The notes beneath the pieces were generated by a model. That model was not told the origin of the DNA and did not search any database. It saw only the letters and a list, made by a program, of their open reading frames with translations. Of a DNA stretch of 64,000 bases, positions 1-64,000 are shown one piece after another. Made by a program: the position numbers and the translations under genes. The number at the start of each line of letters is the position of its first letter. The stretch's first letter is position 1. Source of the DNA: Litchfieldia sinesaloumensis (lineage in GTDB: Bacteria > Bacillota > Bacilli > Bacillales > Bacillaceae_L); the NCBI RefSeq assembly GCF_900156865.1, contig NZ_LT732529.1, positions 4,082,511-4,146,510 on the forward strand, given 5' to 3'.

Positions 1-1
1 T

Positions 2-409
2 CTGGAGTCGGTTGATAATTTACATAAGGACCGTGATTATTTTGTGAAATTTAACTGTCCAGAGTTTACAAGTCTGTGCCCAATTACGCATCAGCCGGAC
101 TTTGCAACAATGTATATCTCTTACATTCCGGATAAGAAAATTGTAGAAAGTAAGTCCCTAAAGTTGTATTTATTTAGTTTCCGCAACCATGGCGATTTTC
201 ATGAGGATTGCGTAAATATTATTATGAATGATCTTATTAAACTATTAGATCCTCGTTATATCGAGGTATGGGGGAAATTCACACCACGTGGAGGAATTTC
301 GATTGATCCATGGTGTAACTATGGAAAGCCTGGTACGAAATATGAGGAAATGGCACAATTTCGTTTAATGAACCACGACCTTTATCCAGAAAAAGTAGAT
401 AACCGATAA
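2..409 (+). CDS. queF: NADPH-dependent 7-cyano-7-deazaguanine reductase QueF (5' truncated by window)
   Basis: QueF reduces preQ0 to preQ1 with NADPH, the last free-base step of queuosine tRNA-modification biosynthesis, in the cytosol. The reading frame is open from base 2, so the N-terminus lies outside the window. A GTG at 44 is internal, because upstream codons read [13 protein letters not shown], which matches the family. Visible signatures are the FTSLCP segment carrying the nucleophilic cysteine and the QueF motif [20 protein letters not shown]. The C-terminus ends [13 protein letters not shown] as in Bacillus QueF. The next gene, a queuosine-precursor transporter, starts 15 bases downstream, so the two probably share a transcript. 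Identification is firm. Confidence 0.96.
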
Positions 410-423
410 GGAAAGGGATCATT

Positions 424-1050
424 ATGATATTATATTTGAATGGAATGTTTGTAGGGTTATTAATTTTAGCGAATATCGTGGCAGTGAAGCTTTTTAGTGT
501 GGGGACTTTTGCGATGCTTCCGGCCGCTGTAATTGTATATATTTTCACCTATCCCATTATCGATGTCATTGTGGAAGTATACGGGAGAGATGAGGCAAGA
601 CGCACGGTTAAAGCCGGTCTGTTTACTCAAGTGCTTGCCCTGATTTTTATTACAATTACAATTCAATTACCGGCTGCACCTGTATTTGGCGCACAGGATT
701 CATTTGAAACTATCCTAGGTGGAAGCTTCCGCGTCATTCTAGCAAGCCTGATTTCATATGCAATCAGTCAGAACCTTGATGTGTTTGTGTTTAATAAGCT
801 GAAGAAAAAGCATGGTGCAAAAAAACTATGGCTACGTAACAATGCTTCAACCATGCTTAGTCAATTAGTCGATACGAGTATTTTCATTACAATCGCATTT
901 GTTGGAACAATGCCAGTTAGTGCACTAATTGGTTTAATATTCACCCAATACATTTTTAAATTTTTTGCTGCTATACTTACAACCCCACTCGTGTATCTAT
1001 TGGTAGGACTTATACGAAAAAAAGAAGCTCCAGCAGCTTTTCAGGGGTAA
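424..1050 (+). CDS. Queuosine precursor transporter, VUT/YhhQ family
   Basis: A 208-residue integral membrane protein of the vitamin-uptake-like YhhQ family (formerly DUF165), which imports queuosine precursors such as preQ0 or preQ1. About six hydrophobic helices are visible. The central segment LRNNASTMLSQLVDTSIF is the family's conserved polar helix motif, and TYPIIDVIVEVYGRDEARR near residues 42-61 is also typical. It lies 15 bases behind queF with an AAAGGGATC ribosome site, so uptake and reduction of the precursor are co-transcribed. A short terminator follows. The function is known for the family; the exact substrate is inferred from the queF linkage. Confidence 0.9.
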   Translation: MILYLNGMFVGLLILANIVAVKLFSVGTFAMLPAAVIVYIFTYPIIDVIVEVYGRDEARRTVKAGLFTQVLALIFITITIQLPAAPVFGAQDSFETILGGSFRVILASLISYAISQNLDVFVFNKLKKKHGAKKLWLRNNASTMLSQLVDTSIFITIAFVGTMPVSALIGLIFTQYIFKFFAAILTTPLVYLLVGLIRKKEAPAAFQG

Positions 1051-1057
1051 ATCTGTG

Positions 1058-1080
1058 GAACCGTTTATACGGTTCTTTTT
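1058..1080 (+). terminator. Intrinsic terminator after the queF-transporter unit
   Basis: The inverted repeat GAACCGT / ACGGTTC with a four-base loop is followed directly by a run of five T, eight bases after the transporter stop codon. It separates the queuosine genes from the ATP-grasp gene. Confidence 0.75.
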
Positions 1081-1148
1081 ATTTGCACTTCCTTCGTTTA
1101 TAAAATATCATAATACATATATGATTAATGGGAATTGAGGGACGTCGA

Positions 1149-2087
1149 ATGTCTAAAAAACTATATATTATCCATGAAAATGATGAGTGGACGGCTCATT
1201 TAACGAAGCGGTTAGATGAATTGAATTTGCCATATGAGGAATGGCATCTTGATAAAGGAATTATCGATTTAACGTCTGAGCCACCCGAGGGCGTATTCTA
1301 TAACCGGATGAGTGCATCCTCACATACAAGAGGTCACCGATTTGCACCCGAGTTGACAGGTGGAATTTTGGATTGGCTCGAATTCCACAATCGTACAGTA
1401 TTTAATGGAAGTAATGCATTACGTCTAGAGCTAAGCAAAATAAGACAATACACAGCACTTGAAGCAAACGGAGTCCGCACTCCAAAAACAATTGGGGCAG
1501 TTGGTCGTGAGCAAATTATTGAAGCTGCCGAAAAACTAGGCACAGCTCCTTTTATTACGAAACATAACCGGGCAGGTAAGGGCCTAGGAGTTCAATTGTT
1601 CCAAACAGTTGAGTCGTTGAAGGCATATGTGAATAGTCAAGCATTTGAAGAGCCTGTTGATGGGATTACATTAATTCAGGAGTATATTCAATCTCCAGAT
1701 TCGTCTATTACAAGGGCTGAGTTCGTTGGAGGTAAATTCGTGTATGCCGTCCGAGTTGATACCTCAGAAGGGTTCGAACTTTGTCCAGCAGACGCATGTC
1801 AAATAGGCGATCTCTTTTGTCCGGTTGGCGAAGAGGTAGAAGTGCGACCTAAATTTGAGATTATAGAAGATATCGATTCAGAACTAATTGCGCGATATGA
1901 AGCCTTTCTGAAGACTGTAAAAATTGATGTGGCAGGTATCGAATTTATAAAAAATGAAAAAGGTGAAATATTCACCTATGATGTTAACACAAATACAAAC
2001 TATAATTCCGATGCCGAAGCGATAGCAGAAAAATATGGGATGCTTGAGCTCGCAAAGTTTCTCGGAGAAGCATTGGAAAGAATATAG
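1149..2087 (+). CDS. ATP-grasp (RimK-like) ligase family protein
   Basis: A 312-residue protein of the ATP-grasp superfamily, which joins a carboxylate to an amine or thiol through an acyl-phosphate. The glycine-rich loop TKHNRAGKGLGVQLF lies near residue 142, and the metal-binding end reads EIFTYDVNTNTNYNS, with the Asp/Asn pair expected for Mg2+. It resembles RimK/GshB-type proteins annotated as alpha-L-glutamate ligase homologues, but nothing indicates the substrate. I chose ATG 1149 rather than the in-frame ATG at 1128 because TTGAGGGA sits seven bases before it. It stands alone between two terminators, so the neighbours do not help with function. Confidence 0.8.
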   Translation: MSKKLYIIHENDEWTAHLTKRLDELNLPYEEWHLDKGIIDLTSEPPEGVFYNRMSASSHTRGHRFAPELTGGILDWLEFHNRTVFNGSNALRLELSKIRQYTALEANGVRTPKTIGAVGREQIIEAAEKLGTAPFITKHNRAGKGLGVQLFQTVESLKAYVNSQAFEEPVDGITLIQEYIQSPDSSITRAEFVGGKFVYAVRVDTSEGFELCPADACQIGDLFCPVGEEVEVRPKFEIIEDIDSELIARYEAFLKTVKIDVAGIEFIKNEKGEIFTYDVNTNTNYNSDAEAIAEKYGMLELAKFLGEALERI

Positions 2088-2137
2088 GTAACTATTCGTA
2101 GTGAGTCTGTGCTTACAATTCTCTGAATAGAAAAAGA

Positions 2138-2183
2138 GGGGTTGTCCTCAAAAGTCGATTCAATGACTTTTTTGGACAGCCCC
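2138..2183. terminator. Bidirectional terminator between ATP-grasp gene and MFS exporter
   Basis: A ten-base stem, GGGGTTGTCC pairing with GGACAGCCCC, is extended inside by AAAGTC / GACTTT. It lies between convergent genes and overlaps the last codons of the minus-strand transporter. Confidence 0.7.
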
Positions 2184-3335
2184 TTGGCTTGTCTTTGCCG
2201 AATACATTTTAAATAATATAAACGCAACTACCGATAAGACTATACCTGAAATATAAGGTAATCCACTTGCAATGGAGAAGAGCAAACCACCTAATATAGG
2301 TCCAAGAATTCTTCCTAAAGAATCAAAGGAAGATAATAGACCGGTTACACTGCCATGCCCAGTGTTGGCTCGTTTAGTTAATAACGCTGAAACAGAAGGT
2401 CGGATGACGCCATTTCCTACTCCAAAAATGGTTATGAAAATTGCAGCTGTAAGAAAGTCCTTCGTAAATAAAATTAAGAAGAAACCTATAGCTGACACAA
2501 GAATGCCGATTTTAATAACAAACCCTTCACCGTGCCGTTTTGTCAATCTCCCTACAAGTCCACCTTGTACAATTGCACCAGCTAGACCCATTATCATGAA
2601 AATATATCCAAGCTCTGTTGTTCCCAAACCAGCCTTTTCAGCGGCAAAATAAGCAAATGAAGCTTCAAGTCCAGCTAGTGATAATGTAACAAAAAAAGAT
2701 AGGAAAAACAAAACAGATTCGGGACCATTAAGTGCCTTTAAAAGGCTGGGTCTTTTACGATCTGTAGGATGTCTATCCTCTTTTGCAAGAGACTCTTTTA
2801 GGATAAATATGACGAGTAAGAAGGTAATAAAAGATGAGATTCCAGCTACGTAAAAAGGCATCTGTAGATCGGTCTTTGAAAAGATACCGCCAATCGCCGG
2901 TCCAAAAGTAAATCCTAGACCGATAGAAGCACCAATTACTCCCATCCCTTTTCCACGATTCTCAGGAGTGGTAATATCGGCAGCATAGGCCATAACGGTC
3001 GGCATTGTAGCAGCTGAAAGAAATCCTCCAATAATTCTCGCAGCAAAGAGCATCCATAGCTCTGTAGATAAGGCCATTAAAAAGAAGGAAAGTGCAAGTC
3101 CGAATATTCCAATCATAATAACAGGCTTACGGCCAATGCGGTCTGAAACTCTACCCCACATCGGTGCGAAAAGGAATTGCATTAAAGAGTAAACCGCCAT
3201 GAGAAATCCTAATTCAGTAGGTGAAGCACCAAGGTCTTCAGCATAAAAAGGTATAACGGGTATAATAATCCCAAACCCGACATAAACAAAAAACATAACT
3301 GCAAATAAGATAGGTAACGCTTTCTTTGTATCCAA
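2160..3335 (-). CDS. MFS drug-efflux-type transporter
   Basis: A 391-residue, twelve-helix major facilitator protein of the DHA1 drug:H+ antiporter type (TetA/Bmr/YttB-like). Motif A appears as GRVSDRIGRKP between helices 2 and 3. The antiporter motif C region reads GLGFTFGPAIGG in helix 5. The likely start is TTG 3335, with GGAG about eleven bases upstream; the longer frame to 3488 adds an unlikely polar N-terminus lacking a ribosome site. The gene is monocistronic, convergent with the ATP-grasp gene and preceded on the same strand by the terminator of cwlO. The substrate is unknown; multidrug or antibiotic export is a family-level guess. Confidence 0.85.
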   Translation of the reverse strand: MDTKKALPILFAVMFFVYVGFGIIIPVIPFYAEDLGASPTELGFLMAVYSLMQFLFAPMWGRVSDRIGRKPVIMIGIFGLALSFFLMALSTELWMLFAARIIGGFLSAATMPTVMAYAADITTPENRGKGMGVIGASIGLGFTFGPAIGGIFSKTDLQMPFYVAGISSFITFLLVIFILKESLAKEDRHPTDRKRPSLLKALNGPESVLFFLSFFVTLSLAGLEASFAYFAAEKAGLGTTELGYIFMIMGLAGAIVQGGLVGRLTKRHGEGFVIKIGILVSAIGFFLILFTKDFLTAAIFITIFGVGNGVIRPSVSALLTKRANTGHGSVTGLLSSFDSLGRILGPILGGLLFSIASGLPYISGIVLSVVAFILFKMYSAKTSQGAVQKSH

Positions 3336-3495
3336 AATGTATGTCACTCCAGTATGATAGCTTACTTTCCTATAATAAATTAAATGAAGGCAATTTGAAA
3401 GTCTCAAGGGATAGAGCCACAAAATATTCAACTTCATAAAGTTGATTAGGAATATACTGTGAGCCCTTTTAGGAACAAATGCACGCAAAACAAAA

Positions 3496-3521
3496 AAGCA
3501 TCTTCATTTTCGAAGATGCTT
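3496..3521 (-). terminator. Terminator of the cwlO-like gene
   Basis: Read on the minus strand, AAGCATCTTC / GAAGATGCTT forms a ten-base stem followed by TTTTTTG, just beyond the stop codon of the NlpC/P60 protein. Confidence 0.85.
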
Positions 3522-3534
3522 GTAATAGGATTGT

Positions 3535-4683
3535 TTAATGAATGATACGCTTTACACGTCCATTGAATGTGTTTTTCCAGTAACCACTAGACATATTAGC
3601 AATGGCAACACCTGTAGAGCTTTGGGAACCAATAAATTTGCCTCCGCCAATGTAGATTCCTACGTGACCATCTGTTTTATATGTGTTAAAGAATACTAAA
3701 TCGCCAGGTTTCATATCACTAACTGAAACAGCTGTGCCTTGATTCTTCAATGTATCTGTACTAGCACCAACACTTACACCAGCCTGAGCGAATGCCCAGT
3801 GTACGAAACCAGAACAGTCAAATAATCCGTTTGCGATATCGGATGCGTTTCGTCCACCACCGAATTTATATGCTGAGTTTCCAATATATTTATAACCCGC
3901 ATTAATAACGGTGCTGATTGAACCGGTAACCTTAGGAGTAGAGGTTGGAATCGCCGCAGCTACTGTTGAATTAGAAGCAGTAGTAGAGACTGAATTAGTT
4001 GCTGATGTGTTGCTTACAGCAGGAGTAGCAGCAAGCATACTTGCACGAAGCTCCTCAATATCAGCTAACGTTTTTTGCTCCTTTGATTGTAGAGCAGCCT
4101 TTAGGGTATCATTTTGTGCTTTTTGTTCTTGAATCTGACCCTGCATAGCTACTAGTTCTTCTTTTTTGTTTTGTAAAGATGTGAGTGTGGCCTTAATAGT
4201 ATCTCTTTTTTCTTGTACATCACTAATGGCATTAGCTTGTTCATCAATTATTTTTTGGTCAGCTTGCATAATAGTGGTAACCGCGCTTATACGGTTAATA
4301 AAGTCTGAAAAGTTTTGTGCACCAAAAATAACATCTATATAGCTGATAGTACCACCAGACTCCTGCATCATGCGGGCACGCTCTTTGAGAATTTCATTTC
4401 GAGCTTCAATTTCTTTTTCTAATTGGTCAATCTCAGATTGAAGTGTATTAACTTGTTCTTCAGACTTTTTAATTTCATCTTCAGTTTGAGTGATCATCTT
4501 ATGGTTATCTTCAATCGCTTTATCTACCTTTGCGATTTGTGCGTTTAATTCTTTTAGCGCATTTTGAGTTTCTGAAAGTTCACTTTCTAGAGAATTCATT
4601 GTCTCAGCGCTAGTTGAGATTACATATGGAGAAAAGGCACTTATCATTAAAGTGGCACTTAAAGCTACGAGTGTCTTTTTCAA
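3535..4683 (-). CDS. cwlO: Secreted D,L-endopeptidase with N-terminal coiled coil and NlpC/P60 domain (CwlO-like)
   Basis: A 382-residue exported autolysin. Residues 1-26 form a signal peptide. Residues 30-215 are a long heptad-rich coiled coil (ALKELNAQIAKVDKAIED and similar). A Ser/Thr/Ala linker spans about 216-250, and residues 265-382 are an NlpC/P60 domain. The catalytic cysteine lies in LFDCSGFV near residue 290 and the histidine in GHVGIYIGG. This layout is that of CwlO, which cleaves D-Glu-mDAP bonds during lateral wall growth under FtsEX control in Bacillus subtilis. The start is TTG with GTAGGA upstream. WalR control would be expected from the family, but I could not see a clean WalR box. 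Confidence 0.88.
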   Translation of the reverse strand: MKKTLVALSATLMISAFSPYVISTSAETMNSLESELSETQNALKELNAQIAKVDKAIEDNHKMITQTEDEIKKSEEQVNTLQSEIDQLEKEIEARNEILKERARMMQESGGTISYIDVIFGAQNFSDFINRISAVTTIMQADQKIIDEQANAISDVQEKRDTIKATLTSLQNKKEELVAMQGQIQEQKAQNDTLKAALQSKEQKTLADIEELRASMLAATPAVSNTSATNSVSTTASNSTVAAAIPTSTPKVTGSISTVINAGYKYIGNSAYKFGGGRNASDIANGLFDCSGFVHWAFAQAGVSVGASTDTLKNQGTAVSVSDMKPGDLVFFNTYKTDGHVGIYIGGGKFIGSQSSTGVAIANMSSGYWKNTFNGRVKRIIH

Positions 4684-5032
4684 GATAATTCCTACTTTCT
4701 TACTAGTCTACTAGTCTTCTATCCTAGCTTTTTATTCTCCAATATTATCATATATTTCTATATAATTCTCCATTTGTCGCGAAATTGTTACATTTTGTTA
4801 AAATTGTAATGTTTAAAACCTAGTAATGTATGGAAGGGTAATAGAGGTTTCTTACAATTAGTGTCGAAATAAATCTGTAATAATTCCATGCTAGATTACA
4901 GATATTCCTCCTACTAAAGTAGGGAAAGGTACAACAGACCTATGAAGAGAATAGTGGATTACTAATGAGTAGGGGAGTGTGGAGCAGGCGCAAGTTTTAA
5001 GTAGAAACATCATCGCGCCTGAGTTACTATTT
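4684..5032. other. Intergenic region upstream of cwlO
   Basis: This 349-base AT-rich region holds the cwlO leader. On the minus strand it contains an 8-base tandem duplication, ACTAGTCT twice around 4701-4716. TGTTAC, TGTTAA and TGTAAT elements spaced 9-10 bases apart lie at about 4785-4810; these are close to, but not spaced like, a WalR box. A long-loop inverted repeat, CAGGCGC / GCGCCTG at about 4986-5022, follows the thioesterase gene but lacks a T-run. No coding sequence is visible. Confidence 0.4.
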
Positions 5033-5452
5033 TTATATACCTTCAAACTTTTTGATTCTATCCTTTATGTCTTTTGGTAGGGGAGCTGAAGAGTTTGTAA
5101 CATTATTGTAATTTACTTGTATTGTTTCAGCTTCAACCAGAATTTCATCTCCTCGTGCTATACTACTTTCTAGAGTGAGACTGGAATTTCCCAATTTTTT
5201 AACTCGAACGTAAATAGTTAGTAAGTCATCTAGTACTGCCGGTTTTTTGTATTCTACAGTACTCTTAACAAGGACTGGTTCGAAATGGGAAGTATGTTGA
5301 TTTAGAAACCAATCTTGTCCAAGAATTTCACGCATATATTCTGTGAAGCCGACATCAAGATATGTAAGGTAATGCGCGTTAAAAACGATTTTTTGCCCGT
5401 CAATCTCAGAATACCTGACACGTAGAGTATGTGAGAAATGATAGTTTTCCAA
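5033..5452 (-). CDS. Acyl-CoA thioesterase, hotdog fold (4HBT/YbgC-like)
   Basis: A 139-residue single-domain hotdog thioesterase. The signature RYSEIDGQKIVFNAHYLTYLD near residues 13-32 fits the YbgC/4-hydroxybenzoyl-CoA thioesterase pattern, in which an Asp and a following Asn/His-x-x-Tyr line the active site. Length is normal for the family. It would hydrolyse a cytosolic acyl-CoA; the chain type cannot be read from the sequence. The start is TTG, supported by AAGGAGG eight bases upstream. It is transcribed alone, divergently from the AbrB-family membrane protein. Confidence 0.85.
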   Translation of the reverse strand: MENYHFSHTLRVRYSEIDGQKIVFNAHYLTYLDVGFTEYMREILGQDWFLNQHTSHFEPVLVKSTVEYKKPAVLDDLLTIYVRVKKLGNSSLTLESSIARGDEILVEAETIQVNYNNVTNSSAPLPKDIKDRIKKFEGI

Positions 5453-5549
5453 GTGGAATTCCTCCTTTTTAGAAGTATATTCTGTAAAGCTAGGGAATTT
5501 CCTGCCTACATTTTATAAGTAGAGTTGTTAAAAAGAAAGGTCGAAAAAA

Positions 5550-6605
5550 ATGAAGTTTTCACTAATGAAAGGAATTGGAGAGGCGTATATAGTTTCGGCA
5601 ATTGGTGGCTTGTTATTTTACTTATTACATTTTCCAATACCATGGATACTAGGCCCGATGACATTTATGATTGTGTATAAAGCAATCACCCATCGAAAAT
5701 TGGTTGTATCAACAAGAGCGTATAATGGAGGACTTGCAACCCTCGGAATCTACTTTGGGCTATCGTTTACAAGGGATACCTTTATAACTGTATATCCCTA
5801 TATCATTCCGTTTTTAATCACGACTATTTTACTTCTTACAGTTAGTGTGATTAACAGTATCTATGTAACTAGGTTTATTAAAATAGACCCAATGACAAGT
5901 GTTTTCGGCTCAATTCCAGGTGGATTATCTGAAATGGTAGCAGCGAGTCACTCGTTACGTGCAAATTCAGCCATGGTTACAATCTTTCAAACAGTCCGAT
6001 TGTTAACAGTAGTATTTCTTGTCCCGTTTATTGTGACACATCTATTTTTGGCGGATGCTGAACGAGTCCTTGATGTAACTAAAGAGATGAGTAACGGACC
6101 CGCATATGCGTATTTATGGTTTGGGTTGGCGGTTGTAGCAGGGTGGCTACTTCAAAATAAGCTACCAGCTGCTTATGTCATTGGACCACTTGCTGTTACT
6201 GCGCTACTTGGTGTGTTGGGTGTGAGTTTGCCTAGCATTCCACCGTGGTTTTTAATTATCGCGCAAATTACAGTTGGATTGAGAATGGGGAATAACATCA
6301 ATTTGCGAGATTTAAAGATTGGTGGAAAGTATTGTGGAGTTTATCTAGTGTTAACAATGTTACTGGTGGTTGTCTCGTTTGGGTTCGGTTATCTGTTTGC
6401 CATTTTCACAGATTTGGATTTACCAACTGCCATGTTAAGTTTGGCACCTGGTGGAATTGTAGAGATGGTGTTAACCGCAACAGCTATTGGAGCGGATCCA
6501 GCTGTGGTAAGTTCATTACAGCTCATTCGTCTATTGTTCATCATCATAGTCGTACCAAGCTTTTTAAAATGGATGTTTACGAGGAAAGCGAAGGTAGCAG
6601 CATGA
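5550..6605 (+). CDS. AbrB family membrane protein (PF05145)
   Basis: A 351-residue polytopic membrane protein with about ten hydrophobic helices and an internal duplication. The two halves carry matching loop motifs, GSIPGGLSEM near residue 120 and LAPGGIVEM near residue 298. This is the membrane 'AbrB duplication' family, often labelled putative ammonia monooxygenase or AidB regulator. It is unrelated to the DNA-binding transition-state regulator AbrB. The family's biochemical role is unsettled, and transport of a small carboxylate or regulator-like function are both guesses. The gene has AAAGAAAGG upstream and is followed by an unusual repeat array rather than a gene. Confidence 0.8.
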   Translation: MKFSLMKGIGEAYIVSAIGGLLFYLLHFPIPWILGPMTFMIVYKAITHRKLVVSTRAYNGGLATLGIYFGLSFTRDTFITVYPYIIPFLITTILLLTVSVINSIYVTRFIKIDPMTSVFGSIPGGLSEMVAASHSLRANSAMVTIFQTVRLLTVVFLVPFIVTHLFLADAERVLDVTKEMSNGPAYAYLWFGLAVVAGWLLQNKLPAAYVIGPLAVTALLGVLGVSLPSIPPWFLIIAQITVGLRMGNNINLRDLKIGGKYCGVYLVLTMLLVVVSFGFGYLFAIFTDLDLPTAMLSLAPGGIVEMVLTATAIGADPAVVSSLQLIRLLFIIIVVPSFLKWMFTRKAKVAA

Positions 6606-6617
6606 TGAGTGCTATTT

Positions 6618-6800
6618 AAACAAACGATTGATTGAAGTCTGAACCCCATGTGTACCAAGGTTTGTAAGTTAAACAAATGGTCGACCCATGGAGTTGAAAA
6701 AAGCTAATGTCTTGTAAGCAAAAATTCAAACAAACGCTTGATTGAAACGTGAATCCCTTGTGTCGCAACAGATAGAACACTAAACAAACGTTTGATTGAA
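6618..6800 (+). repeat. Degenerate tandem repeat, about four units of 53-58 bp
   Basis: The core AAACAAACGNTTGATTGAA starts at 6618, 6729 and 6782. A decayed copy (AAACAAATGGT) starts at 6671, giving steps of 53, 58 and 53 bases. Beyond the core, the copies at 6618 and 6729 both continue TGAANCCCNTGTGT. Each core contains an imperfect CAAACG-TTTG palindrome. The array fills the gap between the AbrB-family gene and the DinB gene. Confidence 0.7.
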
Positions 6801-6860
6801 AATTATTATGTAAACTAAATGTGACTTTAGTCTTCCTATCGTCATTTGAGCGAAATCAAG

Positions 6861-6887
6861 GAGCCACTAGGAATAACCTAGTGGCTC
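6861..6887. terminator. Strong hairpin between convergent genes
   Basis: GAGCCACTAGG / CCTAGTGGCTC forms an eleven-base perfect stem with a five-base loop, just beyond the stop of the DinB gene. There is no long T-run on either strand, so termination is likely but not classical. Confidence 0.6.
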
Positions 6888-6905
6888 AATTAATTATCAA
6901 ATTGT

Positions 6906-7382
6906 TTATGCGCCCCATTCTTCCTTAGAAGGACCGTATACACCAGGAACCTTCAATCCGGCTTGGCGCATAAGGATCGTCATTTGACCACGGTGATGAA
7001 TTTGATGAGTATTCATCATTCCAAGTAATATAGCAGTAGGCATTTGACCGCCAAAAATATCATGGACTTCTTTTAATGTTTCGTCGTTCCATTGTGCCTT
7101 AATCGCATTAACTACATTTTCAGTTGTTACACGGTAGCTATCAGCGATTTCCTTCGCGCTAGTAGGTACTTCTTGACCGTTAGCTCCTTCGAATTGAAGA
7201 CCAGCTTGTGAAAGCATGAGATGTACAGAAGTAACAACATGCCATGCTAGCTCTCCTAATGTACGGTGCCCAGGCGCAACCTCTTGTGATAATGACTCAT
7301 CTGTTAAAGCATCGAGAATTTTTTGAGTGCTACTAGCTTCGTATTGCCATTCCTGCACGAATTCCTGTAGTAAATGGTACAT
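6906..7382 (-). CDS. DinB/YfiT-family putative metal-dependent protein
   Basis: A 158-residue four-helix-bundle protein of the DinB superfamily, whose members bind a divalent metal through three histidines. The expected ligands are visible in ELAWHVV near residue 48 and in THQIHHRGQM near residues 125-134. Some members are thiol-dependent transferases (bacillithiol S-transferases), others are DNA-damage inducible; nothing here separates these. The start ATG 7382 has GAGGAATAC upstream. It is monocistronic and divergent from the LytTR regulator. Confidence 0.85.
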   Translation of the reverse strand: MYHLLQEFVQEWQYEASSTQKILDALTDESLSQEVAPGHRTLGELAWHVVTSVHLMLSQAGLQFEGANGQEVPTSAKEIADSYRVTTENVVNAIKAQWNDETLKEVHDIFGGQMPTAILLGMMNTHQIHHRGQMTILMRQAGLKVPGVYGPSKEEWGA

Positions 7383-7542
7383 ATGTATTCCTCCTCATAT
7401 TTGTTTATTACTATTATACTTCATGCACAAATAATAGCCATTTTAAACGCTTAAGTCGTTTTTAAGAAAATGTATGCTATAAGCCATGAAAGTATGTAGA
7501 ATAGATAGTAATACTAGATTTTCACACAAAGGATGTTGACGC

Positions 7543-8187
7543 GTGAAGGAAATAACAATTAGCTCACTCTTAGATGTGATTGGGGAATTGTTCTCTGATG
7601 AGATTTCAATAGCCGTATCAAACACAAAGGAATATATCTATTATCGTCCAAGTAAACGAATTGACCTAAAAATAAAACCAGGCGATGTGGTAAAAGAGGG
7701 GACCATTGCCTATAAAGCTATAACATCCGGCCAAAAAACGTCTGAATTTATCAATCGGGATGTATTTGGAATTCCCTATCACGGGATGGCAGTACCCTTT
7801 TTCGATCATGACGTATTGGAAGGCTGTGTAACTGCTATCTATCCTGCGTTAACAGACGGAAAGTCTGTCGTAACGGTGAAATCACCAGATGGGTGGGTTC
7901 CAATTCCATTTTCAGATGTTATTTTCTTAGAAGCAAAACAAAAGAAGACGTATGTGTATACAGAAGGGTTCTCTGGAACTCATAAATATTCGCTACAGGA
8001 ATTTGAATACACATTACCAAAGGATTTTTTTATTCGTTGTCACCGGTCCTTTATTGTGAACGTCAATCAAATAAAGGAAATTCACCCCGATACCCACTCT
8101 ACCTTTTTACTTGAAATGAAAAACGGAGCAAGAGTCCCGGTTAGCCAAAACTACTCAAGTTATTTTCGGAAGTTGCTAGGGTTTTAA
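7543..8187 (+). CDS. LytTR-family transcriptional regulator with N-terminal sensory region
   Basis: A 214-residue regulator. Residues 105-214 are a LytTR DNA-binding domain (VIFLEAKQKKTYVYT, FIRCHRSFIVNVNQIKEI). Residues 1-95 form a compact PAS-like region (AVSNTKEYIYYRPSKRIDL, YHGMAVPFFDHD) in place of a phosphorylatable receiver, so it is probably a one-component sensor. The start is GTG with AAAGGA upstream. The next gene encodes a CoA-transferase, which suggests the regulator senses a metabolite or redox cue and controls that enzyme. The pairing is inferred from adjacency only. Confidence 0.82.
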   Translation: MKEITISSLLDVIGELFSDEISIAVSNTKEYIYYRPSKRIDLKIKPGDVVKEGTIAYKAITSGQKTSEFINRDVFGIPYHGMAVPFFDHDVLEGCVTAIYPALTDGKSVVTVKSPDGWVPIPFSDVIFLEAKQKKTYVYTEGFSGTHKYSLQEFEYTLPKDFFIRCHRSFIVNVNQIKEIHPDTHSTFLLEMKNGARVPVSQNYSSYFRKLLGF

Positions 8188-8205
8188 CCATGAATATGCT
8201 AGAAA

Positions 8206-8245
8206 AAGAACAAATCTTCTACTTTAGGAGTTTGTTCTTCTTTTT
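8206..8245 (+). terminator. Terminator after the LytTR gene
   Basis: AAGAACAAA / TTTGTTCTT pair across a 16-base loop and are followed by CTTTTTTAT, so the CoA-transferase gene needs its own promoter. Confidence 0.75.
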
Positions 8246-8344
8246 TATCGAGTTTTCTTGTTCTTTATTCTAGAAATTCCTACTTACATGGCGAATATAG
8301 GTAAAATTATCTTAATATTCAATATCATGAAAGGGATGGGATAT

Positions 8345-9856
8345 ATGGATAATAAATTAGAACGCATTAGAGACACCCGTCTTCACGAACGTGTTGTCAC
8401 ACCGGAAGAAGCAGCAGAGTGGATACAGGATGGTATGACTTTAGGACTTAGTGGCTTTACTCGTGCAGGTGATGTGAAAGCGGTACCATTTGCACTTGTG
8501 AAACGTGCTGAAAAAGAGCCATTAAAAGTTAACGTATATACTGGAGCTTCCTTAGGCTCTGATGTTGATAAATTATTTGCTGAAGCTGGCATTTTAGGAA
8601 AGCGTTTACCATTTCAAGCTGATCCAACAATGAGAAAGGGTATTAACCAAGGGGACTTCTTATTTGTGGACCAGCATTTATCTCACACGTCAGAATTAAT
8701 ACGTGCCAATGTAATGGATATAGATGTAGCAATTTTGGAAGCGATTGCAGTAAAAGAGGATGGGCTGATTATCCCTACAACATCGATTGGGAACTCTTTA
8801 ACATTTGCTCAGCATGCTAAATCAATCATTATCGAAATCAATCTTGCACAGTCTACTGAACTTGAGGGAGTTCATGACTTATATGCACCAGGAAAGCAAG
8901 GGGAAAGAAAACCGATTCCACTAACAAAGGCAGATGATCGAATAGGTTTACCAGGCATTAAAGTTGATGTAGAAAAAATTAAAGGCATCGTGTTTACAGA
9001 TCAAACGGATTCACCATCAACAATTGTACCCCCAGATGACGAAACAGAAATTATGGCACAGCATCTTTTAACCTTTTTACGTAGTGAGATTGAAGCTGGG
9101 CGTTTAACAGAAAAGCTTGCTCCACTACAGTCGGGCATTGGGTCTGTAGCAAATGCAGTACTGCATGGAATGCTCGATTCCGAGTTTACTAACTTGGAGG
9201 TGTATTCTGAAGTATTACAGGATGCAGTGTTTGATTTAATAGATGCTGGAAAAGTGAATTTTGCTTCGTGCTGTTCGATTACGCTATCAGACGAAAAAAT
9301 GAAGAAAGTATTCGGGGATTTTGAACAGTATCGTGAGCGGTTAATAATGAGACCTCAAGAGATTTCGAATCACCCTGAAATTATCCGCCGTCTTGGATTG
9401 ATCTCAATTAATACTGCACTTGAGCTTGATATCTATGGGAATGTAAATTCAACACATGTGCTAGGCACCAAGATGATGAACGGCATCGGTGGTTCAGGTG
9501 ACTTCGCGAGAAACGCGCGGCTTGCGATTTTTGTTACGAAGTCCATTGCAAAGGGTGGTAACATTTCAAGTATCGTACCGTTCGTATCCCATGTCGATCA
9601 TACAGAGCATGATGTAGATGTTATTGTGACAGAGCAGGGGTATGCAGACCTTCGTGGCCTTGCGCCAAGAGAGCGTGTAGAGCTGATTATCGAAAACTGT
9701 GCCCATCCGATGTACAAACAGCAGCTTCGCGAATACTACCAAGAGGCCCTAACTAGAGGAGGCCAAACACCACACGTACTAGAAAAAGCACTCTCATGGC
9801 ATACAAACTTCGCTCAAACCGGAACCATGTTGCAGAAGGAACTAGTTAAAGGATAA
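8345..9856 (+). CDS. Acetyl-CoA hydrolase / succinyl-CoA:acetate CoA-transferase family protein
   Basis: A 503-residue class I CoA-transferase of the Cat1/AarC type, which moves CoA between carboxylates such as succinate and acetate, or hydrolyses acetyl-CoA. The likely catalytic glutamate is E289 in VYSEVLQD, behind the loop GIGSVANAVL. The C-terminal half carries NGIGGSGDFARNA and EQGYADLRGLAP, both typical of the family. I start at ATG 8345, which follows AAAGGGATGGG; the upstream in-frame ATG at 8258 gives an atypical hydrophobic leader. It follows a LytTR regulator and has its own terminator. It probably balances acetate and succinyl-CoA pools. Confidence 0.9.
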   Translation: MDNKLERIRDTRLHERVVTPEEAAEWIQDGMTLGLSGFTRAGDVKAVPFALVKRAEKEPLKVNVYTGASLGSDVDKLFAEAGILGKRLPFQADPTMRKGINQGDFLFVDQHLSHTSELIRANVMDIDVAILEAIAVKEDGLIIPTTSIGNSLTFAQHAKSIIIEINLAQSTELEGVHDLYAPGKQGERKPIPLTKADDRIGLPGIKVDVEKIKGIVFTDQTDSPSTIVPPDDETEIMAQHLLTFLRSEIEAGRLTEKLAPLQSGIGSVANAVLHGMLDSEFTNLEVYSEVLQDAVFDLIDAGKVNFASCCSITLSDEKMKKVFGDFEQYRERLIMRPQEISNHPEIIRRLGLISINTALELDIYGNVNSTHVLGTKMMNGIGGSGDFARNARLAIFVTKSIAKGGNISSIVPFVSHVDHTEHDVDVIVTEQGYADLRGLAPRERVELIIENCAHPMYKQQLREYYQEALTRGGQTPHVLEKALSWHTNFAQTGTMLQKELVKG

Positions 9857-9865
9857 GTACGTACT

Positions 9866-9903
9866 AGCCGTTTAAAGAGAATTCTTTAGACGGCTTTTTT
9901 TAT
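9866..9903 (+). terminator. Terminator of the CoA-transferase gene
   Basis: AGCCGTTTAAAG pairs with CTTTAGACGGCT (one G-U) around a six-base loop and is followed by TTTTTTT. Confidence 0.9.
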
Positions 9904-9994
9904 TCTAGAATGAATCAACATAGGAAAAAAGTAATGTACCCTACGATTTGGAATCATGGTACCATTATCAAAAAGAATAGGGAAGAGGGGTTGA

Positions 9995-10273
9995 ATGAAT
10001 AATCTTAAGGCATTTGTGGGATGCTTTTTTATTGCAGTTTCTGCTTTTTTATATGCGACAAAACACATAACAGCTGCAATTATGTCGTCTAATATTAATA
10101 GCCCAGATGTGAATTACTATGAAGGTGCATACAAAATTGTTGGGTTTGGTATCAACTTTTGGATTTTCGCAGCTTTATTTATCGGAATTGCTATACTAGG
10201 AAGCCTATTTACACGTGGAGCAGTACTCCCGTTCAAAAAGAAAATAACAAAAGTAGAAAATCCTCACCAATGA
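9995..10273 (+). CDS. Small two-helix membrane protein, unknown function
   Basis: A 92-residue protein with two hydrophobic segments, at about residues 5-25 and 52-75, and a basic C-terminal tail (PFKKKITKVENPHQ). The good ribosome site GAAGAGGGG and a terminator overlapping its stop codon support it as a real gene. I do not recognise a family. It is flanked by the CoA-transferase and a convergent membrane protein gene. Confidence 0.65.
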   Translation: MNNLKAFVGCFFIAVSAFLYATKHITAAIMSSNINSPDVNYYEGAYKIVGFGINFWIFAALFIGIAILGSLFTRGAVLPFKKKITKVENPHQ

Positions 10274-10288
10274 ATGGATGAGGATTTT
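10257..10288. terminator. Bidirectional terminator
   Basis: AAAATCCTCA / TGAGGATTTT form a ten-base stem that overlaps the stop codon of the small membrane protein. It lies ten bases from the convergent stop at 10299. Confidence 0.8.
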
Positions 10289-10298
10289 ATTAAAAATA

Positions 10299-10832
10299 TT
10301 AAAAAGGCTTTAAAATCATTAATGTAATAACAATCAAAAAGATTGCATTCTCAATATGCTCTACTCGAAAAAGCGCCTTTGCTAAAGGATAATATTCTTC
10401 AGGAATGTCATCACCCTGATGTGTTTCTAATATCGCTTTTACCGGCTTTGATTTAGGTGTCAGGGCAAATGGCCCCATCGCTAACGCAACAAGAAATAGA
10501 AGCAAGCTTGTTACATACCAACCCCTTGTAAAAAGATATGGATTAATAGCCCCCATTAAAAGACCGGTCACAAGCAGAAGTATACCACCAATCATAACAA
10601 ATATATGGAGTCTATGCCTGATTGCATATGAATGCCTGAGCTGTGTCATCGTATCTCCAGACTTCACGACTGTTGTTAAAATAAAGCCAGGTCCCATTCC
10701 AAGGATGGCTGAAACAATATGTATGAAAACAAGTATCTGATAAAATACATCCACTTTATGGAAACCCCCATTCGCAACATATTCATTATTAATGATAGCA
10801 TTATCGTCAAAAAGGTAAGTGATATCTCTCAC
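10299..10832 (-). CDS. DUF2269-like integral membrane protein
   Basis: A 177-residue protein with four hydrophobic helices. The first helix, LVFIHIVSAILGMGPGF, and the third, GWYVTSLLLFLVALAMGPFAL, resemble DUF2269 proteins, whose conserved histidines may bind haem or metal. A short soluble N-terminus of about 25 residues precedes the membrane part. The start is GTG with AAGAGGA upstream. The function is unknown. It diverges from the DUF454 gene across a 105-base spacer. Confidence 0.6.
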   Translation of the reverse strand: MRDITYLFDDNAIINNEYVANGGFHKVDVFYQILVFIHIVSAILGMGPGFILTTVVKSGDTMTQLRHSYAIRHRLHIFVMIGGILLLVTGLLMGAINPYLFTRGWYVTSLLLFLVALAMGPFALTPKSKPVKAILETHQGDDIPEEYYPLAKALFRVEHIENAIFLIVITLMILKPF

Positions 10833-10937
10833 TAATCATTCCTCTTAATCTTACTATTTTGTGACAACAGTTTTCTAGTGAAAATAAGTGGTATAATAGT
10901 AAATGGATTTTGAACGTGGAAGAAAGGGGGCGATTTT

Positions 10938-11363
10938 GTGAAGAGCGTCACGAAAATTTTATATATTTTCTTAGGATTTCTTTTCTTAGGCCTTGGGGTT
11001 ATAGGAATTGTTTTGCCGATCATTCCAACTACACCCCTGCTAATGCTTGCTTCCTTCTTTTTTGTAAAAGGGTCGAAAAGATTTGATCGATGGTTTAAAG
11101 GTACTAGCCTATATAAGAAACATTTAGAAGGGTTTGTAAAGCGCCGTGAAATGACCCTCAAACAAAAGTTGACGATTCTCTTAAGCGCTGATGCGATGAT
11201 TGCAGTCCCATTTATTATTCTAGATAGCATCGCCCTTAAACTATTCTTAGTCGCAGTTGTTATATATAAGTACTACTATTTCTTTACAAAAATTAAAACG
11301 GTGGCACCGGAAACGGGTACCGTTCACACGCAATCTCTTGTTGAGAAACCAAGCCATAAATAG
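10938..11363 (+). CDS. DUF454 (YbaN-like) inner-membrane protein
   Basis: A 141-residue membrane protein whose N-terminal half carries the DUF454 signature: LGFLFLGLGVIGIVLPIIPT followed by PLLMLASFFFVKGSKRFDRW. A second helical pair spans about residues 80-115, and the C-terminal tail is hydrophilic. The start is GTG with AAAGGGGG upstream. The family is widespread and uncharacterised. It is monocistronic with a strong terminator. Confidence 0.85.
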   Translation: MKSVTKILYIFLGFLFLGLGVIGIVLPIIPTTPLLMLASFFFVKGSKRFDRWFKGTSLYKKHLEGFVKRREMTLKQKLTILLSADAMIAVPFIILDSIALKLFLVAVVIYKYYYFFTKIKTVAPETGTVHTQSLVEKPSHK

Positions 11364-11366
11364 ACG

Positions 11367-11404
11367 AAAACCCTTGTCAGTACTTACCTCTGACAAGGGT
11401 TTTC
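11367..11404. terminator. Bidirectional terminator
   Basis: A fourteen-base perfect stem, AAAACCCTTGTCAG / CTGACAAGGGTTTT, ends both the DUF454 gene and the convergent ASCH gene; T-rich flanks occur on both strands. Confidence 0.9.
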
Positions 11405-11407
11405 TTT

Positions 11408-11749
11408 TTACTCATTCACTTTACTAAATTCATGGACCCATACTTTCATGTGCGGAAGCCAAGGCATTCCTGGGTGGTAGGAAAGGATAGATTCTTTATA
11501 CTCATCGACGGTATCAAAGCCTTCCCTATTCGCATCCTCATCGGTGAGTTCTCCAAGTGACTGTTCATAGACATTATCAATTTTAAATTGTTGACCCTCA
11601 AGAGTCATTATTTCCCCAACATCAGCATATCTTCCATTTCTGCGTGTTGCGGTTTTAGTACCTTCGAGGACCTTTTTAATGTCAGATTCCATTGTCACAA
11701 GACGTTCAATGGAACATGTTTTTGGTGGTAATTCATTTGGTGTATTCAT
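11408..11749 (-). CDS. ASCH-domain protein
   Basis: A 113-residue protein with the ASC-1 homology fold. The motif GTKTATRRNGRYADVGEIM near residues 30-48 matches the conserved K-x-x-T-x-R-x loop that lines the putative RNA/nucleoside pocket, and MPWLPHMKVWVHEF closes the barrel. Related small ASCH proteins (YqfB) are amidohydrolases of modified cytidines, but the substrate here is unknown. I start at ATG 11749 because AAAGGAG lies seven bases upstream. A second in-frame ATG at 11755 is too close to that site. Confidence 0.75.
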   Translation of the reverse strand: MNTPNELPPKTCSIERLVTMESDIKKVLEGTKTATRRNGRYADVGEIMTLEGQQFKIDNVYEQSLGELTDEDANREGFDTVDEYKESILSYHPGMPWLPHMKVWVHEFSKVNE

Positions 11750-11822
11750 TTTCATACTCCTTTCAATTGACAATCTTCAAGATGAATTTTAATCCGTCTC
11801 ACAAGGATTGAAAGAGGACTAT

Positions 11823-12719
11823 TTAGGTGGCTTTTCGATCAAAATACCTCCTCAATCCTTCCCCTAAAATGGTAAATGTAAACATGGTTAGGGAAATGGC
11901 AACACATGTCCAAAACGGTATCCATATCGAACTAATGATATCTCTTCTGGCCTGTCCTAGCAAGGTTGGCCAATTTAGACTGGTGTTAACTAATTCACCG
12001 ACCCCGTAGTTTGTTTGAATAAATATCTGGGAAAGGAATACCCCGAATATCCCCAACTGTGCAATTAAAAGACAGGTTTTTCCGATATCAATAAAGAAAT
12101 TTACAATTATGGAGGGATAGGTATTTGGTAAAATATTTCCGAATGCTAGTCGTAAGGGGGACATCCCAATTGTGATTCCGGCTTCAATATATGGTTTTTT
12201 TGCAATACGTTGTGTCTCTTCACGGATAATATGGCTAACTTTGCCGACTTCGATTAAAGCTAACAGTAATATCGACCACCATAAGCGATTTTCATTCATG
12301 ACCAGAGCAGGTATAGCTAGCAGTAAAAGCGCTGAAAAAATAATGGGAATACTAGAAAAAATATTATTCCAAGCCGTAACAATCCAAGAAAATGGATTGT
12401 TTTTTCGAGTGGCCAAGAGTCCAAGGGGAATTGCGATTAGGTAGCGTAGGACAACGATTCCCAAAATGACTTTCAGCGTTTCCTTTGCCCCCATCACGAT
12501 AAGACTCAATAAATCCCTTCCTTCGTGATCAGATCCAAAAGGAGGTTGTTGACTTGGTGTAAAGGGTGCTCTAATAAATTCCTTACTACCATCCGTAAAT
12601 CGAATTCTCCCCTCTTCAACTCCTTCTTTCACATATGGTATCTGTGGTCCAACAAAGGTAACGAAAAGTAGGATGCTTAACATGAATAGCCCTGTTATTA
12701 AATACCAATTTCGATTCAT
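11823..12719 (-). CDS. ABC transporter permease, DppC/OppC type
   Basis: A 298-residue inner-membrane permease of a peptide/nickel-type ABC importer. The N-terminal extension with FGSDHEGRDLLSLI near residues 63-76 is typical of OppC/DppC. The EAA loop reads EAGITIGMSPLRLAFGNILP around residues 180-200. It overlaps the reading context of the upstream permease and starts at ATG 12719 after a perfect AAGGAGGT. No binding protein and no ATPase gene adjoin it, so it must borrow partners or belong to an incomplete system. See the upstream DppB-type permease. Confidence 0.82.
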   Translation of the reverse strand: MNRNWYLITGLFMLSILLFVTFVGPQIPYVKEGVEEGRIRFTDGSKEFIRAPFTPSQQPPFGSDHEGRDLLSLIVMGAKETLKVILGIVVLRYLIAIPLGLLATRKNNPFSWIVTAWNNIFSSIPIIFSALLLLAIPALVMNENRLWWSILLLALIEVGKVSHIIREETQRIAKKPYIEAGITIGMSPLRLAFGNILPNTYPSIIVNFFIDIGKTCLLIAQLGIFGVFLSQIFIQTNYGVGELVNTSLNWPTLLGQARRDIISSIWIPFWTCVAISLTMFTFTILGEGLRRYFDRKAT

Positions 12720-12732
12720 CCGATACACCTCC

Positions 12733-13653
12733 TTATTTTGGATCAAGTTTCAATTTAATCATTTGACTGATAATATGTGCGACCATCACAAGCATAAGAA
12801 AGCTTATACAGATTCCGATAATGAGTCCGCGTTCATCTGCATTGCCAGAAGGAGGGATATAGTTGGTGTAGCCAATCGCTGAAAATAATCGATAGGCTGC
12901 TCCTTCATAACCTAGTATATATTCAACAACTAACAAGTTCGATAGAACAAAGACCATAATGGACTGTAAATGGCTAGAAACGGTAATAAAGCATGATTTC
13001 ATCATATGGTTGAGTAACACTTTGTTTTTTGTAAACCCCTTAGAAAACGCAACTTGTATATAAGGTTCACGATCCTGTGTGAGTAGAGAAACAGCTGTGA
13101 TTCTTGCAACATACAATGACGGTGCAATTGAGACGAGGATGCTAGGAGCAATGAACTTCCACCAGTCCTCGGTCCCCATAATAGTAAAGCCAGGTATTGG
13201 GACTTTAATCAGCAGGTAGCAAATACAGATGATGATGAAGAAATCAGGTACTCCTGATAAAAACATAGTAGTTCCACTTCCAAAAAAGCTTTTTTTCGTG
13301 TTTGTAAATCTATAATCTAAGATCCCTTTTAAAACTCCAGTAACCACACTAAGAAGAAATCCGATAACAATAATTTTTAAACTCCTTGGAAAGTACTTCG
13401 CAATTTCATCTTCAGCTGAGAGTGTGGCAAACTTGGTTCCTCCAAGACTTTTATTCTCATAAACATCCGTTAAGAAAGACGAGACACTCGCTGCATACTC
13501 TTTTAAACTAAACTGATAGGAATACTCAACAGACATTGCAATTCCAGTATATTCAATACTAGGTTCACGAGGAAAAAGTACGAATAATATCACACAAAGA
13601 AAGACGCATAAATAGATTGCTAAAATCTTTCCGAATTCAAATACCGCCCCCAA
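12733..13653 (-). CDS. ABC transporter permease, DppB/OppB type
   Basis: About 306 residues with six membrane helices. The EAA-like loop EPYIQVAFSKGFTKNKVLLN near residues 205-225 and the C-terminal VEYILGYEGAA segment identify an OppB/DppB permease. It is more divergent than usual, with a long polar loop after helix 1. The start is uncertain: TTG 13653 has GGGAG eight bases upstream, while TTG 13668 is an alternative. It heads a two-gene operon with the DppC-type permease, 13 bases apart. The missing binding protein and ATPases are notable. Confidence 0.78.
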   Translation of the reverse strand: MGAVFEFGKILAIYLCVFLCVILFVLFPREPSIEYTGIAMSVEYSYQFSLKEYAASVSSFLTDVYENKSLGGTKFATLSAEDEIAKYFPRSLKIIVIGFLLSVVTGVLKGILDYRFTNTKKSFFGSGTTMFLSGVPDFFIIICICYLLIKVPIPGFTIMGTEDWWKFIAPSILVSIAPSLYVARITAVSLLTQDREPYIQVAFSKGFTKNKVLLNHMMKSCFITVSSHLQSIMVFVLSNLLVVEYILGYEGAAYRLFSAIGYTNYIPPSGNADERGLIIGICISFLMLVMVAHIISQMIKLKLDPK

Positions 13654-13907
13654 AAATCTCACTCCCAATTCTTAAAAGACTCACTATTTTAAATGTATAA
13701 GAAATTCCAGTTCCTGTCACTATACGATTTTACTTGCAGGAAAGTAAATTCCTAAAAGTAATTTTCATTTTTTGTCGATTGGTTTGGTTCTATTGTTCTA
13801 GATAGATTTCATAAAATGTAGGGAGAGAGGCATAGGATAGTAGCGGATAGTGGATTCTATGTTTTTTAGACTATTAAAAGAAACAAAAGAATGAGGGGGT
13901 TACGTAT

Positions 13908-14720
13908 GTGAAGAAACTAGCTATTTTTTCTGTCTTATTTGTTTTATTATTCTTAGCAGCATGTGGAACGAGTGATACGAGCGGGTCAGATGGTGAAAAA
14001 AAGACACTTAAAGTGATGACAGATGCAGCCTATCCACCTTTCGAATTCATGGAGGGGGATAAGATTGTTGGGTTTGAAATCGATTTGATTCATGCGGTGG
14101 CTGAGGAAGCGGGGTATGAATTAGATATCAATCATACCGGTTGGGAACCTATCTTTATTGAGTTAGATAAAGGGTCTTATGATATGGCGGTTTCATCGAT
14201 TTCGATTACGGAAGACCGCAAGAGTAAATATCTTTTTACACTACCAATCTTCTTATCAACAAATAAAATTATGATTCCTGAAGACAGTGATATTCAAACT
14301 GCACAAGATTTAAAAGGAAAAGTGGTGGCTGTTCAAGCTTCAACTACAGGGCATTTTGCTGTTGAGAAGGTACTAGGTGAAAAACATCCTGATATAAAAG
14401 CTTTTGAAAATAATAATCTAGCAATCCTAGAGCTTGATAGCGGTGGGGCTGATGCGGTTGTGGCCGATAATGGTGTTATTGAATACTACGCAGCACAAAA
14501 TCCGAACAAAAAACTAAAAGTTGTGGGAGATAAAGACACATTTGAGGCGGAGTTCTATGGAATGATGTTCCCTAAAGGAAGTGATGACCTGAAGGCCGAT
14601 TTCGACAAGGCAATCGAGGCTGTAATTGAAAGTGGAAAATACACTGAGATTTATAAAGAATGGTTTGGTGCAGAGCCCGATTTAGAGGCTTTAAAGGCGG
14701 AACAAGAAGCTTCGAAATAA
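13908..14720 (+). CDS. Polar amino-acid ABC transporter substrate-binding lipoprotein
   Basis: A 270-residue extracellular binding protein. The signal peptide ends in the lipobox LAAC with Cys19 for lipid anchoring. The mature part is a type II periplasmic-binding fold of SBP family 3: DAAYPPFEFMEGDKIVGFEI, then AVSSISITEDRKSKY, then VQASTTGHFAVEK. This family binds glutamine, arginine, cystine or related amino acids; which one is not clear. The start is GTG with GAGGGGG upstream. It heads an operon with a permease and ATPase, and a hairpin follows its stop codon. Confidence 0.92.
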   Translation: MKKLAIFSVLFVLLFLAACGTSDTSGSDGEKKTLKVMTDAAYPPFEFMEGDKIVGFEIDLIHAVAEEAGYELDINHTGWEPIFIELDKGSYDMAVSSISITEDRKSKYLFTLPIFLSTNKIMIPEDSDIQTAQDLKGKVVAVQASTTGHFAVEKVLGEKHPDIKAFENNNLAILELDSGGADAVVADNGVIEYYAAQNPNKKLKVVGDKDTFEAEFYGMMFPKGSDDLKADFDKAIEAVIESGKYTEIYKEWFGAEPDLEALKAEQEASK

Positions 14721-14730
14721 CCCTCATGAA

Positions 14731-14764
14731 ATTGCGTAACGACTTATTGTGTTACGCAATTTTT
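14731..14764 (+). terminator. Internal partial terminator in the amino-acid ABC operon
   Basis: ATTGCGTAAC / GTTACGCAAT forms a ten-base perfect stem followed by TTTTG, between the binding-protein and permease genes. Partial read-through here would give more binding protein than membrane parts, as is common in such operons. Confidence 0.75.
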
Positions 14765-14795
14765 GCCTTATACAAATTGGTAAGGAGGACAAACC

Positions 14796-15452
14796 ATGGA
14801 TTTTAGTTTCGAGATAATCAATGATTATCTTCCGTATTTTTGGAAAGGCACTTTGTTAACCATTGGCCTATCCATTGCGGGTATTTTACTTGGGACAATC
14901 CTTGGCCTTTTTATTGGTCTTGGGAAAATGATGCGCAATAAATGGGTAGCGTTTCCGTTTGTCTGTTACATCACATTCTTCCGGGGAACGCCACTACTTG
15001 TTCAAATATTACTTGTGCATTTTGGTGTTGTACCGTTATTTTTAGGTACCACAAATGGTATTGTAGCTGGTGTAATTGCACTTACTCTTAACGCATCTGC
15101 ATACATAGCCGAGATTTTTAGAGCGGGTATTCAATCCTTGGATCGAGGACAAATGGAAGCTGCACGATCGTTAGGAATGACACATGTTCAAGCGATGAGA
15201 TATATCATTATCCCTCAAGCCTTCAAACGGATGATCCCTCCATTGGGTAACGAATTTGTGATTCTAATCAAAGATTCATCCCTTCTATCTGTAGTAGCAA
15301 CACCAGAACTTATGCACTGGAGTCGTATGATGATGGGGCAGCATGCTAAAGTCTGGGAACCATATTTAACAGCAGCCTTCATCTATTTGGTACTAACCCT
15401 AACATTAACCATCCTGTTAAACCATTTAGAAAAGAGGTTGAAAACGGAATGA
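14796..15452 (+). CDS. Polar amino-acid ABC transporter permease (HisM/GlnP family)
   Basis: A 218-residue permease with about five helices. The family-3 loop [20 protein letters not shown] lies near residues 63-82, and the EAA motif [20 protein letters not shown] near residues 115-135 docks the ATPase. The ribosome site is TAAGGAGG. The stop overlaps the ATPase start by four bases (ATGA), indicating translational coupling. A single permease gene suggests a homodimeric channel. It imports the amino acid delivered by the upstream lipoprotein. Confidence 0.93.
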
Positions 15453-16171
15453 TTAAAGTAGACTCTATCAAAAAATCTTTTGGGAAAAATGAAGTTCTTA
15501 AAGGAATCTCAGTTGATATTAGACCACAGGAGGTCGTTGTGGTAATTGGTCCTTCAGGATCTGGAAAGTCGACTTTTTTACGATGCATAAACCTACTAGA
15601 AACAATTAATGAAGGACATGTCTATATTGATGGCGTGGATATTACAGATAAACAAACAAATATTAATAAAATCAGAACGGATGTGGGGATGGTATTCCAA
15701 CAGTTTAATCTTTTTCCTCATAAAACGGTGATGGAAAACATTACACTTTCGCCATTAAAAGTTAAAAAAATCTCCGAAGAACAAGCGTATAATAAAGGTA
15801 TGCAACTATTGAAGAAAGTCGGTCTAGCAGAAAAGGCAGATGCTTACCCAGATTCATTGTCGGGTGGACAAAAGCAGCGTGTTGCGATTGCCCGAGCCCT
15901 CGCTATGGAGCCAAAGATAATGCTGTTTGATGAACCGACTTCTGCTCTAGATCCAGAAATGGTCGGAGAGGTTTTAGAAGTCATGAAGCAGCTAGCGCGC
16001 GAGGGTATGACAATGGTTGTCGTAACTCATGAAATGGGATTTGCACGAGAAGTCGGTGACCGTGTCCTTTTTATCGACGAGGGAATGATAGTTGAAGCAA
16101 ACATACCAAAAGAGCTATTTGAAAACCCTCAGCACGAAAGGACGAAAGCTTTTTTGAGTAAAGTACTTTAG
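15449..16171 (+). CDS. Polar amino-acid ABC transporter ATPase
   Basis: A 240-residue ATPase that powers the adjacent importer. The Walker A is GPSGSGKST near residue 32, the Q-loop follows [13 protein letters not shown], the signature is [10 protein letters not shown] near residue 135 and the Walker B is [14 protein letters not shown]. The switch histidine is in VVTHEMGFA. Length and sequence are those of the GlnQ/ArtM family. It overlaps the permease gene by four bases and is the last transporter gene of the operon; the HD hydrolase gene follows after 33 bases. Confidence 0.95.
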
Positions 16172-16204
16172 ACCTGAGTCAGGTTTTGATTGGGAGGTAG
16201 CAAG

Positions 16205-16741
16205 ATGGACGTAATCGAAAAGGCAATTATTGTAGCAAGCAAGGCCCATGATGGACAATATCGAAAGCTAACGAATATTCCCTATATCACACACCCACTT
16301 GGTGTTGGGCTACTATTGATGAAGGCGAGTGCACGTGAGGAACTTATCGTTGCTGGTATACTTCACGATACAGTAGAGGACACTGAGTTAACGTTAGAGG
16401 AGATTAGTGATGAATTTGGGGAGGAAATAGCGGAGCTTGTGGAGGGCTGCTCTGAGCCGGATAAGTCGCTGTCTTGGGAAGAGAGAAAAGAACATACGAT
16501 TACTTTCTTACGTACAGCATCGGAAGATATTCGTACAGTTGTATGTGCTGATAAACTACATAATATCCGGTCGATTATCCGTGACTTTGAAGGACAAGGT
16601 GAACAAGTCTGGCAAAGGTTTAGCCGAGGAAGGAACAAGCAGGAGTGGTATTATCGAAATGTAGCGGCTAGCCTTGAGTTTGCCTCAACCTTTCCGTTAG
16701 TAGACGAACTAAAGAGGGAAATCGATGTATTGTTTGGATAA
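16205..16741 (+). CDS. HD-domain phosphohydrolase, small alarmone hydrolase-like
   Basis: A 178-residue HD hydrolase resembling the hydrolase half of RelA/SpoT (MESH1-like). The metal-binding pattern is visible as HDGQYRK, PYITHPLGV, LHDTVEDT and ADKLHNIRS, giving the H...HD...D arrangement. Such proteins remove the 3'-diphosphate from (p)ppGpp or act on other nucleotides. The conserved ED pair for hydrolysis is present (TVEDT). ATG 16205 is chosen because GGGAGGT precedes it. Its position behind an amino-acid importer fits a nutrient-stress role, but that link is only positional. Confidence 0.78.
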   Translation: MDVIEKAIIVASKAHDGQYRKLTNIPYITHPLGVGLLLMKASAREELIVAGILHDTVEDTELTLEEISDEFGEEIAELVEGCSEPDKSLSWEERKEHTITFLRTASEDIRTVVCADKLHNIRSIIRDFEGQGEQVWQRFSRGRNKQEWYYRNVAASLEFASTFPLVDELKREIDVLFG

Positions 16742-16749
16742 CGTGTTAA

Positions 16750-16781
16750 TGTCTCAAAGATAACTTTGGGGCCTTTTTTGC
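16750..16781 (+). terminator. Weak terminator after the HD hydrolase gene
   Basis: CTCAAAG / CTTTGGGG with a four-base loop is followed by CCTTTTTTG. It separates this operon from the TetR operon. Confidence 0.55.
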
Positions 16782-16828
16782 GTGAGAACGGTATTTGAAA
16801 AATGGGATTGTCCAGTGTAAGAATTAAA

Positions 16829-16879
16829 TTGACCACTTTGGTCAATAAAGGTTATGATAGTATTGACCATGTTGGTCAA
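16829..16879 (+). promoter_or_regulatory. Promoter with two TetR-type operators
   Basis: Two copies of the palindrome TTGACCA-N3-TGGTCAA occupy 16829-16845 and 16863-16879, with centres 34 bases apart. The first supplies a -35 hexamer (TTGACC, 16829-16834) with an 18-base spacer to TATGAT at 16853-16858. The second covers the expected transcript start. This is the layout of an autorepressed tetR-family promoter. Confidence 0.85.
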
Positions 16880-16900
16880 CGTCTTGCGGAGGATCATATT

Positions 16901-17524
16901 ATGCTGTCAAAATTTTTTAATTTAGAACAAGAAAAACAGGAACGTATATTAAATGCAGCAACAAAAGAGTTTGCTGAAAAGAGCTATGCGAACGCTTCTA
17001 CAAATGAGATTGTTAAAGAAGCAGGTATCTCTAAAGGACTCTTATTTCATTACTTTAAAAATAAAAAAGAATTATACCTGTTTTTATATGACTATTATTT
17101 AGAGGTAATTGTTAATGATTTATTTGCAAAAATTGATCTTGATGAGCCAGATATTTTTAAAAAATACCGAGGGATTACATTTATAAAATTCGAACTGATG
17201 AAAAAACACCCTGAGATGTTTAATTTTATACGAACTGCTTTTGAAGAAGATTCGCCCGAGGTAAAAGTTGAGTTCGACAAACGGAGCAAGGATGTACTAA
17301 AAAGTAGCTACTCAAGATTAGCGAGCTCTATCGATGTAACGAGGTTTAAGGAAGGAATTGATATTCAAAAAGCAATGAATATTATCTTTTGGTCACTAGA
17401 GGCTTTCGGTTATCAAAAAAATGATCAAACAAAAGAAATTCCCTTGGATCAGTTAAATATCGAGGATTTTATTGGAGAATTGGATGACTATATTGAGTTG
17501 CTAAAGCAAGCATTTTACAAATGA
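16901..17524 (+). CDS. TetR/AcrR-family repressor of an ABC-2 export operon
   Basis: A 207-residue regulator. Residues 8-55 form the TetR helix-turn-helix (ILNAATKEFAEKSYANAST, then GISKGLLFHYFKNKKEL). The remainder is a ligand-binding helical domain. ATG 16901 follows GGAGGATC; the open frame extends upstream through the operators but has no ribosome site there. It is the first gene of an operon with an ABC ATPase (18 bases on) and two permeases. Together with the twin palindromes upstream, this implies autorepression and ligand-induced export. Confidence 0.9.
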   Translation: MLSKFFNLEQEKQERILNAATKEFAEKSYANASTNEIVKEAGISKGLLFHYFKNKKELYLFLYDYYLEVIVNDLFAKIDLDEPDIFKKYRGITFIKFELMKKHPEMFNFIRTAFEEDSPEVKVEFDKRSKDVLKSSYSRLASSIDVTRFKEGIDIQKAMNIIFWSLEAFGYQKNDQTKEIPLDQLNIEDFIGELDDYIELLKQAFYK

Positions 17525-17542
17525 TAAGGGGAGGGCTTGAAC

Positions 17543-18436
17543 ATGAATGTTATTGAAATTAAGAACCTAACAAAGATGTATGGGAAATCTCGAGGAATTG
17601 AAGATATTAGCTTTCATGTGGAAGAAGGTGAAATCTTTGGATTTATCGGGCCCAATGGTGCTGGTAAGTCGACAACTATTCGGACCATGCTATCTCTCAT
17701 ATACCCGACAAGTGGAAGCGCCAAAATCTTTGGGAAGGATACCATTCAGTTTTCATCTGAAATCAAGAAGGAAATTGGTTATCTCCCTTCAGAGGTATTT
17801 TACTATGACAATATGAAAGTGAAGGATTTGCTCCATTATTCCGCAAGCTTTTATAAAAAGGACTGCACAAAACGAATGAAAGAGTTGGCAGAAATCATGG
17901 AACTTGACCTTAATCGAAAAATTGATGACCTTTCCTTAGGGAACAAAAAGAAGGTCGGGATTATTCAAGGTCTCCTTCATGAGCCGAAACTTGTGATTCT
18001 TGATGAGCCAACAAGTGGTCTAGACCCTCTTATGCAACAACGCTTTTTTGAATTGCTTGAGGAAGAAAATAAAAAAGGTGCAACCATACTCTTCTCGTCT
18101 CATATTTTAAGCGAGGTACAACGTCTATGTGACCGAGTAGCTATAATTAAAGAGGGTAAAATAGTAACGGTCGAAAAGATTAGTACGTTAAAAGATAACA
18201 ATTTTAAAAGATTCAAAGTAGAAACAGCAGAGACTATTGATAAAACGTATTTTTCCATTCCAGGAGTAAATAATTTAGAGATAACGGGACAGGAAATAAA
18301 CTTTTTCTTTAAGGGGAATATCAATTCAGTAATGGAGAAGCTTGCTGGAATTGAGATTACGAATCTATCTGTTACAGAACCTGACCTCGAGGAGATCTTT
18401 ATGCATTATTACGAGAAGGAGGCCAAGATAAGATGA
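17543..18436 (+). CDS. ABC exporter ATPase
   Basis: A 297-residue ATPase of the drug/antibiotic exporter class. The Walker A is GPNGAGKST near residue 38 and the Walker B is LVILDEPTSGLDP. The signature region reads LSLGNKKKVGI, which departs from LSGGQ in the way seen in the SwrD/YxlF-like and bacteriocin-export branches. A roughly 80-residue C-terminal extension follows, as in CcmA-type ATPases. ATG 17543 is favoured by AAGGGGAGGG upstream. It overlaps the first permease gene by four bases. Confidence 0.92.
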   Translation: MNVIEIKNLTKMYGKSRGIEDISFHVEEGEIFGFIGPNGAGKSTTIRTMLSLIYPTSGSAKIFGKDTIQFSSEIKKEIGYLPSEVFYYDNMKVKDLLHYSASFYKKDCTKRMKELAEIMELDLNRKIDDLSLGNKKKVGIIQGLLHEPKLVILDEPTSGLDPLMQQRFFELLEEENKKGATILFSSHILSEVQRLCDRVAIIKEGKIVTVEKISTLKDNNFKRFKVETAETIDKTYFSIPGVNNLEITGQEINFFFKGNINSVMEKLAGIEITNLSVTEPDLEEIFMHYYEKEAKIR

Positions 18437-19230
18437 ATGTCTTTTTTCATGAATTAAGGGCCCTTCGAAAGACAACAATCATTTGGACTCTATCGTTAGT
18501 GGGGGTCGTCGTATTGTTCATGTCAATGTTTCCAACCATTGCAAAAGATATTGAAGACTATAAGAAGGTGTTAGATGGGTTTCCGGATGCCGTCAAACAA
18601 GCAATGGGGCTACAGGTAGAAACTTTTGGATCTGTACTCGGATTTTACGCCTATGTTTTTGTATATATTAGTCTTTGTGGCGCGATACAAGCAATGAATT
18701 TTGGAACAGCCATTGTCTCAAAGGAAGCAAGGGAGAAAACAGCCGATTTTCTATTAACAAAACCGATTACCCGGAAAGCGATTCTAACGGCCAAAGTGCT
18801 AGCTTCATTCACTGCCATCTTGTTTACAAGCATTGTATATGTAATTGCTTCTTGGGTCATGGTAGCTGCTGTTGCAACGGATGAATACAGTACAAAAGCC
18901 TTTTTTCTAATTTCTCTTTCGTTGTTCTTTATCCAATTGATTTTTCTAGCGGTGGGTATTCTCTTTTCGGTAACCCTTCCAAAAATAAAGTCAGTTCTCT
19001 CCGTATCATTAGGGACAGTTTTTGGCTTTTTTATTGTTGGGATGCTTAGTTCTACTAGTGGTGACGATTTTAAACGATATTTGTCTCCTTTCAAATATGT
19101 TGATTCACACTATTTAATCGAGCATACGAGTTTCGAAGGTTCCTTTTTAATAGCTGGATTGGGGATTGTATTGGTTTCAGTGATTGTTAGTTATATTACG
19201 TATTTGAAGAAGGATATTCATTCCGTATAG
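18433..19230 (+). CDS. ABC-2 type exporter permease 1
   Basis: A 265-residue membrane protein with six helices of the ABC-2 type. The pattern NFGTAIVSKEAREKTADFLLTKPITRKAILTAK (positions 95-127) is the conserved amphipathic coupling region between helices 2 and 3. It is translationally coupled to the ATPase gene and similar in layout to the next gene, so the two probably form a heterodimeric channel. The substrate is unknown. Confidence 0.88.
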   Translation: MNVFFHELRALRKTTIIWTLSLVGVVVLFMSMFPTIAKDIEDYKKVLDGFPDAVKQAMGLQVETFGSVLGFYAYVFVYISLCGAIQAMNFGTAIVSKEAREKTADFLLTKPITRKAILTAKVLASFTAILFTSIVYVIASWVMVAAVATDEYSTKAFFLISLSLFFIQLIFLAVGILFSVTLPKIKSVLSVSLGTVFGFFIVGMLSSTSGDDFKRYLSPFKYVDSHYLIEHTSFEGSFLIAGLGIVLVSVIVSYITYLKKDIHSV

Positions 19231-19246
19231 GAAGGAGGTAGTTTGG

Positions 19247-20032
19247 ATGAATCTGTTCCTAAGGGAGTTAAAGGCATACAGAAAGTCGGTCATTATATGG
19301 AGCGTTGGAATTGTTTTGTTTATTTTAATGGGAAAAACGGAATACTCGAGCCTTTCCTCATCTGGAAATTCATTGAATGAACTTATAGAATCGATGCCAA
19401 AAGCACTGCAGGCAATCATGGGTACAGGAACACTAGACGTATCAACACCAATTGGTTATTTTTCGATTTTGTATTTGTATTTATTGTTAATGGGCACCAT
19501 TCATGCTGCGATGTTAGGAGCATCTATCCTCGCAAAGGAAGAGCGAGATAAGACGTTTGAGTTTTTGTTTGTTAAACCTATAACCCGATCTCAGATTATT
19601 ACGATGAAATTAATGGCGGCATTAGTTAATTTACTTGTTTTTAACATAGTTACAACGATTGCGTCCATGCTCCTTTTTGAAATGAGCCATGAAAGTAGCC
19701 AGCTTCTCATGTTAATGGGCGGAATGTTTATTTTACAGGTGTTATTTTTAACAATTGGCTCAGCACTAGCTTCTGTTTTACGAAGTCCCAAAAGAGCAGC
19801 ACCCATTGCAACTGGAATTTTACTATTCACATTTATATTATCAATTGTGATTGATTTAAGTGAACATCTCAATTTCCTTACGTACATCGTCCCATTTAAG
19901 TATTTTGCAGCAAAAGATATTCTTACCAGAGATGGATATGACGCATTGTTTGTTATTTTGTCACTTTTATTAATTGTCGTTCTTACGATAATTGCTTTTG
20001 TTTTTTATAAAAAGAAGGATTTGAATACGTGA
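19247..20032 (+). CDS. ABC-2 type exporter permease 2
   Basis: A 261-residue six-helix permease, a diverged paralogue of the upstream gene. The shared segment reads AKEERDKTFEFLFVKPITRS, compared with SKEAREKTADFLLTKPITRK in permease 1. A strong AAGGAGGT precedes ATG 19247. It completes the four-gene TetR-ATPase-permease-permease operon and is followed by a terminator. The two permeases likely arose by tandem duplication. Confidence 0.88.
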   Translation: MNLFLRELKAYRKSVIIWSVGIVLFILMGKTEYSSLSSSGNSLNELIESMPKALQAIMGTGTLDVSTPIGYFSILYLYLLLMGTIHAAMLGASILAKEERDKTFEFLFVKPITRSQIITMKLMAALVNLLVFNIVTTIASMLLFEMSHESSQLLMLMGGMFILQVLFLTIGSALASVLRSPKRAAPIATGILLFTFILSIVIDLSEHLNFLTYIVPFKYFAAKDILTRDGYDALFVILSLLLIVVLTIIAFVFYKKKDLNT

Positions 20033-20040
20033 AATAGGAG

Positions 20041-20070
20041 AGATCTCTTCGTAACGAAGGGGTCTTTTTT
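20041..20070 (+). terminator. Terminator of the TetR/ABC-2 operon
   Basis: AGATCTCTTCG pairs with CGAAGGGGTCT around TAA, followed by TTTTTT. Confidence 0.8.
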
Positions 20071-20148
20071 ATTTGTATAAAATAGAGAAAATTCAACTTA
20101 ATGAGTGTAAGCGGGAAACATTTACAGGAATTCAAACTCGAAAATATA

Positions 20149-20217
20149 TTGACGAATTAAAATATAAAGTGATAGTATTCTAATATGCTATTTAATTTGT
20201 TTAGCCAACTAACAAAA
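20149..20217 (+). promoter_or_regulatory. Promoter and ROK/XylR-like operator of the GPH symporter gene
   Basis: TTGACG at 20149 with an 18-base spacer to TAGTAT at 20173 forms a promoter. Just downstream of the predicted start lies ATTTGTTTAGCCAACTAACA (about 20195-20214), resembling the XylR operator half-site pattern TTTGTTTR...CAAC. The same arrangement precedes tkt at 23109-23173. A separate palindrome, TAGTTAACTA, lies at 20235-20244. Confidence 0.6.
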
Positions 20218-20275
20218 AACTTGCAAGTTTTTCATAGTTAACTAATCTATCCATAACTAATGGGGGAATGTGAAA

Positions 20276-21703
20276 ATGAGCACAGCAAAGAAACTCGATA
20301 TCGCTGATGTAAATGTAAGCGGAAACGAGCCAGGACCTAAAGTACGTCCCTTTGGATTAAGAGACAAGCTTGGTTATTTATTTGGAGATTTCGGAAACGA
20401 TTTCTTTTTTATACTTGTAGCAATCTTCTTAATGGTATTCTATACAGATGTATTTCATATTCATCCAGCTACAGTAGGGGCATTATTTGCGGTCGCACGA
20501 CTATGGGATGCTTTTGCTGACGTGGCATGGGGGCGTTTCATCGATACAAGAAAAACGACGCCTAATGGTAAGTTTAGACCTTGGATTTTAAGAATGTCCT
20601 TCCCACTTGTTATTACTGGTGTATTAATGTTTGTTAAGATTCCGGGAATGTCCGATGGATTCTATCTAGCATGGGCATTCGTAACGTATATCGTCTGGGG
20701 AACACTCTACAGTACAGTGAATATCCCTTATGGGTCAATGGCTTCTGTTATTACAGATGATCCTGTTGAACGTACATCTCTTTCTGGTTGGAGAACAATG
20801 GGGGCACAAGCTGCTGGTTTAATCATCGGTGTCGGTGGTCCAATGGTTGTATTTGTTGATAATCAAATTGATCATAACCGCATGTTAATGGCGGCAATTG
20901 TATTCGGTGTTCTAGCACTTGCTTGTTATATCGCATGTTATAAAATGGTAACTGAGCGGGTTGTAGCACCTGAGAGACCAAAGGTAAAGGGTTCTTCAAA
21001 AGCAACAATGAAAGGGCTTATAAAAAACAAACCATTAATCTGGATTCTTGTTGCATCTCTAACATTCATGGTTTGTACGATGCTTATTCAGTCAGTTAAC
21101 ATATTCTTATTCAAAGATTATTTTGCAAACGCTAAAGCAGTTAGTATGGTGAATTTAGTAACGTCAGGTACAGTCTTTCTACTAATGCCATTCTTAAGTC
21201 CTCTTGTAAAAAGATTTGGTAAGAAGGAACTAGCAGCGGCTGGAATGTTACTTGCTGGGCTAGTCTACTTACTGTTATTCTTCTTAAAGGACATTAGTGC
21301 TATGCAATTTGTTGGTATTCTAACAATTGGAATGCTTGGTAACGCAATCTTCAATCTTGTAATATGGGCTTTTGTAACCGATGTTATCGATTATCATGAG
21401 TACATCACTAATTTGCGTGAAGATGCGACAGTCTATTCTATTTATTCAATGGCTCGTAAAGTCGGGCAAGCTGTTGCTGGTGGTCTAGGTGGAGTCCTAA
21501 TTGGTGTAGTTGGTTATAATTCAACTTTGAAAGTACAAACTCAAGAAACTCTAGATGGTATTCACGCCTTAGGAACATTATTACCAGCTGTCATCTTTTT
21601 AGCTATATTCCTAATAATCGTTTTCTTCTATCCATTAAATAAACAACGCACAATTCAGTTAGCAGCTGATTTAGCAGACAGAAGAAAAGAAAACAACAAC
21701 TAA
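20276..21703 (+). CDS. GPH-family sugar:cation symporter
   Basis: A 475-residue, twelve-helix glycoside-pentoside-hexuronide symporter related to MelB, XynP and YnaJ. The family motif appears in GLRDKLGYLFGDFGNDFFFI near residue 28, and the conserved acidic residue cluster in DAFADVAWGRFIDTRKTTP, near residue 80, is expected to bind cation and sugar. ATG 20276 has GGGGGA eight bases upstream. It converges with a ROK repressor gene and shares its operator type with tkt, so a pentose or pentoside is the likeliest substrate. That is inferred from context. Confidence 0.88.
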   Translation: MSTAKKLDIADVNVSGNEPGPKVRPFGLRDKLGYLFGDFGNDFFFILVAIFLMVFYTDVFHIHPATVGALFAVARLWDAFADVAWGRFIDTRKTTPNGKFRPWILRMSFPLVITGVLMFVKIPGMSDGFYLAWAFVTYIVWGTLYSTVNIPYGSMASVITDDPVERTSLSGWRTMGAQAAGLIIGVGGPMVVFVDNQIDHNRMLMAAIVFGVLALACYIACYKMVTERVVAPERPKVKGSSKATMKGLIKNKPLIWILVASLTFMVCTMLIQSVNIFLFKDYFANAKAVSMVNLVTSGTVFLLMPFLSPLVKRFGKKELAAAGMLLAGLVYLLLFFLKDISAMQFVGILTIGMLGNAIFNLVIWAFVTDVIDYHEYITNLREDATVYSIYSMARKVGQAVAGGLGGVLIGVVGYNSTLKVQTQETLDGIHALGTLLPAVIFLAIFLIIVFFYPLNKQRTIQLAADLADRRKENNN

Positions 21704-21717
21704 ATATCAATATAGAA

Positions 21718-21746
21718 AAATCCCTTCAGTCTATCTGAAGGGGTTT
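21718..21746. terminator. Bidirectional terminator between symporter and ROK genes
   Basis: AAATCCCTTCAG / CTGAAGGGGTTT form a stem with a short loop between the convergent genes; it overlaps the last base pair of the ROK stop codon. Confidence 0.8.
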
Positions 21747-22941
21747 AATTTTGGTTATTTTTTTCGTACGTTTTTTCATCATCTACATATTGTAAATTTA
21801 GCATTGGAACTCCAAGAAAATGCTTTATCGCAAATGCGCAAGCTCCCATAGTTACTGATTTTTTTCCGAAACTTGAGATGGATAAGTGACGATAGTGACT
21901 AATAGTAGAAGTTAAATGTTCTTCAATTTTTTCGATAGAACCCTCATATAGTCTGAGAATCTCCCCATCAAGGATAATCGTATCGGGATTATACATATTA
22001 ATCATATTATTTAATCCAATCGAAAGGTAATAAATATAGTTGTCAAGGCGTTCAAGAATATCTTGGTCACCCTCGGCAATTGATTTACGTAAATCCTCAT
22101 AGGTATAAGATGAAAGATTTTTTTCAACCATTATATTTTCTAGAAAAACGATCTCAGAGGCATATTGTTCCCAACAGCCTTCATTTCCGCATGTACAAGG
22201 TCTACCTCGTGGAACAACAATCATATGACCAATTTCACCTGCAAAACCATCATTCCCACGGAAAAATTCATTGTCCATAATCATTCCGAGTCCAATTCCA
22301 GTATATATAGTCGCACATAACAGGCTATTGGTTTCATGATGATGAAAAACCCTCTCGGCAAAGGCCGACATATTTGCATTGTTTTCAATATGTACCTTAA
22401 GTTGACAGGCTTTCTCTAAATCATTCTTAAGATCAACAGAACCCCATTGGAAGCGAGGAACAAAATGTATCTTTTCATCTTTGCCAACTAATCCGTGAAC
22501 GGCAATCACGACTCCAATAATACCGTAACGGTTGTCAGCAAACTCATCTGTAAAGGAATTGATTTGCTCAATTAATAGCTGAAGAATACTTTTATAATCA
22601 AGTTTAGTACATTCAACTGTTTTTTCACATACAGGGTTACCCAGAAGGTCTGATAGAGTAAAGGATATTTGTCCGTACTCTACATCTATTCCAAGCGCAT
22701 AGCCCGCCTTAGCGTTTAATGAAAGCATAATTGGCTTTCTTCCAACACTGTTATGCTCAAGTTGAGTTTCGATGATTAAGTCTTCATCTAATAAATCAGC
22801 AACCTGTGCGGAGACAGTCGCCCTTGTAAGTGCTGTTGCTTTGGAAATGTCAGCCCTCGAAATCATGCCTTTTTCTATAATCTTCTCTAAAATTAGAGAA
22901 CGATTTATTTTTTTAATATAAGCTGCATCTCCAGTTATCAT
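21745..22941 (-). CDS. ROK-family transcriptional repressor (XylR-like)
   Basis: A 398-residue regulator. Residues 12-62 are a winged helix (NRSLILEKIIEKGMISRADIS followed by TRATVSAQVADLL). The remainder is a ROK sugar-kinase-like domain with the zinc motif CTCGNEGCWEQYAS near residue 248 and the IYTGIGLGMIM loop. XylR and NagC are of this type: sugar binding releases them from DNA. It lies between the GPH symporter and tkt, whose promoters share an operator-like element, so it probably represses both. The start ATG 22941 has GGGGGA upstream. Confidence 0.9.
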   Translation of the reverse strand: MITGDAAYIKKINRSLILEKIIEKGMISRADISKATALTRATVSAQVADLLDEDLIIETQLEHNSVGRKPIMLSLNAKAGYALGIDVEYGQISFTLSDLLGNPVCEKTVECTKLDYKSILQLLIEQINSFTDEFADNRYGIIGVVIAVHGLVGKDEKIHFVPRFQWGSVDLKNDLEKACQLKVHIENNANMSAFAERVFHHHETNSLLCATIYTGIGLGMIMDNEFFRGNDGFAGEIGHMIVVPRGRPCTCGNEGCWEQYASEIVFLENIMVEKNLSSYTYEDLRKSIAEGDQDILERLDNYIYYLSIGLNNMINMYNPDTIILDGEILRLYEGSIEKIEEHLTSTISHYRHLSISSFGKKSVTMGACAFAIKHFLGVPMLNLQYVDDEKTYEKNNQN

Positions 22942-23049
22942 ACGAATCCCCCATCTGGTAGTAAGTACAACTAATTCAATATGCGATATTTAAAAGTGAA
23001 TTCATCTTTAAGTTACGCATAATTATGTGCAATATGTGACAATTTTACA

Positions 23050-23063
23050 TGACGACGCTTTCA
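23050..23063. promoter_or_regulatory. Possible CcpA cre site
   Basis: Read on the minus strand, TGAAAGCGTCGTCA matches the cre consensus at about 12 of 14 positions. It lies between the ROK gene and the tkt promoter, so it could serve either. Confidence 0.4.
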
Positions 23064-23108
23064 TGAATAAAAAAATTGCAAATGAATTAATTGTTTCTAG
23101 ATTGTTAA

Positions 23109-23173
23109 TTGACGAATATAAGTTGGGATGGTACATTATAAATGGTTATAATTTGTTTAGTGAACGAATTAAT
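23109..23173 (+). promoter_or_regulatory. tkt promoter with ROK-type operator
   Basis: TTGACG at 23109, a 17-base spacer and TACATT at 23132 form a promoter. ATTTGTTTAGTGAACGAATT (23151-23170) follows the predicted start and matches the element upstream of the symporter in its ATTTGTTTAG-NN-AAC-NAA core. The -35 context TTGACGAAT is shared too. The remaining intergenic stretch holds no gene. Confidence 0.6.
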
Positions 23174-23266
23174 TATACACCTTATCTTTAGGATTGAAAA
23201 GATTGGATTTTTTAGGTAGGGTATAACAATAAGATTATTATCTTAATAGTTTAGGAGAGTGGAAAA

Positions 23267-25282
23267 ATGAATACGGTTTTAAGTAATAAAGAACTTGATT
23301 TATTAGCTATTAACACAATTCGAACTCTTTCTATTGATGCTGTAGAGAAGGCAAATTCTGGACATCCAGGTATGCCGATGGGTGCTGCTCCAATGGCATA
23401 CACTCTTTGGGCAAGAGAGATGAATCATAATCCTGCAAATCCAAACTGGTTCAATCGCGACCGCTTTGTTTTATCAGCTGGACATGGTTCCATGCTTTTA
23501 TATAGCATGTTACATTTATTTGGTTATGATGTAACCTTAGAAGATTTGAAAAACTTCCGCCAATGGGGAAGCAGAACTCCAGGACATCCTGAGTTTGGTC
23601 ATACTCCAGGTGTTGAAGCAACGACTGGTCCACTAGGACAAGGTATTGCGATGGCAGTCGGTATGGCAATGGCTGAAAGACATCTAGCTGAAACATACAA
23701 CAAAGATAAATATGATCTAGTTAACCACTTTACATATGCAATCTGTGGTGATGGTGATTTAATGGAAGGTGTTTCTGCTGAAGCAGCTTCACTTGCAGGT
23801 CACTTAAAATTAGGCCGTCTAGTTGTAATGTACGATTCAAACGATATTTCTTTAGATGGTGATTTAAACCTTTCTTTCTCTGAAAGTGTTGAAGATCGTT
23901 TTAAAGCATATGGTTGGCAAGTAATCCGCGTTGAAGATGGTAATGACACTGAAGAAATTCAAAAAGCATTACAAGATGCAAAAGCAGATTTAAACCGCCC
24001 AACATTAATTGAAATTAAAACAACAATCGGTTTCGGTTCTCCTAATAAAGGAGGAAAGTCAGCTTCACACGGTGCTCCACTTGGTAAAGACGAAGTTACT
24101 TTAACTAAAGAATCTTACGGCTGGAAAAATGAAGAGCCATTCTTCGTTCCAGAAGAAGTAAGAGAGCACTACAGCCAATTTGTAGAAGCTGGTAAAGAAA
24201 AAGAGAGTGTATGGAACGAATTATTTGCAGAATATAAAAAAGAATACCCTGAATTAGCGAAACAATTTGAAATGGCATTAAATGGTGAGCTACCAGAAAA
24301 TTGGGAAGCTTCACTTCCAAGCTTTGAAGCTGGATCTTCAGTTGCAACTCGTGACGCATCAGGTAAAGCTTTAAATGCTGCTGCTACAGCAATTCCACAA
24401 TTAATCGGTGGTTCAGCTGACTTAGCAGGTTCAAACAAAACATTAATTACTTCTGAAAAGAACTATGCAATCGACAGCTTTGCTGCTCGTAACATCTGGT
24501 TCGGTGTTAGAGAATTTGCAATGGGTGCTGCAATCAACGGTATGGCACTTCACGGTGGTGTAAAAGTATTCGGAGCTACATTCTTCGTATTCTCTGATTA
24601 CCTACGTCCAGCTATTCGTCTAGCTGCTCTAATGAAACTACCTGTAACATATGTATTTACACATGATTCAATCGCTGTTGGTGAAGATGGACCAACGCAT
24701 GAGCCGGTTGAACAATTAGCTGCACTACGAGCAATGCCAGGACTTTCAATTCTACGTCCAGCTGACGCGAAAGAAACAGCTGCTGCATGGCGCTTAGCAA
24801 TCGAAAGCACTGACACACCAACAGCACTTGTATTAACTCGTCAAGGTTTACCTACTTTAGAACTTGACCCAGAAGCTGTATACGAAGGTGTTAAAAAAGG
24901 AGCTTATGTGGTTTCTGAAGCAAAAGGAGAAGTTGCGGGTCTATTACTTGCTACAGGTTCTGAAGTTTCATTGGCAATCGCTGCACAACAAGAGCTTGAA
25001 AAAGAAGGTATCTTCGTATCTGTTGTAAGTATGCCAAGCTGGGATCGCTTTGAAAAGCAATCAGCTGAGTACAAAGCAAGCGTTCTTCCAAAATCTGTGA
25101 AGGCTCGTGTTGGTATTGAAATGGCTTCTTCACTAGGTTGGAAAGCATATGTTGGTGACGAAGGTAAAGTACTTGCAGTTGATACATTCGGAGCATCTGC
25201 ACCTGCAGGTAAGCTTCTTGAAGAATACGGCTTTACAGTTGCTAACGTAGTGAAAAATTTTAAAGAAGTTTTAAATAAATAA
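23267..25282 (+). CDS. tkt: Transketolase
   Basis: A 671-residue thiamine-diphosphate enzyme of the non-oxidative pentose phosphate pathway that moves two-carbon ketol units between sugar phosphates. The ThDP motif is [19 protein letters not shown] near residue 163. The substrate-binding segment [14 protein letters not shown] is near residue 29, and the central Glu region reads [12 protein letters not shown]. Length is normal. AGGAGAG precedes ATG. Codon use is strongly biased, suggesting high expression. It forms a unit with the transaldolase gene downstream and carries an operator-like element shared with the sugar symporter. Confidence 0.97.
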
Positions 25283-25305
25283 TTTCTAGTAGTTTTTACT
25301 AACAG

Positions 25306-25341
25306 CATTTGACTTAACCTTACGAATAGGTGAGTCAAATG
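25306..25341 (+). terminator. Hairpin between tkt and tal
   Basis: CATTTGACT / AGTCAAATG pair over nine bases with further internal pairing (AACCT / AGGT), followed by TTTCTAAC. It may be a partial terminator or an mRNA-stabilising end of tkt. Confidence 0.6.
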
Positions 25342-25383
25342 TTTCTAACAATATGTATGATTAGAAACTGGAGGGAAAAAGAA

Positions 25384-26049
25384 ATGAAATTTTTTATCGA
25401 TACAGCTAATCTAGATGACATTAAAAAAGCGTACAAAATGGGTGTGCTTTCTGGTGTAACAACAAACCCATCACTTGTAGTTAAAGAAGGCGTAAAATTC
25501 GAAGACCGAATCGCTGAAATCCTTCAATCAGTACCTGAAGTAGAAAGCGTATCTGCAGAAGTATCTCCAGATGCTGAAACTGCTGAACAAATGATCGCAG
25601 AAGCTGAAGAGCTTCTAAAAATCAACGGTGGCGACAAAAACATCACAATCAAAGTTCCAATGACTGTTGCTGGTTTAGAAGCTACACGTTACCTTTCTAA
25701 AAAAGGTGTTAAAACAAACGTTACTCTAATCTTCACAATGAACCAAGCTCTACTAGCAGCTCGTGCTGGTGCAACTTATGTATCTCCATTCTTAGGTCGT
25801 CTTGACGACATCTCTGAAGACGGCGTACAGCTTGTTGCAAAAATTGCTGAGCTATTCCGTGTTCATAACTTAGATTCACAAATCATCGCTGCATCTGTAA
25901 GACACCCAGACCATGTTACTCGCGTAGCATTAGCTGGTGCTCACATTGCAACAATCCCATACTCTGTAATTGAGCAACTTACTAAGCACCCACTTACAGA
26001 CCAAGGCCTAGAAAAATTCGCGGCTGACTGGGTAAAAGCAGTAAAATAA
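25384..26049 (+). CDS. tal: Transaldolase, small (TalB-like/FSA-related) type
   Basis: A 221-residue transaldolase that transfers dihydroxyacetone units between sedoheptulose-7-phosphate and glyceraldehyde-3-phosphate. The Schiff-base lysine is K90 in NITIKVPMT. The N-terminal motif GVTTNPSLV and the C-terminal [14 protein letters not shown] are diagnostic of the short (about 215-residue) subfamily found in Bacillus (YwjH). ATG 25384 follows GGAGGG; an in-frame upstream extension to 25330 lies within the hairpin and is unlikely. It pairs with tkt to complete the non-oxidative pentose phosphate branch. Confidence 0.96.
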
Positions 26050-26069
26050 TAGGACGATTTTATGTAAGG

Positions 26070-26102
26070 CCCCAATTCGCTGATTAGTGGATTGGGGTTT
26101 TT
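26070..26102 (+). terminator. Terminator of tkt-tal
   Basis: CCCCAATTCGC pairs with GTGGATTGGGG and is followed by TTTTT. Confidence 0.9.
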
Positions 26103-26160
26103 GGTGTTTTGTTTAGAACTTGTTGCGGGTTCTGAAGAAGAGTGGTTCTGGGTTTGATAT

Positions 26161-27150
26161 GAAGAAACTAATGCTCTAAGGGAGTGAAAAGATAAGATTG
26201 TCATGAAAGTAATGAAGACACAGAATCTCCTGTCGATCGGAAGAACATGTCGTCATAAGTGCGATGAAGACACAATCTCTCCTGGCGAGCGGAAGAAGAT
26301 GTCGTCATGAGTGTAATGAAGACACAGAATCTCCTGGTGAGCGAAAGAAGATGTCGTCATGAGTGTAGTGAAGACACAAACTCTCCTGGTGAGCGGAAGA
26401 AGATGTCGTCATAGAGTGGATGAAGACACAAAATCTCCTGTCGAGCGGAAGAAGATGTCGTCATAGAGTGGATGAAGACACAAACTCTCCTGGCGAGCGG
26501 AAGAACATGTCGTCATGAGTGCGATGATGACATAAAATCTCCTGTCGAGCGGAAGAAGATGTCGTCATAGAGTGGAATGAAGACACAAAATCTCCTGGTG
26601 AGCGAAAGAAGATGTCGTCATGAGTGCGATGATGACATAAAATCTCCTGTCGAGCGGAAGAAGATGGTCGTCATAGAGTGGATGAAGACACAAACTCTCC
26701 TGGCGAGCGGAAGAACATGTCGTCATGGGTGCGATGAAGACACAAACTCTCCTGGCGAGCGGAAGAACATGTCGTCATTAGTGCGATGAAGACACAAAGG
26801 CTCCAGGTGAGCGGAAGAACATGTCGTCATGAGTGTAGTGAAGACACAAAATCTCCTGGCGAGCGAAAGAAGATGTCGTCATGAGTGCGATGAAGACACA
26901 AACTCTCCTGGTGAGCGAAAGAAGATGTCGTCATGAGTGCGATGAAGACACAAACTCCCCTGGCGAGCGGAAGAAGATGTCGACATAGAGTGGATGAAGA
27001 CACGAAATCTCCTGTCTAGCGGAAGAACATGTCGTCATAGAAGTAATGAGAACACAAACACTTATGAGAAGTGGAAAAACATGTCGTCATGGGGCCACGA
27101 AAACACAAGCTCTTCTGCGAGCGTGAAGGAATACGTTATCATAAATTTAA
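26161..27150 (+). repeat. Tandem array of about nineteen 52-bp repeats
   Basis: The unit begins GAAGACACAAACTCTCCTGG, continues CGAGCGGAAGAACATGTCGT and ends CATGAGTGCGAT, 52 bases in all. Well-conserved units run head to tail from 26214 to about 27047; those starting near 26526 and 26631 are 53 bases and carry GATGACATAAAA. Decayed units flank the array at 26161 and from 27048 to 27150. Within each unit ATGAAGACA can pair with TGTCGTCAT, with one mismatch. Whole units are conserved, with no unique spacers, so it is not a CRISPR array. Because 52 is not a multiple of three and stops recur, it is not coding. It fills the gap between tal and the NERD gene. Confidence 0.92.
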
Positions 27151-27171
27151 TTAAGCTTTAATCACACAAAA

Positions 27172-27200
27172 GGGTCCTTCATCCAAGTAGAGAAGGACCC
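27172..27200 (-). terminator. Terminator of the NERD-domain gene
   Basis: GGGTCCTTC / GAAGGACCC form a nine-base stem. On the minus strand it is followed by TTTTGTG, downstream of the stop at 27271. Confidence 0.75.
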
Positions 27201-27270
27201 AATCAAATAAGCAACCAAACCAACTAGAGCAAAACCCCGTATGAATTTGTAATGAATGATTTTAAATCAT

Positions 27271-28176
27271 TCATACATAATAAGTCCACTGGTTAACCCC
27301 AACATTCATAAAGTTTGTAGAAAGTATCCTTCGTATACTCCTTTTTGGATGAATCCCCCCACACCAATCATAAACAAGATTAGTCGTAATCTTTCCTTCG
27401 GGAAAAAGCATCTGATACTCTTTAACAGATCTCAATACAGCGCTTGAAACCGATTCCCTATGCCCACATTCTCTGCATAAGCATGTACGACCTTCTGTTA
27501 CAACATCAAACGAATCACACATCTCACAAGTGATTCCTTTACGAAGCTCCTCGTACCTATAACTAGGTACTTTGGTAAAAGGAGATTTAGTGATGTGGAG
27601 TGATACCAATAATTCAGCAATCTTTTTTTGCTTTTCGTTAATTTTGGACGGGATTGAATCCAGGGTCTTCATATGATTATTAATTTGCGTCGGTAATAAA
27701 GCTTGTAGATGCAGGGGTGCTTGGTATAGGGTGAAAGTAGGATGGTTAAAAACGACGGTGGCATCGATTGGGAGTTGACATCCGTGGTTACGCAGTAACT
27801 GATTCAATAAGGATTCACTTCTACTTAACTGGAGGATGGGGTTAATTACTTCCAGTCTTGGCTTTTTGAATAGTTTATTTGACTCGTACAAGTAGTCGCC
27901 TTCAAGATACTTCACTTCATACGTGTTGATTTTCCCATCAATTAAAATAAGAGAATCGATTTGGAAGATCGTGTTATTCACTTCAAGCAGCAAGTCATTT
28001 AGCACTAAGCAATCACTCTGCAGTTGTTCGGTAAGAGAATCGAATAATACTTCGCCTTCATAGCCCTTTAGTAAGTTCAAAAAATACTGCTTGTCTTTAC
28101 CTTGTAAGTCACTTCGTTTGTCCAGAATTTCAAATACAATTAATTCGTCAGACTTGGTACGATATTTATAAATCAT
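27271..28176 (-). CDS. NERD-domain protein with C-terminal zinc ribbon
   Basis: A 301-residue protein. The N-terminal nuclease-related domain spans about residues 30-135, with EGEVLFDSL, the QIDSLILID strand and TYEVKYLEGDYLYE, which together resemble a PD-(D/E)xK-like core. Near residue 214 is a probable zinc ribbon (CEMCDS ... CLCRECGHRES), and the C-terminus ends in a helical basic region (HPKRSIRRILS). NERD proteins are thought to process DNA or RNA, but the activity is unproven. I start at ATG 28176, with AAAAGG nine bases upstream. It is monocistronic. Confidence 0.78.
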   Translation of the reverse strand: MIYKYRTKSDELIVFEILDKRSDLQGKDKQYFLNLLKGYEGEVLFDSLTEQLQSDCLVLNDLLLEVNNTIFQIDSLILIDGKINTYEVKYLEGDYLYESNKLFKKPRLEVINPILQLSRSESLLNQLLRNHGCQLPIDATVVFNHPTFTLYQAPLHLQALLPTQINNHMKTLDSIPSKINEKQKKIAELLVSLHITKSPFTKVPSYRYEELRKGITCEMCDSFDVVTEGRTCLCRECGHRESVSSAVLRSVKEYQMLFPEGKITTNLVYDWCGGIHPKRSIRRILSTNFMNVGVNQWTYYV

Positions 28177-28265
28177 ATTCCACAACCTTTTCTAGTTTTT
28201 CAACTCCATTATATTTGAAAATTTAGTAGATTCATAGAAAAAATCGAGAAGTCCCCCGTCCAAAT

Positions 28266-28294
28266 AAAAAATCCGGCTCTAGCGAAAGAACCGG
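28266..28294 (-). terminator. Terminator of the nreCB-like operon
   Basis: On the minus strand CCGGTTCT / AGAGCCGG form an eight-base stem followed by ATTTTTTA, ten bases past the histidine kinase stop. Confidence 0.75.
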
Positions 28295-28303
28295 TTTAAA
28301 GAT

Positions 28304-29410
28304 TTATTTCGGCACTTCAAGATCTAAGGTCGTGCCTTTTCCAACTTCAGATTCTAAATGTAAGCTTCCATCGATACTTCGGGCACGTTCTTCCATGCTG
28401 AAGAGGCCAACGCCATTTCCTTTTTCGTCAGTCGTAAAGCCCTGTCCATTGTCACTTACTTTAACGGTAACTTTGGCTTCCTCTTCATGAATTGATACGA
28501 TGGCTTCTGCAACATTCGCATATTTTGCGATATTGGTTAAAGCCTCTTGGACCACTCGATAGATCGTTGTTTCTTTATGAATATCTAATCGTGTCTTTAA
28601 GGTACATTCAAATTCAACATTAATACCGTAATGCTGTGTGTAATGTTCAATATACTTCCGAAGAGCTGGTACGACACCGAGATCATCCAATACAGAAGGG
28701 CGGAGCTCCCATGCTAGGCCACGAATATCCTCCATCATAAAAGATACATCCTGACGCAGGCGTGAAAGACGTTCTTCTGGTTGTTCACTTAGTATTTGGT
28801 CAAGTTGAATTAGTATAGAAAACATGCTTTGACCGATTCCATCATGTAGTTCGCGTGAAAAGCGTTTGCGTTCTTCTTCCTGGATACTGATGACCCGTGT
28901 CATCATACTCTTCAATTCTTCTTGTGTTTCCTTCAATGCTGTAACTTCATGGCGGACTGCGAGGTATTGTTTTGGTCGGCCATTTTCAGAAAGAATGGGC
29001 ACTATGGTTGTATCAACCCAATAAAAAGAACCGTCCTTCGCTTTGTTCTGAATTTCACCTTGCCAAACATGTCCGGAGCCGATCGTACGCCACATGTCTT
29101 TCCAGAATTCCTTCGGATGATGACCGGAATTAATGATTCGGTGATCTTGTCCAAGTAACTCTTCCTTTGAATACTTCGAGATCTCACAGAACTTATTATT
29201 AATGTATTGGATTTTACCTTGACGGTCGGTAATAGCAACAATGGAGGACTCGTCCAATGCATAGGTTAAGTCCGCCAGGTGGCGCAATGATTTACCTACA
29301 TCCTCACGAAAAGTAGGATTCTCAATATGATCTTCTAGCTCAGCGAGGAGCTTGACAACGTTTGGACCGCCAATTTCCGATTGGTATTTTAGCCGATCAA
29401 TTTTATTCAA
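28304..29410 (-). CDS. nreB: PAS-containing sensor histidine kinase, NreB/NarX-like (HisKA_3)
   Basis: A 368-residue kinase. Residues 50-165 hold a PAS domain (VAITDRQGKIQYINNKFCEI, then WQGEIQNKAKDGSFYW). The HisKA_3 dimerisation domain has the phospho-acceptor in ELHDGIGQSM near residue 188. The C-terminal ATPase includes DNGQGF and GVGLFSMEERA. It has no membrane helices, so it acts in the cytosol like NreB. NreB carries four cysteines for an oxygen-sensing Fe-S cluster; here the PAS region has only one (Cys in KFCEIS), so a different cofactor or signal is likely. The TTG start overlaps the regulator gene by eight bases. Confidence 0.85.
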   Translation of the reverse strand: MNKIDRLKYQSEIGGPNVVKLLAELEDHIENPTFREDVGKSLRHLADLTYALDESSIVAITDRQGKIQYINNKFCEISKYSKEELLGQDHRIINSGHHPKEFWKDMWRTIGSGHVWQGEIQNKAKDGSFYWVDTTIVPILSENGRPKQYLAVRHEVTALKETQEELKSMMTRVISIQEEERKRFSRELHDGIGQSMFSILIQLDQILSEQPEERLSRLRQDVSFMMEDIRGLAWELRPSVLDDLGVVPALRKYIEHYTQHYGINVEFECTLKTRLDIHKETTIYRVVQEALTNIAKYANVAEAIVSIHEEEAKVTVKVSDNGQGFTTDEKGNGVGLFSMEERARSIDGSLHLESEVGKGTTLDLEVPK

Positions 29411-30056
29411 AATGCAGTAATCCTTTCTTCATTGCATATTTTACAAGCTCTGGTCGAGTTTTTAAACCAAGTTTCTCCATCAAATTACTTTTATGCGATT
29501 CAACCGTTTTTACACTAATAATTAAGTGCTCGGCAATTTCTTTATTTGAATAACCCTTAGCAATCCATTCGAGTACTTCCTTTTCACGTTCAGACAATAA
29601 TGCAAAGGAATCCGCGTTGTCCCCATTTTTTACTCGGTCTAAGTATCCGCCCATTAATACCTTCGTCGCAGAGGGAGTTAAATAGGCATTCCCAGTAGAA
29701 ACAGATTCAATTGCCCCAAGCAAATCATCGTGTGGTGCATTTTTTAAAATATAGCCAGATGCTCCAGCATGGATGGCTCTGAACAAGTACTCTTCGTCAT
29801 CATGCATGGTTAAGATGAGAATGGCTAATTCTGGCATAAGTTCGTGTAGTTCTTGAGTAGCCGTTAATCCATCTTTTCCATGTGGCATGCTTAAATCCAT
29901 GAGTACAACGTCAGGGTTTAATTCCTTTGCTTTTTTAATCGCTTCGTCACCTTCAGAAGCTTCCCCAATTACTTCTATATTATTTTTGCCGTTCAACAAC
30001 ATCATTAGTCCAGATCGAACTACGGCATGGTCATCAACAATCAATAATCTAACCAC
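29403..30056 (-). CDS. nreC: LuxR/NarL-type response regulator, NreC-like
   Basis: A 217-residue regulator with a receiver domain (acidic pocket IVDDH, phospho-acceptor in VVLMDLSMP, lysine in YILKNAP). A NarL/LuxR helix-turn-helix follows (LSEREKEVLEWIAKGYSNKE, then IISVKTVESHKSNLMEKL). GTG 30056 is chosen because GGGGAGG precedes it by six bases. It is partnered by the overlapping PAS kinase gene and diverges from the nitrate-reductase-like operon at 30247. NreC binds a TAGGG-N4-CCCTA-like palindrome in staphylococci, and similar sequences occur in this window. Confidence 0.88.
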   Translation of the reverse strand: MVRLLIVDDHAVVRSGLMMLLNGKNNIEVIGEASEGDEAIKKAKELNPDVVLMDLSMPHGKDGLTATQELHELMPELAILILTMHDDEEYLFRAIHAGASGYILKNAPHDDLLGAIESVSTGNAYLTPSATKVLMGGYLDRVKNGDNADSFALLSEREKEVLEWIAKGYSNKEIAEHLIISVKTVESHKSNLMEKLGLKTRPELVKYAMKKGLLHFE

Positions 30057-30168
30057 AGTATACCTCCCCACAAATCCTCAATAGTTTCATTATAACATGT
30101 CAACAGACGCTGTTCGAAAACCAATCGTTCAATAAATCGTTACAAATAAGGGATTTTTCATCCAAAGA

Positions 30169-30213
30169 TAGGGAGGTTCCCTGATATGTTTTAAATCACA
30201 CTTCTTCTACAAT
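30169..30213 (+). promoter_or_regulatory. Promoter of the Rieske/molybdoenzyme operon with NreC-like palindrome
   Basis: TAGGGA-GGT-TCCCTGA at 30169-30184 is an NreC-like palindrome with its spacer one base longer than the consensus. It is centred about 43 bases upstream of the start predicted from TACAAT at 30208. TATGTTTTAAATCACA (30185-30200) contains one good Fnr half-site (TCACA). Confidence 0.45.
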
Positions 30214-30246
30214 AGGTGTTAGTTAATCGATTGAGGAGGAGTTCGT

Positions 30247-31332
30247 ATGCAGGCGAGAGCTGCTGAAATCCAAAAGAAGCAGGCACCAGCTTATAATAAT
30301 GCATTTGCATCAAAGTTTGCCAAGTCCATGTTTTTATCTGTGTTAGGGTTGGCTATTTTATCTTTTATTGGAACAAGAATGTTTACCCATGTTGATTTGA
30401 ATCTTTACGGGTACATGGTTGGAACGATTGTCTTTCTTGGAGGTTTCTTTTATCGGTTCATCGCATGGGGAGAAAGACCGCCAACAAAGATTATTATCAA
30501 AAAAGGCTTGAAACTGTTAGTTAGAAAATCAACACCCAAAACATCTGTTGATCATTTAGCTACATATAACTTCATTTGGAATAGGGGAATTTACCGATGG
30601 ACCCAGCATATCTTAATCGGTTGGGGTTGCATCCTTTCCTGTTTGGTTACATTTCCACTTGTCTTTGGTTGGATGTATTTCACAATGGATGAAAACGGCT
30701 ATTACAACATCATTGCAATGGGAATTCAAATCATGACGGTACCCGCAGATGGTATCATCGCAAATCTTTCATATAATGCCTTAAATATAACAGCAATAAT
30801 GGTAATTGCAGGAGTTTGTATGGCTATGTATCGCCGTATGAAAAACCTTCAGGCACGAGCAGAGCAGAAGTTCATGTATGATTTACTGCCATTATACTTA
30901 CTGCTATTTGTTAGCATAACCGGGTTGCTTTTAACGTTTATGAATATTTTCATGCATGGCTGGGGTCAACCTGTTATGTCAATGATTCATCAATGGTCCG
31001 TCATTATTACGTTAATCTACCTGCCGTTCGGTAAGCTTGCCCATATTCCTTTCCGTCCAATGAGTGTTTTGGCGAGAAATTATCGCGAGCATTATGCAGA
31101 AAAGGAAACAAAAGAGTGTAAGGTTTGTGGTAATGGCTTTGTTTCTACAGAACAATCACAGGATGTAATTCATGTCCTTGATGTGAACGATATCCATTTT
31201 AAAACGAAGGAAGGTCATCATTTAGCAGAAATGTGTCTTCCATGTCGTAGAAAATACCGGATTGCGCAATTTTCCGGCTTCCCGACCCATGAGGTCAAAG
31301 TTAAGGAGGCAAATCAGAATGCAAAGGGATAA
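30247..31332 (+). CDS. Polytopic membrane cytochrome-b-like subunit with C-terminal CxxC pair
   Basis: A 361-residue protein, first gene of the molybdoenzyme operon. About six hydrophobic helices span residues 25-285. Histidines at helix ends (TQHILIGWG, FMHGWGQPV, MIHQWSVIITL, KLAHIPFRP) resemble the haem-ligating helices of NarI/HdrE-type cytochromes b, so it probably oxidises menaquinol. The cytosolic tail carries CKVCGNGF and, about 40 residues later, MCLPCRRKY: four cysteines able to bind zinc or iron. A strong GAGGAGG precedes ATG. I know no named family member with this combination. It overlaps the catalytic-subunit start by 14 bases. Confidence 0.7.
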   Translation: MQARAAEIQKKQAPAYNNAFASKFAKSMFLSVLGLAILSFIGTRMFTHVDLNLYGYMVGTIVFLGGFFYRFIAWGERPPTKIIIKKGLKLLVRKSTPKTSVDHLATYNFIWNRGIYRWTQHILIGWGCILSCLVTFPLVFGWMYFTMDENGYYNIIAMGIQIMTVPADGIIANLSYNALNITAIMVIAGVCMAMYRRMKNLQARAEQKFMYDLLPLYLLLFVSITGLLLTFMNIFMHGWGQPVMSMIHQWSVIITLIYLPFGKLAHIPFRPMSVLARNYREHYAEKETKECKVCGNGFVSTEQSQDVIHVLDVNDIHFKTKEGHHLAEMCLPCRRKYRIAQFSGFPTHEVKVKEANQNAKG

Positions 31333-33487
31333 GTTTTTTAAAGAAGAGAAGAATGTTAATCATCCAAACGAAAAGCTAATAAAAACACATTGCAGCTATT
31401 GCGGGATGCAGTGCGGAATGAACCTACGAGTAAATACAGTTACCAATAAAATCGTAGGGGTTGAACCTCGTTACGATTGGCCAGTAACTGTCGGAAAAAT
31501 GTGTCCGAAAGGTGTTACAGCCTACCAACAGACGAACCATCAGGATCGAATCTTAAAGCCGCTTATACGTGATGATGCATCATTAAAGGGAACGAAAGAA
31601 GGCTTTCGTGAAGCAAGTTGGGAAGAAGCGTACGAGTTAATCGTCAAAAACTTTAAGAAATTACAAGACGAGTACGGAAAGGATTCCTTATCAGTCTTCA
31701 GTGGAGTGTCAATGACAAATGAAAAATGTTATCTAACAGGTAAGTTTGCACGTGTGGCATTAGGAACTCGTTATATCGATTACAATGGTCGTTTTTGTAT
31801 GTCTAGTGCGGCTGGTGGATTCCTTCGTTCATTTGGGGTTGATCGTGGATCGACATTACCTTGGACGGATATCCATGAAACGGATTGCTTATTTATCGCA
31901 GGAAGTAATACAGCAGAGTGTCACCCAACGTCTATGTTCCGCGTTTGGAACGTCCAGGAAAGAGGAGGATACATCATTGTTGTTGACCCTCGTGAAACAC
32001 CAATAGCAAGAAGAGCGGATTTGCATTTAGATCTAAAACCAGGAACAGACTTAGCTCTAGCAAATGGAATCCTACATTTACTTATTGAAAATGGGTATAC
32101 AGATAACGAATTTATTGCGAACCATACAAATGGTTTTGAAGAAACGAAGGAACTTGTGAAGGAATTCACACCTGAATACACAAGTGAGTTAACAGGAGTG
32201 GCACCTGAGAAAATTATTCGGGCTGCAGAAATTTACGGAAAAGCGCCTAATGCTGTTGTTATGTTTGCTCGTGGTATTGAGCAGCAACATAAGGGTGTAG
32301 ACAATGTTTCTGCTTATACCAATATGGCACTTATTACTGGAAAAATCGGTCGACCAAAATCGGGCGTAGCTACTTTTACTGGGCAAGGGAACGGGCAAGG
32401 TGGTCGTGAACATGGACAAAAGTCAGATTTATTACCTGGCTATCGTAAAATCACAAATCCTGAGCATGTAAAAGAGGTGTGTAATGTTTGGGGGATTACT
32501 CCAGAGGAAATGCCAAAGCCAGGTGTATCTGCTTATGAAATGTTTGAACTAATGGAGGAAAAAACGATTCGTGGGTTATATCTTCTTTGTTCAAACCCAG
32601 CGGTATCTGCACCTAACTTAAACTTTGTCAGAAAAGCACTAAAATCACTCGACTTCATGGTGTGTGCTGACTTTTACTTATCAGAATCTGCAGAGTTTGC
32701 GGATGTGGTTCTTCCGTCTGTGACATGGTCTGAAGATGAAGGAACAGTTACAAATATTGAAGGGCGTATTATTAAAATCAATAAAGCCCAGGAACCGATT
32801 GGTGAATCTAAGCCGGACTGGCAAATGCAGGTCGAGCTTGCAGAACGTCTAGGTAGAGGCCAATATTTCTCACATTTAAAAACAGCCAAGGATGTAGCGG
32901 ATGAGTTCCGCCTTGCAAGTAAAGGTGGCTATGCTGACTACTACGGAGCAACATGGGAAAAAATCGATAAACAAGATGGAGTATTCTGGCCTTGCCGTGA
33001 TGAGAAAGACCAAGGAACACCACATATGTTCCTAGATAAAAAATTCTATCATCCAGATGGAAAAGCGAAAATATGTGCTTTGCCGTACCGTCCTCCTGCT
33101 GAAGAACCGGATCAAACATATCCACTGCGTTTAACAACAGGGCGTGTAGTGTATCACTATTTATCAGGTAACCAGACAAGACGTATTCCATTTTTAAGAG
33201 ATATGTGCCCTGAACCATATGTTGAGGTTCATCCGGAATTGGCTGCCAAATATGAGATCCAGCATGAAGAACGTGTTCGTCTATTTACTAGAAGGGGCGA
33301 AAGTATTTACAAAGTAAAAATTACGGAAGCAATCCGAAAGGATACTGTGTTTGTTCCTTACCATTTCGGTCATGAAGAGTCTATCAATCTACTAACAATT
33401 GCAGCACTTGATCCAATTTCAAGAATGCCGGAATTTAAGGCATGTGCTGCTCAGATTGAAAAATTAGTTGTAAAGAAGGTGCAGTAA
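31319..33487 (+). CDS. Molybdopterin oxidoreductase, nitrate-reductase-like catalytic subunit (NasC/NapA-type)
   Basis: A 722-residue bis-MGD enzyme. The N-terminal [4Fe-4S] site is C25-x2-C28-x3-C32 with a fourth cysteine in GKMCPKG. C160 in NGRFCMSSAAGG is the likely Mo ligand, as in NasC/NarB/NapA-type nitrate reductases; a selenocysteine would be expected in many formate dehydrogenases. The C-terminal region LTTGRVVYHYLSGNQTR is the MGD-binding domain. There is no Tat signal, so it is cytosolic. ATG 31319 follows AAGGAGG. Nitrate as substrate is inferred from the Cys motif, the adjacent NarK and NreBC; other oxo-anions remain possible. Confidence 0.87.
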   Translation: MQRDKFFKEEKNVNHPNEKLIKTHCSYCGMQCGMNLRVNTVTNKIVGVEPRYDWPVTVGKMCPKGVTAYQQTNHQDRILKPLIRDDASLKGTKEGFREASWEEAYELIVKNFKKLQDEYGKDSLSVFSGVSMTNEKCYLTGKFARVALGTRYIDYNGRFCMSSAAGGFLRSFGVDRGSTLPWTDIHETDCLFIAGSNTAECHPTSMFRVWNVQERGGYIIVVDPRETPIARRADLHLDLKPGTDLALANGILHLLIENGYTDNEFIANHTNGFEETKELVKEFTPEYTSELTGVAPEKIIRAAEIYGKAPNAVVMFARGIEQQHKGVDNVSAYTNMALITGKIGRPKSGVATFTGQGNGQGGREHGQKSDLLPGYRKITNPEHVKEVCNVWGITPEEMPKPGVSAYEMFELMEEKTIRGLYLLCSNPAVSAPNLNFVRKALKSLDFMVCADFYLSESAEFADVVLPSVTWSEDEGTVTNIEGRIIKINKAQEPIGESKPDWQMQVELAERLGRGQYFSHLKTAKDVADEFRLASKGGYADYYGATWEKIDKQDGVFWPCRDEKDQGTPHMFLDKKFYHPDGKAKICALPYRPPAEEPDQTYPLRLTTGRVVYHYLSGNQTRRIPFLRDMCPEPYVEVHPELAAKYEIQHEERVRLFTRRGESIYKVKITEAIRKDTVFVPYHFGHEESINLLTIAALDPISRMPEFKACAAQIEKLVVKKVQ

Positions 33488-34045
33488 ATGCAAAAAAGGC
33501 TATATTTAGAATTGGAAAACTGTATTGGATGCCGCTCTTGCCTTGCAGCCTGTACACAGTGTGGGGGACATGAAGAACGAAATCGAAACTATGTATATGA
33601 TGTCAATCCGCTTGTGAACAGACAGACTATGCCACTCATGTGTCTGCATTGTGTAAATCCTGCATGCGCTAGAAGCTGTCCGGCACAGGCAATCCAAATC
33701 CACGAGTCAGGCGCAGTCTTGTCTGCACTGGTTGAAAAATGCATTGGCTGCCAAAACTGTACGATTGCATGCCCATATGGCATACCAAAATTTGATGAAG
33801 AACAAAATCTAATGTACAAATGTGATCTGTGTATTGACCGTACAAAGGATAACATTCCGCCGATGTGTGCAAGTGTTTGTCCATCAAATACAATCCAATG
33901 GCTAAGTGATGAGGAAATTGAGGCTAAAAAACAAAGTCATAATCTCGACAATGGTAAATGGGTAACAAGCATGCCGCTTGAGGGAGAAACGAATGTAAAA
34001 ATTAGCTTACCTGGAATTTTACAAGGCATTGAGAAGTTATTTTAA
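33488..34045 (+). CDS. Four-cluster 4Fe-4S electron-transfer subunit
   Basis: A 185-residue ferredoxin-like protein of the NrfC/DmsB/HybA group. Four cysteine clusters are visible: CIGCRSCLAAC (C12-C22), CLHCVNPACARSCP, CIGCQNCTIACPYG and CDLCIDRT...CASVCP. It would wire the membrane cytochrome to the molybdoenzyme. It starts directly after the catalytic-subunit stop with GAAGGTG upstream, so expression is coupled. No signal peptide is present, placing it on the cytosolic side. Confidence 0.9.
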   Translation: MQKRLYLELENCIGCRSCLAACTQCGGHEERNRNYVYDVNPLVNRQTMPLMCLHCVNPACARSCPAQAIQIHESGAVLSALVEKCIGCQNCTIACPYGIPKFDEEQNLMYKCDLCIDRTKDNIPPMCASVCPSNTIQWLSDEEIEAKKQSHNLDNGKWVTSMPLEGETNVKISLPGILQGIEKLF

Positions 34046-34123
34046 GAATGGGTTCAAAGACGAGAATGAGAAAGCAACACATTTTCAATGGACTTTTGAA
34101 CAATCGCTATAGGAGTGATGGGA

Positions 34124-34651
34124 ATGCCGACTGATAAGAATAATCAAGTTCCTTTTAATGAGGATAATTACACACATAATATTAACCGCAATAATGAACG
34201 AAGCCTTGATCGACGTGGCTTCATGAAAACGTTGGTTGGAGCAGCAGGTGTCTTCGCTATTTCTTCACTACCGTGGGGAGCTGTAGCTGCAAAGGAATTA
34301 ATGGGCCTTGGAGAAAAGGAATACTCACATAAAAAAATAATCGATATAAGTAAGTTAGCCGTAGGTGATTCCACCGATTTCACCTTTCCTGGTGACCATG
34401 ATGATGCCATCTTAATTAGACTAGCTGAAAATAAATTCGTCGCTTATCAAAATGCATGTACCCATCTACGTTGCCCAGTTTTTTGGGTGAAGGAGGAGGG
34501 ACAAATGGTTTGTCCTTGCCACCACGGTTTCTTTGATGTAGAAACGGGTGCACCGACTGCAGGACCACCTCGTCGTCCGCTACCTGAAATCCAGGTGAAG
34601 GTTGAGAATGGAGCAGTTTATGCGGTGAAGGTGAAACGTTATGAGGCGTAG
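34124..34651 (+). CDS. Tat-exported Rieske iron-sulfur protein
   Basis: A 175-residue Rieske [2Fe-2S] protein. Residues 27-55 form a twin-arginine signal-anchor (SLDRRGFMKTLVGAAGVFA), placing the cluster outside the membrane. The ligands are in ACTHLRCPV and VCPCHHGFFD, the C-x-H ... C-x2-H pattern. ATG 34124 has AGGAG eight bases upstream. A Rieske protein inside a nitrate-reductase-like operon is unusual: respiratory NarGHI has none. It may take electrons from the quinol pool, or form a two-sided quinol oxidation site with the cytochrome-b-like subunit. Confidence 0.9.
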   Translation: MPTDKNNQVPFNEDNYTHNINRNNERSLDRRGFMKTLVGAAGVFAISSLPWGAVAAKELMGLGEKEYSHKKIIDISKLAVGDSTDFTFPGDHDDAILIRLAENKFVAYQNACTHLRCPVFWVKEEGQMVCPCHHGFFDVETGAPTAGPPRRPLPEIQVKVENGAVYAVKVKRYEA

Positions 34652-34826
34652 TTACCAAGGTGTACTTATCCTTTCTGTCATCTTGCTGTTAAATATCATC
34701 TTTACACAAAAAATGGTACATCAATTTTATTATGAAAACTATGTGAATACACTTATATTTTGCGGCTTAAACATGGTGTTGTTTCCGGTCGCATGGATTT
34801 TGTATAAAAAGTTGAAAAAGGCGTGA
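34641..34826 (+). CDS. Small two-helix membrane protein of the Rieske/molybdoenzyme operon
   Basis: A 61-residue protein with two hydrophobic helices, roughly residues 6-22 and 36-54, and a basic tail ending KKLKKA. It overlaps the Rieske gene by 11 bases and the next gene by one, so translation is coupled. It is probably an assembly or stabilising subunit. I do not recognise a family. Confidence 0.6.
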   Translation: MRRSYQGVLILSVILLLNIIFTQKMVHQFYYENYVNTLIFCGLNMVLFPVAWILYKKLKKA

Positions 34827-35143
34827 TGTTCATGAACAGCGAAACGTATCTTGATTTTTGTTTCATAAGAGAGGCAACTGGAAATTTCAAAGAAGAGATT
34901 CATGAAATTTTATCTAACCTTTTTAAAAGTATACGGTTAAAGTGGTACCTGGAGGAAAAGACGGAAGAGGGCATTGAGATTATCATTGCCGAGGTTAAAG
35001 GAATGAGCAGATGGCAATCGGAGGAAGATGCGATCGAATACATTGAAGCTCATGCAGACGAAGCCTTTTGGTCGTATCTTCAGGGCTATAAACTATTCAT
35101 CTATCCTGCTAAGAAAGGGTGTAGCAGCTGTGGAGTTAACTGA
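34826..35143 (+). CDS. Unknown small soluble protein, 105 aa, C-terminal CxxC
   Basis: The protein is mixed alpha/beta and acidic (EEKTEEGIEIIIAEVKGMS) and ends KKGCSSCGVN, a CxxC that could bind metal or act as a redox pair. The stop of the previous gene overlaps ATG 34826 (TGATG); ATG 34832 is an alternative start. I do not recognise it. Its place between the Rieske gene and NarK suggests a maturation or chaperone role for the complex, which is inference only. Confidence 0.55.
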   Translation: MFMNSETYLDFCFIREATGNFKEEIHEILSNLFKSIRLKWYLEEKTEEGIEIIIAEVKGMSRWQSEEDAIEYIEAHADEAFWSYLQGYKLFIYPAKKGCSSCGVN

Positions 35144-35417
35144 AATTAGAAGTTTGGAATCTTTTATTCTAGAAAAGGTGGAAGTTTCGATTTTAGATAA
35201 AGATGGAGAAGACAAAGCACCGTTTGTAAAAAAGAATATACGTAAAACAGAGCTTTGTCCGGACGGAACGCATCTCCGTATTTACTTTGACCGGCTGCAG
35301 TTCTTTGCAGTTCCTTTAACCGCAGAGGTAGCGATAAGTGATGAGTTTTGGTCAGCCTTTGATCAGGAAACTGGATTAACCTACGTTGTGAAAAAAGGAA
35401 GTGGTCGTGATGGCTAG
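35130..35417 (+). CDS. Unknown small soluble protein, 95 aa
   Basis: A 95-residue predicted beta-rich protein (VEVSILDKDGEDKAPF, GTHLRIYFDRLQFFAVPL) with one cysteine. I start at GTG 35130, which has AAAGGG about ten bases upstream and overlaps the previous gene by 14 bases. Its end overlaps the NarK start by eight bases. The tight overlaps place it firmly in the operon, but no family is recognised. Confidence 0.5.
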   Translation: MELTEIRSLESFILEKVEVSILDKDGEDKAPFVKKNIRKTELCPDGTHLRIYFDRLQFFAVPLTAEVAISDEFWSAFDQETGLTYVVKKGSGRDG

Positions 35418-36909
35418 AAAAATACAGCTTCCGCTTCAGACATTAAATCTTGTTGTAGGATTTATGGTTTGGGTACTCATTTCTTCTTTGCTACCGTTTA
35501 TGAAAGAGGATATTAATATTCCAGCAAACCAATTAGCTTTGGTAACTGCGATTCCCGTTATTCTTGGTTCAATCTTACGGATTCCGCTTGGATATTACGC
35601 GAATCAGTTTGGTGCGAGAATAATATTTTTAGTTAGTTTTATTTTATTGCTGTTTCCAGTTTATTATATTAGTATAGCTAATTCGGTAGCTGATCTCTTA
35701 ATAGGCGGATTATTCCTAGGGATTGGGGGCGCGGTTTTCTCCGTTGGTGTAACATCACTTCCTAAGTACTATCCAAAGGAAAAACACGGGTTTGTTAACG
35801 GAATTTATGGTGCGGGGAATCTTGGAACGGCGATTTCTACATTTGCAGCACCTGTGATTGCAACGCAAATCGGTTGGTCTTTAACTGTTCAACTCTATTT
35901 AGTTGTATTAGCATTGTTCATTTTGGCAAACTTCTTTTTAGGAGATAAGAAGGAAATAAAGGTTCAAACCCCGTTAATGGAGCAAATTAAGGGTGTCTAT
36001 AAAAATGAAAAACTTTGGTTATTAAGTTTGTTTTATTTTATTACATTTGGCTCTTTTGTTGCGTTTACAATCTATCTACCCAACTTTTTAGTAGAGAACT
36101 TTGGCTTAGATAAGGTGGACGCAGGGGTTAGAACAGCAGGATTTATCGTTCTTGCGACAATCATGCGACCTATTGGTGGCTGGTTAGCGGACCGTTTCCA
36201 TTCCTTAATACTCTTAATGTTTGTATTTGGATGCTATACTGTGTCAGCAATGATATTATCGTTTGCCCCATCAATTGGGTGGTATACAATAGGATGTTTA
36301 ACAATTGCTCTCTGCGCAGGAATTGGGAATGGGGTTATTTTTAAATTAGTGCCAATGTACTTCCAAAAACAAGCGGGGATTGTGAACGGAATTGTCTCTG
36401 CAATTGGAGGATTAGGTGGATTTTTCCCGCCAATTCTATTGGGGATTCTATACAACGTCACTGGACATTACGCGATTGGATTTATGGCGTTGTCAGAGGT
36501 AGCATTAGCAAGCTTAATTCTTGTTATATGGATGTATTTCAGTGGAAGAATGGAACTTGCGAAACAAGTCATTGACCATACTGCCGAAGGGATTATGGTT
36601 ACGGATTTACATGGAAAAATCATATCTGTGAATCCAGCGTTTACAAAGATTACAGGTTTTACCTCTGAAGAGATTGTTGGGAAAACGCCAAACGTCCTGA
36701 AATCTGGCAAACAACCAAAGGAGTTCTACGAGGGGCTCTGGACAAAAATTGAGACAGAAGGCTTTTGGCAAGGGCAGATTTGGAACAAACGAAAAGACGG
36801 GTCAAACTACTTGCAATGGTTAACGATTAGTGCAATTAAGAATGACTCAGGTGATGTCGTGCAATACGCTGGTATGCTTAGTGACATGACTGGAAAACAA
36901 GTTAAATAA
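35410..36909 (+). CDS. narK: NarK-type nitrate/nitrite MFS transporter fused to a C-terminal PAS domain
   Basis: A 499-residue protein. Residues 1-380 are a twelve-helix nitrate/nitrite porter: R57 in GSILRIPLG and the arginine in ATIMRPIGGW are the expected substrate residues. The two nitrate signatures are NGIYGAGNLGTA and VNGIVSAIGGLGGFFPP. Residues 385-497 form a cytosolic PAS domain (EGIMVTDLHGKIISVNPAFT, then WQGQIWNKRKDGSNY) directly after helix 12. Ordinary NarK proteins end near residue 395-460 without it. It closes the operon of the Rieske-linked molybdoenzyme. ATG 35410 follows AAAGGAAG. A paralogue with the same architecture lies at 46004. Confidence 0.92.
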   Translation: MARKIQLPLQTLNLVVGFMVWVLISSLLPFMKEDINIPANQLALVTAIPVILGSILRIPLGYYANQFGARIIFLVSFILLLFPVYYISIANSVADLLIGGLFLGIGGAVFSVGVTSLPKYYPKEKHGFVNGIYGAGNLGTAISTFAAPVIATQIGWSLTVQLYLVVLALFILANFFLGDKKEIKVQTPLMEQIKGVYKNEKLWLLSLFYFITFGSFVAFTIYLPNFLVENFGLDKVDAGVRTAGFIVLATIMRPIGGWLADRFHSLILLMFVFGCYTVSAMILSFAPSIGWYTIGCLTIALCAGIGNGVIFKLVPMYFQKQAGIVNGIVSAIGGLGGFFPPILLGILYNVTGHYAIGFMALSEVALASLILVIWMYFSGRMELAKQVIDHTAEGIMVTDLHGKIISVNPAFTKITGFTSEEIVGKTPNVLKSGKQPKEFYEGLWTKIETEGFWQGQIWNKRKDGSNYLQWLTISAIKNDSGDVVQYAGMLSDMTGKQVK

Positions 36910-36911
36910 GC

Positions 36912-36948
36912 AAAAAAATGAATCCTTTTTATAGGGATTCATTTTTTT
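36912..36948. terminator. Bidirectional terminator between narK-PAS and the GAF gene
   Basis: AAAAAAATGAATCC / GGGATTCATTTTTTT form a long stem with an A-run and a T-run on opposite sides; it overlaps the end of the convergent GAF gene. Confidence 0.9.
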
Positions 36949-37370
36949 AATGTAGCAAATTCATCTGCTACTTTTTTTAGAAGGTCGACTTGCTCAGTTG
37001 TATATTTAACTTCAGTGCGAGAGCCAATCAGAAGGACAGCACATACTTTGCTATTCACATTAATAGGGACCGCTACAGCTGAAACTAGATTCTCTGCTAG
37101 CATTATTGGATATTGAAGACGAGTTCGCTGTCGGTCTGGTGTGTCCATATCGAGGATCATTGTTGTTCCAAAGCGAACAACTGAGCCAGAGAGTCCTTTT
37201 CCAGGTCGTATCACCATATTTTTAAAGCGGTTATTTGTATAACCATATGCGTATTCCCAACGGATGGTTTGACTACTTTGATCAACGTTTGCAATTGCAG
37301 AGAAATCACTTGAGGTGTTTGTACACAAATCATGAAGTTTTTCTTCTATTTCTATCTGTAATGCTTCCAT
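36939..37370 (-). CDS. nreA: GAF-domain protein, probable nitrate receptor NreA homologue
   Basis: A 143-residue protein that is essentially one GAF domain (AIANVDQSSQTIRWEYAYGY, then GLSGSVVRFGTTMILDMDTP, then VSAVAVPINVNSKVCAVLLI). In Staphylococcus, NreA is a GAF protein of about this length that binds nitrate and controls NreB phosphorylation. Here it lies next to a NarK gene and about 7 kb from the nreBC-like pair, so it is a good NreA candidate. AAGGAGAG precedes ATG 37370. Identity rests on domain, size and context; no ligand residues were verified. Confidence 0.72.
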   Translation of the reverse strand: MEALQIEIEEKLHDLCTNTSSDFSAIANVDQSSQTIRWEYAYGYTNNRFKNMVIRPGKGLSGSVVRFGTTMILDMDTPDRQRTRLQYPIMLAENLVSAVAVPINVNSKVCAVLLIGSRTEVKYTTEQVDLLKKVADEFATLKK

Positions 37371-37475
37371 GAATATCTCTCCTTGAATAGGAATCGTGAT
37401 TTCTTTATATAAAAGGATAATCTCTCGTTTTCATTCTACACATCTATTGTAAAGCTTTTTTATGGGGTTGTATGT

Positions 37476-37541
37476 CAGGGAATTCCCTTAACTTTATGAC
37501 TAAAAATGATGATATTTAAACCTTTTATAGGGGAAACCCAC
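37476..37541. promoter_or_regulatory. Two NreC-like palindromes between the GAF and Crp/Fnr genes
   Basis: CAGGG-AATT-CCCTT (37476-37489), containing a perfect 12-base palindrome, and TAGGG-GAAA-CCCAC (37528-37541) match the TAGGG-N4-CCCTA pattern. A weaker third copy, TCAGG-AATT-CCCCC, is at about 37605-37618. They lie in the 311-base gap between divergent genes, with TATAGT at 37650 as a plausible -10 for the fnr-like gene. Nothing else is visible in this gap. Confidence 0.5.
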
Positions 37542-37681
37542 TGTTGGAGTGTTTTACGAGGGGTAAATCACGGATGAATAAATAGGGGAATTTGGAGCAA
37601 ATATTCAGGAATTCCCCCGATATTAAGTTTTTACTATTGGTTGTATGCTTATAGTATAAAGTTTTGACGGGGGGATTTATA

Positions 37682-38416
37682 ATGTCAATGATGATTGCAC
37701 AGGAACTAAATAGAGAGATTCCTCACATAGAGTCAATTAACGAAAGCATTAATCAATTTCTATCAGATGAAAATTTAAATAAATTACAAAGCGTTATGCA
37801 TATACGAAAAGTAGCTGCAGGAACTCACCTTTTTTGGGATGGTGAGGAAGCTGAAAAGATGTACTATATCATCTCAGGAAGAGTTAAATTGCGAGCATCC
37901 TCTGAAAGAGGTAAGGATTTCTTATTATCCATTAAGGAAAAAGGAAGTCTAATTGGAGAATTCGGTGGATTCACTGGAAAGCTCTATTACAATTACCGTG
38001 CAGATGTAGAAGAAGAAACTGAGATAGGTATTATCCATATCAATGACCTGAAAAAGTTATTATACCAGTTTGGAAATTTTGCAGTGGAATTTATGAGTTG
38101 GATTGGTTGGACACAACGTATCATGCAGAATAAATTATATGATTTCCTATTCTTTGACAAGCAGGGGGCACTGGCTTCTACGTTGATAAAATTAACGACA
38201 ACACATGGTGTCAAATGTAAGGATGGTATTTTAATTGGAATTGAACTCACTAATAAAGACTTAGGTGATTTCATTGGAACCACTCGTGAAAGTGTTAACC
38301 GCCTTTTAAATGGCTGGAAAAGAGAAGGAATCGTAGAAATGTATGACCATAAGGTCGTCATTCTTCAGATGGAACGACTATATGAAATTTGTGAGTACAC
38401 AGGTGGTGTACACTAA
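37682..38416 (+). CDS. Crp/Fnr-family regulator without Fe-S cysteine clusters
   Basis: A 244-residue regulator. A cyclic-nucleotide-binding-like beta-roll spans residues 40-130 (YYIISGRVKLRASS, GSLIGEFGGFTG), and a winged helix includes DLGDFIGTTRESVNRLLNGW near residues 199-218. Unlike Bacillus subtilis Fnr it has no C-terminal cysteine cluster and no N-terminal one; only two scattered cysteines are seen (VKCKDG, EICEYT). It may answer another signal or oligomerise without a cluster. ATG 37682 has GGGGGG upstream. It sits beside the GAF and NarK genes, so it probably belongs to nitrate or anaerobic control. Confidence 0.85.
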   Translation: MSMMIAQELNREIPHIESINESINQFLSDENLNKLQSVMHIRKVAAGTHLFWDGEEAEKMYYIISGRVKLRASSERGKDFLLSIKEKGSLIGEFGGFTGKLYYNYRADVEEETEIGIIHINDLKKLLYQFGNFAVEFMSWIGWTQRIMQNKLYDFLFFDKQGALASTLIKLTTTHGVKCKDGILIGIELTNKDLGDFIGTTRESVNRLLNGWKREGIVEMYDHKVVILQMERLYEICEYTGGVH

Positions 38417-38490
38417 TAAATGAACAACAAAAATGCGCACAGCTTCAGTCCAAATAACTGATACCATGCGCTTTCTTTTTTGAAGACAGA

Positions 38491-38509
38491 GGGACAGGTA
38501 CATTGTCCC
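38491..38509. repeat. Short GGGACA...TGTCCC inverted repeat
   Basis: GGGACA-GGTACAT-TGTCCC is one of several GGGACAG-type elements in the window (others near 42368 and 45880). It lies between convergent genes, just after CTTTCTTTTTT, and may act in termination. Confidence 0.5.
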
Positions 38510-38524
38510 AACATGCGTCTATTC

Positions 38525-39718
38525 TTATATCATTGCTTTTACATGAGTTTTTGATTTTATTTTCTTTTGCCAAAACATCGTAATGAAAAGAGTAACAATG
38601 AGAAGGACTAGCCCTAGAATAAATGGATATATGATATGAACATCATATAAGAGTCCTCCAAGAGTTGGGCCAAGGATATTACCAATGCTCATATAGGCAT
38701 TATTCATCCCCATCGCAAATCCCTGTTCGTTGCCTGCTAGTTTTGAAATTAACGTGTTAAGCACAGGACGTAGGATAGAAGTAGCTAAGAAAATCAGTAG
38801 TGATATTCCGAAGAACATTGCAAAGCTGTTTGCTACTATTGATAGAAGGAATCCTACTGCTGCTACCATAATAAAAATGTTTAAGATTCTTCCTTCTCCG
38901 TAACGAGTTACCATACGATCGACAACAAATAGTTGAACAATTACACTCACAATTCCTGTAGATGTTACCATCAGTGCAATATCTTGAGGTGTTGCATTGT
39001 ATTGATTATCAACGAACAGTCCAATGACTGATTCAAAAGCCATTAATCCGAAACTCATTACGAGTGTGATGATTAATGGAATGAAAAACGGCATACGTAC
39101 GGAACGTACCAACTTCTTGGCCATGTTTTCATCATCTGCAGGCATGAAACCTTCCACTTTTTGTTGGCTCTCTTTCAGAACCACAAATGAGAAAATAACA
39201 GATACAAGTGAAACCAATGCTGAAATTAAAAAGGGGAATTTCAGTCCGAAGTCTGCCAAAAAGCCACCAATTCCTGGTCCCACAACGATTCCAAGAGACA
39301 TCGCTGCTGATATATAGCTATTCCCTTTTGCGCGTTGCTCCATTGTCGTAATGTCAGCAACATATGCAAATATTGCTGGAATGAGAAGTGCCGCACCAAT
39401 TCCACCCACAACACGAGATGCATACAGAAGCCAAATCGAATTTACAAAGTAGAAAATAAACATGGATAATGTTAGACCGGAAAGTCCATAGATAATCATT
39501 TTCCTACGTCCATATTGATCCGTCCATTTTCCTGCAATTGGTGACATAATAAATTGTGCCCCAGCAAAAATGGCAATCATCAGTCCTGCTGCTTTCCCGC
39601 CCTCATTGATGGACTCAAGATAAGCAGGTAAAATTGGTATAATAATCCCAAAGCTTCCGATCGCGATAAACATATTAATCATTAAGATAATCATCTTTTT
39701 TCGTTGGTCTGCAGTCAT
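38525..39718 (-). CDS. MFS multidrug-efflux-type transporter
   Basis: A 397-residue, twelve-helix DHA1 transporter. Motif A is GKWTDQYGRRKM, and the helix 5 motif C region reads SLGIVVGPGIGGFLADFG. It resembles NorA/Blt/TetA-like exporters and the MFS gene at 2160, though the two are diverged. A 15-residue basic C-terminus follows helix 12. It converges with the fnr-like gene and is monocistronic. The substrate is unknown. Confidence 0.88.
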   Translation of the reverse strand: MTADQRKKMIILMINMFIAIGSFGIIIPILPAYLESINEGGKAAGLMIAIFAGAQFIMSPIAGKWTDQYGRRKMIIYGLSGLTLSMFIFYFVNSIWLLYASRVVGGIGAALLIPAIFAYVADITTMEQRAKGNSYISAAMSLGIVVGPGIGGFLADFGLKFPFLISALVSLVSVIFSFVVLKESQQKVEGFMPADDENMAKKLVRSVRMPFFIPLIITLVMSFGLMAFESVIGLFVDNQYNATPQDIALMVTSTGIVSVIVQLFVVDRMVTRYGEGRILNIFIMVAAVGFLLSIVANSFAMFFGISLLIFLATSILRPVLNTLISKLAGNEQGFAMGMNNAYMSIGNILGPTLGGLLYDVHIIYPFILGLVLLIVTLFITMFWQKKIKSKTHVKAMI

Positions 39719-39940
39719 CGTACACCTCTATTTCTAGGATTATAGCAATAATCCTTTTTTAATTTTTTTCAAATAACTATACTAAGTTATTATAACTTCT
39801 TCTAGAAGTCAAAGATAATTAATACCAATAATCCGACAAGATTCGACATGAGGCAGAGGGGCAGCGCCATTACCTTCCAGGGAAAATGGACCTGTTCATC
39901 TGTCCCAGATATAATAGAAAGAAAAAATGAGGTAGTAGAT

Positions 39941-41380
39941 ATGATACATTTTGAAGATTTTCATTTGAGTGATGAGGTTTTAAAGGCGTTATCTGGTTTG
40001 GGTTTTAAGGTACCTACTGAGATTCAGGCGAAGGTTATTCCACTAGCTCTTCAGAAAAAGGACATTGTAGGGAAATCGCCAACTGGAAGTGGCAAAACGG
40101 CGGCTTTTGCGATACCCATTTGTGAATCGATAAGTTGGGAAGAAAATAAGCCTCAAGCCTTGATTTTGGCACCAACGAGGGAATTAGCTGCACAGGTAAG
40201 TGAAGATTTTATTACAATCGGTCGATTTAAGCGAATAAAGGCAGCCGCTATTTATGGTAAGCAATCCTTTGAACGACAGAAACTTGAGTTGAAACAAAAA
40301 ACACATGTCGTTGTAGGAACACCAGGTAGGGTGCTGGATCATCTTAAAAAAGGAACTCTTGTTGTAGATCAGTTATCATATTTGGTCATTGATGAGGCTG
40401 ATGAAATGCTGAATATGGGGTTCATTGATCAAGTTGAAGAGATTATCGAAGCTCTTCCAACCGATCGGATTACATTGTTGTTTTCGGCAACCTTGCCAGA
40501 GGATATCGAAAATCTTTCAGTTAATTATATGAAGTCTCCAACATATATTGAAGTGAATCGTTCACATTCTTTAACTGGTAAAACGAATCATGCATTGGTC
40601 GAAGTTCAAGAGGAAGACAAGCTGTCACTGTTAAAGGGCATTACCATTGTTGAGAATCCGGAAAGTTGTATTATTTTTTGTAGGACACAGCAGGAAGTGG
40701 ATGGTTTATATCAAAAACTAATAAAAGCAAACTATTCATGCGGTAAAATTCACGGGAGCATGGTCCAAGAAGATCGTTTTGCAGTCATGAATGATTTTAA
40801 AAAGGGGAAGTTTCGTTACTTGGTAGCGACTGATATCGCAGCAAGAGGAATTGATGTGGAAGATATTTCACTTGTCATCAGTTATGATGTCCCTCAGGAT
40901 AAGGAACGGTATGTTCATCGTATTGGTCGAACAGGTAGAGCCGGTAAAACGGGGAAGGCAATTACACTAGCAACGACAAAAGAAGAAAATTTAGTTAGAG
41001 AAATCGAAGAATACATTGGGGAAGAGATTCCAAAAGTAAAGCCCCCAAGTAAAGCAGAGATTGAGCTTGCAAAATCGTCCTTTACGGAAAAAATGAGCCG
41101 TAGACCACAGCCTAAACGTGATAAAGCAGCAGAGGTGAATAAGGATATTTTAAAGCTATATTTTAATGGAGGAAAGAAAAAGAAGCTCCGAGTGGTTGAC
41201 TTTGTTGGTACAATTTCCAACATCCCTGGGGTATCAGCAGATGATATAGGAAACATCACTCTCCAAGAGAACGCAACCTTTGTAGACATCTTAAACGGGA
41301 AAGGGCAGCATGTACTGACAGTAATGAAACACACAACCATCAAAGGAAAGCAGCTAAAAGTACATATCGCAAAAGACTAA
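39941..41380 (+). CDS. dbpA: DEAD-box ATP-dependent RNA helicase DbpA/YxiN
   Basis: A 479-residue helicase that remodels 23S rRNA during large-subunit assembly. The helicase core shows the Q motif, [21 protein letters not shown], the DEAD variant [14 protein letters not shown] and [10 protein letters not shown]. The C-terminal 75 residues ([20 protein letters not shown] onward) form the DbpA RNA-binding domain that recognises 23S hairpin 92. ATG 39941 is preceded by a GAGGTAG site. The open frame upstream to 39848 is not needed by the family alignment. The next gene lies 36 bases on. Confidence 0.93.
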
Positions 41381-41416
41381 ATGAATAGAGAATAGGTATT
41401 TTGAGGGGAGTATATA

Positions 41417-41758
41417 ATGGATTTCGTTGAAATTGGGGTATTGGTTGCCATTTGGGGTATGTTTGGATTCAACATATTTAAGGAATATAAAAAAACAAAA
41501 AAAGAAAATAGACGACAGCTTTTTAATGTAAAAGAATTTGAATTTTGGGAAGAAAGTATGCGCATCATGGGGATACTCCTCTTTGTATCCGGATTAATTA
41601 TTGGTATTTCATTGGTAAAGCATATAGGTGCTTATTTATTAGTGGCAGGTTGGCTATTAAGTGGCATCATTTTATTGGGGAAAAGGAACAATAGAGGCTA
41701 TATAATTATGGCGGTAGCACTCTTGTTTGGGTTCATCTACTATCTAATTTGGTTTTAA
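41417..41758 (+). CDS. Unknown small membrane protein (113 aa)
   Basis: Three or four hydrophobic helices are visible: residues 4-20, 47-66, 68-84 and 94-112. A charged loop (KEYKKTKKENRRQ) follows the first. GAGGGGAG precedes ATG. It may be co-transcribed with dbpA, 36 bases upstream. No family is recognised. Confidence 0.6.
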   Translation: MDFVEIGVLVAIWGMFGFNIFKEYKKTKKENRRQLFNVKEFEFWEESMRIMGILLFVSGLIIGISLVKHIGAYLLVAGWLLSGIILLGKRNNRGYIIMAVALLFGFIYYLIWF

Positions 41759-41760
41759 GG

Positions 41761-41793
41761 ATTGGGGCATCCGTGGAGGTGCTCCATTTATTC
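41761..41793 (+). terminator. Probable terminator after the small membrane protein
   Basis: An imperfect GGGGCATCC / GAGGTGCTCC stem with a short loop is followed by ATTTATTC. Confidence 0.5.
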
Positions 41794-41908
41794 TGAAGTG
41801 AGGGTACTCATTTGTGAACAGGGACTTGCCGAACAGAATATTGATAAAAAGTAGTAAGGTCTTGTTATAATGAGAAATACTAAGATGAGCACCGGGAGGA
41901 GGACAAAA

Positions 41909-42361
41909 ATGTCAAAGCCTAATGTGGATGATTATCTTCAACAGGGGATTCATGGAGCCAAGGAAACAAAACCAGAAGAGCGAAGAAAGTTTCTTGGAAC
42001 CATTAGAGAACGAGTTTTATGGGCACTGTCACAGTCACAGGTGAGAGAGAATAAGGTATATGCAGAAATTCAAGAGGCTTGTAAAAAAAATAACGAAGTA
42101 CATATGTACTTAAATGGCCATATCAATTATCGATTTTTATCAAAATATGTACAATTAGCAAATTCGAATAACATCCAGTACACACTTGTCACGAACAAAG
42201 ATTATAATTCAGACCTAGGACTAGTGCTCGCATTCGATCACCATGCCATAGACAAAGAAGATATATACATCAGTAAAACCCCAAAACCTGTCGTACCGCA
42301 ACAACAAATCAAAGAAAAAAAAGGACTCCTCTCACGCCTCAAAAAAACCTTTAAAAAGTAG
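41909..42361 (+). CDS. YueI-family protein (DUF1694)
   Basis: A 150-residue cytosolic protein of the YueI family. It opens with VDDYLQQGIHGAKETKPEER and contains YLNGHINYRFLSKYVQLANS and LGLVLAFDHHAID, typical of the family. The C-terminal tail is strongly basic (KKGLLSRLKKTFKK). GGGAGGAGG precedes ATG 41909. The function is unknown. Confidence 0.8.
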   Translation: MSKPNVDDYLQQGIHGAKETKPEERRKFLGTIRERVLWALSQSQVRENKVYAEIQEACKKNNEVHMYLNGHINYRFLSKYVQLANSNNIQYTLVTNKDYNSDLGLVLAFDHHAIDKEDIYISKTPKPVVPQQQIKEKKGLLSRLKKTFKK

Positions 42362-42367
42362 CAAGAC

Positions 42368-42392
42368 ACAGGGACAGCTCCCGTGTCCCTGT
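42368..42392. terminator. GGGACA-type hairpin between convergent genes
   Basis: ACAGGGACA / TGTCCCTGT form a perfect nine-base stem around a seven-base loop, between the yueI-like gene and the response regulator. It belongs to the GGGACAG repeat class and probably also limits read-through. Confidence 0.55.
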
Positions 42393-42404
42393 CCCTCTAG
42401 CCAC

Positions 42405-43007
42405 TTAGATCCACCTTTTTTCTTTGGCGACTGTGACTGCTTCGGTGCGATTTTTTACGCCGAGCTTGTTGATGATTTCGGACATGTAGTTTCGAACGGT
42501 TCCTGCTGATAGGAATAACTGTGAGGATATTTCTTTTGAGGTTTTTCCTTCTGAAGCCATTCGCAATACTTCTTGTTCGCGCTCGGTAAGAGGGTTATTT
42601 TCTTTGATGCTTCCAAATATCAATTCAGGAGCAAATTCGCGTTTCCCTTTCATCACACTACGAATAGACTCAGCTAATTCATCAATCGAACCGTCTTTTA
42701 ACATGTAACCATGTACCCCAATTTTCACTGCTTGCTCAAAATAACCAGGGCGAGCAAAAGTAGTTAAGATGATAATTTTACAGGTAGAAAAGCGTCTTTT
42801 TGCTTCTTCAGCCACCTCAAGACCGTTCATATAGGGCATCTCAATATCCATTAAACACACATCGGGCTTGAGGGACAGTATCAACTTTAATGCTTCTTTA
42901 CCGTTTGATGCCTCTCCGACAATTTCAAGGTCTTCCTCAAAATCTAGTAATGAGCCTAATGCTCCTCTAAGCATGCCTTGATCCTCAGCAATCATCACTC
43001 TAATCAA
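42405..43007 (-). CDS. NarL/DesR-type response regulator (YvfU-like)
   Basis: A 200-residue regulator with receiver (AEDQGML acid pair, phospho-acceptor in VCLMDIEMP, lysine in YMLKDGS) and LuxR helix-turn-helix (LTEREQEVLRMASEGKTSKE, then LSAGTVRNYMSEIINKLG). It overlaps the kinase gene by four bases. With the upstream kinase, permease and ATPase it reproduces the yvfR-S-T-U gene order of Bacillus subtilis. It probably controls the neighbouring exporter. Confidence 0.9.
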   Translation of the reverse strand: MIRVMIAEDQGMLRGALGSLLDFEEDLEIVGEASNGKEALKLILSLKPDVCLMDIEMPYMNGLEVAEEAKRRFSTCKIIILTTFARPGYFEQAVKIGVHGYMLKDGSIDELAESIRSVMKGKREFAPELIFGSIKENNPLTEREQEVLRMASEGKTSKEISSQLFLSAGTVRNYMSEIINKLGVKNRTEAVTVAKEKRWI

Positions 43008-44140
43008 GAACCAACACCAGCCTTTTTTTCTTTTGCAATAATTGGTACAGTAATAATGAGTTTGGTTCCGTTGTTTGATAGAACTTCAACAAACCCTTCA
43101 ATCAATCGTAATCGTTCATTAATTCCTTTCAATCCATTGCCGTACATCGTATTTTCACCGAGTCCTTTTCCGTTATCATATACTGTAAGTTCGATCTGTC
43201 CCGTTTTTTGAGAGAGCTCGACAGTACATTTCCTAGCATTGCTATGCTTGACCACATTTGTAATACCTTCTTTTAGACACATACTAAGTATGTTTTGGGT
43301 GAGCAATGGGACATCTTCAAGCTTTGAGTCACCTTCAAATTGAAAGGAAATACCTGCCGTCTCTAAAATATTCTCAGTTTCAATCAGCTCTTCAGCAATG
43401 GTGATCGCTCTCATATCGGACACTAATTCTCGAACTTGTCTTAGTGCAGATCGGGAGGTTCTTTCAATCTCTTTCGTTTCAAGTTTTGCCTTTTCAATAT
43501 CCTTACTAATTAACTTATGCACGAGTTGACTTTTCAAGGTAATCATAGATAATGTGTGACCAAGTGTATCGTGAAGGTCCCTAGCAATTCTCATTCGTTC
43601 TTCACGTTTTACTAGCTCCTCAATCTGTTCGTTTGCCTCTTCTAACTGCTTTTCTAGCTCCATACGGCTATTCATTGAACGGATACCAAAAGGAGAAATC
43701 AGCATAATCACGATAAAAATCGCACTGTAAAAAACGTCGTCCAACACGATTGCATCCCAGCGAATAAGAAATGGAAGCAGGATGGCTATAGCCAATAGCC
43801 CTAATGCCCTATTAAATAGTTTTCTGTCTCTATACCAACCAATAAAATGGGCTGAAAAGAACCCTAAAAAAATATTATAAAGATTAAACGAGACTGCAAG
43901 AATGATAATAATGAAGAGTTGTAGAACCAACCAGAACGTGTACAATTTTGTGGAGGAAGAATTATAGAGCTGCCGGTAGGTAATTAAGAATATTAAAAGC
44001 AGCCCGATACCAGCGATTCGTTTCCATCCATGCTCAACTGCAACATAATAAGAAGGCAAAGCAAGATAAATCAAGAACACATAGGGAAAGAATCCGAACT
44101 TGGCGGGAAAGACCCTAAAATCCCTTATACTTTGAAGCAT
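43004..44140 (-). CDS. Membrane sensor histidine kinase (YvfT/DesK-like, HisKA_3)
   Basis: A 378-residue kinase with five or six N-terminal helices (residues 18-155), a coiled segment (MELEKQLEEANEQIEELV) and a HisKA_3 domain (RDLHDTLGHTLSMITLK, phospho-His near residue 194). A GHKL ATPase with DNGKGLGEN and GNGLKGINERL follows. It probably senses a membrane-active agent, as DesK, LiaS and LnrJ relatives do. It starts one base after the permease stop and overlaps the regulator gene by four bases. Confidence 0.9.
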   Translation of the reverse strand: MLQSIRDFRVFPAKFGFFPYVFLIYLALPSYYVAVEHGWKRIAGIGLLLIFLITYRQLYNSSSTKLYTFWLVLQLFIIIILAVSFNLYNIFLGFFSAHFIGWYRDRKLFNRALGLLAIAILLPFLIRWDAIVLDDVFYSAIFIVIMLISPFGIRSMNSRMELEKQLEEANEQIEELVKREERMRIARDLHDTLGHTLSMITLKSQLVHKLISKDIEKAKLETKEIERTSRSALRQVRELVSDMRAITIAEELIETENILETAGISFQFEGDSKLEDVPLLTQNILSMCLKEGITNVVKHSNARKCTVELSQKTGQIELTVYDNGKGLGENTMYGNGLKGINERLRLIEGFVEVLSNNGTKLIITVPIIAKEKKAGVGS

Positions 44141-44887
44141 TTAGTTTACCACCGCCACTTCCTGTTTTCGTCGTGTATAACTTGATAGTACCATGAATAA
44201 AAGGAGATACCCACCTAAAAGTGTAAAATTAAGCCAATCAGGATGCCCGCCACGCACAATTTCCCATGCACCACTACCATAATGATAAGAAGGAAGCCAT
44301 TTTCCAATGGTTTGCACGAAGTTTGGTAGGATTTCCATTGGCATCCACATGCCTCCACACATTGCAAGTACCATATACAACATATTTGAGACTCCAGAGG
44401 CGGTATCTACTCTTTTCATTGTTCCAACGAGCGTTCCTATTGCTAGGAAAGGTAACGACCCAAATAGTATCCATGCTCCACACATCAACCATTCCCACAG
44501 ACTCAGTGAAACGCCGTTGATAAGGCCACCTGCAGTAAAGATAATCAAGATCGAAAAAATATGAATAACCGTTTGGCCAATCATTTTTGCAGCAAAGTAT
44601 GCATGGTCAGACAGTGGTGTAATTCTCATAAACATGGACCATCCTTGTTTTCGTTCCTCAACTAGGCGGATTCCAAGTGTCATAATCGCAGAACCCATCA
44701 CACTAAATGACGCCATCGACATTAAATAATGGGCTTGCCATAACTTCTGATCATCTAATGCATTATTAAAAATCCTCGTAAAAATCACGTAAAAGACAAT
44801 GGGCATGAACAATGACCAAAATACGTAGTAGGGGTTCCGAAAAATCCTCAAAATCTCAATTCTACATTGCATGATAAAACTACTCAT
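44141..44887 (-). CDS. ABC-2 exporter permease (YvfS-like)
   Basis: A 248-residue, six-helix ABC-2 permease. The conserved segment reads GSAIMTLGIRLVEERKQGWSMFMRITPLSDHAYF (positions 56-89). ATG 44887 follows GGGAGG by nine bases, which excludes the longer frame overlapping the ATPase gene. It pairs with the upstream ATPase as a homodimeric exporter, probably of a membrane-active compound. Confidence 0.88.
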   Translation of the reverse strand: MSSFIMQCRIEILRIFRNPYYVFWSLFMPIVFYVIFTRIFNNALDDQKLWQAHYLMSMASFSVMGSAIMTLGIRLVEERKQGWSMFMRITPLSDHAYFAAKMIGQTVIHIFSILIIFTAGGLINGVSLSLWEWLMCGAWILFGSLPFLAIGTLVGTMKRVDTASGVSNMLYMVLAMCGGMWMPMEILPNFVQTIGKWLPSYHYGSGAWEIVRGGHPDWLNFTLLGGYLLLFMVLSSYTRRKQEVAVVN

Positions 44888-44888
44888 A

Positions 44889-45788
44889 TTACATAGCCTC
44901 CCTTTTTTCAACAAGTTGTTCAAATGCATCCTCAAGTCGTCCACGTTCAATTTCAATATTTTGAATGGGAAGGTTCCGCTTGAATAGTGCAGCCAACACC
45001 ATATCGGTATTGTCAGTTAATGCATACAGGCGGCCATCTTTTTCATATACGTCTGTTACATGCGGAATGTTCCTGATTTCTTGCATGTTAAGTGTATGGA
45101 TCGGTGTAAATGAAACCACCTGTGTTAACAACCTAGCTTTGATACTTTTCGGGGTTCCATCACTTATGATTTTCCCTTCGTGAAATAGTATCACTCGCTC
45201 TCCAATATCATCCGCTTCTTGTAAGTAGTGGGTTGTAAAAAGGATGGTTTTACCACGGTCTTTTAATTCAGTAACGGTGTTCCAAAATAATTTTCTTGAA
45301 GTAACATCCATGCCAACTGTTGGTTCGTCGAAGAAGAGAACATCAGGAGAACCCGCCATCGCTAGCGCAAAGCCAAGTCGTCGCTTTTGACCTCCTGACA
45401 GCTTATTTGCACGTTTTTGTAATTCGTCTTTAGTAAAGCCAGTGAACGCTACTAATTCTTCAAAGGACAGAGGCTGTGGGTAATAACTTCTGAAAAGGTG
45501 AATAACTTCACGCACTTTTAGTGCATCAATGACACTAACCTCCTGCAACAGTGCACCAATTTTTTCTCGAACCGATTTTTCCTTAGGGTCTTTCCCAAAC
45601 ACGCGAACACTTCCCTTGGTTGGCTCTAAAAGCCCTAGCATCATCATCATCGTTGTTGTTTTACCAGCACCATTTGGACCGAGGATTGCAACAATCTCTC
45701 CCTTTTGTATCGAAAACGAAACCTGATCCACCGCCATTTTATTTTTAAAGACCTTACTAACCTCGTTTAATTCAATAATAGGTTCCAC
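44889..45788 (-). CDS. ABC exporter ATPase (YvfR-like)
   Basis: A 299-residue ATPase with Walker A GPNGAGKTT, signature LSGGQKRRLGFA, Walker B VLFFDEPTVGMD and switch histidine in FTTHYLQEA. A C-terminal extension of about 80 residues follows, as in drug-export ATPases. The start is GTG 45788, preceded by GTGGAGGTGG; the extra N-terminal seven codons of the open frame contain this ribosome site. It is the first gene of the ATPase-permease-kinase-regulator operon. Confidence 0.9.
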   Translation of the reverse strand: MEPIIELNEVSKVFKNKMAVDQVSFSIQKGEIVAILGPNGAGKTTTMMMMLGLLEPTKGSVRVFGKDPKEKSVREKIGALLQEVSVIDALKVREVIHLFRSYYPQPLSFEELVAFTGFTKDELQKRANKLSGGQKRRLGFALAMAGSPDVLFFDEPTVGMDVTSRKLFWNTVTELKDRGKTILFTTHYLQEADDIGERVILFHEGKIISDGTPKSIKARLLTQVVSFTPIHTLNMQEIRNIPHVTDVYEKDGRLYALTDNTDMVLAALFKRNLPIQNIEIERGRLEDAFEQLVEKREAM

Positions 45789-46003
45789 AAAAACCACCTC
45801 CACGATCATTGTAAACCGGCTAAAGTATGCAAATCAGTGGATAATGTCATCATCTTACATGACATTTGTCATTAGGACACAGGGACAGGCTAAGTTTACT
45901 TGGAAAACAGAACTGTCAATTGAAAAAAGTATGTTTTATTTTTAGAGGAATTCCGTAAACTAGGGAAAATATGTAGAGATTGTTTGGAGGAGGAGTACGA
46001 CGT

Positions 46004-47503
46004 ATGAAGACGCAAAAATTGCAACTGCCACTTCAAACCGGAAGTTTAGTTGTAGGCTTTATGGTGTGGGTGATTCTTTCTTCCCTTATGGCAAGTATTA
46101 AACAAGATATCCCCTTAACGGATAACGAAACGGCAATGGTCACAGCTGTTCCAGTTATTTTAGGCTCACTGTTGCGAATCTTATTAGGATATTGGACTAA
46201 TAAATTTGGAGCAAGATGGTTATTTTTCATTGGATTTGTTATCTTAATTCTTCCGATTTTTTATATTAGTATTGCAGACTCGATGTTTGACTTGATTCTG
46301 GGAGGACTTGTACTGGGAGTCGGGGGAGCACTATTTTCGATTGGGGTTACCTCGCTCCCGAAGTACTACCCGAAAGAACGTCATGGATTTGTAAACGGTA
46401 TTTACGGTGCTGGTAACATCGGTACGGCAATCACCTCTTTTGCAGCGCCTGCACTTGCAGTAAGTATTGGATGGCAGAACACCGTTCGGTTATTTTTAAT
46501 TCCTGTTATTCTATTTGCTTTGTTAAACTTTTTGTTAGGTGACAGGAAGGAACCTAAGGTTAATAAACCATTAAACGAACAAATTAAGAGTGTATATAAA
46601 AATGAAAAACTGTGGTTCATTAGCTTATTTTACTTTGTAACTTTCGGTTCGTTTGTAGCTTTTACTGTATATCTGCCGAACTTCCTAGTTTCTTATTTTG
46701 GATTAACGTCAGTGGACGCCGGTTTGCGAACAGCTGGATTTATCACACTGGCAACCCTTATGCGACCGGTAGGAGGCTGGCTGGGAGATAAGTTTAATCC
46801 CTATCTCATTCTGTTTATCGTCTTTAACTTCATTACATTTGCTGGCGTACTCTTGGCTTTTACACCGGATATTGTTCTATATACAATTGGATGCTTGCTC
46901 GTATCACTTTTTGCTGGAATTGGTAATGGGACCATATTCAAGCTGGTACCGTATTACTTTTCAAAGCAAGCTGGGATTGTCAACGGGATAGTATCTGCAA
47001 TGGGGGGCCTAGGAGGATTTTTCCCGCCAATTGTTCTGTCAATTGTGTTTGGGATTACAGGGCACTATGCAATTGGATTTATGTCGCTTGCGATGTTTGC
47101 GTTACTCAGCTCTGTATTCGTTGTTTGGATGTTCTATACGGAACGAATCCAAACTGAAGCAAAAGTGATTGAAAATGTCGCCCAGGGCATGATGGTCACG
47201 GATCCAAAAGGTGTTATTAAAAAGGTTAACCATGCGTTTACGACTGTTACAGGCTATCAACCAGAAGAAGCAATTGGGAAGAAACCAAGTCTACTTCGTT
47301 CTGGTAAGCATGATTCCGCATTCTATGACCAAATGTGGGATACCATACGTAGCAAGGGATATTGGCAGGGAGAAATCTGGAACAAGCGTAAAAATAACGA
47401 ATTGTATTTGGAATGGTTAACGATTAGTGAAGTGAAAAATGAAGCTGGCGAAGTTAAATACTATGTAGGTCTGTTCAATGACTTAACTGAAAAAGATGTG
47501 TGA
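46004..47503 (+). CDS. narK: Second NarK-type nitrate/nitrite transporter with C-terminal PAS domain
   Basis: A 499-residue paralogue of the protein at 35410, equal in length. It has the substrate arginines in GSLLRILLGYW and ATLMRPVGGW, and the nitrate signatures NGIYGAGNIGTA and VNGIVSAMGGLGGFFPP. The PAS domain spans about residues 385-497 (QGMMVTDPKGVIKKVNHAFT, then WQGEIWNKRKNNELY). ATG 46004 follows GGAGGAGGAG. It lies upstream of the hemerythrin-like and narGHJI genes, with a terminator between, so it probably supplies nitrate to NarGHI. GGAATTCC at 45947 recalls the core of the NreC-like sites. Confidence 0.92.
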   Translation: MKTQKLQLPLQTGSLVVGFMVWVILSSLMASIKQDIPLTDNETAMVTAVPVILGSLLRILLGYWTNKFGARWLFFIGFVILILPIFYISIADSMFDLILGGLVLGVGGALFSIGVTSLPKYYPKERHGFVNGIYGAGNIGTAITSFAAPALAVSIGWQNTVRLFLIPVILFALLNFLLGDRKEPKVNKPLNEQIKSVYKNEKLWFISLFYFVTFGSFVAFTVYLPNFLVSYFGLTSVDAGLRTAGFITLATLMRPVGGWLGDKFNPYLILFIVFNFITFAGVLLAFTPDIVLYTIGCLLVSLFAGIGNGTIFKLVPYYFSKQAGIVNGIVSAMGGLGGFFPPIVLSIVFGITGHYAIGFMSLAMFALLSSVFVVWMFYTERIQTEAKVIENVAQGMMVTDPKGVIKKVNHAFTTVTGYQPEEAIGKKPSLLRSGKHDSAFYDQMWDTIRSKGYWQGEIWNKRKNNELYLEWLTISEVKNEAGEVKYYVGLFNDLTEKDV

Positions 47504-47506
47504 TGT

Positions 47507-47536
47507 GAGCTAAGAACAACTTCTTAGCTCTTTTTT
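47507..47536 (+). terminator. Terminator after the second narK-PAS gene
   Basis: GAGCTAAGAA / TTCTTAGCTC form a ten-base perfect stem with a four-base loop, followed by TTTTTT. Confidence 0.95.
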
Positions 47537-47539
47537 GTG

Positions 47540-47760
47540 TGCACCGAGGTCAATATACACGCTCGTATCAAAAATGCCTAAGCATGTCCCGCAAGCGAAA
47601 TCTAGCGGTACATGCACGATGTAAAAAATCCCGAGCATGTCCCGCAAGCCAGAATCTAGCGGTACACGCCCAAATCAAACATCCCCAAGCACGTCCCGCA
47701 AGCGAAATCCTGCTCCACATGCTCAATCAATAAATAAACTAAGCATGTTTCTTAGACAAG
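47540..47760 (+). repeat. Tandem array of about four 53-54-bp repeats
   Basis: The core AGCATGTCCCGCAAGC starts at 47581 and 47634. A variant (AGCACGTCCCGCAAGC) is at 47688, and a decayed one (AGCATGTTTCTT) near 47742, giving steps of 53-54 bases. A partial unit precedes 47581. Within a unit CATGTCCCGC pairs with GCGGTACATG (one mismatch) around a 12-base loop. It fills the gap between narK-PAS and the hemerythrin-like gene, which also holds TGTGACAATTTTTTAA (47766-47781), a weak Fnr-like sequence. Confidence 0.75.
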
Positions 47761-47868
47761 GAAATTGTGACAATTTTTTAAAATGCAGGTATTTGAGTTT
47801 ATTGCAACCCAAGATGGAAAGGATTATGAAGAAGAGTTTTAACTTTATACATTGAAAGGGTGGTTATG

Positions 47869-48297
47869 ATGTCAACAGGACCAAGTTTACGAAAAGTGGA
47901 TGCTCATTCAGCAATCCATGAGGCCGCATTACATGAAGCAAAGGAACTCCGTAATCTATTCCGAAAGTGTATTGAGGAAGGAGATAAGGAAAAAGCGCTG
48001 CAAGTTGCTGAAATTGCAATAGACCATTGGGAGTCTCGGACATTGAAACATGCCGATTCAGAAGAAGAAGGTTTATATAAAGAAATGGTAGAGAAAAATC
48101 CTAAGCTCGAAAAAATAGTCAATCAGTTAACTCGTGATCATGATTTAATGCGACGCATTGTTGGGACTATGAAGAAAAGTTTGGAGACAGAAGAGGCAGA
48201 TTATAGAATGATTCCTTTGCTAGATAGCTTAATTATCATAGATGAAATTCATAATGATGACGAAATGAATAAATTACTAGAGGTTAACGAACAATAA
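47869..48297 (+). CDS. Hemerythrin HHE-domain protein
   Basis: A 142-residue four-helix protein. Candidate di-iron ligands occur in AHSAIHEAALHEAKEL, IAIDHWESRTLKHADSEEEG, LTRDHDLMRRI and IDEIHNDDEMN. Related proteins bind oxygen or NO or repair iron-sulfur centres (RIC/YtfE). Its position just upstream of narG suggests NO or oxygen protection, or metal handling, during nitrate respiration; this is inferred. GAAAGGG precedes the ATG pair at 47866/47869, and I take the second. Confidence 0.78.
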   Translation: MSTGPSLRKVDAHSAIHEAALHEAKELRNLFRKCIEEGDKEKALQVAEIAIDHWESRTLKHADSEEEGLYKEMVEKNPKLEKIVNQLTRDHDLMRRIVGTMKKSLETEEADYRMIPLLDSLIIIDEIHNDDEMNKLLEVNEQ

Positions 48298-48333
48298 AAA
48301 GAAAAATTAGGAAAATGAGGAAAGGGGATGAAA

Positions 48334-48645
48334 ATGGGTAAAAAAGATGTAATTGAGGAAAAACTGTTACGATTCGTAGCTCCGAACCTCTATGAAAAGA
48401 TGGTCGAAGTTTTTGCTGCACAGAATATTCATTCCTATGATATCTATGCAACCGTAGTAAAGCAGGAAGATGGATATGAATTGTCATTGCGATTCTCTCA
48501 GTCATTTTCGCAATCTGTCACAACCTTTATCAGTTTTGATCAAGCGAAGAATCCGGATGATGAAACTTTAGTTTTTTTCAAAGAGACAGCAGAGAAATGC
48601 AAGAATCAATTAATTTCTGATTACTACAAGATGATTAAACTATAA
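48334..48645 (+). CDS. Unknown 103-aa protein of the nar cluster
   Basis: A small acidic alpha/beta protein (IEEKLLRFVAPNLYEKMVEV, then YELSLRFSQSFSQSVTTFIS) with no membrane segment and one cysteine. GAAAGGGG precedes ATG 48334. It follows the hemerythrin-like gene by 36 bases and precedes a repeat element. I do not recognise a family. Confidence 0.5.
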   Translation: MGKKDVIEEKLLRFVAPNLYEKMVEVFAAQNIHSYDIYATVVKQEDGYELSLRFSQSFSQSVTTFISFDQAKNPDDETLVFFKETAEKCKNQLISDYYKMIKL

Positions 48646-48659
48646 AAATGCCGTACTTA

Positions 48660-48826
48660 GTTTTTGGTTTCTAGTTCCAAGCGCATCGGCTCTGGTCTAG
48701 CCAATCGCTTCGGAAGGCTGGGCTCATCTTATGCTTGTCGCCTCTGCCAGGACAGTGAGGATTCTAGCGTCAGGCACAGGACGTGCCTGTCCTTAGCTGG
48801 AGTTTGGGGCGCTTTGCACTTTTCTT
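48660..48826 (+). repeat. Dispersed repeat element, copy 1, upstream of the narG unit
   Basis: This 167-base element shares blocks with the element at 55057-55182: GTTTTTGGTNTCTAG near its start, GCCAATCGCTTC in the middle and GCGCTTTGC-ACTTTTCT at its end. It ends directly before the ribosome site of the next gene. It contains its own hairpin, CAGGCAC-AGGAC-GTGCCTG, at about 48773-48791. No protein is encoded. Confidence 0.75.
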
Positions 48827-48843
48827 AAAAAGGAGTTGGTTTG

Positions 48844-49137
48844 TTGTTTTCAATGGAGAACGACGCAATGTTAATCGATGATCGTGAGGATTTAATCGCT
48901 GTTTTGAGAATGCGATTTGGTGATATTCCTGGAAAAATGATTGAAGAAATCTATGAAATAGAAGATATGAGTACACTTCAACGTCTCATTCTGGCAGCAG
49001 CAAATGCATCAAGTTGGAAGGTCTTCCTAGAGGAATTCCAAGCAGGAACACAAAGCTATAGGTTAGTGGGGGAAGACTTCAACCCATTGGCAAATATACT
49101 TAAGGGAAGGGATGGAGACATTGGCAAAGCAGAATAG
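48844..49137 (+). CDS. Small helical protein upstream of narG, unknown
   Basis: A 97-residue protein whose core VLRMRFGDIPGKMIEEIYEI, followed by LILAAANASSWKVFLEEF, is predicted helical. It recalls the short 'RFG-x-[IL]-P' helical domain found at the C-terminus of Rpn-type putative transposases (DUF4351). The start is probably TTG 48844, eight bases after AAAGGAG; ATG 48853 is too distant from that site. It overlaps narG by 26 bases, which argues for translational coupling and a nar-related role rather than a remnant transposase. Confidence 0.55.
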   Translation: MFSMENDAMLIDDREDLIAVLRMRFGDIPGKMIEEIYEIEDMSTLQRLILAAANASSWKVFLEEFQAGTQSYRLVGEDFNPLANILKGRDGDIGKAE

Positions 49138-52100
49138 TCTCTTTCGCTCGCTAAAGCATTTAGTGCGTGGAGAGCGTATAAACGATGGTTGGACAGAAGA
49201 AAATCCACGCCCGCGTGATTGGGAATCAATCTACCGCCAGCGCTGGGCTCATGACAAAATCGTCCGTTCCACACATGGGGTGAACTGTACGGGTTCATGT
49301 AGCTGGAAAATCCATGTGAAAGACGGGATCATTGCCTATGAAACTCAGCAAACAGACTATCCATCTACCGGTGACGATTTCCCAGATTACGAGCCCCGTG
49401 GATGTCCACGTGGCGCTAGCTTTTCATGGTATACATACAGTCCTACTCGCGTGAAATATCCGTATGTACGAGGTGACCTCCTTAATTTATGGAAGGAAGA
49501 GCTTAGTAACGCGGATAATCCTGTCCAAGCTTGGGAAAACATTGTCACCAATCCAGAAAAACGAAACGCGTATGTTTCCGCTCGTGGTAGAGGTGGATTT
49601 GTAAGAGGAAACTGGAAAGATGTTTGCCAAATGATTGCAGCATCGACCATTTATACGATAAAAAAATACGGTCCAGATCGAGTTGTTGGATTCAGTCCGA
49701 TACCTGCCATGTCGATGGTGAGCTATTCGGGGGGAACTAGATTTCTATCCCTAATCGGTGGAACCATTCTTAGTTTCTATGATTGGTATGCTGACTTGCC
49801 ACCTGCTTCTCCACAGGTGTGGGGTGACCAGACAGATGTTCCGGAAAGTGGTGATTGGTACAATACCAAATATTTCATTATTTGGGGAACCAATATCCCT
49901 CAAACAAGAACTCCTGATGCACATTTTATGGTTGAATCGCGCTATAACGGGACGAAGGTAGTTGGAGTTAGCCCAGACTATGCGGAGTATGATAAATTCG
50001 CTGATATTTGGTTGCCTGCCAAAGCGGGTACAGATGGTGCGCTTGCAATGGCCATGACCCATGTTATTTTAAAAGAATTTTATGTGGATAAAGAGACTCC
50101 ATATTTTAGAGATTATGCTAAGCAGTATACTGATTTGCCGTTTCTCATCACCTTGAATAAAAAAGGTGAAAACTACCGGTCAGACCGCTTCCTACGTGCT
50201 TCGGATTTTTCTGATCAACACGAATTGGGAGATTGGAAGACAGTGGTATGGGATGAGGATACAAATCAAATTGCCGTACCAAATGGAAGCCAAGGGTTCA
50301 GATGGGATAGCAGTACTAAATGGAACCTTGACATGACAACTGAAGATGGGACGAGTATTAATCCAAAACTAAGTTTTGTCAATGATTCTGATGAGGTTGC
50401 AATGGTTGAGTTCCCTTATTTTGCAGAAAAAGAGGGCGGAACAATAAAGCGTGGCGTTCCAATTAAACGCATGAAAGACCAATCGGGTAATGAATTAATT
50501 GTGACGACCGTCTACGACTTAATGCTTGCACATACTGGAATTAGTCGTGGTCTAAAAGGTGACTATCCGACTGACTATAATGATGTGGCGAGACCGTATA
50601 CACCTGCATGGCAAGAAAGTATTACAGGTGTTAAAAAGGAGCACGTCATTCAGGTTGCACGAGAGTTTGCTGAGAATGCGGCTTTAACTCAAGGTAAATC
50701 GATGATTGCGATGGGCGGAGGAACAAATCATTGGTTCCATAGCGACCAAATCTATCGTTCCATCTTAAATCTAGTCATACTTACAGGCTCACAAGGAGTC
50801 AATGGTGGTGGCTGGGCTCACTATGTAGGGCAAGAAAAGGTTCGTCCATTAGAGGGATTCCAGCAAATTGCGTTTGCAAATGACTGGGTAAAATCACCGA
50901 AATTAATGAACGGAACATCCTTCTTCTATTTTGCAACAGAGCAATTCCGCTATGAATATGACTTTGATGACAGAGAAACAGACTGGGGTAGCCAGTATTC
51001 CAAAATGCATCCGGCCGATTTTAATGCAATGTCAGCAAGATTGGGTTGGTTACCTAGCTTTCCGTCTCTTTCTCAAAACACACTTGATGTCATGAAGGAT
51101 GCTCGTGCAAAAAGCAGTGATGACAAAGAAGCGACGGATTACATCGCTAAGCAATTAGTCGATGGTGAGTTAGAATTTGCAATTGAAAATCCGAATGACC
51201 CCCGAAATTTTCCGAGAGTTTTCTTTAATTGGCGTTCTAATTTACTAGGGGATAGTGGTAAAGGTCACGAGTATTTTGCCAAGCATTTAATAGGGTCAAA
51301 GGATACGGTCTTATCTGATCCAGAACAATCCTGGCAGCCTAAGGATGTGAAAGTTTCTGAGAAACCACCAGAAGGTAAAACGGATCTCTTCATCAGTATG
51401 GATTTCCGGATGACAAGCTCAGGATTATTCTCAGATATCATTTTGCCTGCAGCCACTTGGTATGAAAAGCAAGATATTAGTACCACGGATTTACACCCAT
51501 TCGTACATCCATTTAATGCGGCGATTAGTCCACCTTGGGATACTAGAAGTGACTGGGACGCATTCAGAGAAATTGCCAAAGCCTTTTCAGAGCTTGCGAA
51601 AGAACATTTACCTGCACAAGAGGATCTTGTTATCTCACCTCTTGCTCATGACACGATTAATGAAATTGCTCAACCATTTGGAAAAGTGAAGGATTGGCGT
51701 AAGGGAGAAGTAGAAGGTATCCCTGGTAAAACAATGCCAAACTTCAATTACGTTCAGCGGGATTATCCAAATGTGTATGACATGTGGATAACAATTGGGC
51801 CGAATATTAAAAATGGCTATGGAACGAAAGGTGTAAAAATCCCTGGGGATAAAGTATACCAATCCTTATTAGATCGCTTAGGACCATCAAAACATGAAGG
51901 AATCGGAAAAGGATATCCATCGCTCTATAGTGATGTTCAAGCAATCAATGCAATTCTCCTTATGTCCGGTGCAACGAATGGAAAGCGCGCAGTTGAAGGT
52001 TGGAAGTCGATGGAACATAAGACTGGGAAGAAGCTTGCCCATATCTCGGAGCCGCGTGAAGAAGAGGACTTTACGTTAAATGCCTTAACGATTCAACCGA

Positions 52101-52798
52101 GACAAACTCTCTCAACTCCGGTATGGAGCGGGTTGGAAAGTGATGGTCGCAGGTATTCACCTTTTACAGTAAACAAAGAGTACCACATTCCGTGGCATAC
52201 ATTGACTGGCCGACAAAGCTTTTATTTAGATCATGAAGTAATGCTAGATTACGGGGAAGGACTTCCATTATATATACCGCCAATTAACAAAGGTCCGTTT
52301 GTGAAAGGTGAAAAAGAGATTGAGAATACTGGAAAGTCGATTACCCTTCGTTACATGACTCCTCACCAAAAGTGGGGAATCCATACGATGTTTACCGATA
52401 CACAGCATATGGTGCAACTCTTTAGAGGCTGGCAGGTTGTGTGGATGAATGAAGAAGATGGTGCAGAAATCGGCATTAAGGATAACGATTGGATTGAACT
52501 GTATAACCGAAATGGTGCCGTTGTCGCAAGAGCGGTATTAACGTACAGAATGCCGCGAGGAGCTGTATATATGCACCATGCTCAAGACCGGACAATGGGG
52601 GTACCAGGAAATACGATTAATAAAAATCGCGGTGGAACACATAACAGCGTAACAAGAATCTATCCTAAGGCAACACATATGATTGGTGGTTATTCACAGC
52701 TTAGCTATGGATTCAATTATTATGGACCAACAGGTAGCCAGCGAGATACGCTAACGATTGTTCGCCCATTAAAGGAGGTCGACTGGCTTGAGAATTAA
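49112..52798 (+). CDS. narG: Respiratory nitrate reductase alpha subunit NarG
   Basis: A 1228-residue catalytic subunit that reduces nitrate to nitrite at a Mo-bis-MGD centre on the cytosolic side of the membrane. The FS0 [4Fe-4S] ligands are H55-x3-C59-x3-C63 and the cysteine of RGCPRGA; the histidine ligand marks NarG. The Mo-ligand aspartate lies in FYDWYADLPPASPQVWGDQT. Length matches known NarG. No Tat signal of the export type is seen. It is preceded by AAGGGAAGGG and overlaps narH by 11 bases. It receives electrons from NarI through NarH. Confidence 0.97.
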   Translation: METLAKQNSLFRSLKHLVRGERINDGWTEENPRPRDWESIYRQRWAHDKIVRSTHGVNCTGSCSWKIHVKDGIIAYETQQTDYPSTGDDFPDYEPRGCPRGASFSWYTYSPTRVKYPYVRGDLLNLWKEELSNADNPVQAWENIVTNPEKRNAYVSARGRGGFVRGNWKDVCQMIAASTIYTIKKYGPDRVVGFSPIPAMSMVSYSGGTRFLSLIGGTILSFYDWYADLPPASPQVWGDQTDVPESGDWYNTKYFIIWGTNIPQTRTPDAHFMVESRYNGTKVVGVSPDYAEYDKFADIWLPAKAGTDGALAMAMTHVILKEFYVDKETPYFRDYAKQYTDLPFLITLNKKGENYRSDRFLRASDFSDQHELGDWKTVVWDEDTNQIAVPNGSQGFRWDSSTKWNLDMTTEDGTSINPKLSFVNDSDEVAMVEFPYFAEKEGGTIKRGVPIKRMKDQSGNELIVTTVYDLMLAHTGISRGLKGDYPTDYNDVARPYTPAWQESITGVKKEHVIQVAREFAENAALTQGKSMIAMGGGTNHWFHSDQIYRSILNLVILTGSQGVNGGGWAHYVGQEKVRPLEGFQQIAFANDWVKSPKLMNGTSFFYFATEQFRYEYDFDDRETDWGSQYSKMHPADFNAMSARLGWLPSFPSLSQNTLDVMKDARAKSSDDKEATDYIAKQLVDGELEFAIENPNDPRNFPRVFFNWRSNLLGDSGKGHEYFAKHLIGSKDTVLSDPEQSWQPKDVKVSEKPPEGKTDLFISMDFRMTSSGLFSDIILPAATWYEKQDISTTDLHPFVHPFNAAISPPWDTRSDWDAFREIAKAFSELAKEHLPAQEDLVISPLAHDTINEIAQPFGKVKDWRKGEVEGIPGKTMPNFNYVQRDYPNVYDMWITIGPNIKNGYGTKGVKIPGDKVYQSLLDRLGPSKHEGIGKGYPSLYSDVQAINAILLMSGATNGKRAVEGWKSMEHKTGKKLAHISEPREEEDFTLNALTIQPRQTLSTPVWSGLESDGRRYSPFTVNKEYHIPWHTLTGRQSFYLDHEVMLDYGEGLPLYIPPINKGPFVKGEKEIENTGKSITLRYMTPHQKWGIHTMFTDTQHMVQLFRGWQVVWMNEEDGAEIGIKDNDWIELYNRNGAVVARAVLTYRMPRGAVYMHHAQDRTMGVPGNTINKNRGGTHNSVTRIYPKATHMIGGYSQLSYGFNYYGPTGSQRDTLTIVRPLKEVDWLEN

Positions 52799-54290
52799 AG
52801 CACAAGTGGCGATGGTGATGCACCTAGACAAGTGTATCGGCTGTCATACTTGTTCTGTCACATGTAAAAATGTATGGACGAATCGACCGGGTATGGAGTA
52901 CGTATGGTACAACAACGTGGAAACACGTCCAGGACCAGGGTACCCGAAGGAATGGGAAAATACGGACCGCTATAAGGGTGGTTGGACATTACGAAATGGA
53001 AAACTGCACTTAAAAGCGGGTGGTCCAATTTCCAAGCTAGCAAACATTTTTTACAACCCAAATATGGCAGACCTTGATGACTTTTATGAGCCGTGGACAT
53101 ACGATTTTGAACATCTACACCAAGCAAAAAAAGGGGAAAATATCCCTGTTGCACGCCCAAAATCGATGATTACCGGTAAATATATTGATAAACCAGAATG
53201 GGGTTCCAACTGGGACGATGACCTAGCGGGTGGTAGTGAAATTGTTCCAATGGATCCAAACGTTCAAAAGCTACAAGAGCATGTTGCAATGGAATATGAA
53301 AAGACATTTATGATGTATTTGCCACGAATTTGTGAACACTGCCTAAATCCATCCTGTGTGGCTTCTTGTCCGTCGGGCGCACTTTACAAGCGGGATGAAG
53401 ATGGGATTGTTTTAGTTGATCAGGATGCATGTCGTGGCTGGCGTTTTTGTATGAACGGTTGCCCTTATCACAAGGTGTATTACAACTGGAACACACATAA
53501 GGCAGAAAAGTGTAACTTCTGTTATCCGCGAACTGAAGCAGGATTACCAACAATTTGTTCGGAAACATGCGTAGGTCGAATTCGTTATATCGGAGTTGTC
53601 CTATATGACGCAGACCGTGTAAAAGAAGCGGCATCAGTTGAAGACCCGAAAGACTTATATGAAGCACAATTATCTGTCTTTTTAGATCCATTTGATCCAG
53701 AAGTAATTGCAAAAGCAGAAGAACAAGGAATCAATCATAGCTGGATAAAAAGTGCGCAGGAATCACCTGTGTATAAAATGGCTATGAAGTGGAAGATTGC
53801 ATTGCCATTGCATCCAGAATATAGAACCTTACCAATGGTATGGTATGTGCCACCCCTTAGCCCAATTATGAACCATATCACAAATGAGCAATCTTTAAGT
53901 GCAGATGGCTATATCCCAGCAGTAGATGATATGAGAATTCCAATGGAATATCTGGCTTCTATTCTTTCTGCTGATGATACGGATGTCATTCGCAGAGTAT
54001 TGCTCAAGATGGCAGCGATGCGAGTTCATATGCGTGCAAAAACAGTTGGAGGAATTGACGAAGTGGAAATGTCTAAGCTTTTAAAGGAAGCGAACACGAC
54101 GGTTGAAGAGATCGAAGAAATGCAGCGTCTATTAGGAGTTGCCAAGTACAATGAGCGATTTGTAATTCCAACAGGCCGACGTGAAATGGATGAAGACCTC
54201 CACTACAAGCAAGGCGCATGTAGCATTGAAGATTTAGCACCACCAGAAGGAATGGTGACATATCCTTTTGAAAGAAGTGGAAATCAATGA
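52788..54290 (+). CDS. narH: Respiratory nitrate reductase beta subunit NarH
   Basis: A 500-residue iron-sulfur subunit linking NarI haems to NarG. Cysteine clusters are CIGCHTCSVTCKNVW (from C16), CEHCLNPSCVASCPSGA, CRGWRFCMNGCPYHK and CNFCYPRTEAGL...CSETCVG. The tryptophan in the third cluster is the diagnostic replacement giving a [3Fe-4S] centre. The start is TTG 52788 with AAAGGAGG upstream, inside the end of narG. It overlaps narJ by four bases. Confidence 0.97.
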   Translation: MRIKAQVAMVMHLDKCIGCHTCSVTCKNVWTNRPGMEYVWYNNVETRPGPGYPKEWENTDRYKGGWTLRNGKLHLKAGGPISKLANIFYNPNMADLDDFYEPWTYDFEHLHQAKKGENIPVARPKSMITGKYIDKPEWGSNWDDDLAGGSEIVPMDPNVQKLQEHVAMEYEKTFMMYLPRICEHCLNPSCVASCPSGALYKRDEDGIVLVDQDACRGWRFCMNGCPYHKVYYNWNTHKAEKCNFCYPRTEAGLPTICSETCVGRIRYIGVVLYDADRVKEAASVEDPKDLYEAQLSVFLDPFDPEVIAKAEEQGINHSWIKSAQESPVYKMAMKWKIALPLHPEYRTLPMVWYVPPLSPIMNHITNEQSLSADGYIPAVDDMRIPMEYLASILSADDTDVIRRVLLKMAAMRVHMRAKTVGGIDEVEMSKLLKEANTTVEEIEEMQRLLGVAKYNERFVIPTGRREMDEDLHYKQGACSIEDLAPPEGMVTYPFERSGNQ

Positions 54291-54889
54291 CCAATGAAGC
54301 AAAAGCAATTTTAATCATCATGTCACGAATTCTCGATTATCCGGACCAAACCCTCCTTGAAGGGTATCCGGAAATTGAGGAGTATGTAAATGCCGAGGTT
54401 GGCTCTGTAAGGATAAGAAATGAGATTTTAGAAAGAATAGCCCCACTTTTTAAGATGCCAATCCTTGAATTACAGGAGCTGTACGTGGAAACCTTTGATT
54501 ATAAGGATAAAACGGGCCTATATTTAACTGCTCATGAACTGGGTGACAGTCGCAAACGAGGGGCAGCTTTAATTAAGTTACAGAAGTTAATTGTTGAAGG
54601 CGGATTTGAATACCAAGGAAATGAAATTGTGGATTATATCCCCATGCTGTTTGAGTTATTAGCTCATGCACCGGAGGGAGAAAACTTTGCGAGATTACAC
54701 CGGCGCTTAGCTTTTGCGGTAGATCGAATTCATAAAAACCTTTTTGATTCAAACCCTTATCAGAGAATTGTCGATTTATTAATGATGTTTGTTTTCGAAG
54801 CACCAGAAGTAGAAGAAGTTACCTTACTTGAAAATCAACGTGAGGAAGCAGATTTGGAAGAACTGCCATACCCGATGTTTTATCAATAA
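54287..54889 (+). CDS. narJ: Nitrate reductase delta chaperone NarJ
   Basis: A 200-residue helical chaperone that binds NarG and assists cofactor insertion and membrane attachment; it is not part of the final enzyme. Family features include ILDYPDQTLLEGYPEIEEYV near the N-terminus and ELYVETFDYKDKTGLYLTAH near residue 65. It overlaps narH by four bases. In most nar operons narI follows directly; here 315 bases intervene, holding DnaA boxes and a repeat element. Confidence 0.93.
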   Translation: MTNEAKAILIIMSRILDYPDQTLLEGYPEIEEYVNAEVGSVRIRNEILERIAPLFKMPILELQELYVETFDYKDKTGLYLTAHELGDSRKRGAALIKLQKLIVEGGFEYQGNEIVDYIPMLFELLAHAPEGENFARLHRRLAFAVDRIHKNLFDSNPYQRIVDLLMMFVFEAPEVEEVTLLENQREEADLEELPYPMFYQ

Positions 54890-54903
54890 TAATGTTCATA
54901 ACT

Positions 54904-55039
54904 TGTGGACAATGTGGATAACACTGATGCTTTTCTGTGGATAACGTGGATATTGTGGAAAATGAAAATCGACATCCGCTGAACACTATCCACAAAAGGG
55001 TCCACAGGTTGTGGAAAACAAATGTTCTTATGTGGATAA
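54904..55039. other. Cluster of DnaA-box-like sequences between narJ and narI
   Basis: Three perfect TGTGGATAA boxes (complement of TTATCCACA) lie at 54913-54921, 54936-54944 and 55031-55039. One-mismatch boxes lie at 54904 (TGTGGACAA), 54954 and 55010 (TGTGGAAAA) and 54986 (CTATCCACA, opposite orientation). Weaker ones are at 54945 (CGTGGATAT) and near 54998. This gives seven good boxes in 136 bases. No open reading frame crosses it. Confidence 0.85.
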
Positions 55040-55056
55040 GTAGTATGTTATAAGTC

Positions 55057-55182
55057 GTTTTTGGTGTCTAGCTACAGGCGGCCTCGACTCTCGGGTCTAA
55101 GCCAATCGCTTCTGAAGGTAAAAGGCACCTTCTGTCAGCGCTCGTTAGTGATGTTCCTAATTAACAGCGCCTTACGCTTTTC
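55057..55182 (+). repeat. Dispersed repeat element, copy 2, upstream of narI
   Basis: This 126-base element is related to that at 48660-48826. Shared blocks are GTTTTTGGTNTCTAG, TCTA-GCCAATCGCTTC and a CGCTTTTCT end. It contains the hairpin GAAGGT-AAAAGGC-ACCTTC. Like copy 1 it ends a few bases before a strong ribosome site (AAAGGAGG of narI). Confidence 0.78.
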
Positions 55183-55204
55183 TATTTTGAAAGGAGGTCA
55201 TTGG

Positions 55205-55906
55205 ATGGAATTATATTTCTGGTGGACGGCATATCCTTATATATGCATTGCAATCCTTGTTGTGGGAACATTTTACCGCTTCGTATTTCGCGGCAAGAGT
55301 TGGACAGCACCATCAACGGAAATCTTTGAAAAGAAGTGGCTTAAGTATGCGTCCGTTATCTTCCATTATGGGATTATTTTTGCCTTTTTCGGACATGTCA
55401 TGGGGATGTTGATACCACTTGAGTTTTATAATGCAATTGGAGTAGACGACCACACGTACCACTTATTTGCAATTGTTGGTGGTGGATTTGCTGGACTAAT
55501 GGTTGTCCTCGGTTTGCTTCTATTTTTAATTCGAAAGTTTGTAATCGAACGAGTTAACGTCCATACAACAGCGGGTAGTTATTTTACAATCATCCTCCTA
55601 CTTCTTGTAGCTGGTTTAGGTACGTATATGACAATTGTCTACAATACAACGGTAGCAGCGTATGAATATAGACTATCAATCGGGCCATGGTTTCGCAGTT
55701 TATTCACATTAAATCCACAGCCTGAATTAATGCTCGGGGTGCCAGGGTTATTTAAATTACATGTGATTTTATCATTTTTATTATTTGCCTCTATTCCATT
55801 TACAAAGCTCGTTCATATGTTTAGTTTTCCATTGCGTTACCCTACCCGGGCACCACAGCAATACCGTTCACGTGATAGCTATTCAAAAAATACACGTCAA
55901 AACTAA
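55205..55906 (+). CDS. narI: Respiratory nitrate reductase gamma subunit NarI (cytochrome b)
   Basis: A 233-residue, five-helix membrane subunit that oxidises menaquinol and binds two haems b. Candidate ligands are in IFHYGIIFAFFGHVMG near residues 54-69 and in LFKLHVILSFLLFASIPFTK and LVHMFSF near residues 187-213. ATG 55205 follows AAAGGAGGTC; the longer open frame upstream runs through the repeat element. It ends with a terminator. It is separated from narJ by 315 non-coding bases, which is unusual. Confidence 0.95.
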   Translation: MELYFWWTAYPYICIAILVVGTFYRFVFRGKSWTAPSTEIFEKKWLKYASVIFHYGIIFAFFGHVMGMLIPLEFYNAIGVDDHTYHLFAIVGGGFAGLMVVLGLLLFLIRKFVIERVNVHTTAGSYFTIILLLLVAGLGTYMTIVYNTTVAAYEYRLSIGPWFRSLFTLNPQPELMLGVPGLFKLHVILSFLLFASIPFTKLVHMFSFPLRYPTRAPQQYRSRDSYSKNTRQN

Positions 55907-55927
55907 GAGAGGATTCCTCTCTTTTTT
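55906..55927 (+). terminator. Terminator of the nar operon
   Basis: AGAGAGG / CCTCTCT with a three-base loop is followed by TTTTTT, immediately after the narI stop. Confidence 0.9.
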
Positions 55928-55955
55928 ATTTTCAACTTTATAAACATCCCCCAAT

Positions 55956-55998
55956 TTTGACCCACGTCAAAGTTTCCCTCTCAACCTCCGCTTACAAT
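55956..55998 (+). promoter_or_regulatory. FNR-type class II promoter
   Basis: The perfect palindrome TTTGAC-CCAC-GTCAAA (55956-55971) is of the FNR/HcpR type (TTGAC-N4-GTCAA). TACAAT at 55993-55998 predicts a start near 56005, placing the palindrome at about -41.5, the classical position for Fnr-like activation. Confidence 0.75.
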
Positions 55999-56028
55999 AG
56001 AGATATAAACAAAGAGGAGGAAAATACA

Positions 56029-56250
56029 ATGAAAACCGCCACTTATCAAATGGAAGAACTCAGTTGCCCAAGTTGTATCAAAAAAATAGAGAAAGCTTTA
56101 TCAAAACAAGAAGGAGTAGAAGACGTAAAAGTATTGTTTAACTCAGGAAAGGTAAAGGTTACGTATCAAGAGGGCGAGGTAAATCCAAATCAATATAAAG
56201 AAATCCTAACCAAATTGGGCTATCCTGTTTTGTCTACAAAGATCAACTAA
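56029..56250 (+). CDS. Heavy-metal-associated (HMA) domain protein, CopZ-like
   Basis: A 73-residue ferredoxin-fold protein with the metal site SCPSCIKKIEKAL (Cys-x2-Cys) and the typical GVEDVKVLFNSGKVKVTYQE second half. Such proteins carry copper or other soft metals, but sequence alone does not name the metal. GAGGAGG precedes ATG 56029. It lies behind an FNR-type promoter and before an FNR-like regulator, so it may serve anaerobic metal or redox homeostasis. Confidence 0.85.
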   Translation: MKTATYQMEELSCPSCIKKIEKALSKQEGVEDVKVLFNSGKVKVTYQEGEVNPNQYKEILTKLGYPVLSTKIN

Positions 56251-56435
56251 TAAAAAGAGATAGAAAGAAAAAGTCATACTAACTTTGTCCCTATGAGTTT
56301 TAGCACAGACAATTCTTCTCGCATCTAGTATTGTTAATGAAAAGGCAAGTTCTTTCCTAAGCCGTGGTACTTGTCCATTAGTAATAAACGAAATAGATGT
56401 CACCACTTGACCTATATATAAAGGAGTGTAGAAGA

Positions 56436-57143
56436 ATGGCCTGTCATTCTTGTAGTCACAACGCTACTATGAAAAGCTCATGTATTTCGCGAGTTCCGAT
56501 TTTTAACCACTTAACAGAAAGTGAAATGGCTGAAATATCAAAGGTTGTTGTAAGTAGGAAACTAAAAAAAGGGGAGCTTTTATTCCATTCGGATGAACTC
56601 TCTGAACATCTTTTCATCGTTCATAAAGGGTTAATGAAAATGTACAGAATCACTGAAAATGGCAAGGAACAAATTATCAGATTTGTTGAAGAGGCCGATT
56701 TTATTGGTGAGCTATCTCTTTTTTCAAAGTCAATGACAACATGCTTTGCTGAAGCGATGGAAGACACGGAAGTGTGTACAATCCAGCAGAAAGATATTCA
56801 TCAATTGCTTTTACATTATCCAACCATTTCATTGAAAATTTTAGAGGAAATCACGAGAAGGCTCCATGAAACCGAAGCGTTAATCGAAAAATTAAACTCA
56901 CAGGACGTGGAGAAGCGCGTTGCCAGTTATTTGCTGGAGTTAATTGAGAGTCAAGCAAATGATTCAATGACCATACAATTACCGGTTCGTAAAACGGATC
57001 TTGCATCCTATCTTGGAACATCACAGGAAACTTTAAGTCGTAGACTATCGGCATTTCAAGAAAAAGGTCTGATTGAGTTAAAAGGACAAAGGAAAATTAT
57101 CATCAAACAACTAGAATTGCTAAAAAAGAAGGCAAACAACTAA
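56436..57143 (+). CDS. Crp/Fnr regulator with N-terminal cysteines (FNR/FlpA-like)
   Basis: A 235-residue regulator. Cysteines C3, C6 and C16 at the N-terminus, with C103 or C114 in the sensory domain, could hold an oxygen-labile [4Fe-4S] cluster as in FNR. Residues 25-140 are the cyclic-nucleotide-type domain. The recognition helix SQETLSRRLSAF has the E-x2-S-R pattern that reads TTGA-type half-sites, matching the palindrome at 55956. ATG 56436 follows AAAGGAG. It precedes the flavodoxin gene by 16 bases. It is clearly different from the cysteine-poor Crp/Fnr protein at 37682. Confidence 0.87.
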   Translation: MACHSCSHNATMKSSCISRVPIFNHLTESEMAEISKVVVSRKLKKGELLFHSDELSEHLFIVHKGLMKMYRITENGKEQIIRFVEEADFIGELSLFSKSMTTCFAEAMEDTEVCTIQQKDIHQLLLHYPTISLKILEEITRRLHETEALIEKLNSQDVEKRVASYLLELIESQANDSMTIQLPVRKTDLASYLGTSQETLSRRLSAFQEKGLIELKGQRKIIIKQLELLKKKANN

Positions 57144-57159
57144 GGAAAAGGTGATTGCG

Positions 57160-57621
57160 TTGAACAATGCCATTCTTGTATACGCAAGTATGTCAGGAAA
57201 TACAGAGTTGATGGCAACGTATATTGCAGAAGGTATTAAAGAAAAAGGGGTCCAACTGGACGTGAAAGAATGTTTTGAAGTAACCCCAGGGGATCTCGTC
57301 AAATACGATGGAATTATCATTGGAAGCTATACATGGGGCGATGGAGAACTTCCAGATGAATTAATAGATTTCTATGATGAAATGGATCAACTCGAATTCC
57401 ATCACAAAAAGAGTGCAGTGTTTGGTTCCGGAAGCACACTTTATTCGAATTTCGGTGGTGCAGTTGATTTACTTATGGAAAAGCTTAAAGAGCGTGGAGC
57501 AGAAATAATAGGAAGTCCTCTAAAAGTGGAATATACTCCAAATGATCAAGATGAGATAGCTTGTAAAGATTTCGGTAGGCTATTTGCAGATAGACTTAAA
57601 ATAGATAGTACAATAAGGTAG
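57160..57621 (+). CDS. Flavodoxin
   Basis: A 153-residue FMN-binding electron carrier. The phosphate loop is SMSGNTE near residue 12. The isoalloxazine loops are SYTWGDGELPDEL near residue 57 and GSGSTLYSNFGGAVD near residue 92. TTG 57160 is the preferred start (AAAAGG eight bases upstream); GTG 57151 is possible. It is the last gene after the FNR-like regulator. It may donate low-potential electrons for metabolism or cofactor assembly. Confidence 0.92.
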   Translation: MNNAILVYASMSGNTELMATYIAEGIKEKGVQLDVKECFEVTPGDLVKYDGIIIGSYTWGDGELPDELIDFYDEMDQLEFHHKKSAVFGSGSTLYSNFGGAVDLLMEKLKERGAEIIGSPLKVEYTPNDQDEIACKDFGRLFADRLKIDSTIR

Positions 57622-57623
57622 AG

Positions 57624-57653
57624 GGCTCCTTCGAGAACGAGGGGCCTTTTTTT
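57624..57653 (+). terminator. Terminator after flavodoxin
   Basis: GGCTCC-T-TCG pairs with CGAGGGGCC (one bulge) around AGAA, followed by TTTTTTT. Confidence 0.85.
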
Positions 57654-57659
57654 CTATTA

Positions 57660-57706
57660 TTGACAAGTCATAGATTTTTTTATAAAATTATCTCGAATTC
57701 AAGATA
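57660..57706 (+). promoter_or_regulatory. Promoter with MhqR-type operator
   Basis: TTGACA at 57660, a 17-base spacer and TAAAAT at 57683 form a good sigma-A promoter. TATCTCGAATTCAAGATA (57689-57706), directly downstream, is a near-perfect palindrome. It fits the MhqR (MarR family) operator of Bacillus subtilis as I recall it (tATCTcgaAtTCgAGATa). Confidence 0.75.
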
Positions 57707-57795
57707 TTTAACTTTAAGGTAAAAAGAAATGCATATACGTAAATATTCAGTTGAAAAATAAAGTAGGTTTACTTATGGAAGGAGATAAAAACAAG

Positions 57796-58725
57796 ATGAA
57801 AACAGCAGGCATTCATCACATTACTGCAATCGTTGGACATCCCCAAGAGAATGTTGATTTTTATGCCGGAGTTTTGGGACTTCGTCTAGTCAAACAAACA
57901 GTCAATTTTGATGACCCAGGTACGTACCATTTTTACTTTGGTGACGATGTTGGAAGTCCAGGTAGCATTATTACATTTTTCCCATGGGCTAATGCAACTC
58001 AAGGAGAAATTGGCGATGGTCAAGTGGGTGTTACTAGTTACCTAGTTCCTAAGGGAGCATTATCTTTTTGGGAATCCAGGTTAACTAAATTTGGCATTAA
58101 TTATGATAAAACTGAACGATTTGGTGAACAGTATCTTCAATTTAATGATATTCATGGTTTGCGACTTGAAATTGTAGAACGTGAAGAAGGACCAAACAAC
58201 AAGTGGGAATTTGGTGAAATAACCTCCGATGTTGCGATTAAAGGATTCGGTGGTGCAATTTTGTTTTCTTCAAAGCCTGATGAAACCGAAAAACTTCTAA
58301 CTCTCATGGGTCTTGAACGTGTTGGTGAAGAGGGAGATCTTGTTCGGTTCACATCTGAAGGTGACATTGGGAATGTTATTGATATAAAACGAACTCCTGG
58401 GCAAAGAGGAAGAATGGGTGTAGGAACTGTCCATCATATCGCGTGGCGTACGAAGGACGATGAAGAGCAATTGGCTTGGAGACAGTATATTTCAAAAAAT
58501 GGTTATAGAGTAACAGATGTGCGTGACCGTAATTATTTTAATGCCATATATTTTAGAGAACATGGAGAAATTCTATTTGAAATTGCAACAGACCCTCCAG
58601 GCTTTGGCATTGATGAAGACTATGAGAAGATGGGTTCAAATTTAAAGCTCCCTCCACAATATGAACCCCATCGCCAACAGATTGAAACTGTCTTATTACC
58701 GTATGAAGTAAGAAGCCTAGATTAG
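57796..58725 (+). CDS. Ring-cleaving dioxygenase, MhqO/MhqA type (VOC fold)
   Basis: A 309-residue protein of two vicinal-oxygen-chelate modules. Candidate metal ligands are His in GIHHITAIVG, His in TVHHIAWRT and Glu in HGEILFEIATDPPGF. Related YdfO/YkcA proteins cleave hydroquinones and are induced by quinone stress under MhqR. ATG 57796 gives the family N-terminus; AAGGAG lies eleven bases upstream. It is co-transcribed with the flavin reductase 14 bases on. Confidence 0.88.
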   Translation: MKTAGIHHITAIVGHPQENVDFYAGVLGLRLVKQTVNFDDPGTYHFYFGDDVGSPGSIITFFPWANATQGEIGDGQVGVTSYLVPKGALSFWESRLTKFGINYDKTERFGEQYLQFNDIHGLRLEIVEREEGPNNKWEFGEITSDVAIKGFGGAILFSSKPDETEKLLTLMGLERVGEEGDLVRFTSEGDIGNVIDIKRTPGQRGRMGVGTVHHIAWRTKDDEEQLAWRQYISKNGYRVTDVRDRNYFNAIYFREHGEILFEIATDPPGFGIDEDYEKMGSNLKLPPQYEPHRQQIETVLLPYEVRSLD

Positions 58726-58739
58726 GAGGAGTTAATAAT

Positions 58740-59348
58740 TTGATTACAATTGATCCAAGTGAAATTTCAGAAAGAGACAATTATAAACTTTTAATAGGAA
58801 GTATTATTCCAAGGCCAATTGCATTTGTGACTTCCAAGTCAGACCTTGGTACGCTAAATGGTGCACCTTTTAGTTATTTCAATATAGTTTCATCCAATCC
58901 TCCTCTCATTTCATTATCTATCCAACGAAAAGATGGGAAGATGAAAGACACGGCGAGGAATATTATAGAAGGAAAAGAATTTGTCGTTCATATTGTAGAT
59001 GAAAGCAATGTAGACAAAATCAATAAAACGGCGGCAAGTCTTCCTCCCAATGAAAGTGAAGTTGAGCTTGCCGGGCTAACTCCAGTAGAAAGTTCAAAGG
59101 TAGACGTACCAGGGATTAAGGAGGCCAAAATACGATTAGAATGTAAGTTAGAGCATTCAGTAGAACTAGGTGACACAGATCTTTCCGGATGTGATTTACT
59201 AATCGGAAAAGTGCTCCAATTCCATGTAGATGAGGAGCTATACAGCAACGGACGGATTGATCAAGAAAAATTAGGGGCAGTAAGTCGATTAGCAGGTAAT
59301 TATTATGCAAAAATAGGGGACGTTTTCGAAATCGAGAGACCAAAGTAA
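58740..59348 (+). CDS. Flavin reductase-like FMN-binding split-barrel protein
   Basis: A 202-residue protein of the flavin reductase family (PF01613). It shows IIPRPIAFVTSKSDLGTLNG near residue 23, FSYFNIVSSNPPLISLSIQR and, near the end, SRLAGNYYAKIGDVFEI, all typical. It may reduce FMN for, or protect, the adjacent dioxygenase in quinone detoxification. The start is TTG 58740 with a strong GGAGGAG eight bases upstream. Confidence 0.88.
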   Translation: MITIDPSEISERDNYKLLIGSIIPRPIAFVTSKSDLGTLNGAPFSYFNIVSSNPPLISLSIQRKDGKMKDTARNIIEGKEFVVHIVDESNVDKINKTAASLPPNESEVELAGLTPVESSKVDVPGIKEAKIRLECKLEHSVELGDTDLSGCDLLIGKVLQFHVDEELYSNGRIDQEKLGAVSRLAGNYYAKIGDVFEIERPK

Positions 59349-59364
59349 TTAAATTTGGTCTCTC
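59334..59364. terminator. Bidirectional terminator
   Basis: GAGAGACCAAA / TTTGGTCTCTC form an eleven-base perfect stem followed by TTTT; it overlaps the flavin reductase stop and ends the convergent VanW gene. Confidence 0.9.
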
Positions 59365-60254
59365 TTTTCCGTTTTAGGTGTAATTTTACGAGGCGAATTA
59401 TTGATGTCCTCAGATGAATAGACGGTTACAACAATGCTTCCATGGTACACTTTAGCTCGAATCAAAATTGGCTGGTTGTAAGTATTTTTAAAAAGAAAAT
59501 CAGGTCCATACCAACTCACTGTTGCATCACGTCCTGGCGGCACATACCCAACACGTTTACTATGTGAATATCGTTTAACAATCTCAACTCCGGCCAAATC
59601 AACAGCATTAAAAAGAGTGGAAGACGTTTGACAAATTCCGCCCCCAATCCCTTCAATTAGCTCGCCCTTTATGATTTCGGGAGCGGGTTGATACCCCCTC
59701 TCGGCGGTGCGTTTACCAACAACCTTATTAAATGAGAAGGTTTCATTCTGAAAAAGAACATACCCATCTATAGCAGCTGCAGAAAGAGCAATATTGGTCG
59801 ACCGTTCTTTATTGGAGGAATTGAAATATGTGACATACTGTCCAATTACTTTGGTACGGATTGAAGATAAAAGCTCACTATCGACTCTAGGGTAAATCCT
59901 TTCAACGGGTACTTCTACGTATTCCCCTTCACCTAAAAACTTCGAGTAAAATAATCGTGTAAATTTATCAGTGTCCAATTTTACACCAACGTTTTCTTTA
60001 ATGATTTCACCAGCCTTGCCAATCCTCGCATCCTTAGGTTCCTCATAGATTTGCTCCGCTAAATAGGTCAGGAAATCGCTATACTTTTTTGAATTCAAGG
60101 CTGGAACACCGAGTAATGGAATGGCGTATTCAGACCGATTGACAGTTGCAATCGGTTCTCCTCTATACATAATGTAGATTGGGTCCTGAGGTTGAAACGG
60201 CTGCACAGATAAGAGAAGCATCATGGCTATCAAGATTTTCAGTGACCCCACCAC
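59349..60254 (-). CDS. VanW-family exported protein
   Basis: A 301-residue protein with an N-terminal hydrophobic signal (ILIAMMLLLSVQPF) and a VanW domain in the second half. Signature segments are NETFSFNKVVGKRTAERGYQ, GGGICQTSSTLFNAVDLAG and SHSKRVGYVPPGRDATVSW. The family is linked to the cell surface and vancomycin clusters, but its activity is unknown. Start choice between GTG 60254, GTG 60251 and a downstream TTG is uncertain because the ribosome site is poor. It diverges from qoxA. Confidence 0.85.
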   Translation of the reverse strand: MVGSLKILIAMMLLLSVQPFQPQDPIYIMYRGEPIATVNRSEYAIPLLGVPALNSKKYSDFLTYLAEQIYEEPKDARIGKAGEIIKENVGVKLDTDKFTRLFYSKFLGEGEYVEVPVERIYPRVDSELLSSIRTKVIGQYVTYFNSSNKERSTNIALSAAAIDGYVLFQNETFSFNKVVGKRTAERGYQPAPEIIKGELIEGIGGGICQTSSTLFNAVDLAGVEIVKRYSHSKRVGYVPPGRDATVSWYGPDFLFKNTYNQPILIRAKVYHGSIVVTVYSSEDINNSPRKITPKTEKRDQI

Positions 60255-60366
60255 CTTTCAACATCCTTTTTATTAGTATGGATGGATAATCTCAATTCCA
60301 TTAAAAACTTGCTGAGTTTTTTTATGTTTTAACTTTGTAACAGAATGTTCAAATTCAAAAAAGACG

Positions 60367-60410
60367 TGTGATGTGCATCACATCAAGGTTAAAGGGCTCT
60401 ATGGTACAAT
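60367..60410 (+). promoter_or_regulatory. Fnr/CRP-type class II promoter upstream of qoxA
   Basis: TGTGA-TGTGCA-TCACA (60367-60382) is a perfect match to the Bacillus Fnr pattern TGTGA-N6-TCACA. TACAAT at 60405-60410 predicts a start near 60417, so the box is centred at about -42. The transcript would have a leader of about 245 bases before qoxA. Confidence 0.72.
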
Positions 60411-60578
60411 AATTATTTTTTACAAATAATTCCTTCCCGATTCTGTAACAACTTTTTCACTCCTTTGATGTTATCATCATTTACACAGTGATAATGTTTT
60501 AAGAATTTATTTTTGCAAAGTAAAAATTAGCTACATTTTTCAAGATAGTTACGAAAAAAACAGGTAGCTAAAAAATTT

Positions 60579-60630
60579 TTGACAACTTTGTGAAGTTGTA
60601 CACATATTCGTCACAATCACATAATTGTGA
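60579..60630 (+). promoter_or_regulatory. Second qox promoter with overlapping TGTGA-type sites
   Basis: TTGACA at 60579 with a 17-base spacer to ACATAT at 60602 is a probable sigma-A promoter. TGTGA-AGTTGT-ACACA (60590-60605) overlaps its spacer, and TCACA-TAAT-TGTGA (about 60617-60630) covers the start region. An Fnr-like protein could therefore block this promoter. Confidence 0.5.
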
Positions 60631-60661
60631 ATTAAGCATCCATTCGGAAAGGAGTACGTTT

Positions 60662-61582
60662 ATGAAAATCAAATGGCTTTTATTTATGATGGCTTTCACT
60701 ATTACAACCGTGCTAGCAGGATGTGAACCATTGCTTGTCCTCGATCCAAAGGGTCCTCAAGCAGAAAGGCAAGCACGTGATATCTTGCTATCAATTGGAA
60801 TCATGTCGGTTGTGATTATAGTTGTTTTTATCTTGTTAATTTATATGTTAGTCAAATATCGCGCTTCAAAGATGCCAGAGGATTACGAACCACCACATAT
60901 CGAAGGGAATCCTTGGGTTGAAGCGATTTGTATTGGAATCCCAGTTCTAATTGTTGGTTATCTTTCATTTGTATCTGTTCAAAGTAACTACATTGTTGAA
61001 TCAACACCACAAGGTTATGAAAATCAAGAACCATTGGTTATTTATGCATCATCTTCTGATTGGAAATGGCATTTTAGCTACCCAGAAGAAGATATTGAAA
61101 CCGTCAATTACTTATACGTTCCAACCGATCGACCACTTGAGTTCAGACTTTATTCTTACGGACCAATTACAAGTTTCTGGATTCCACAACTTGGCGGACA
61201 GAAATATGCCATGGCCGACATGATTACAACTTTGCATCTGGCGGCCGAGGAACAAGGTGAATTAATGGGGCGAAACGCTAACTTTAGTGGGAAAGGATTT
61301 GCTGAGAATACCTTTAGTGTAAAAGCTGTCCCTCAAAAAGAGTATGAGGAATGGGTAGATGAAGTTAAACAAACAGCGAAGCCTATCACTGAAGAAAAGT
61401 TTGAAGAGCTTCTAGAACCTGGACATCTTGGTCAAATGACCTTTACAGGAACTCATCTAGGGTTCGCACCACCACCCGAGCATAATCATGGATCAAATGA
61501 TGATTCTAGTGAGCATGAGGATCATTCAGAGCACGACGAACACGCAGAGCATGATGAACATTCAGACCACGAAGGTCACTAA
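60662..61582 (+). CDS. qoxA: Cytochrome aa3 quinol oxidase subunit II QoxA, with His-rich tail
   Basis: A 306-residue lipoprotein subunit II of the haem-copper quinol oxidase. The signal ends at a lipobox (TVLAGC) and two transmembrane helices follow (residues 40-62 and 83-102). The extracellular cupredoxin domain shows SSSDWKWHFSYPEEDIETVN and ITSFWIPQLGGQKYAM. It lacks CuA ligands, as expected for a quinol oxidase. The last 35 residues are almost all H, E, D and S (EHEDHSEHDEHAEHDE), a probable metal-binding tail. AAAGGAG precedes ATG 60662. It heads the qox operon. Confidence 0.95.
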   Translation: MKIKWLLFMMAFTITTVLAGCEPLLVLDPKGPQAERQARDILLSIGIMSVVIIVVFILLIYMLVKYRASKMPEDYEPPHIEGNPWVEAICIGIPVLIVGYLSFVSVQSNYIVESTPQGYENQEPLVIYASSSDWKWHFSYPEEDIETVNYLYVPTDRPLEFRLYSYGPITSFWIPQLGGQKYAMADMITTLHLAAEEQGELMGRNANFSGKGFAENTFSVKAVPQKEYEEWVDEVKQTAKPITEEKFEELLEPGHLGQMTFTGTHLGFAPPPEHNHGSNDDSSEHEDHSEHDEHAEHDEHSDHEGH

Positions 61583-61640
61583 TTTATAAATAAGACTAAG
61601 AACGCCGAATTTTCAATTCAATTGAAAGGAGTAACAACGG

Positions 61641-63590
61641 ATGGAATTCTTCGAACGATTTGCCATACCACATCCAAGTCCTGCCATCTATGCAGCGATG
61701 GTCGCAATTGGACTTACCGTAATCGGAATCATTGCCGGTTTAACCTATTTTAAAAAATGGGGTTACCTCTGGCGTGAATGGTTAACAACGGTTGACCATA
61801 AACGAATCGGAATTATGTATTTAATCTCCGCCCTAATCATGTTATTCCGTGGTGGAGTAGATGCGATTATGATGCGTGCACAACTTGCTGCACCAGAAAA
61901 TCAATTATTAGACGCACAGCACTACAATGAAATTTTTACAACGCATGGTGTCATAATGATCATGTTCATGGCGATGCCGTTCATCATTGGTTTTATGAAC
62001 TACGTTGTTCCTCTGCAAATTGGAGCACGTGACGTAGCATTTCCACGCCTAAATGCGATTAGTTTCTGGCTCTTCTTTATGGGGGCAATGTTATTTAATA
62101 TATCCTTTGTAATAGGTGGTTCACCTGATGCGGGTTGGACATCATATTTCCCACTGGCGGGTAATGAGTTCAGTAAATCAGTTGGAACGAACTATTATAT
62201 GATTGCATTACAGATCTCAGGTCTTGGTACGTTGATGACCGGGGTTAATATGATTACGACCATTATGAAAATGAGAGCACCTGGCATGACGCTCATGAAA
62301 ATGCCGATGTTCACATGGTCTACATTAATCGCAAACCTTATTATCGTAACAGTATTCCCAGTACTAACAGTTGCACTAGCAATGGGAACAATGGACCGAT
62401 TATTCGGTACACACTTCTTTGCAAGTACCAATGGTGGAATGGATATGCTTTGGGCAAACTTATTCTGGGTTTGGGGACATCCGGAAGTTTATATCTTAAT
62501 CCTTCCAGCTTTCGGTATTTATAGTGAAATTATTTCAACCTTTGCAGGAAGAAACTTATATGGGTACAAATCAATGGTTGGATCCATGGTTATTATTTCA
62601 GTTCTTTCATGTCTCGTTTGGGCTCACCACTTCTTTACGATGGGGCAGGGCGCTGCAGCAAACAGCTTCTTCTCAATCACAACAATGGCTATTGCTGTGC
62701 CAACGGGTGTGAAAATCTTTAACTGGTTACTCACACTATGGAAAGGGAAAATCCGAATGACAGTTCCAATGCTGTATTCAATTGGATTTATTCCATTATT
62801 CACAATCGGTGGGGTAACTGGGGTCATGCTTGCAATGTCTGCAGCGGATTATCAGTATCACAATACGATGTTCCTTGTAGCTCACTTCCATAATACAATT
62901 ATTCCTGGTGTTGTATATGCGATGCTTGCTGCACTCACTTATTACTGGCCAAAAATGTTTGGCTTTATGTTAAATGAACGAATCGGAAAATGGACATTCT
63001 GGGCACTATCTATTGGATTCGTCTTAGCATTCTTCCCAATGTATATTACGGGATTAGACGGTCAAGCACGCCGTATGTACACATACTCAGAAAGCACAGG
63101 CTTTGGTTTGCTAAATATGGTTTCATTTATTGGTGCAGGCATTATGGCAATTGGTTTTGCGCTAATTGTGTACAATGTATACTACAGCATCCGCTACGCT
63201 TCCAGAGATATCAGCAGCGATCCATGGGATGCACGTACATTAGAATGGGCAACACATACACCAGTTCCAGAGTATAACTTCGCGCTTACACCAAGTGTGA
63301 ATTCAAGTGAGCCTTTCTGGGATGATAAAAAGAATAAGCATAAGTTATTCCCAGGTAAAATTGAAAAGATTCACATGCCAAATAAGAGTGGTCTTCCATT
63401 TGTTATGAGTAGTATTTTCTTTGTTTGGGGCTTTGCCTTTGTATTTGCAATTTGGCCACTATTGATTGTTTCTACAATTGGTATCTTTGTTTGTATGGCA
63501 TACCGCTCATTTGAAAAAGACCCTGGACATTACATTCCAGTTGAAAAGATAAAAGAAACAGAAGAAAAACTAGGAGGTGCTAAGCTATGA
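61641..63590 (+). CDS. qoxB: Cytochrome aa3 quinol oxidase subunit I QoxB
   Basis: A 649-residue catalytic subunit with about fourteen helices that reduces oxygen to water and pumps protons. The low-spin haem region has NEIFTTHGVIMIMFMAMPF. The binuclear centre shows WVWGHPEVYILILPAFG (His-Tyr pair), WAHHFFTMG (CuB histidines) and VAHFHNTIIPGVVY (haem ligands). Length is normal for QoxB. AAAGGAG precedes ATG, and it overlaps qoxC by four bases. Confidence 0.97.
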   Translation: MEFFERFAIPHPSPAIYAAMVAIGLTVIGIIAGLTYFKKWGYLWREWLTTVDHKRIGIMYLISALIMLFRGGVDAIMMRAQLAAPENQLLDAQHYNEIFTTHGVIMIMFMAMPFIIGFMNYVVPLQIGARDVAFPRLNAISFWLFFMGAMLFNISFVIGGSPDAGWTSYFPLAGNEFSKSVGTNYYMIALQISGLGTLMTGVNMITTIMKMRAPGMTLMKMPMFTWSTLIANLIIVTVFPVLTVALAMGTMDRLFGTHFFASTNGGMDMLWANLFWVWGHPEVYILILPAFGIYSEIISTFAGRNLYGYKSMVGSMVIISVLSCLVWAHHFFTMGQGAAANSFFSITTMAIAVPTGVKIFNWLLTLWKGKIRMTVPMLYSIGFIPLFTIGGVTGVMLAMSAADYQYHNTMFLVAHFHNTIIPGVVYAMLAALTYYWPKMFGFMLNERIGKWTFWALSIGFVLAFFPMYITGLDGQARRMYTYSESTGFGLLNMVSFIGAGIMAIGFALIVYNVYYSIRYASRDISSDPWDARTLEWATHTPVPEYNFALTPSVNSSEPFWDDKKNKHKLFPGKIEKIHMPNKSGLPFVMSSIFFVWGFAFVFAIWPLLIVSTIGIFVCMAYRSFEKDPGHYIPVEKIKETEEKLGGAKL

Positions 63591-64000
63591 AGTTAGATCA
63601 CTCGCAACCTCTAGAATATAGTTCGCACCAAAACCAGTTAAATATTTTCGGTTTCTGGATTTTCCTTGGTGCTGAAATTATGCTTTTCGCAACCTTATTT
63701 ACTTCGTACTTCACGTTAGAGAATCGTGTTGGAAGCGGTCCGTCAGGTGCAGAAATTTTTGAAATTACACCTGTCTTAATAGAAACACTGTTACTCCTAA
63801 CGAGTAGTTTTACAATTGGTCTTGGAATTCACGCTATGCGTCTTGGTAGACAAAAGGCTATGGTAGGATTTTTTGCAGTGACACTCCTCCTTGGTTTAGC
63901 ATTCTTAGGAGTAGAAATTTATGAGTTTGTTCATTATGTCCATGTTGGAGCAGGTTTACAAACAAGTGCTTTCACAGCTATCTTGTTAACAACCTTAGGA
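63587..64000 (+). CDS. qoxC: Cytochrome aa3 quinol oxidase subunit III QoxC (3' truncated by window)
   Basis: The first 138 codons are present and the frame stays open to the window end. The N-terminus is followed by helices NIFGFWIFLGAEIMLFATLF and LLLTSSFTIGLGIHAMRLG, typical of subunit III. It overlaps qoxB by four bases (ATGA) with TAGGAGG upstream. qoxD is expected beyond the window. Confidence 0.95.
   Translation, partial: MKLDHSQPLEYSSHQNQLNIFGFWIFLGAEIMLFATLFTSYFTLENRVGSGPSGAEIFEITPVLIETLLLLTSSFTIGLGIHAMRLGRQKAMVGFFAVTLLLGLAFLGVEIYEFVHYVHVGAGLQTSAFTAILLTTLG

Follow-up and report, generated by a model that had tools for sequence, protein, structure and literature searches.

A putative nitrate/nitrite transporter joined to a NifL-type PAS domain in Litchfieldia sinesaloumensis and its relatives

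Analysis of a 64,000-nucleotide stretch of the L. sinesaloumensis genome (the window) identifies NarK1-PAS (35401..36909, + strand), a putative nitrate/nitrite transporter of the MFS type with a C-terminal PAS domain of the NifL type. The fusion is old and widespread among Bacillus relatives, and it is under purifying selection. We propose that a flavin redox switch on NarK-PAS gates nitrate entry, a reading that could with about equal probability prove right or wrong. An earlier note on this DNA had suggested either that the PAS domain gates transport or that the porter acts as a co-sensor; the former, in the shape of redox gating, is the better supported of the two, in part, by a NifL-like PAS domain that keeps most of the predicted flavin contacts.

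Transporter, junction and PAS domain

The mechanical start of NarK1-PAS is a GTG at 35401, which gives a product of 502 amino acids; the ATG at 35410, the start in the earlier note, is plausible and gives 499. That note had described a NarK-type porter running directly into a full PAS domain, and so it is: the open reading frame is intact, with neither stop nor frameshift, and matches Pfam MFS_1 at residues 17-342 (146 bits) and PAS_9 at residues 396-497 (60.5 bits, cut-off 27). By sequence, the transporter is best called NarK-like, and membership of the NCBIfam NarK family TIGR00886 is not claimed, its score being 227.9 bits against a cut-off of 311.7; NarK of the B. subtilis group (229) and NarT of the Staphylococcus type (197) also miss this cut-off, which therefore omits close kin bearing the name. 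The full AlphaFold model (mean pLDDT 80.5; built from 46 sequences, namely two from the window and 44 of the best 80 named loci described below) is helical throughout to residue 392, and Foldseek ranks 1-9 of its transporter part are NarK and nitrite extrusion protein 2 (4iu8, which we take to be NarU). In an aligned set of 64 fused and 17 PAS-less rows, R256 is kept in 81/81 and R60 in 79/81; by an equivalence drawn by eye, R60 and R256 are presumably the two substrate-site arginines, R89 and R305 in NarK numbering. The fold, the aligned arginines and the Gly-rich motifs are common to NarK-PAS and to NarK and NarU of E. coli and NarT of Staphylococcus, of the NNP family of the MFS; nitrate/nitrite transport is the putative function of NarK1-PAS. 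The fused form differs from these transporters in being about 120 residues longer.

The last transporter helix leads to the PAS domain through residues 357-392 (36469..36576, + strand), the presumed coupling element, which is seen in the model only. This helix is unbroken there and the first PAS strand starts at residue 397, a reading that covers helix continuity and not the relative placing of the two halves. From G355 to T401 the spacing is 47 residues in 64/64 fused rows, but we discarded this fixed length as a special sign of the junction because most of the protein is also free of insertions and deletions.

The PAS domain itself spans residues ~389-499 (36565..36897, + strand). In the PDB, phmmer ranks 3ewk (6e-25), which we take to be MmoS, and NifL PAS1 (2gj3, 3.4e-22) highest; LOV proteins come after these, interspersed with Aer (8dik). 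A Foldseek search with the PAS model (mean pLDDT 87.9) returns NifL at ranks 1-3, with 2gj3 at 1.1 A and 36% identity, and then a Colwellia PAS and LOV domains, LOV entries making up most of the list after NifL. Because LOV (FMN) domains thus rank right behind NifL and ahead of Aer, these searches do not settle the flavin type.

Eight flavin contacts of NifL PAS1, as listed in a passage of PMC8063818, map to T401, G405, P430, K440, Y443, W447, I450 and N462 of NarK1 (NifL numbering being chain number + 20, with which all eight contacts fall on the right residue type). Y443, W447 and N462 (NifL Tyr83, Trp87 and Asn102) are kept in 64/64 fused rows and T401 (Thr41) in 63/64; Gly stands at the Ala45 position in 61/64 (G405), Ile in 50/64 and Leu in 10/64 at the Leu90 position (I450), and Pro in 63/64 (P430) at the position of Glu70, a listed flavin-ring contact. 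Five of the seven ring contacts (Thr41, Ala45, Glu70, Tyr83, Trp87, Leu90 and Asn102) are the same or conservative, Ala45 and Glu70 being replaced; Arg80 is not kept in the fused rows (K440 in NarK1). W447 and N462 correspond to the F-alpha Trp and the Asn contacts of FAD-binding PAS domains. Equally invariant are several positions without a listed flavin role, namely I407, N411, F414, T418, G419, W456, G458 and Y489. A passage of PMC10468136 presents NifL, MmoS and Aer as FAD redox sensors and names their hosts, all signalling proteins, as histidine kinases and a chemoreceptor; the host of NarK PAS is a transporter. The Trp, Asn, Tyr and Thr contacts of this group are kept in NarK PAS, whereas NifL Glu70 is not. 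Residues and model together suggest that NarK1 PAS is able to hold a flavin, predicted to be of the FAD type.

The motifs that the earlier note had seen in common with the kinase at 28304 are borne out (SG-KQ-PKEF and WQGQIWNKRKDGS in NarK, SG-HH-PKEF and WQGEIQNKAKDGS in the kinase). Sharing them does not set this pair apart: in one MAFFT alignment of the 22 PAS_9 matches of the genome, the Trp / Trp-x-Gly / Asn core occurs in four, namely both NarK-PAS proteins, the kinase and a protein whose domain order, read by eye, is PAS-PAS-GGDEF-EAL, and is missing from the other 18. A protein of the same by-eye architecture at another locus (L161, 4177-6270) has a PAS 52% identical to NarK PAS and is a possible source of the fused domain; a PAS-GGDEF protein at locus L019 has one 47% identical.

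In the proposed mechanism, the PAS domain would bind FAD in the cytoplasm and would be altered by oxidation or reduction of the flavin; the unbroken helix would pass this change to the C-terminal MFS bundle, such that nitrate uptake would be open in the reduced (anoxic) cell and shut in the oxidised cell. Such gating would match, at the post-translational level, the O2 control that NreBC or Fnr exert on transcription.

Gene neighbourhood and competing readings

NarK1-PAS stands after a row of + strand genes (30247..35417) for a cytochrome b-like protein, a NasC/FdhA-like Mo enzyme, a 4Fe-4S protein, a Rieske protein and two small open reading frames, the last of which overlaps the NarK1 start. 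Against NCBIfam NasC the Mo enzyme reaches 879 of the 1100 bits that the curated cut-off demands, and against formate dehydrogenase alpha it reaches 661.8 of 666.25; since both scores fall short, we call it only a likely nitrate reductase. The row from 30247 to 34651, in which the Rieske protein has a twin-arginine-like leader by eye, perhaps encodes a membrane-linked nitrate reductase of unusual make-up. On the - strand lie an NreB-like histidine kinase with an FAD-type PAS core (28304..29410), in whose first 160 residues the four-Cys Fe-S motif of staphylococcal NreB is absent, an NreC/NarL-like response regulator (29403..30071) and, convergent with NarK1, an NreA-like GAF protein (36939..37370; 102.5 bits against NF038250, under the cut-off of 175); a Crp/Fnr-type regulator follows (37664..38416, + strand). 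Further along, a paralogue of the same layout, NarK2-PAS (45980..47503, + strand), 61% identical to NarK1-PAS, is found upstream of narGHJI, so that within this one 64-kb window the two NarK-PAS paralogues adjoin different reductase-type gene sets.

A scan of named genomes yielded 246 stretches that encode a relative. We kept the best 80, each reaching at least query residue 497 at 63-93% identity; the scan is biased to fused forms because one of its search words came from the PAS domain and another from right beside it. Within 8 kb on each side, by thresholds of our own setting and with some loci cut by contig ends, 77 of these best 80 adjoin nar genes (35/80) or a NasC-like Mo enzyme (42/80). 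The locus types comprise 33 with NasC-like enzyme, NreB and NreC, 33 with nar genes, NreB and NreC, seven with NasC-like enzyme alone, two with NasC-like enzyme and NreB only, two with nar genes alone and three with none of these. In all 33 of the Nar-type loci the first 160 residues of the NreB-like kinase contain the four-Cys motif, which is found in none of the 33 Nas-type loci; each of the latter has instead one kinase with an FAD-type core, as in the window. Twenty-eight loci (L041, L043-L068 and L094) have a second, short kinase-like open reading frame soon after narK-PAS, about 214-259 amino acids long and lacking the FAD-type core.

Carriers contact DcuS in transceptor fashion, and the PAS domain might likewise report transport state or nitrate to NreABC, for example through contact with NreB or NreA. 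The presence of both NreB and NreC in the flanks of 66 of the best 80 loci fits this reading, as does the run of nar, NreA, NreB, NreC and NarK-PAS that is consecutive on one strand, to the flank limit, in 33 of those 66. We nevertheless consider it unlikely: both NreB and NreC are missing from the 8-kb flanks in 12 of the 80 loci (they may lie elsewhere in the genome), and four Staphylococcus-type loci keep a Cys-motif NreABC beside a NarT without PAS, the same two observations that make the co-sensor idea of the earlier note the weaker one; moreover, the difference in kinase between Nar-type and Nas-type loci leaves NarK-PAS without one fixed partner.

A docking or dimerisation role, in which the PAS domain would hold the transporter at the reductase or at another NarK and any cofactor would be structural, agrees with the dimeric state given for NifL PAS1 in part of PMC8063818 and with the 77 loci that lie by nar genes or a NasC-like enzyme. 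It is a rather poor prospect, as it leaves the invariance of residues matching flavin contacts unexplained and would have one PAS type serve two different sets of reductase-type genes, the NasC-like and the NarGHI set.

PAS folds accommodate a variety of ligands, and the LOV entries that dominate the fold search behind NifL add to the case for another signal, whether haem-bound O2 or NO, blue light (LOV) or nitrate. This is improbable from the composition of the domain: NarK1 PAS has no Cys, and hence not the reactive Cys of LOV domains that forms the flavin adduct, and its two His residues (393 and 404) lie outside the 440-453 helix of the model. With the PAS domain of 59/64 fused rows likewise free of Cys, a LOV adduct is unlikely, and nothing in the Cys and His content of NarK1 PAS points to a haem or nitrate site.

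Distribution, history and selection

The earlier note had called transporter-PAS fusions rare, which does not hold for this one: it is present in 36/250 genomes drawn from the class, 34 of them with a full-length fusion (36 matches) and two with partial or contig-cut forms (rows counted by hand). Confinement to one strain, which the note had named as grounds for refutation, is excluded by this spread and by the family sample, in which fused NarK occurs in 9/9 genomes of the same genus (its own included) and in 0/8 others. At a threshold of 1e-40 the class sample has a match in 94/250 genomes, with a PAS-less relative at 50-69% identity in 20/250, and the phylum sample has one in 6/299, all six inside the class; other phyla were covered through named contigs and plasmids. 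The best 80 of the 246 named stretches are mostly from Bacillaceae, Planococcaceae (Caryophanaceae) and Paenibacillaceae. Two of the 80 are labelled with names of other phyla, Pseudomonas (L057) and Arthrobacter (L104); both are typical Bacillales loci and probably represent mislabelled or contaminated assemblies. A replicon of 1.4 Mb filed as a plasmid of Niallia taxi (NZ_CP102590.1) carries a NarK-PAS relative at 243615-245111 (63% identity, query residues 1-497), where no gene is listed.

A first tree, restricted to the transporter part (81 rows from 152 open reading frames, the fused ones thinned at 90% identity and all 17 PAS-less ones kept), needs five changes of PAS state. So does a more careful tree, which has six PAS-less NarK as its root and 62 rows after removal of four long ones (one fused and three without PAS) and of 15 other fused ones; four of its five changes are forced by starred branches, and trees with a single change are found in 0/200 bootstraps. 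AU tests reject the fused rows as a single clade (p 0.0006) and also eight nested PAS-less rows as a single clade (p 0.014, for a group chosen after the tree was seen). With a PAS-less NarK root, the most parsimonious history has a single gain and four losses, of which three lie under starred branches and the fourth (L147) is weak.

Since they fall inside the fused clade, the PAS-less NarT of the Staphylococcus type and NarK of the B. subtilis group look like later losses of the PAS domain. One PAS-less pair is L149 and L150; the gene order of L150, read by eye, is ywiB-argS-narK-fnr-ywiC-arfM-narG, some of these names being our own presumption, and its YwiB is nearly identical to 1r0u, presumably a B. 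subtilis protein, on which grounds it is placed in the B. subtilis group. Loci L151-L154 carry nar genes, nreABC and a PAS-less narT, and the sole solved relatives of NreA from L153 and L154 are NreA structures, which we take to be staphylococcal, and sensors built from NreA; gene content and these relatives are the basis for the name Staphylococcus-type. The tree row nearest to them, L162 (support 94/84), keeps the PAS domain in an identical operon order. In eight PAS-less loci, searches with PAS queries at E 10 found no remnant of the domain downstream of the stop; NarK matches run past a stop in L150 and L154.

Against the four closest relatives (92-93% identical), dN/dS is 0.026-0.041 for the PAS domain in three, the other being dS-saturated, and 0.027-0.033 for the MFS part (dS above 1). 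Against four relatives of 80-84% identity from other genera, pN/pS is ~0.22 for the PAS domain vs ~0.11 for the MFS part, the PAS domain evolving about twice as fast. That the domain is a passenger without a role, as its repeated loss from a retained transporter might suggest, is very improbable given that purifying selection acts on it much as on the MFS part when the closest relatives are compared, and that its pocket residues are invariant across families.

Relation to known systems and implications

MFS transporters with fused CBS, CNBD, PAS and UspA domains are mentioned in a passage of the review PMC10710835, which cites Willson et al. 2019. MFS-PAS as a class is therefore already in print, and NarK-PAS is a further variant of that general design; neither NarK-PAS nor flavin is named in the passages of the review, and the list of Willson et al. 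2019 may include NarK-PAS itself. No published NarK-PAS is among the matches listed for literature on transporters, NarK/NarT, oxygen control, NifL and B. subtilis narK. PMC3475470 lists a narK of 1500 bp for B. azotoformans and a narK3 of 1503 bp for B. bataviensis, and there the term PAS occurs solely within a reference. In 33 of the best 80 NarK-PAS loci the operon place is that of NarT and its like, next to nar genes and nreABC. Paracoccus NarK, a NarK1-NarK2 fusion according to part of PMC5217062, also contains NarK, but joins two transporters. Alphaproteobacterial plasmids gave matches that reach into the PAS region; the one inspected lies within the first half of a 2712-bp coding sequence that fits such a NarK1-NarK2 fusion, and we set it aside as a probable case of the latter.

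The closest functional parallel to the proposed switch is NarK2 of M. tuberculosis, a NarK-type transporter whose activity follows redox state (PMC3445494, in part); unlike for NarK-PAS, the word PAS is absent from that paper, and a passage in it calls the mechanism by which oxygen inactivates NarK2 unknown. The same paper cites Hernandez and Rowe 1988, whose title calls O2 inhibition of nitrate uptake a general regulatory mechanism. As O2 also shuts NarK2, with no PAS mentioned, a PAS domain is unnecessary for redox control in general, and its loss in at least three lineages, those under starred branches, indicates that it is dispensable.

We tentatively extend the flavin redox switch to the whole clade, though the extension is somewhat doubtful: the ancestral nitrate transporter of the Bacillales clade would have been gated by flavin redox state, B. 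subtilis NarK and Staphylococcus NarT would have lost the switch, and the PAS domain would be the first identified sensor for O2 inhibition of nitrate uptake. If this is true, the fusion could explain the shut-off of nitrate uptake under oxygen and would clearly exemplify the control of a secondary transporter by a sensor domain. NarK-PAS, in which a predicted flavin-type sensor is joined to the last helix, offers a single protein on which O2 inhibition may be tested, its PAS-less sisters serving as natural controls.
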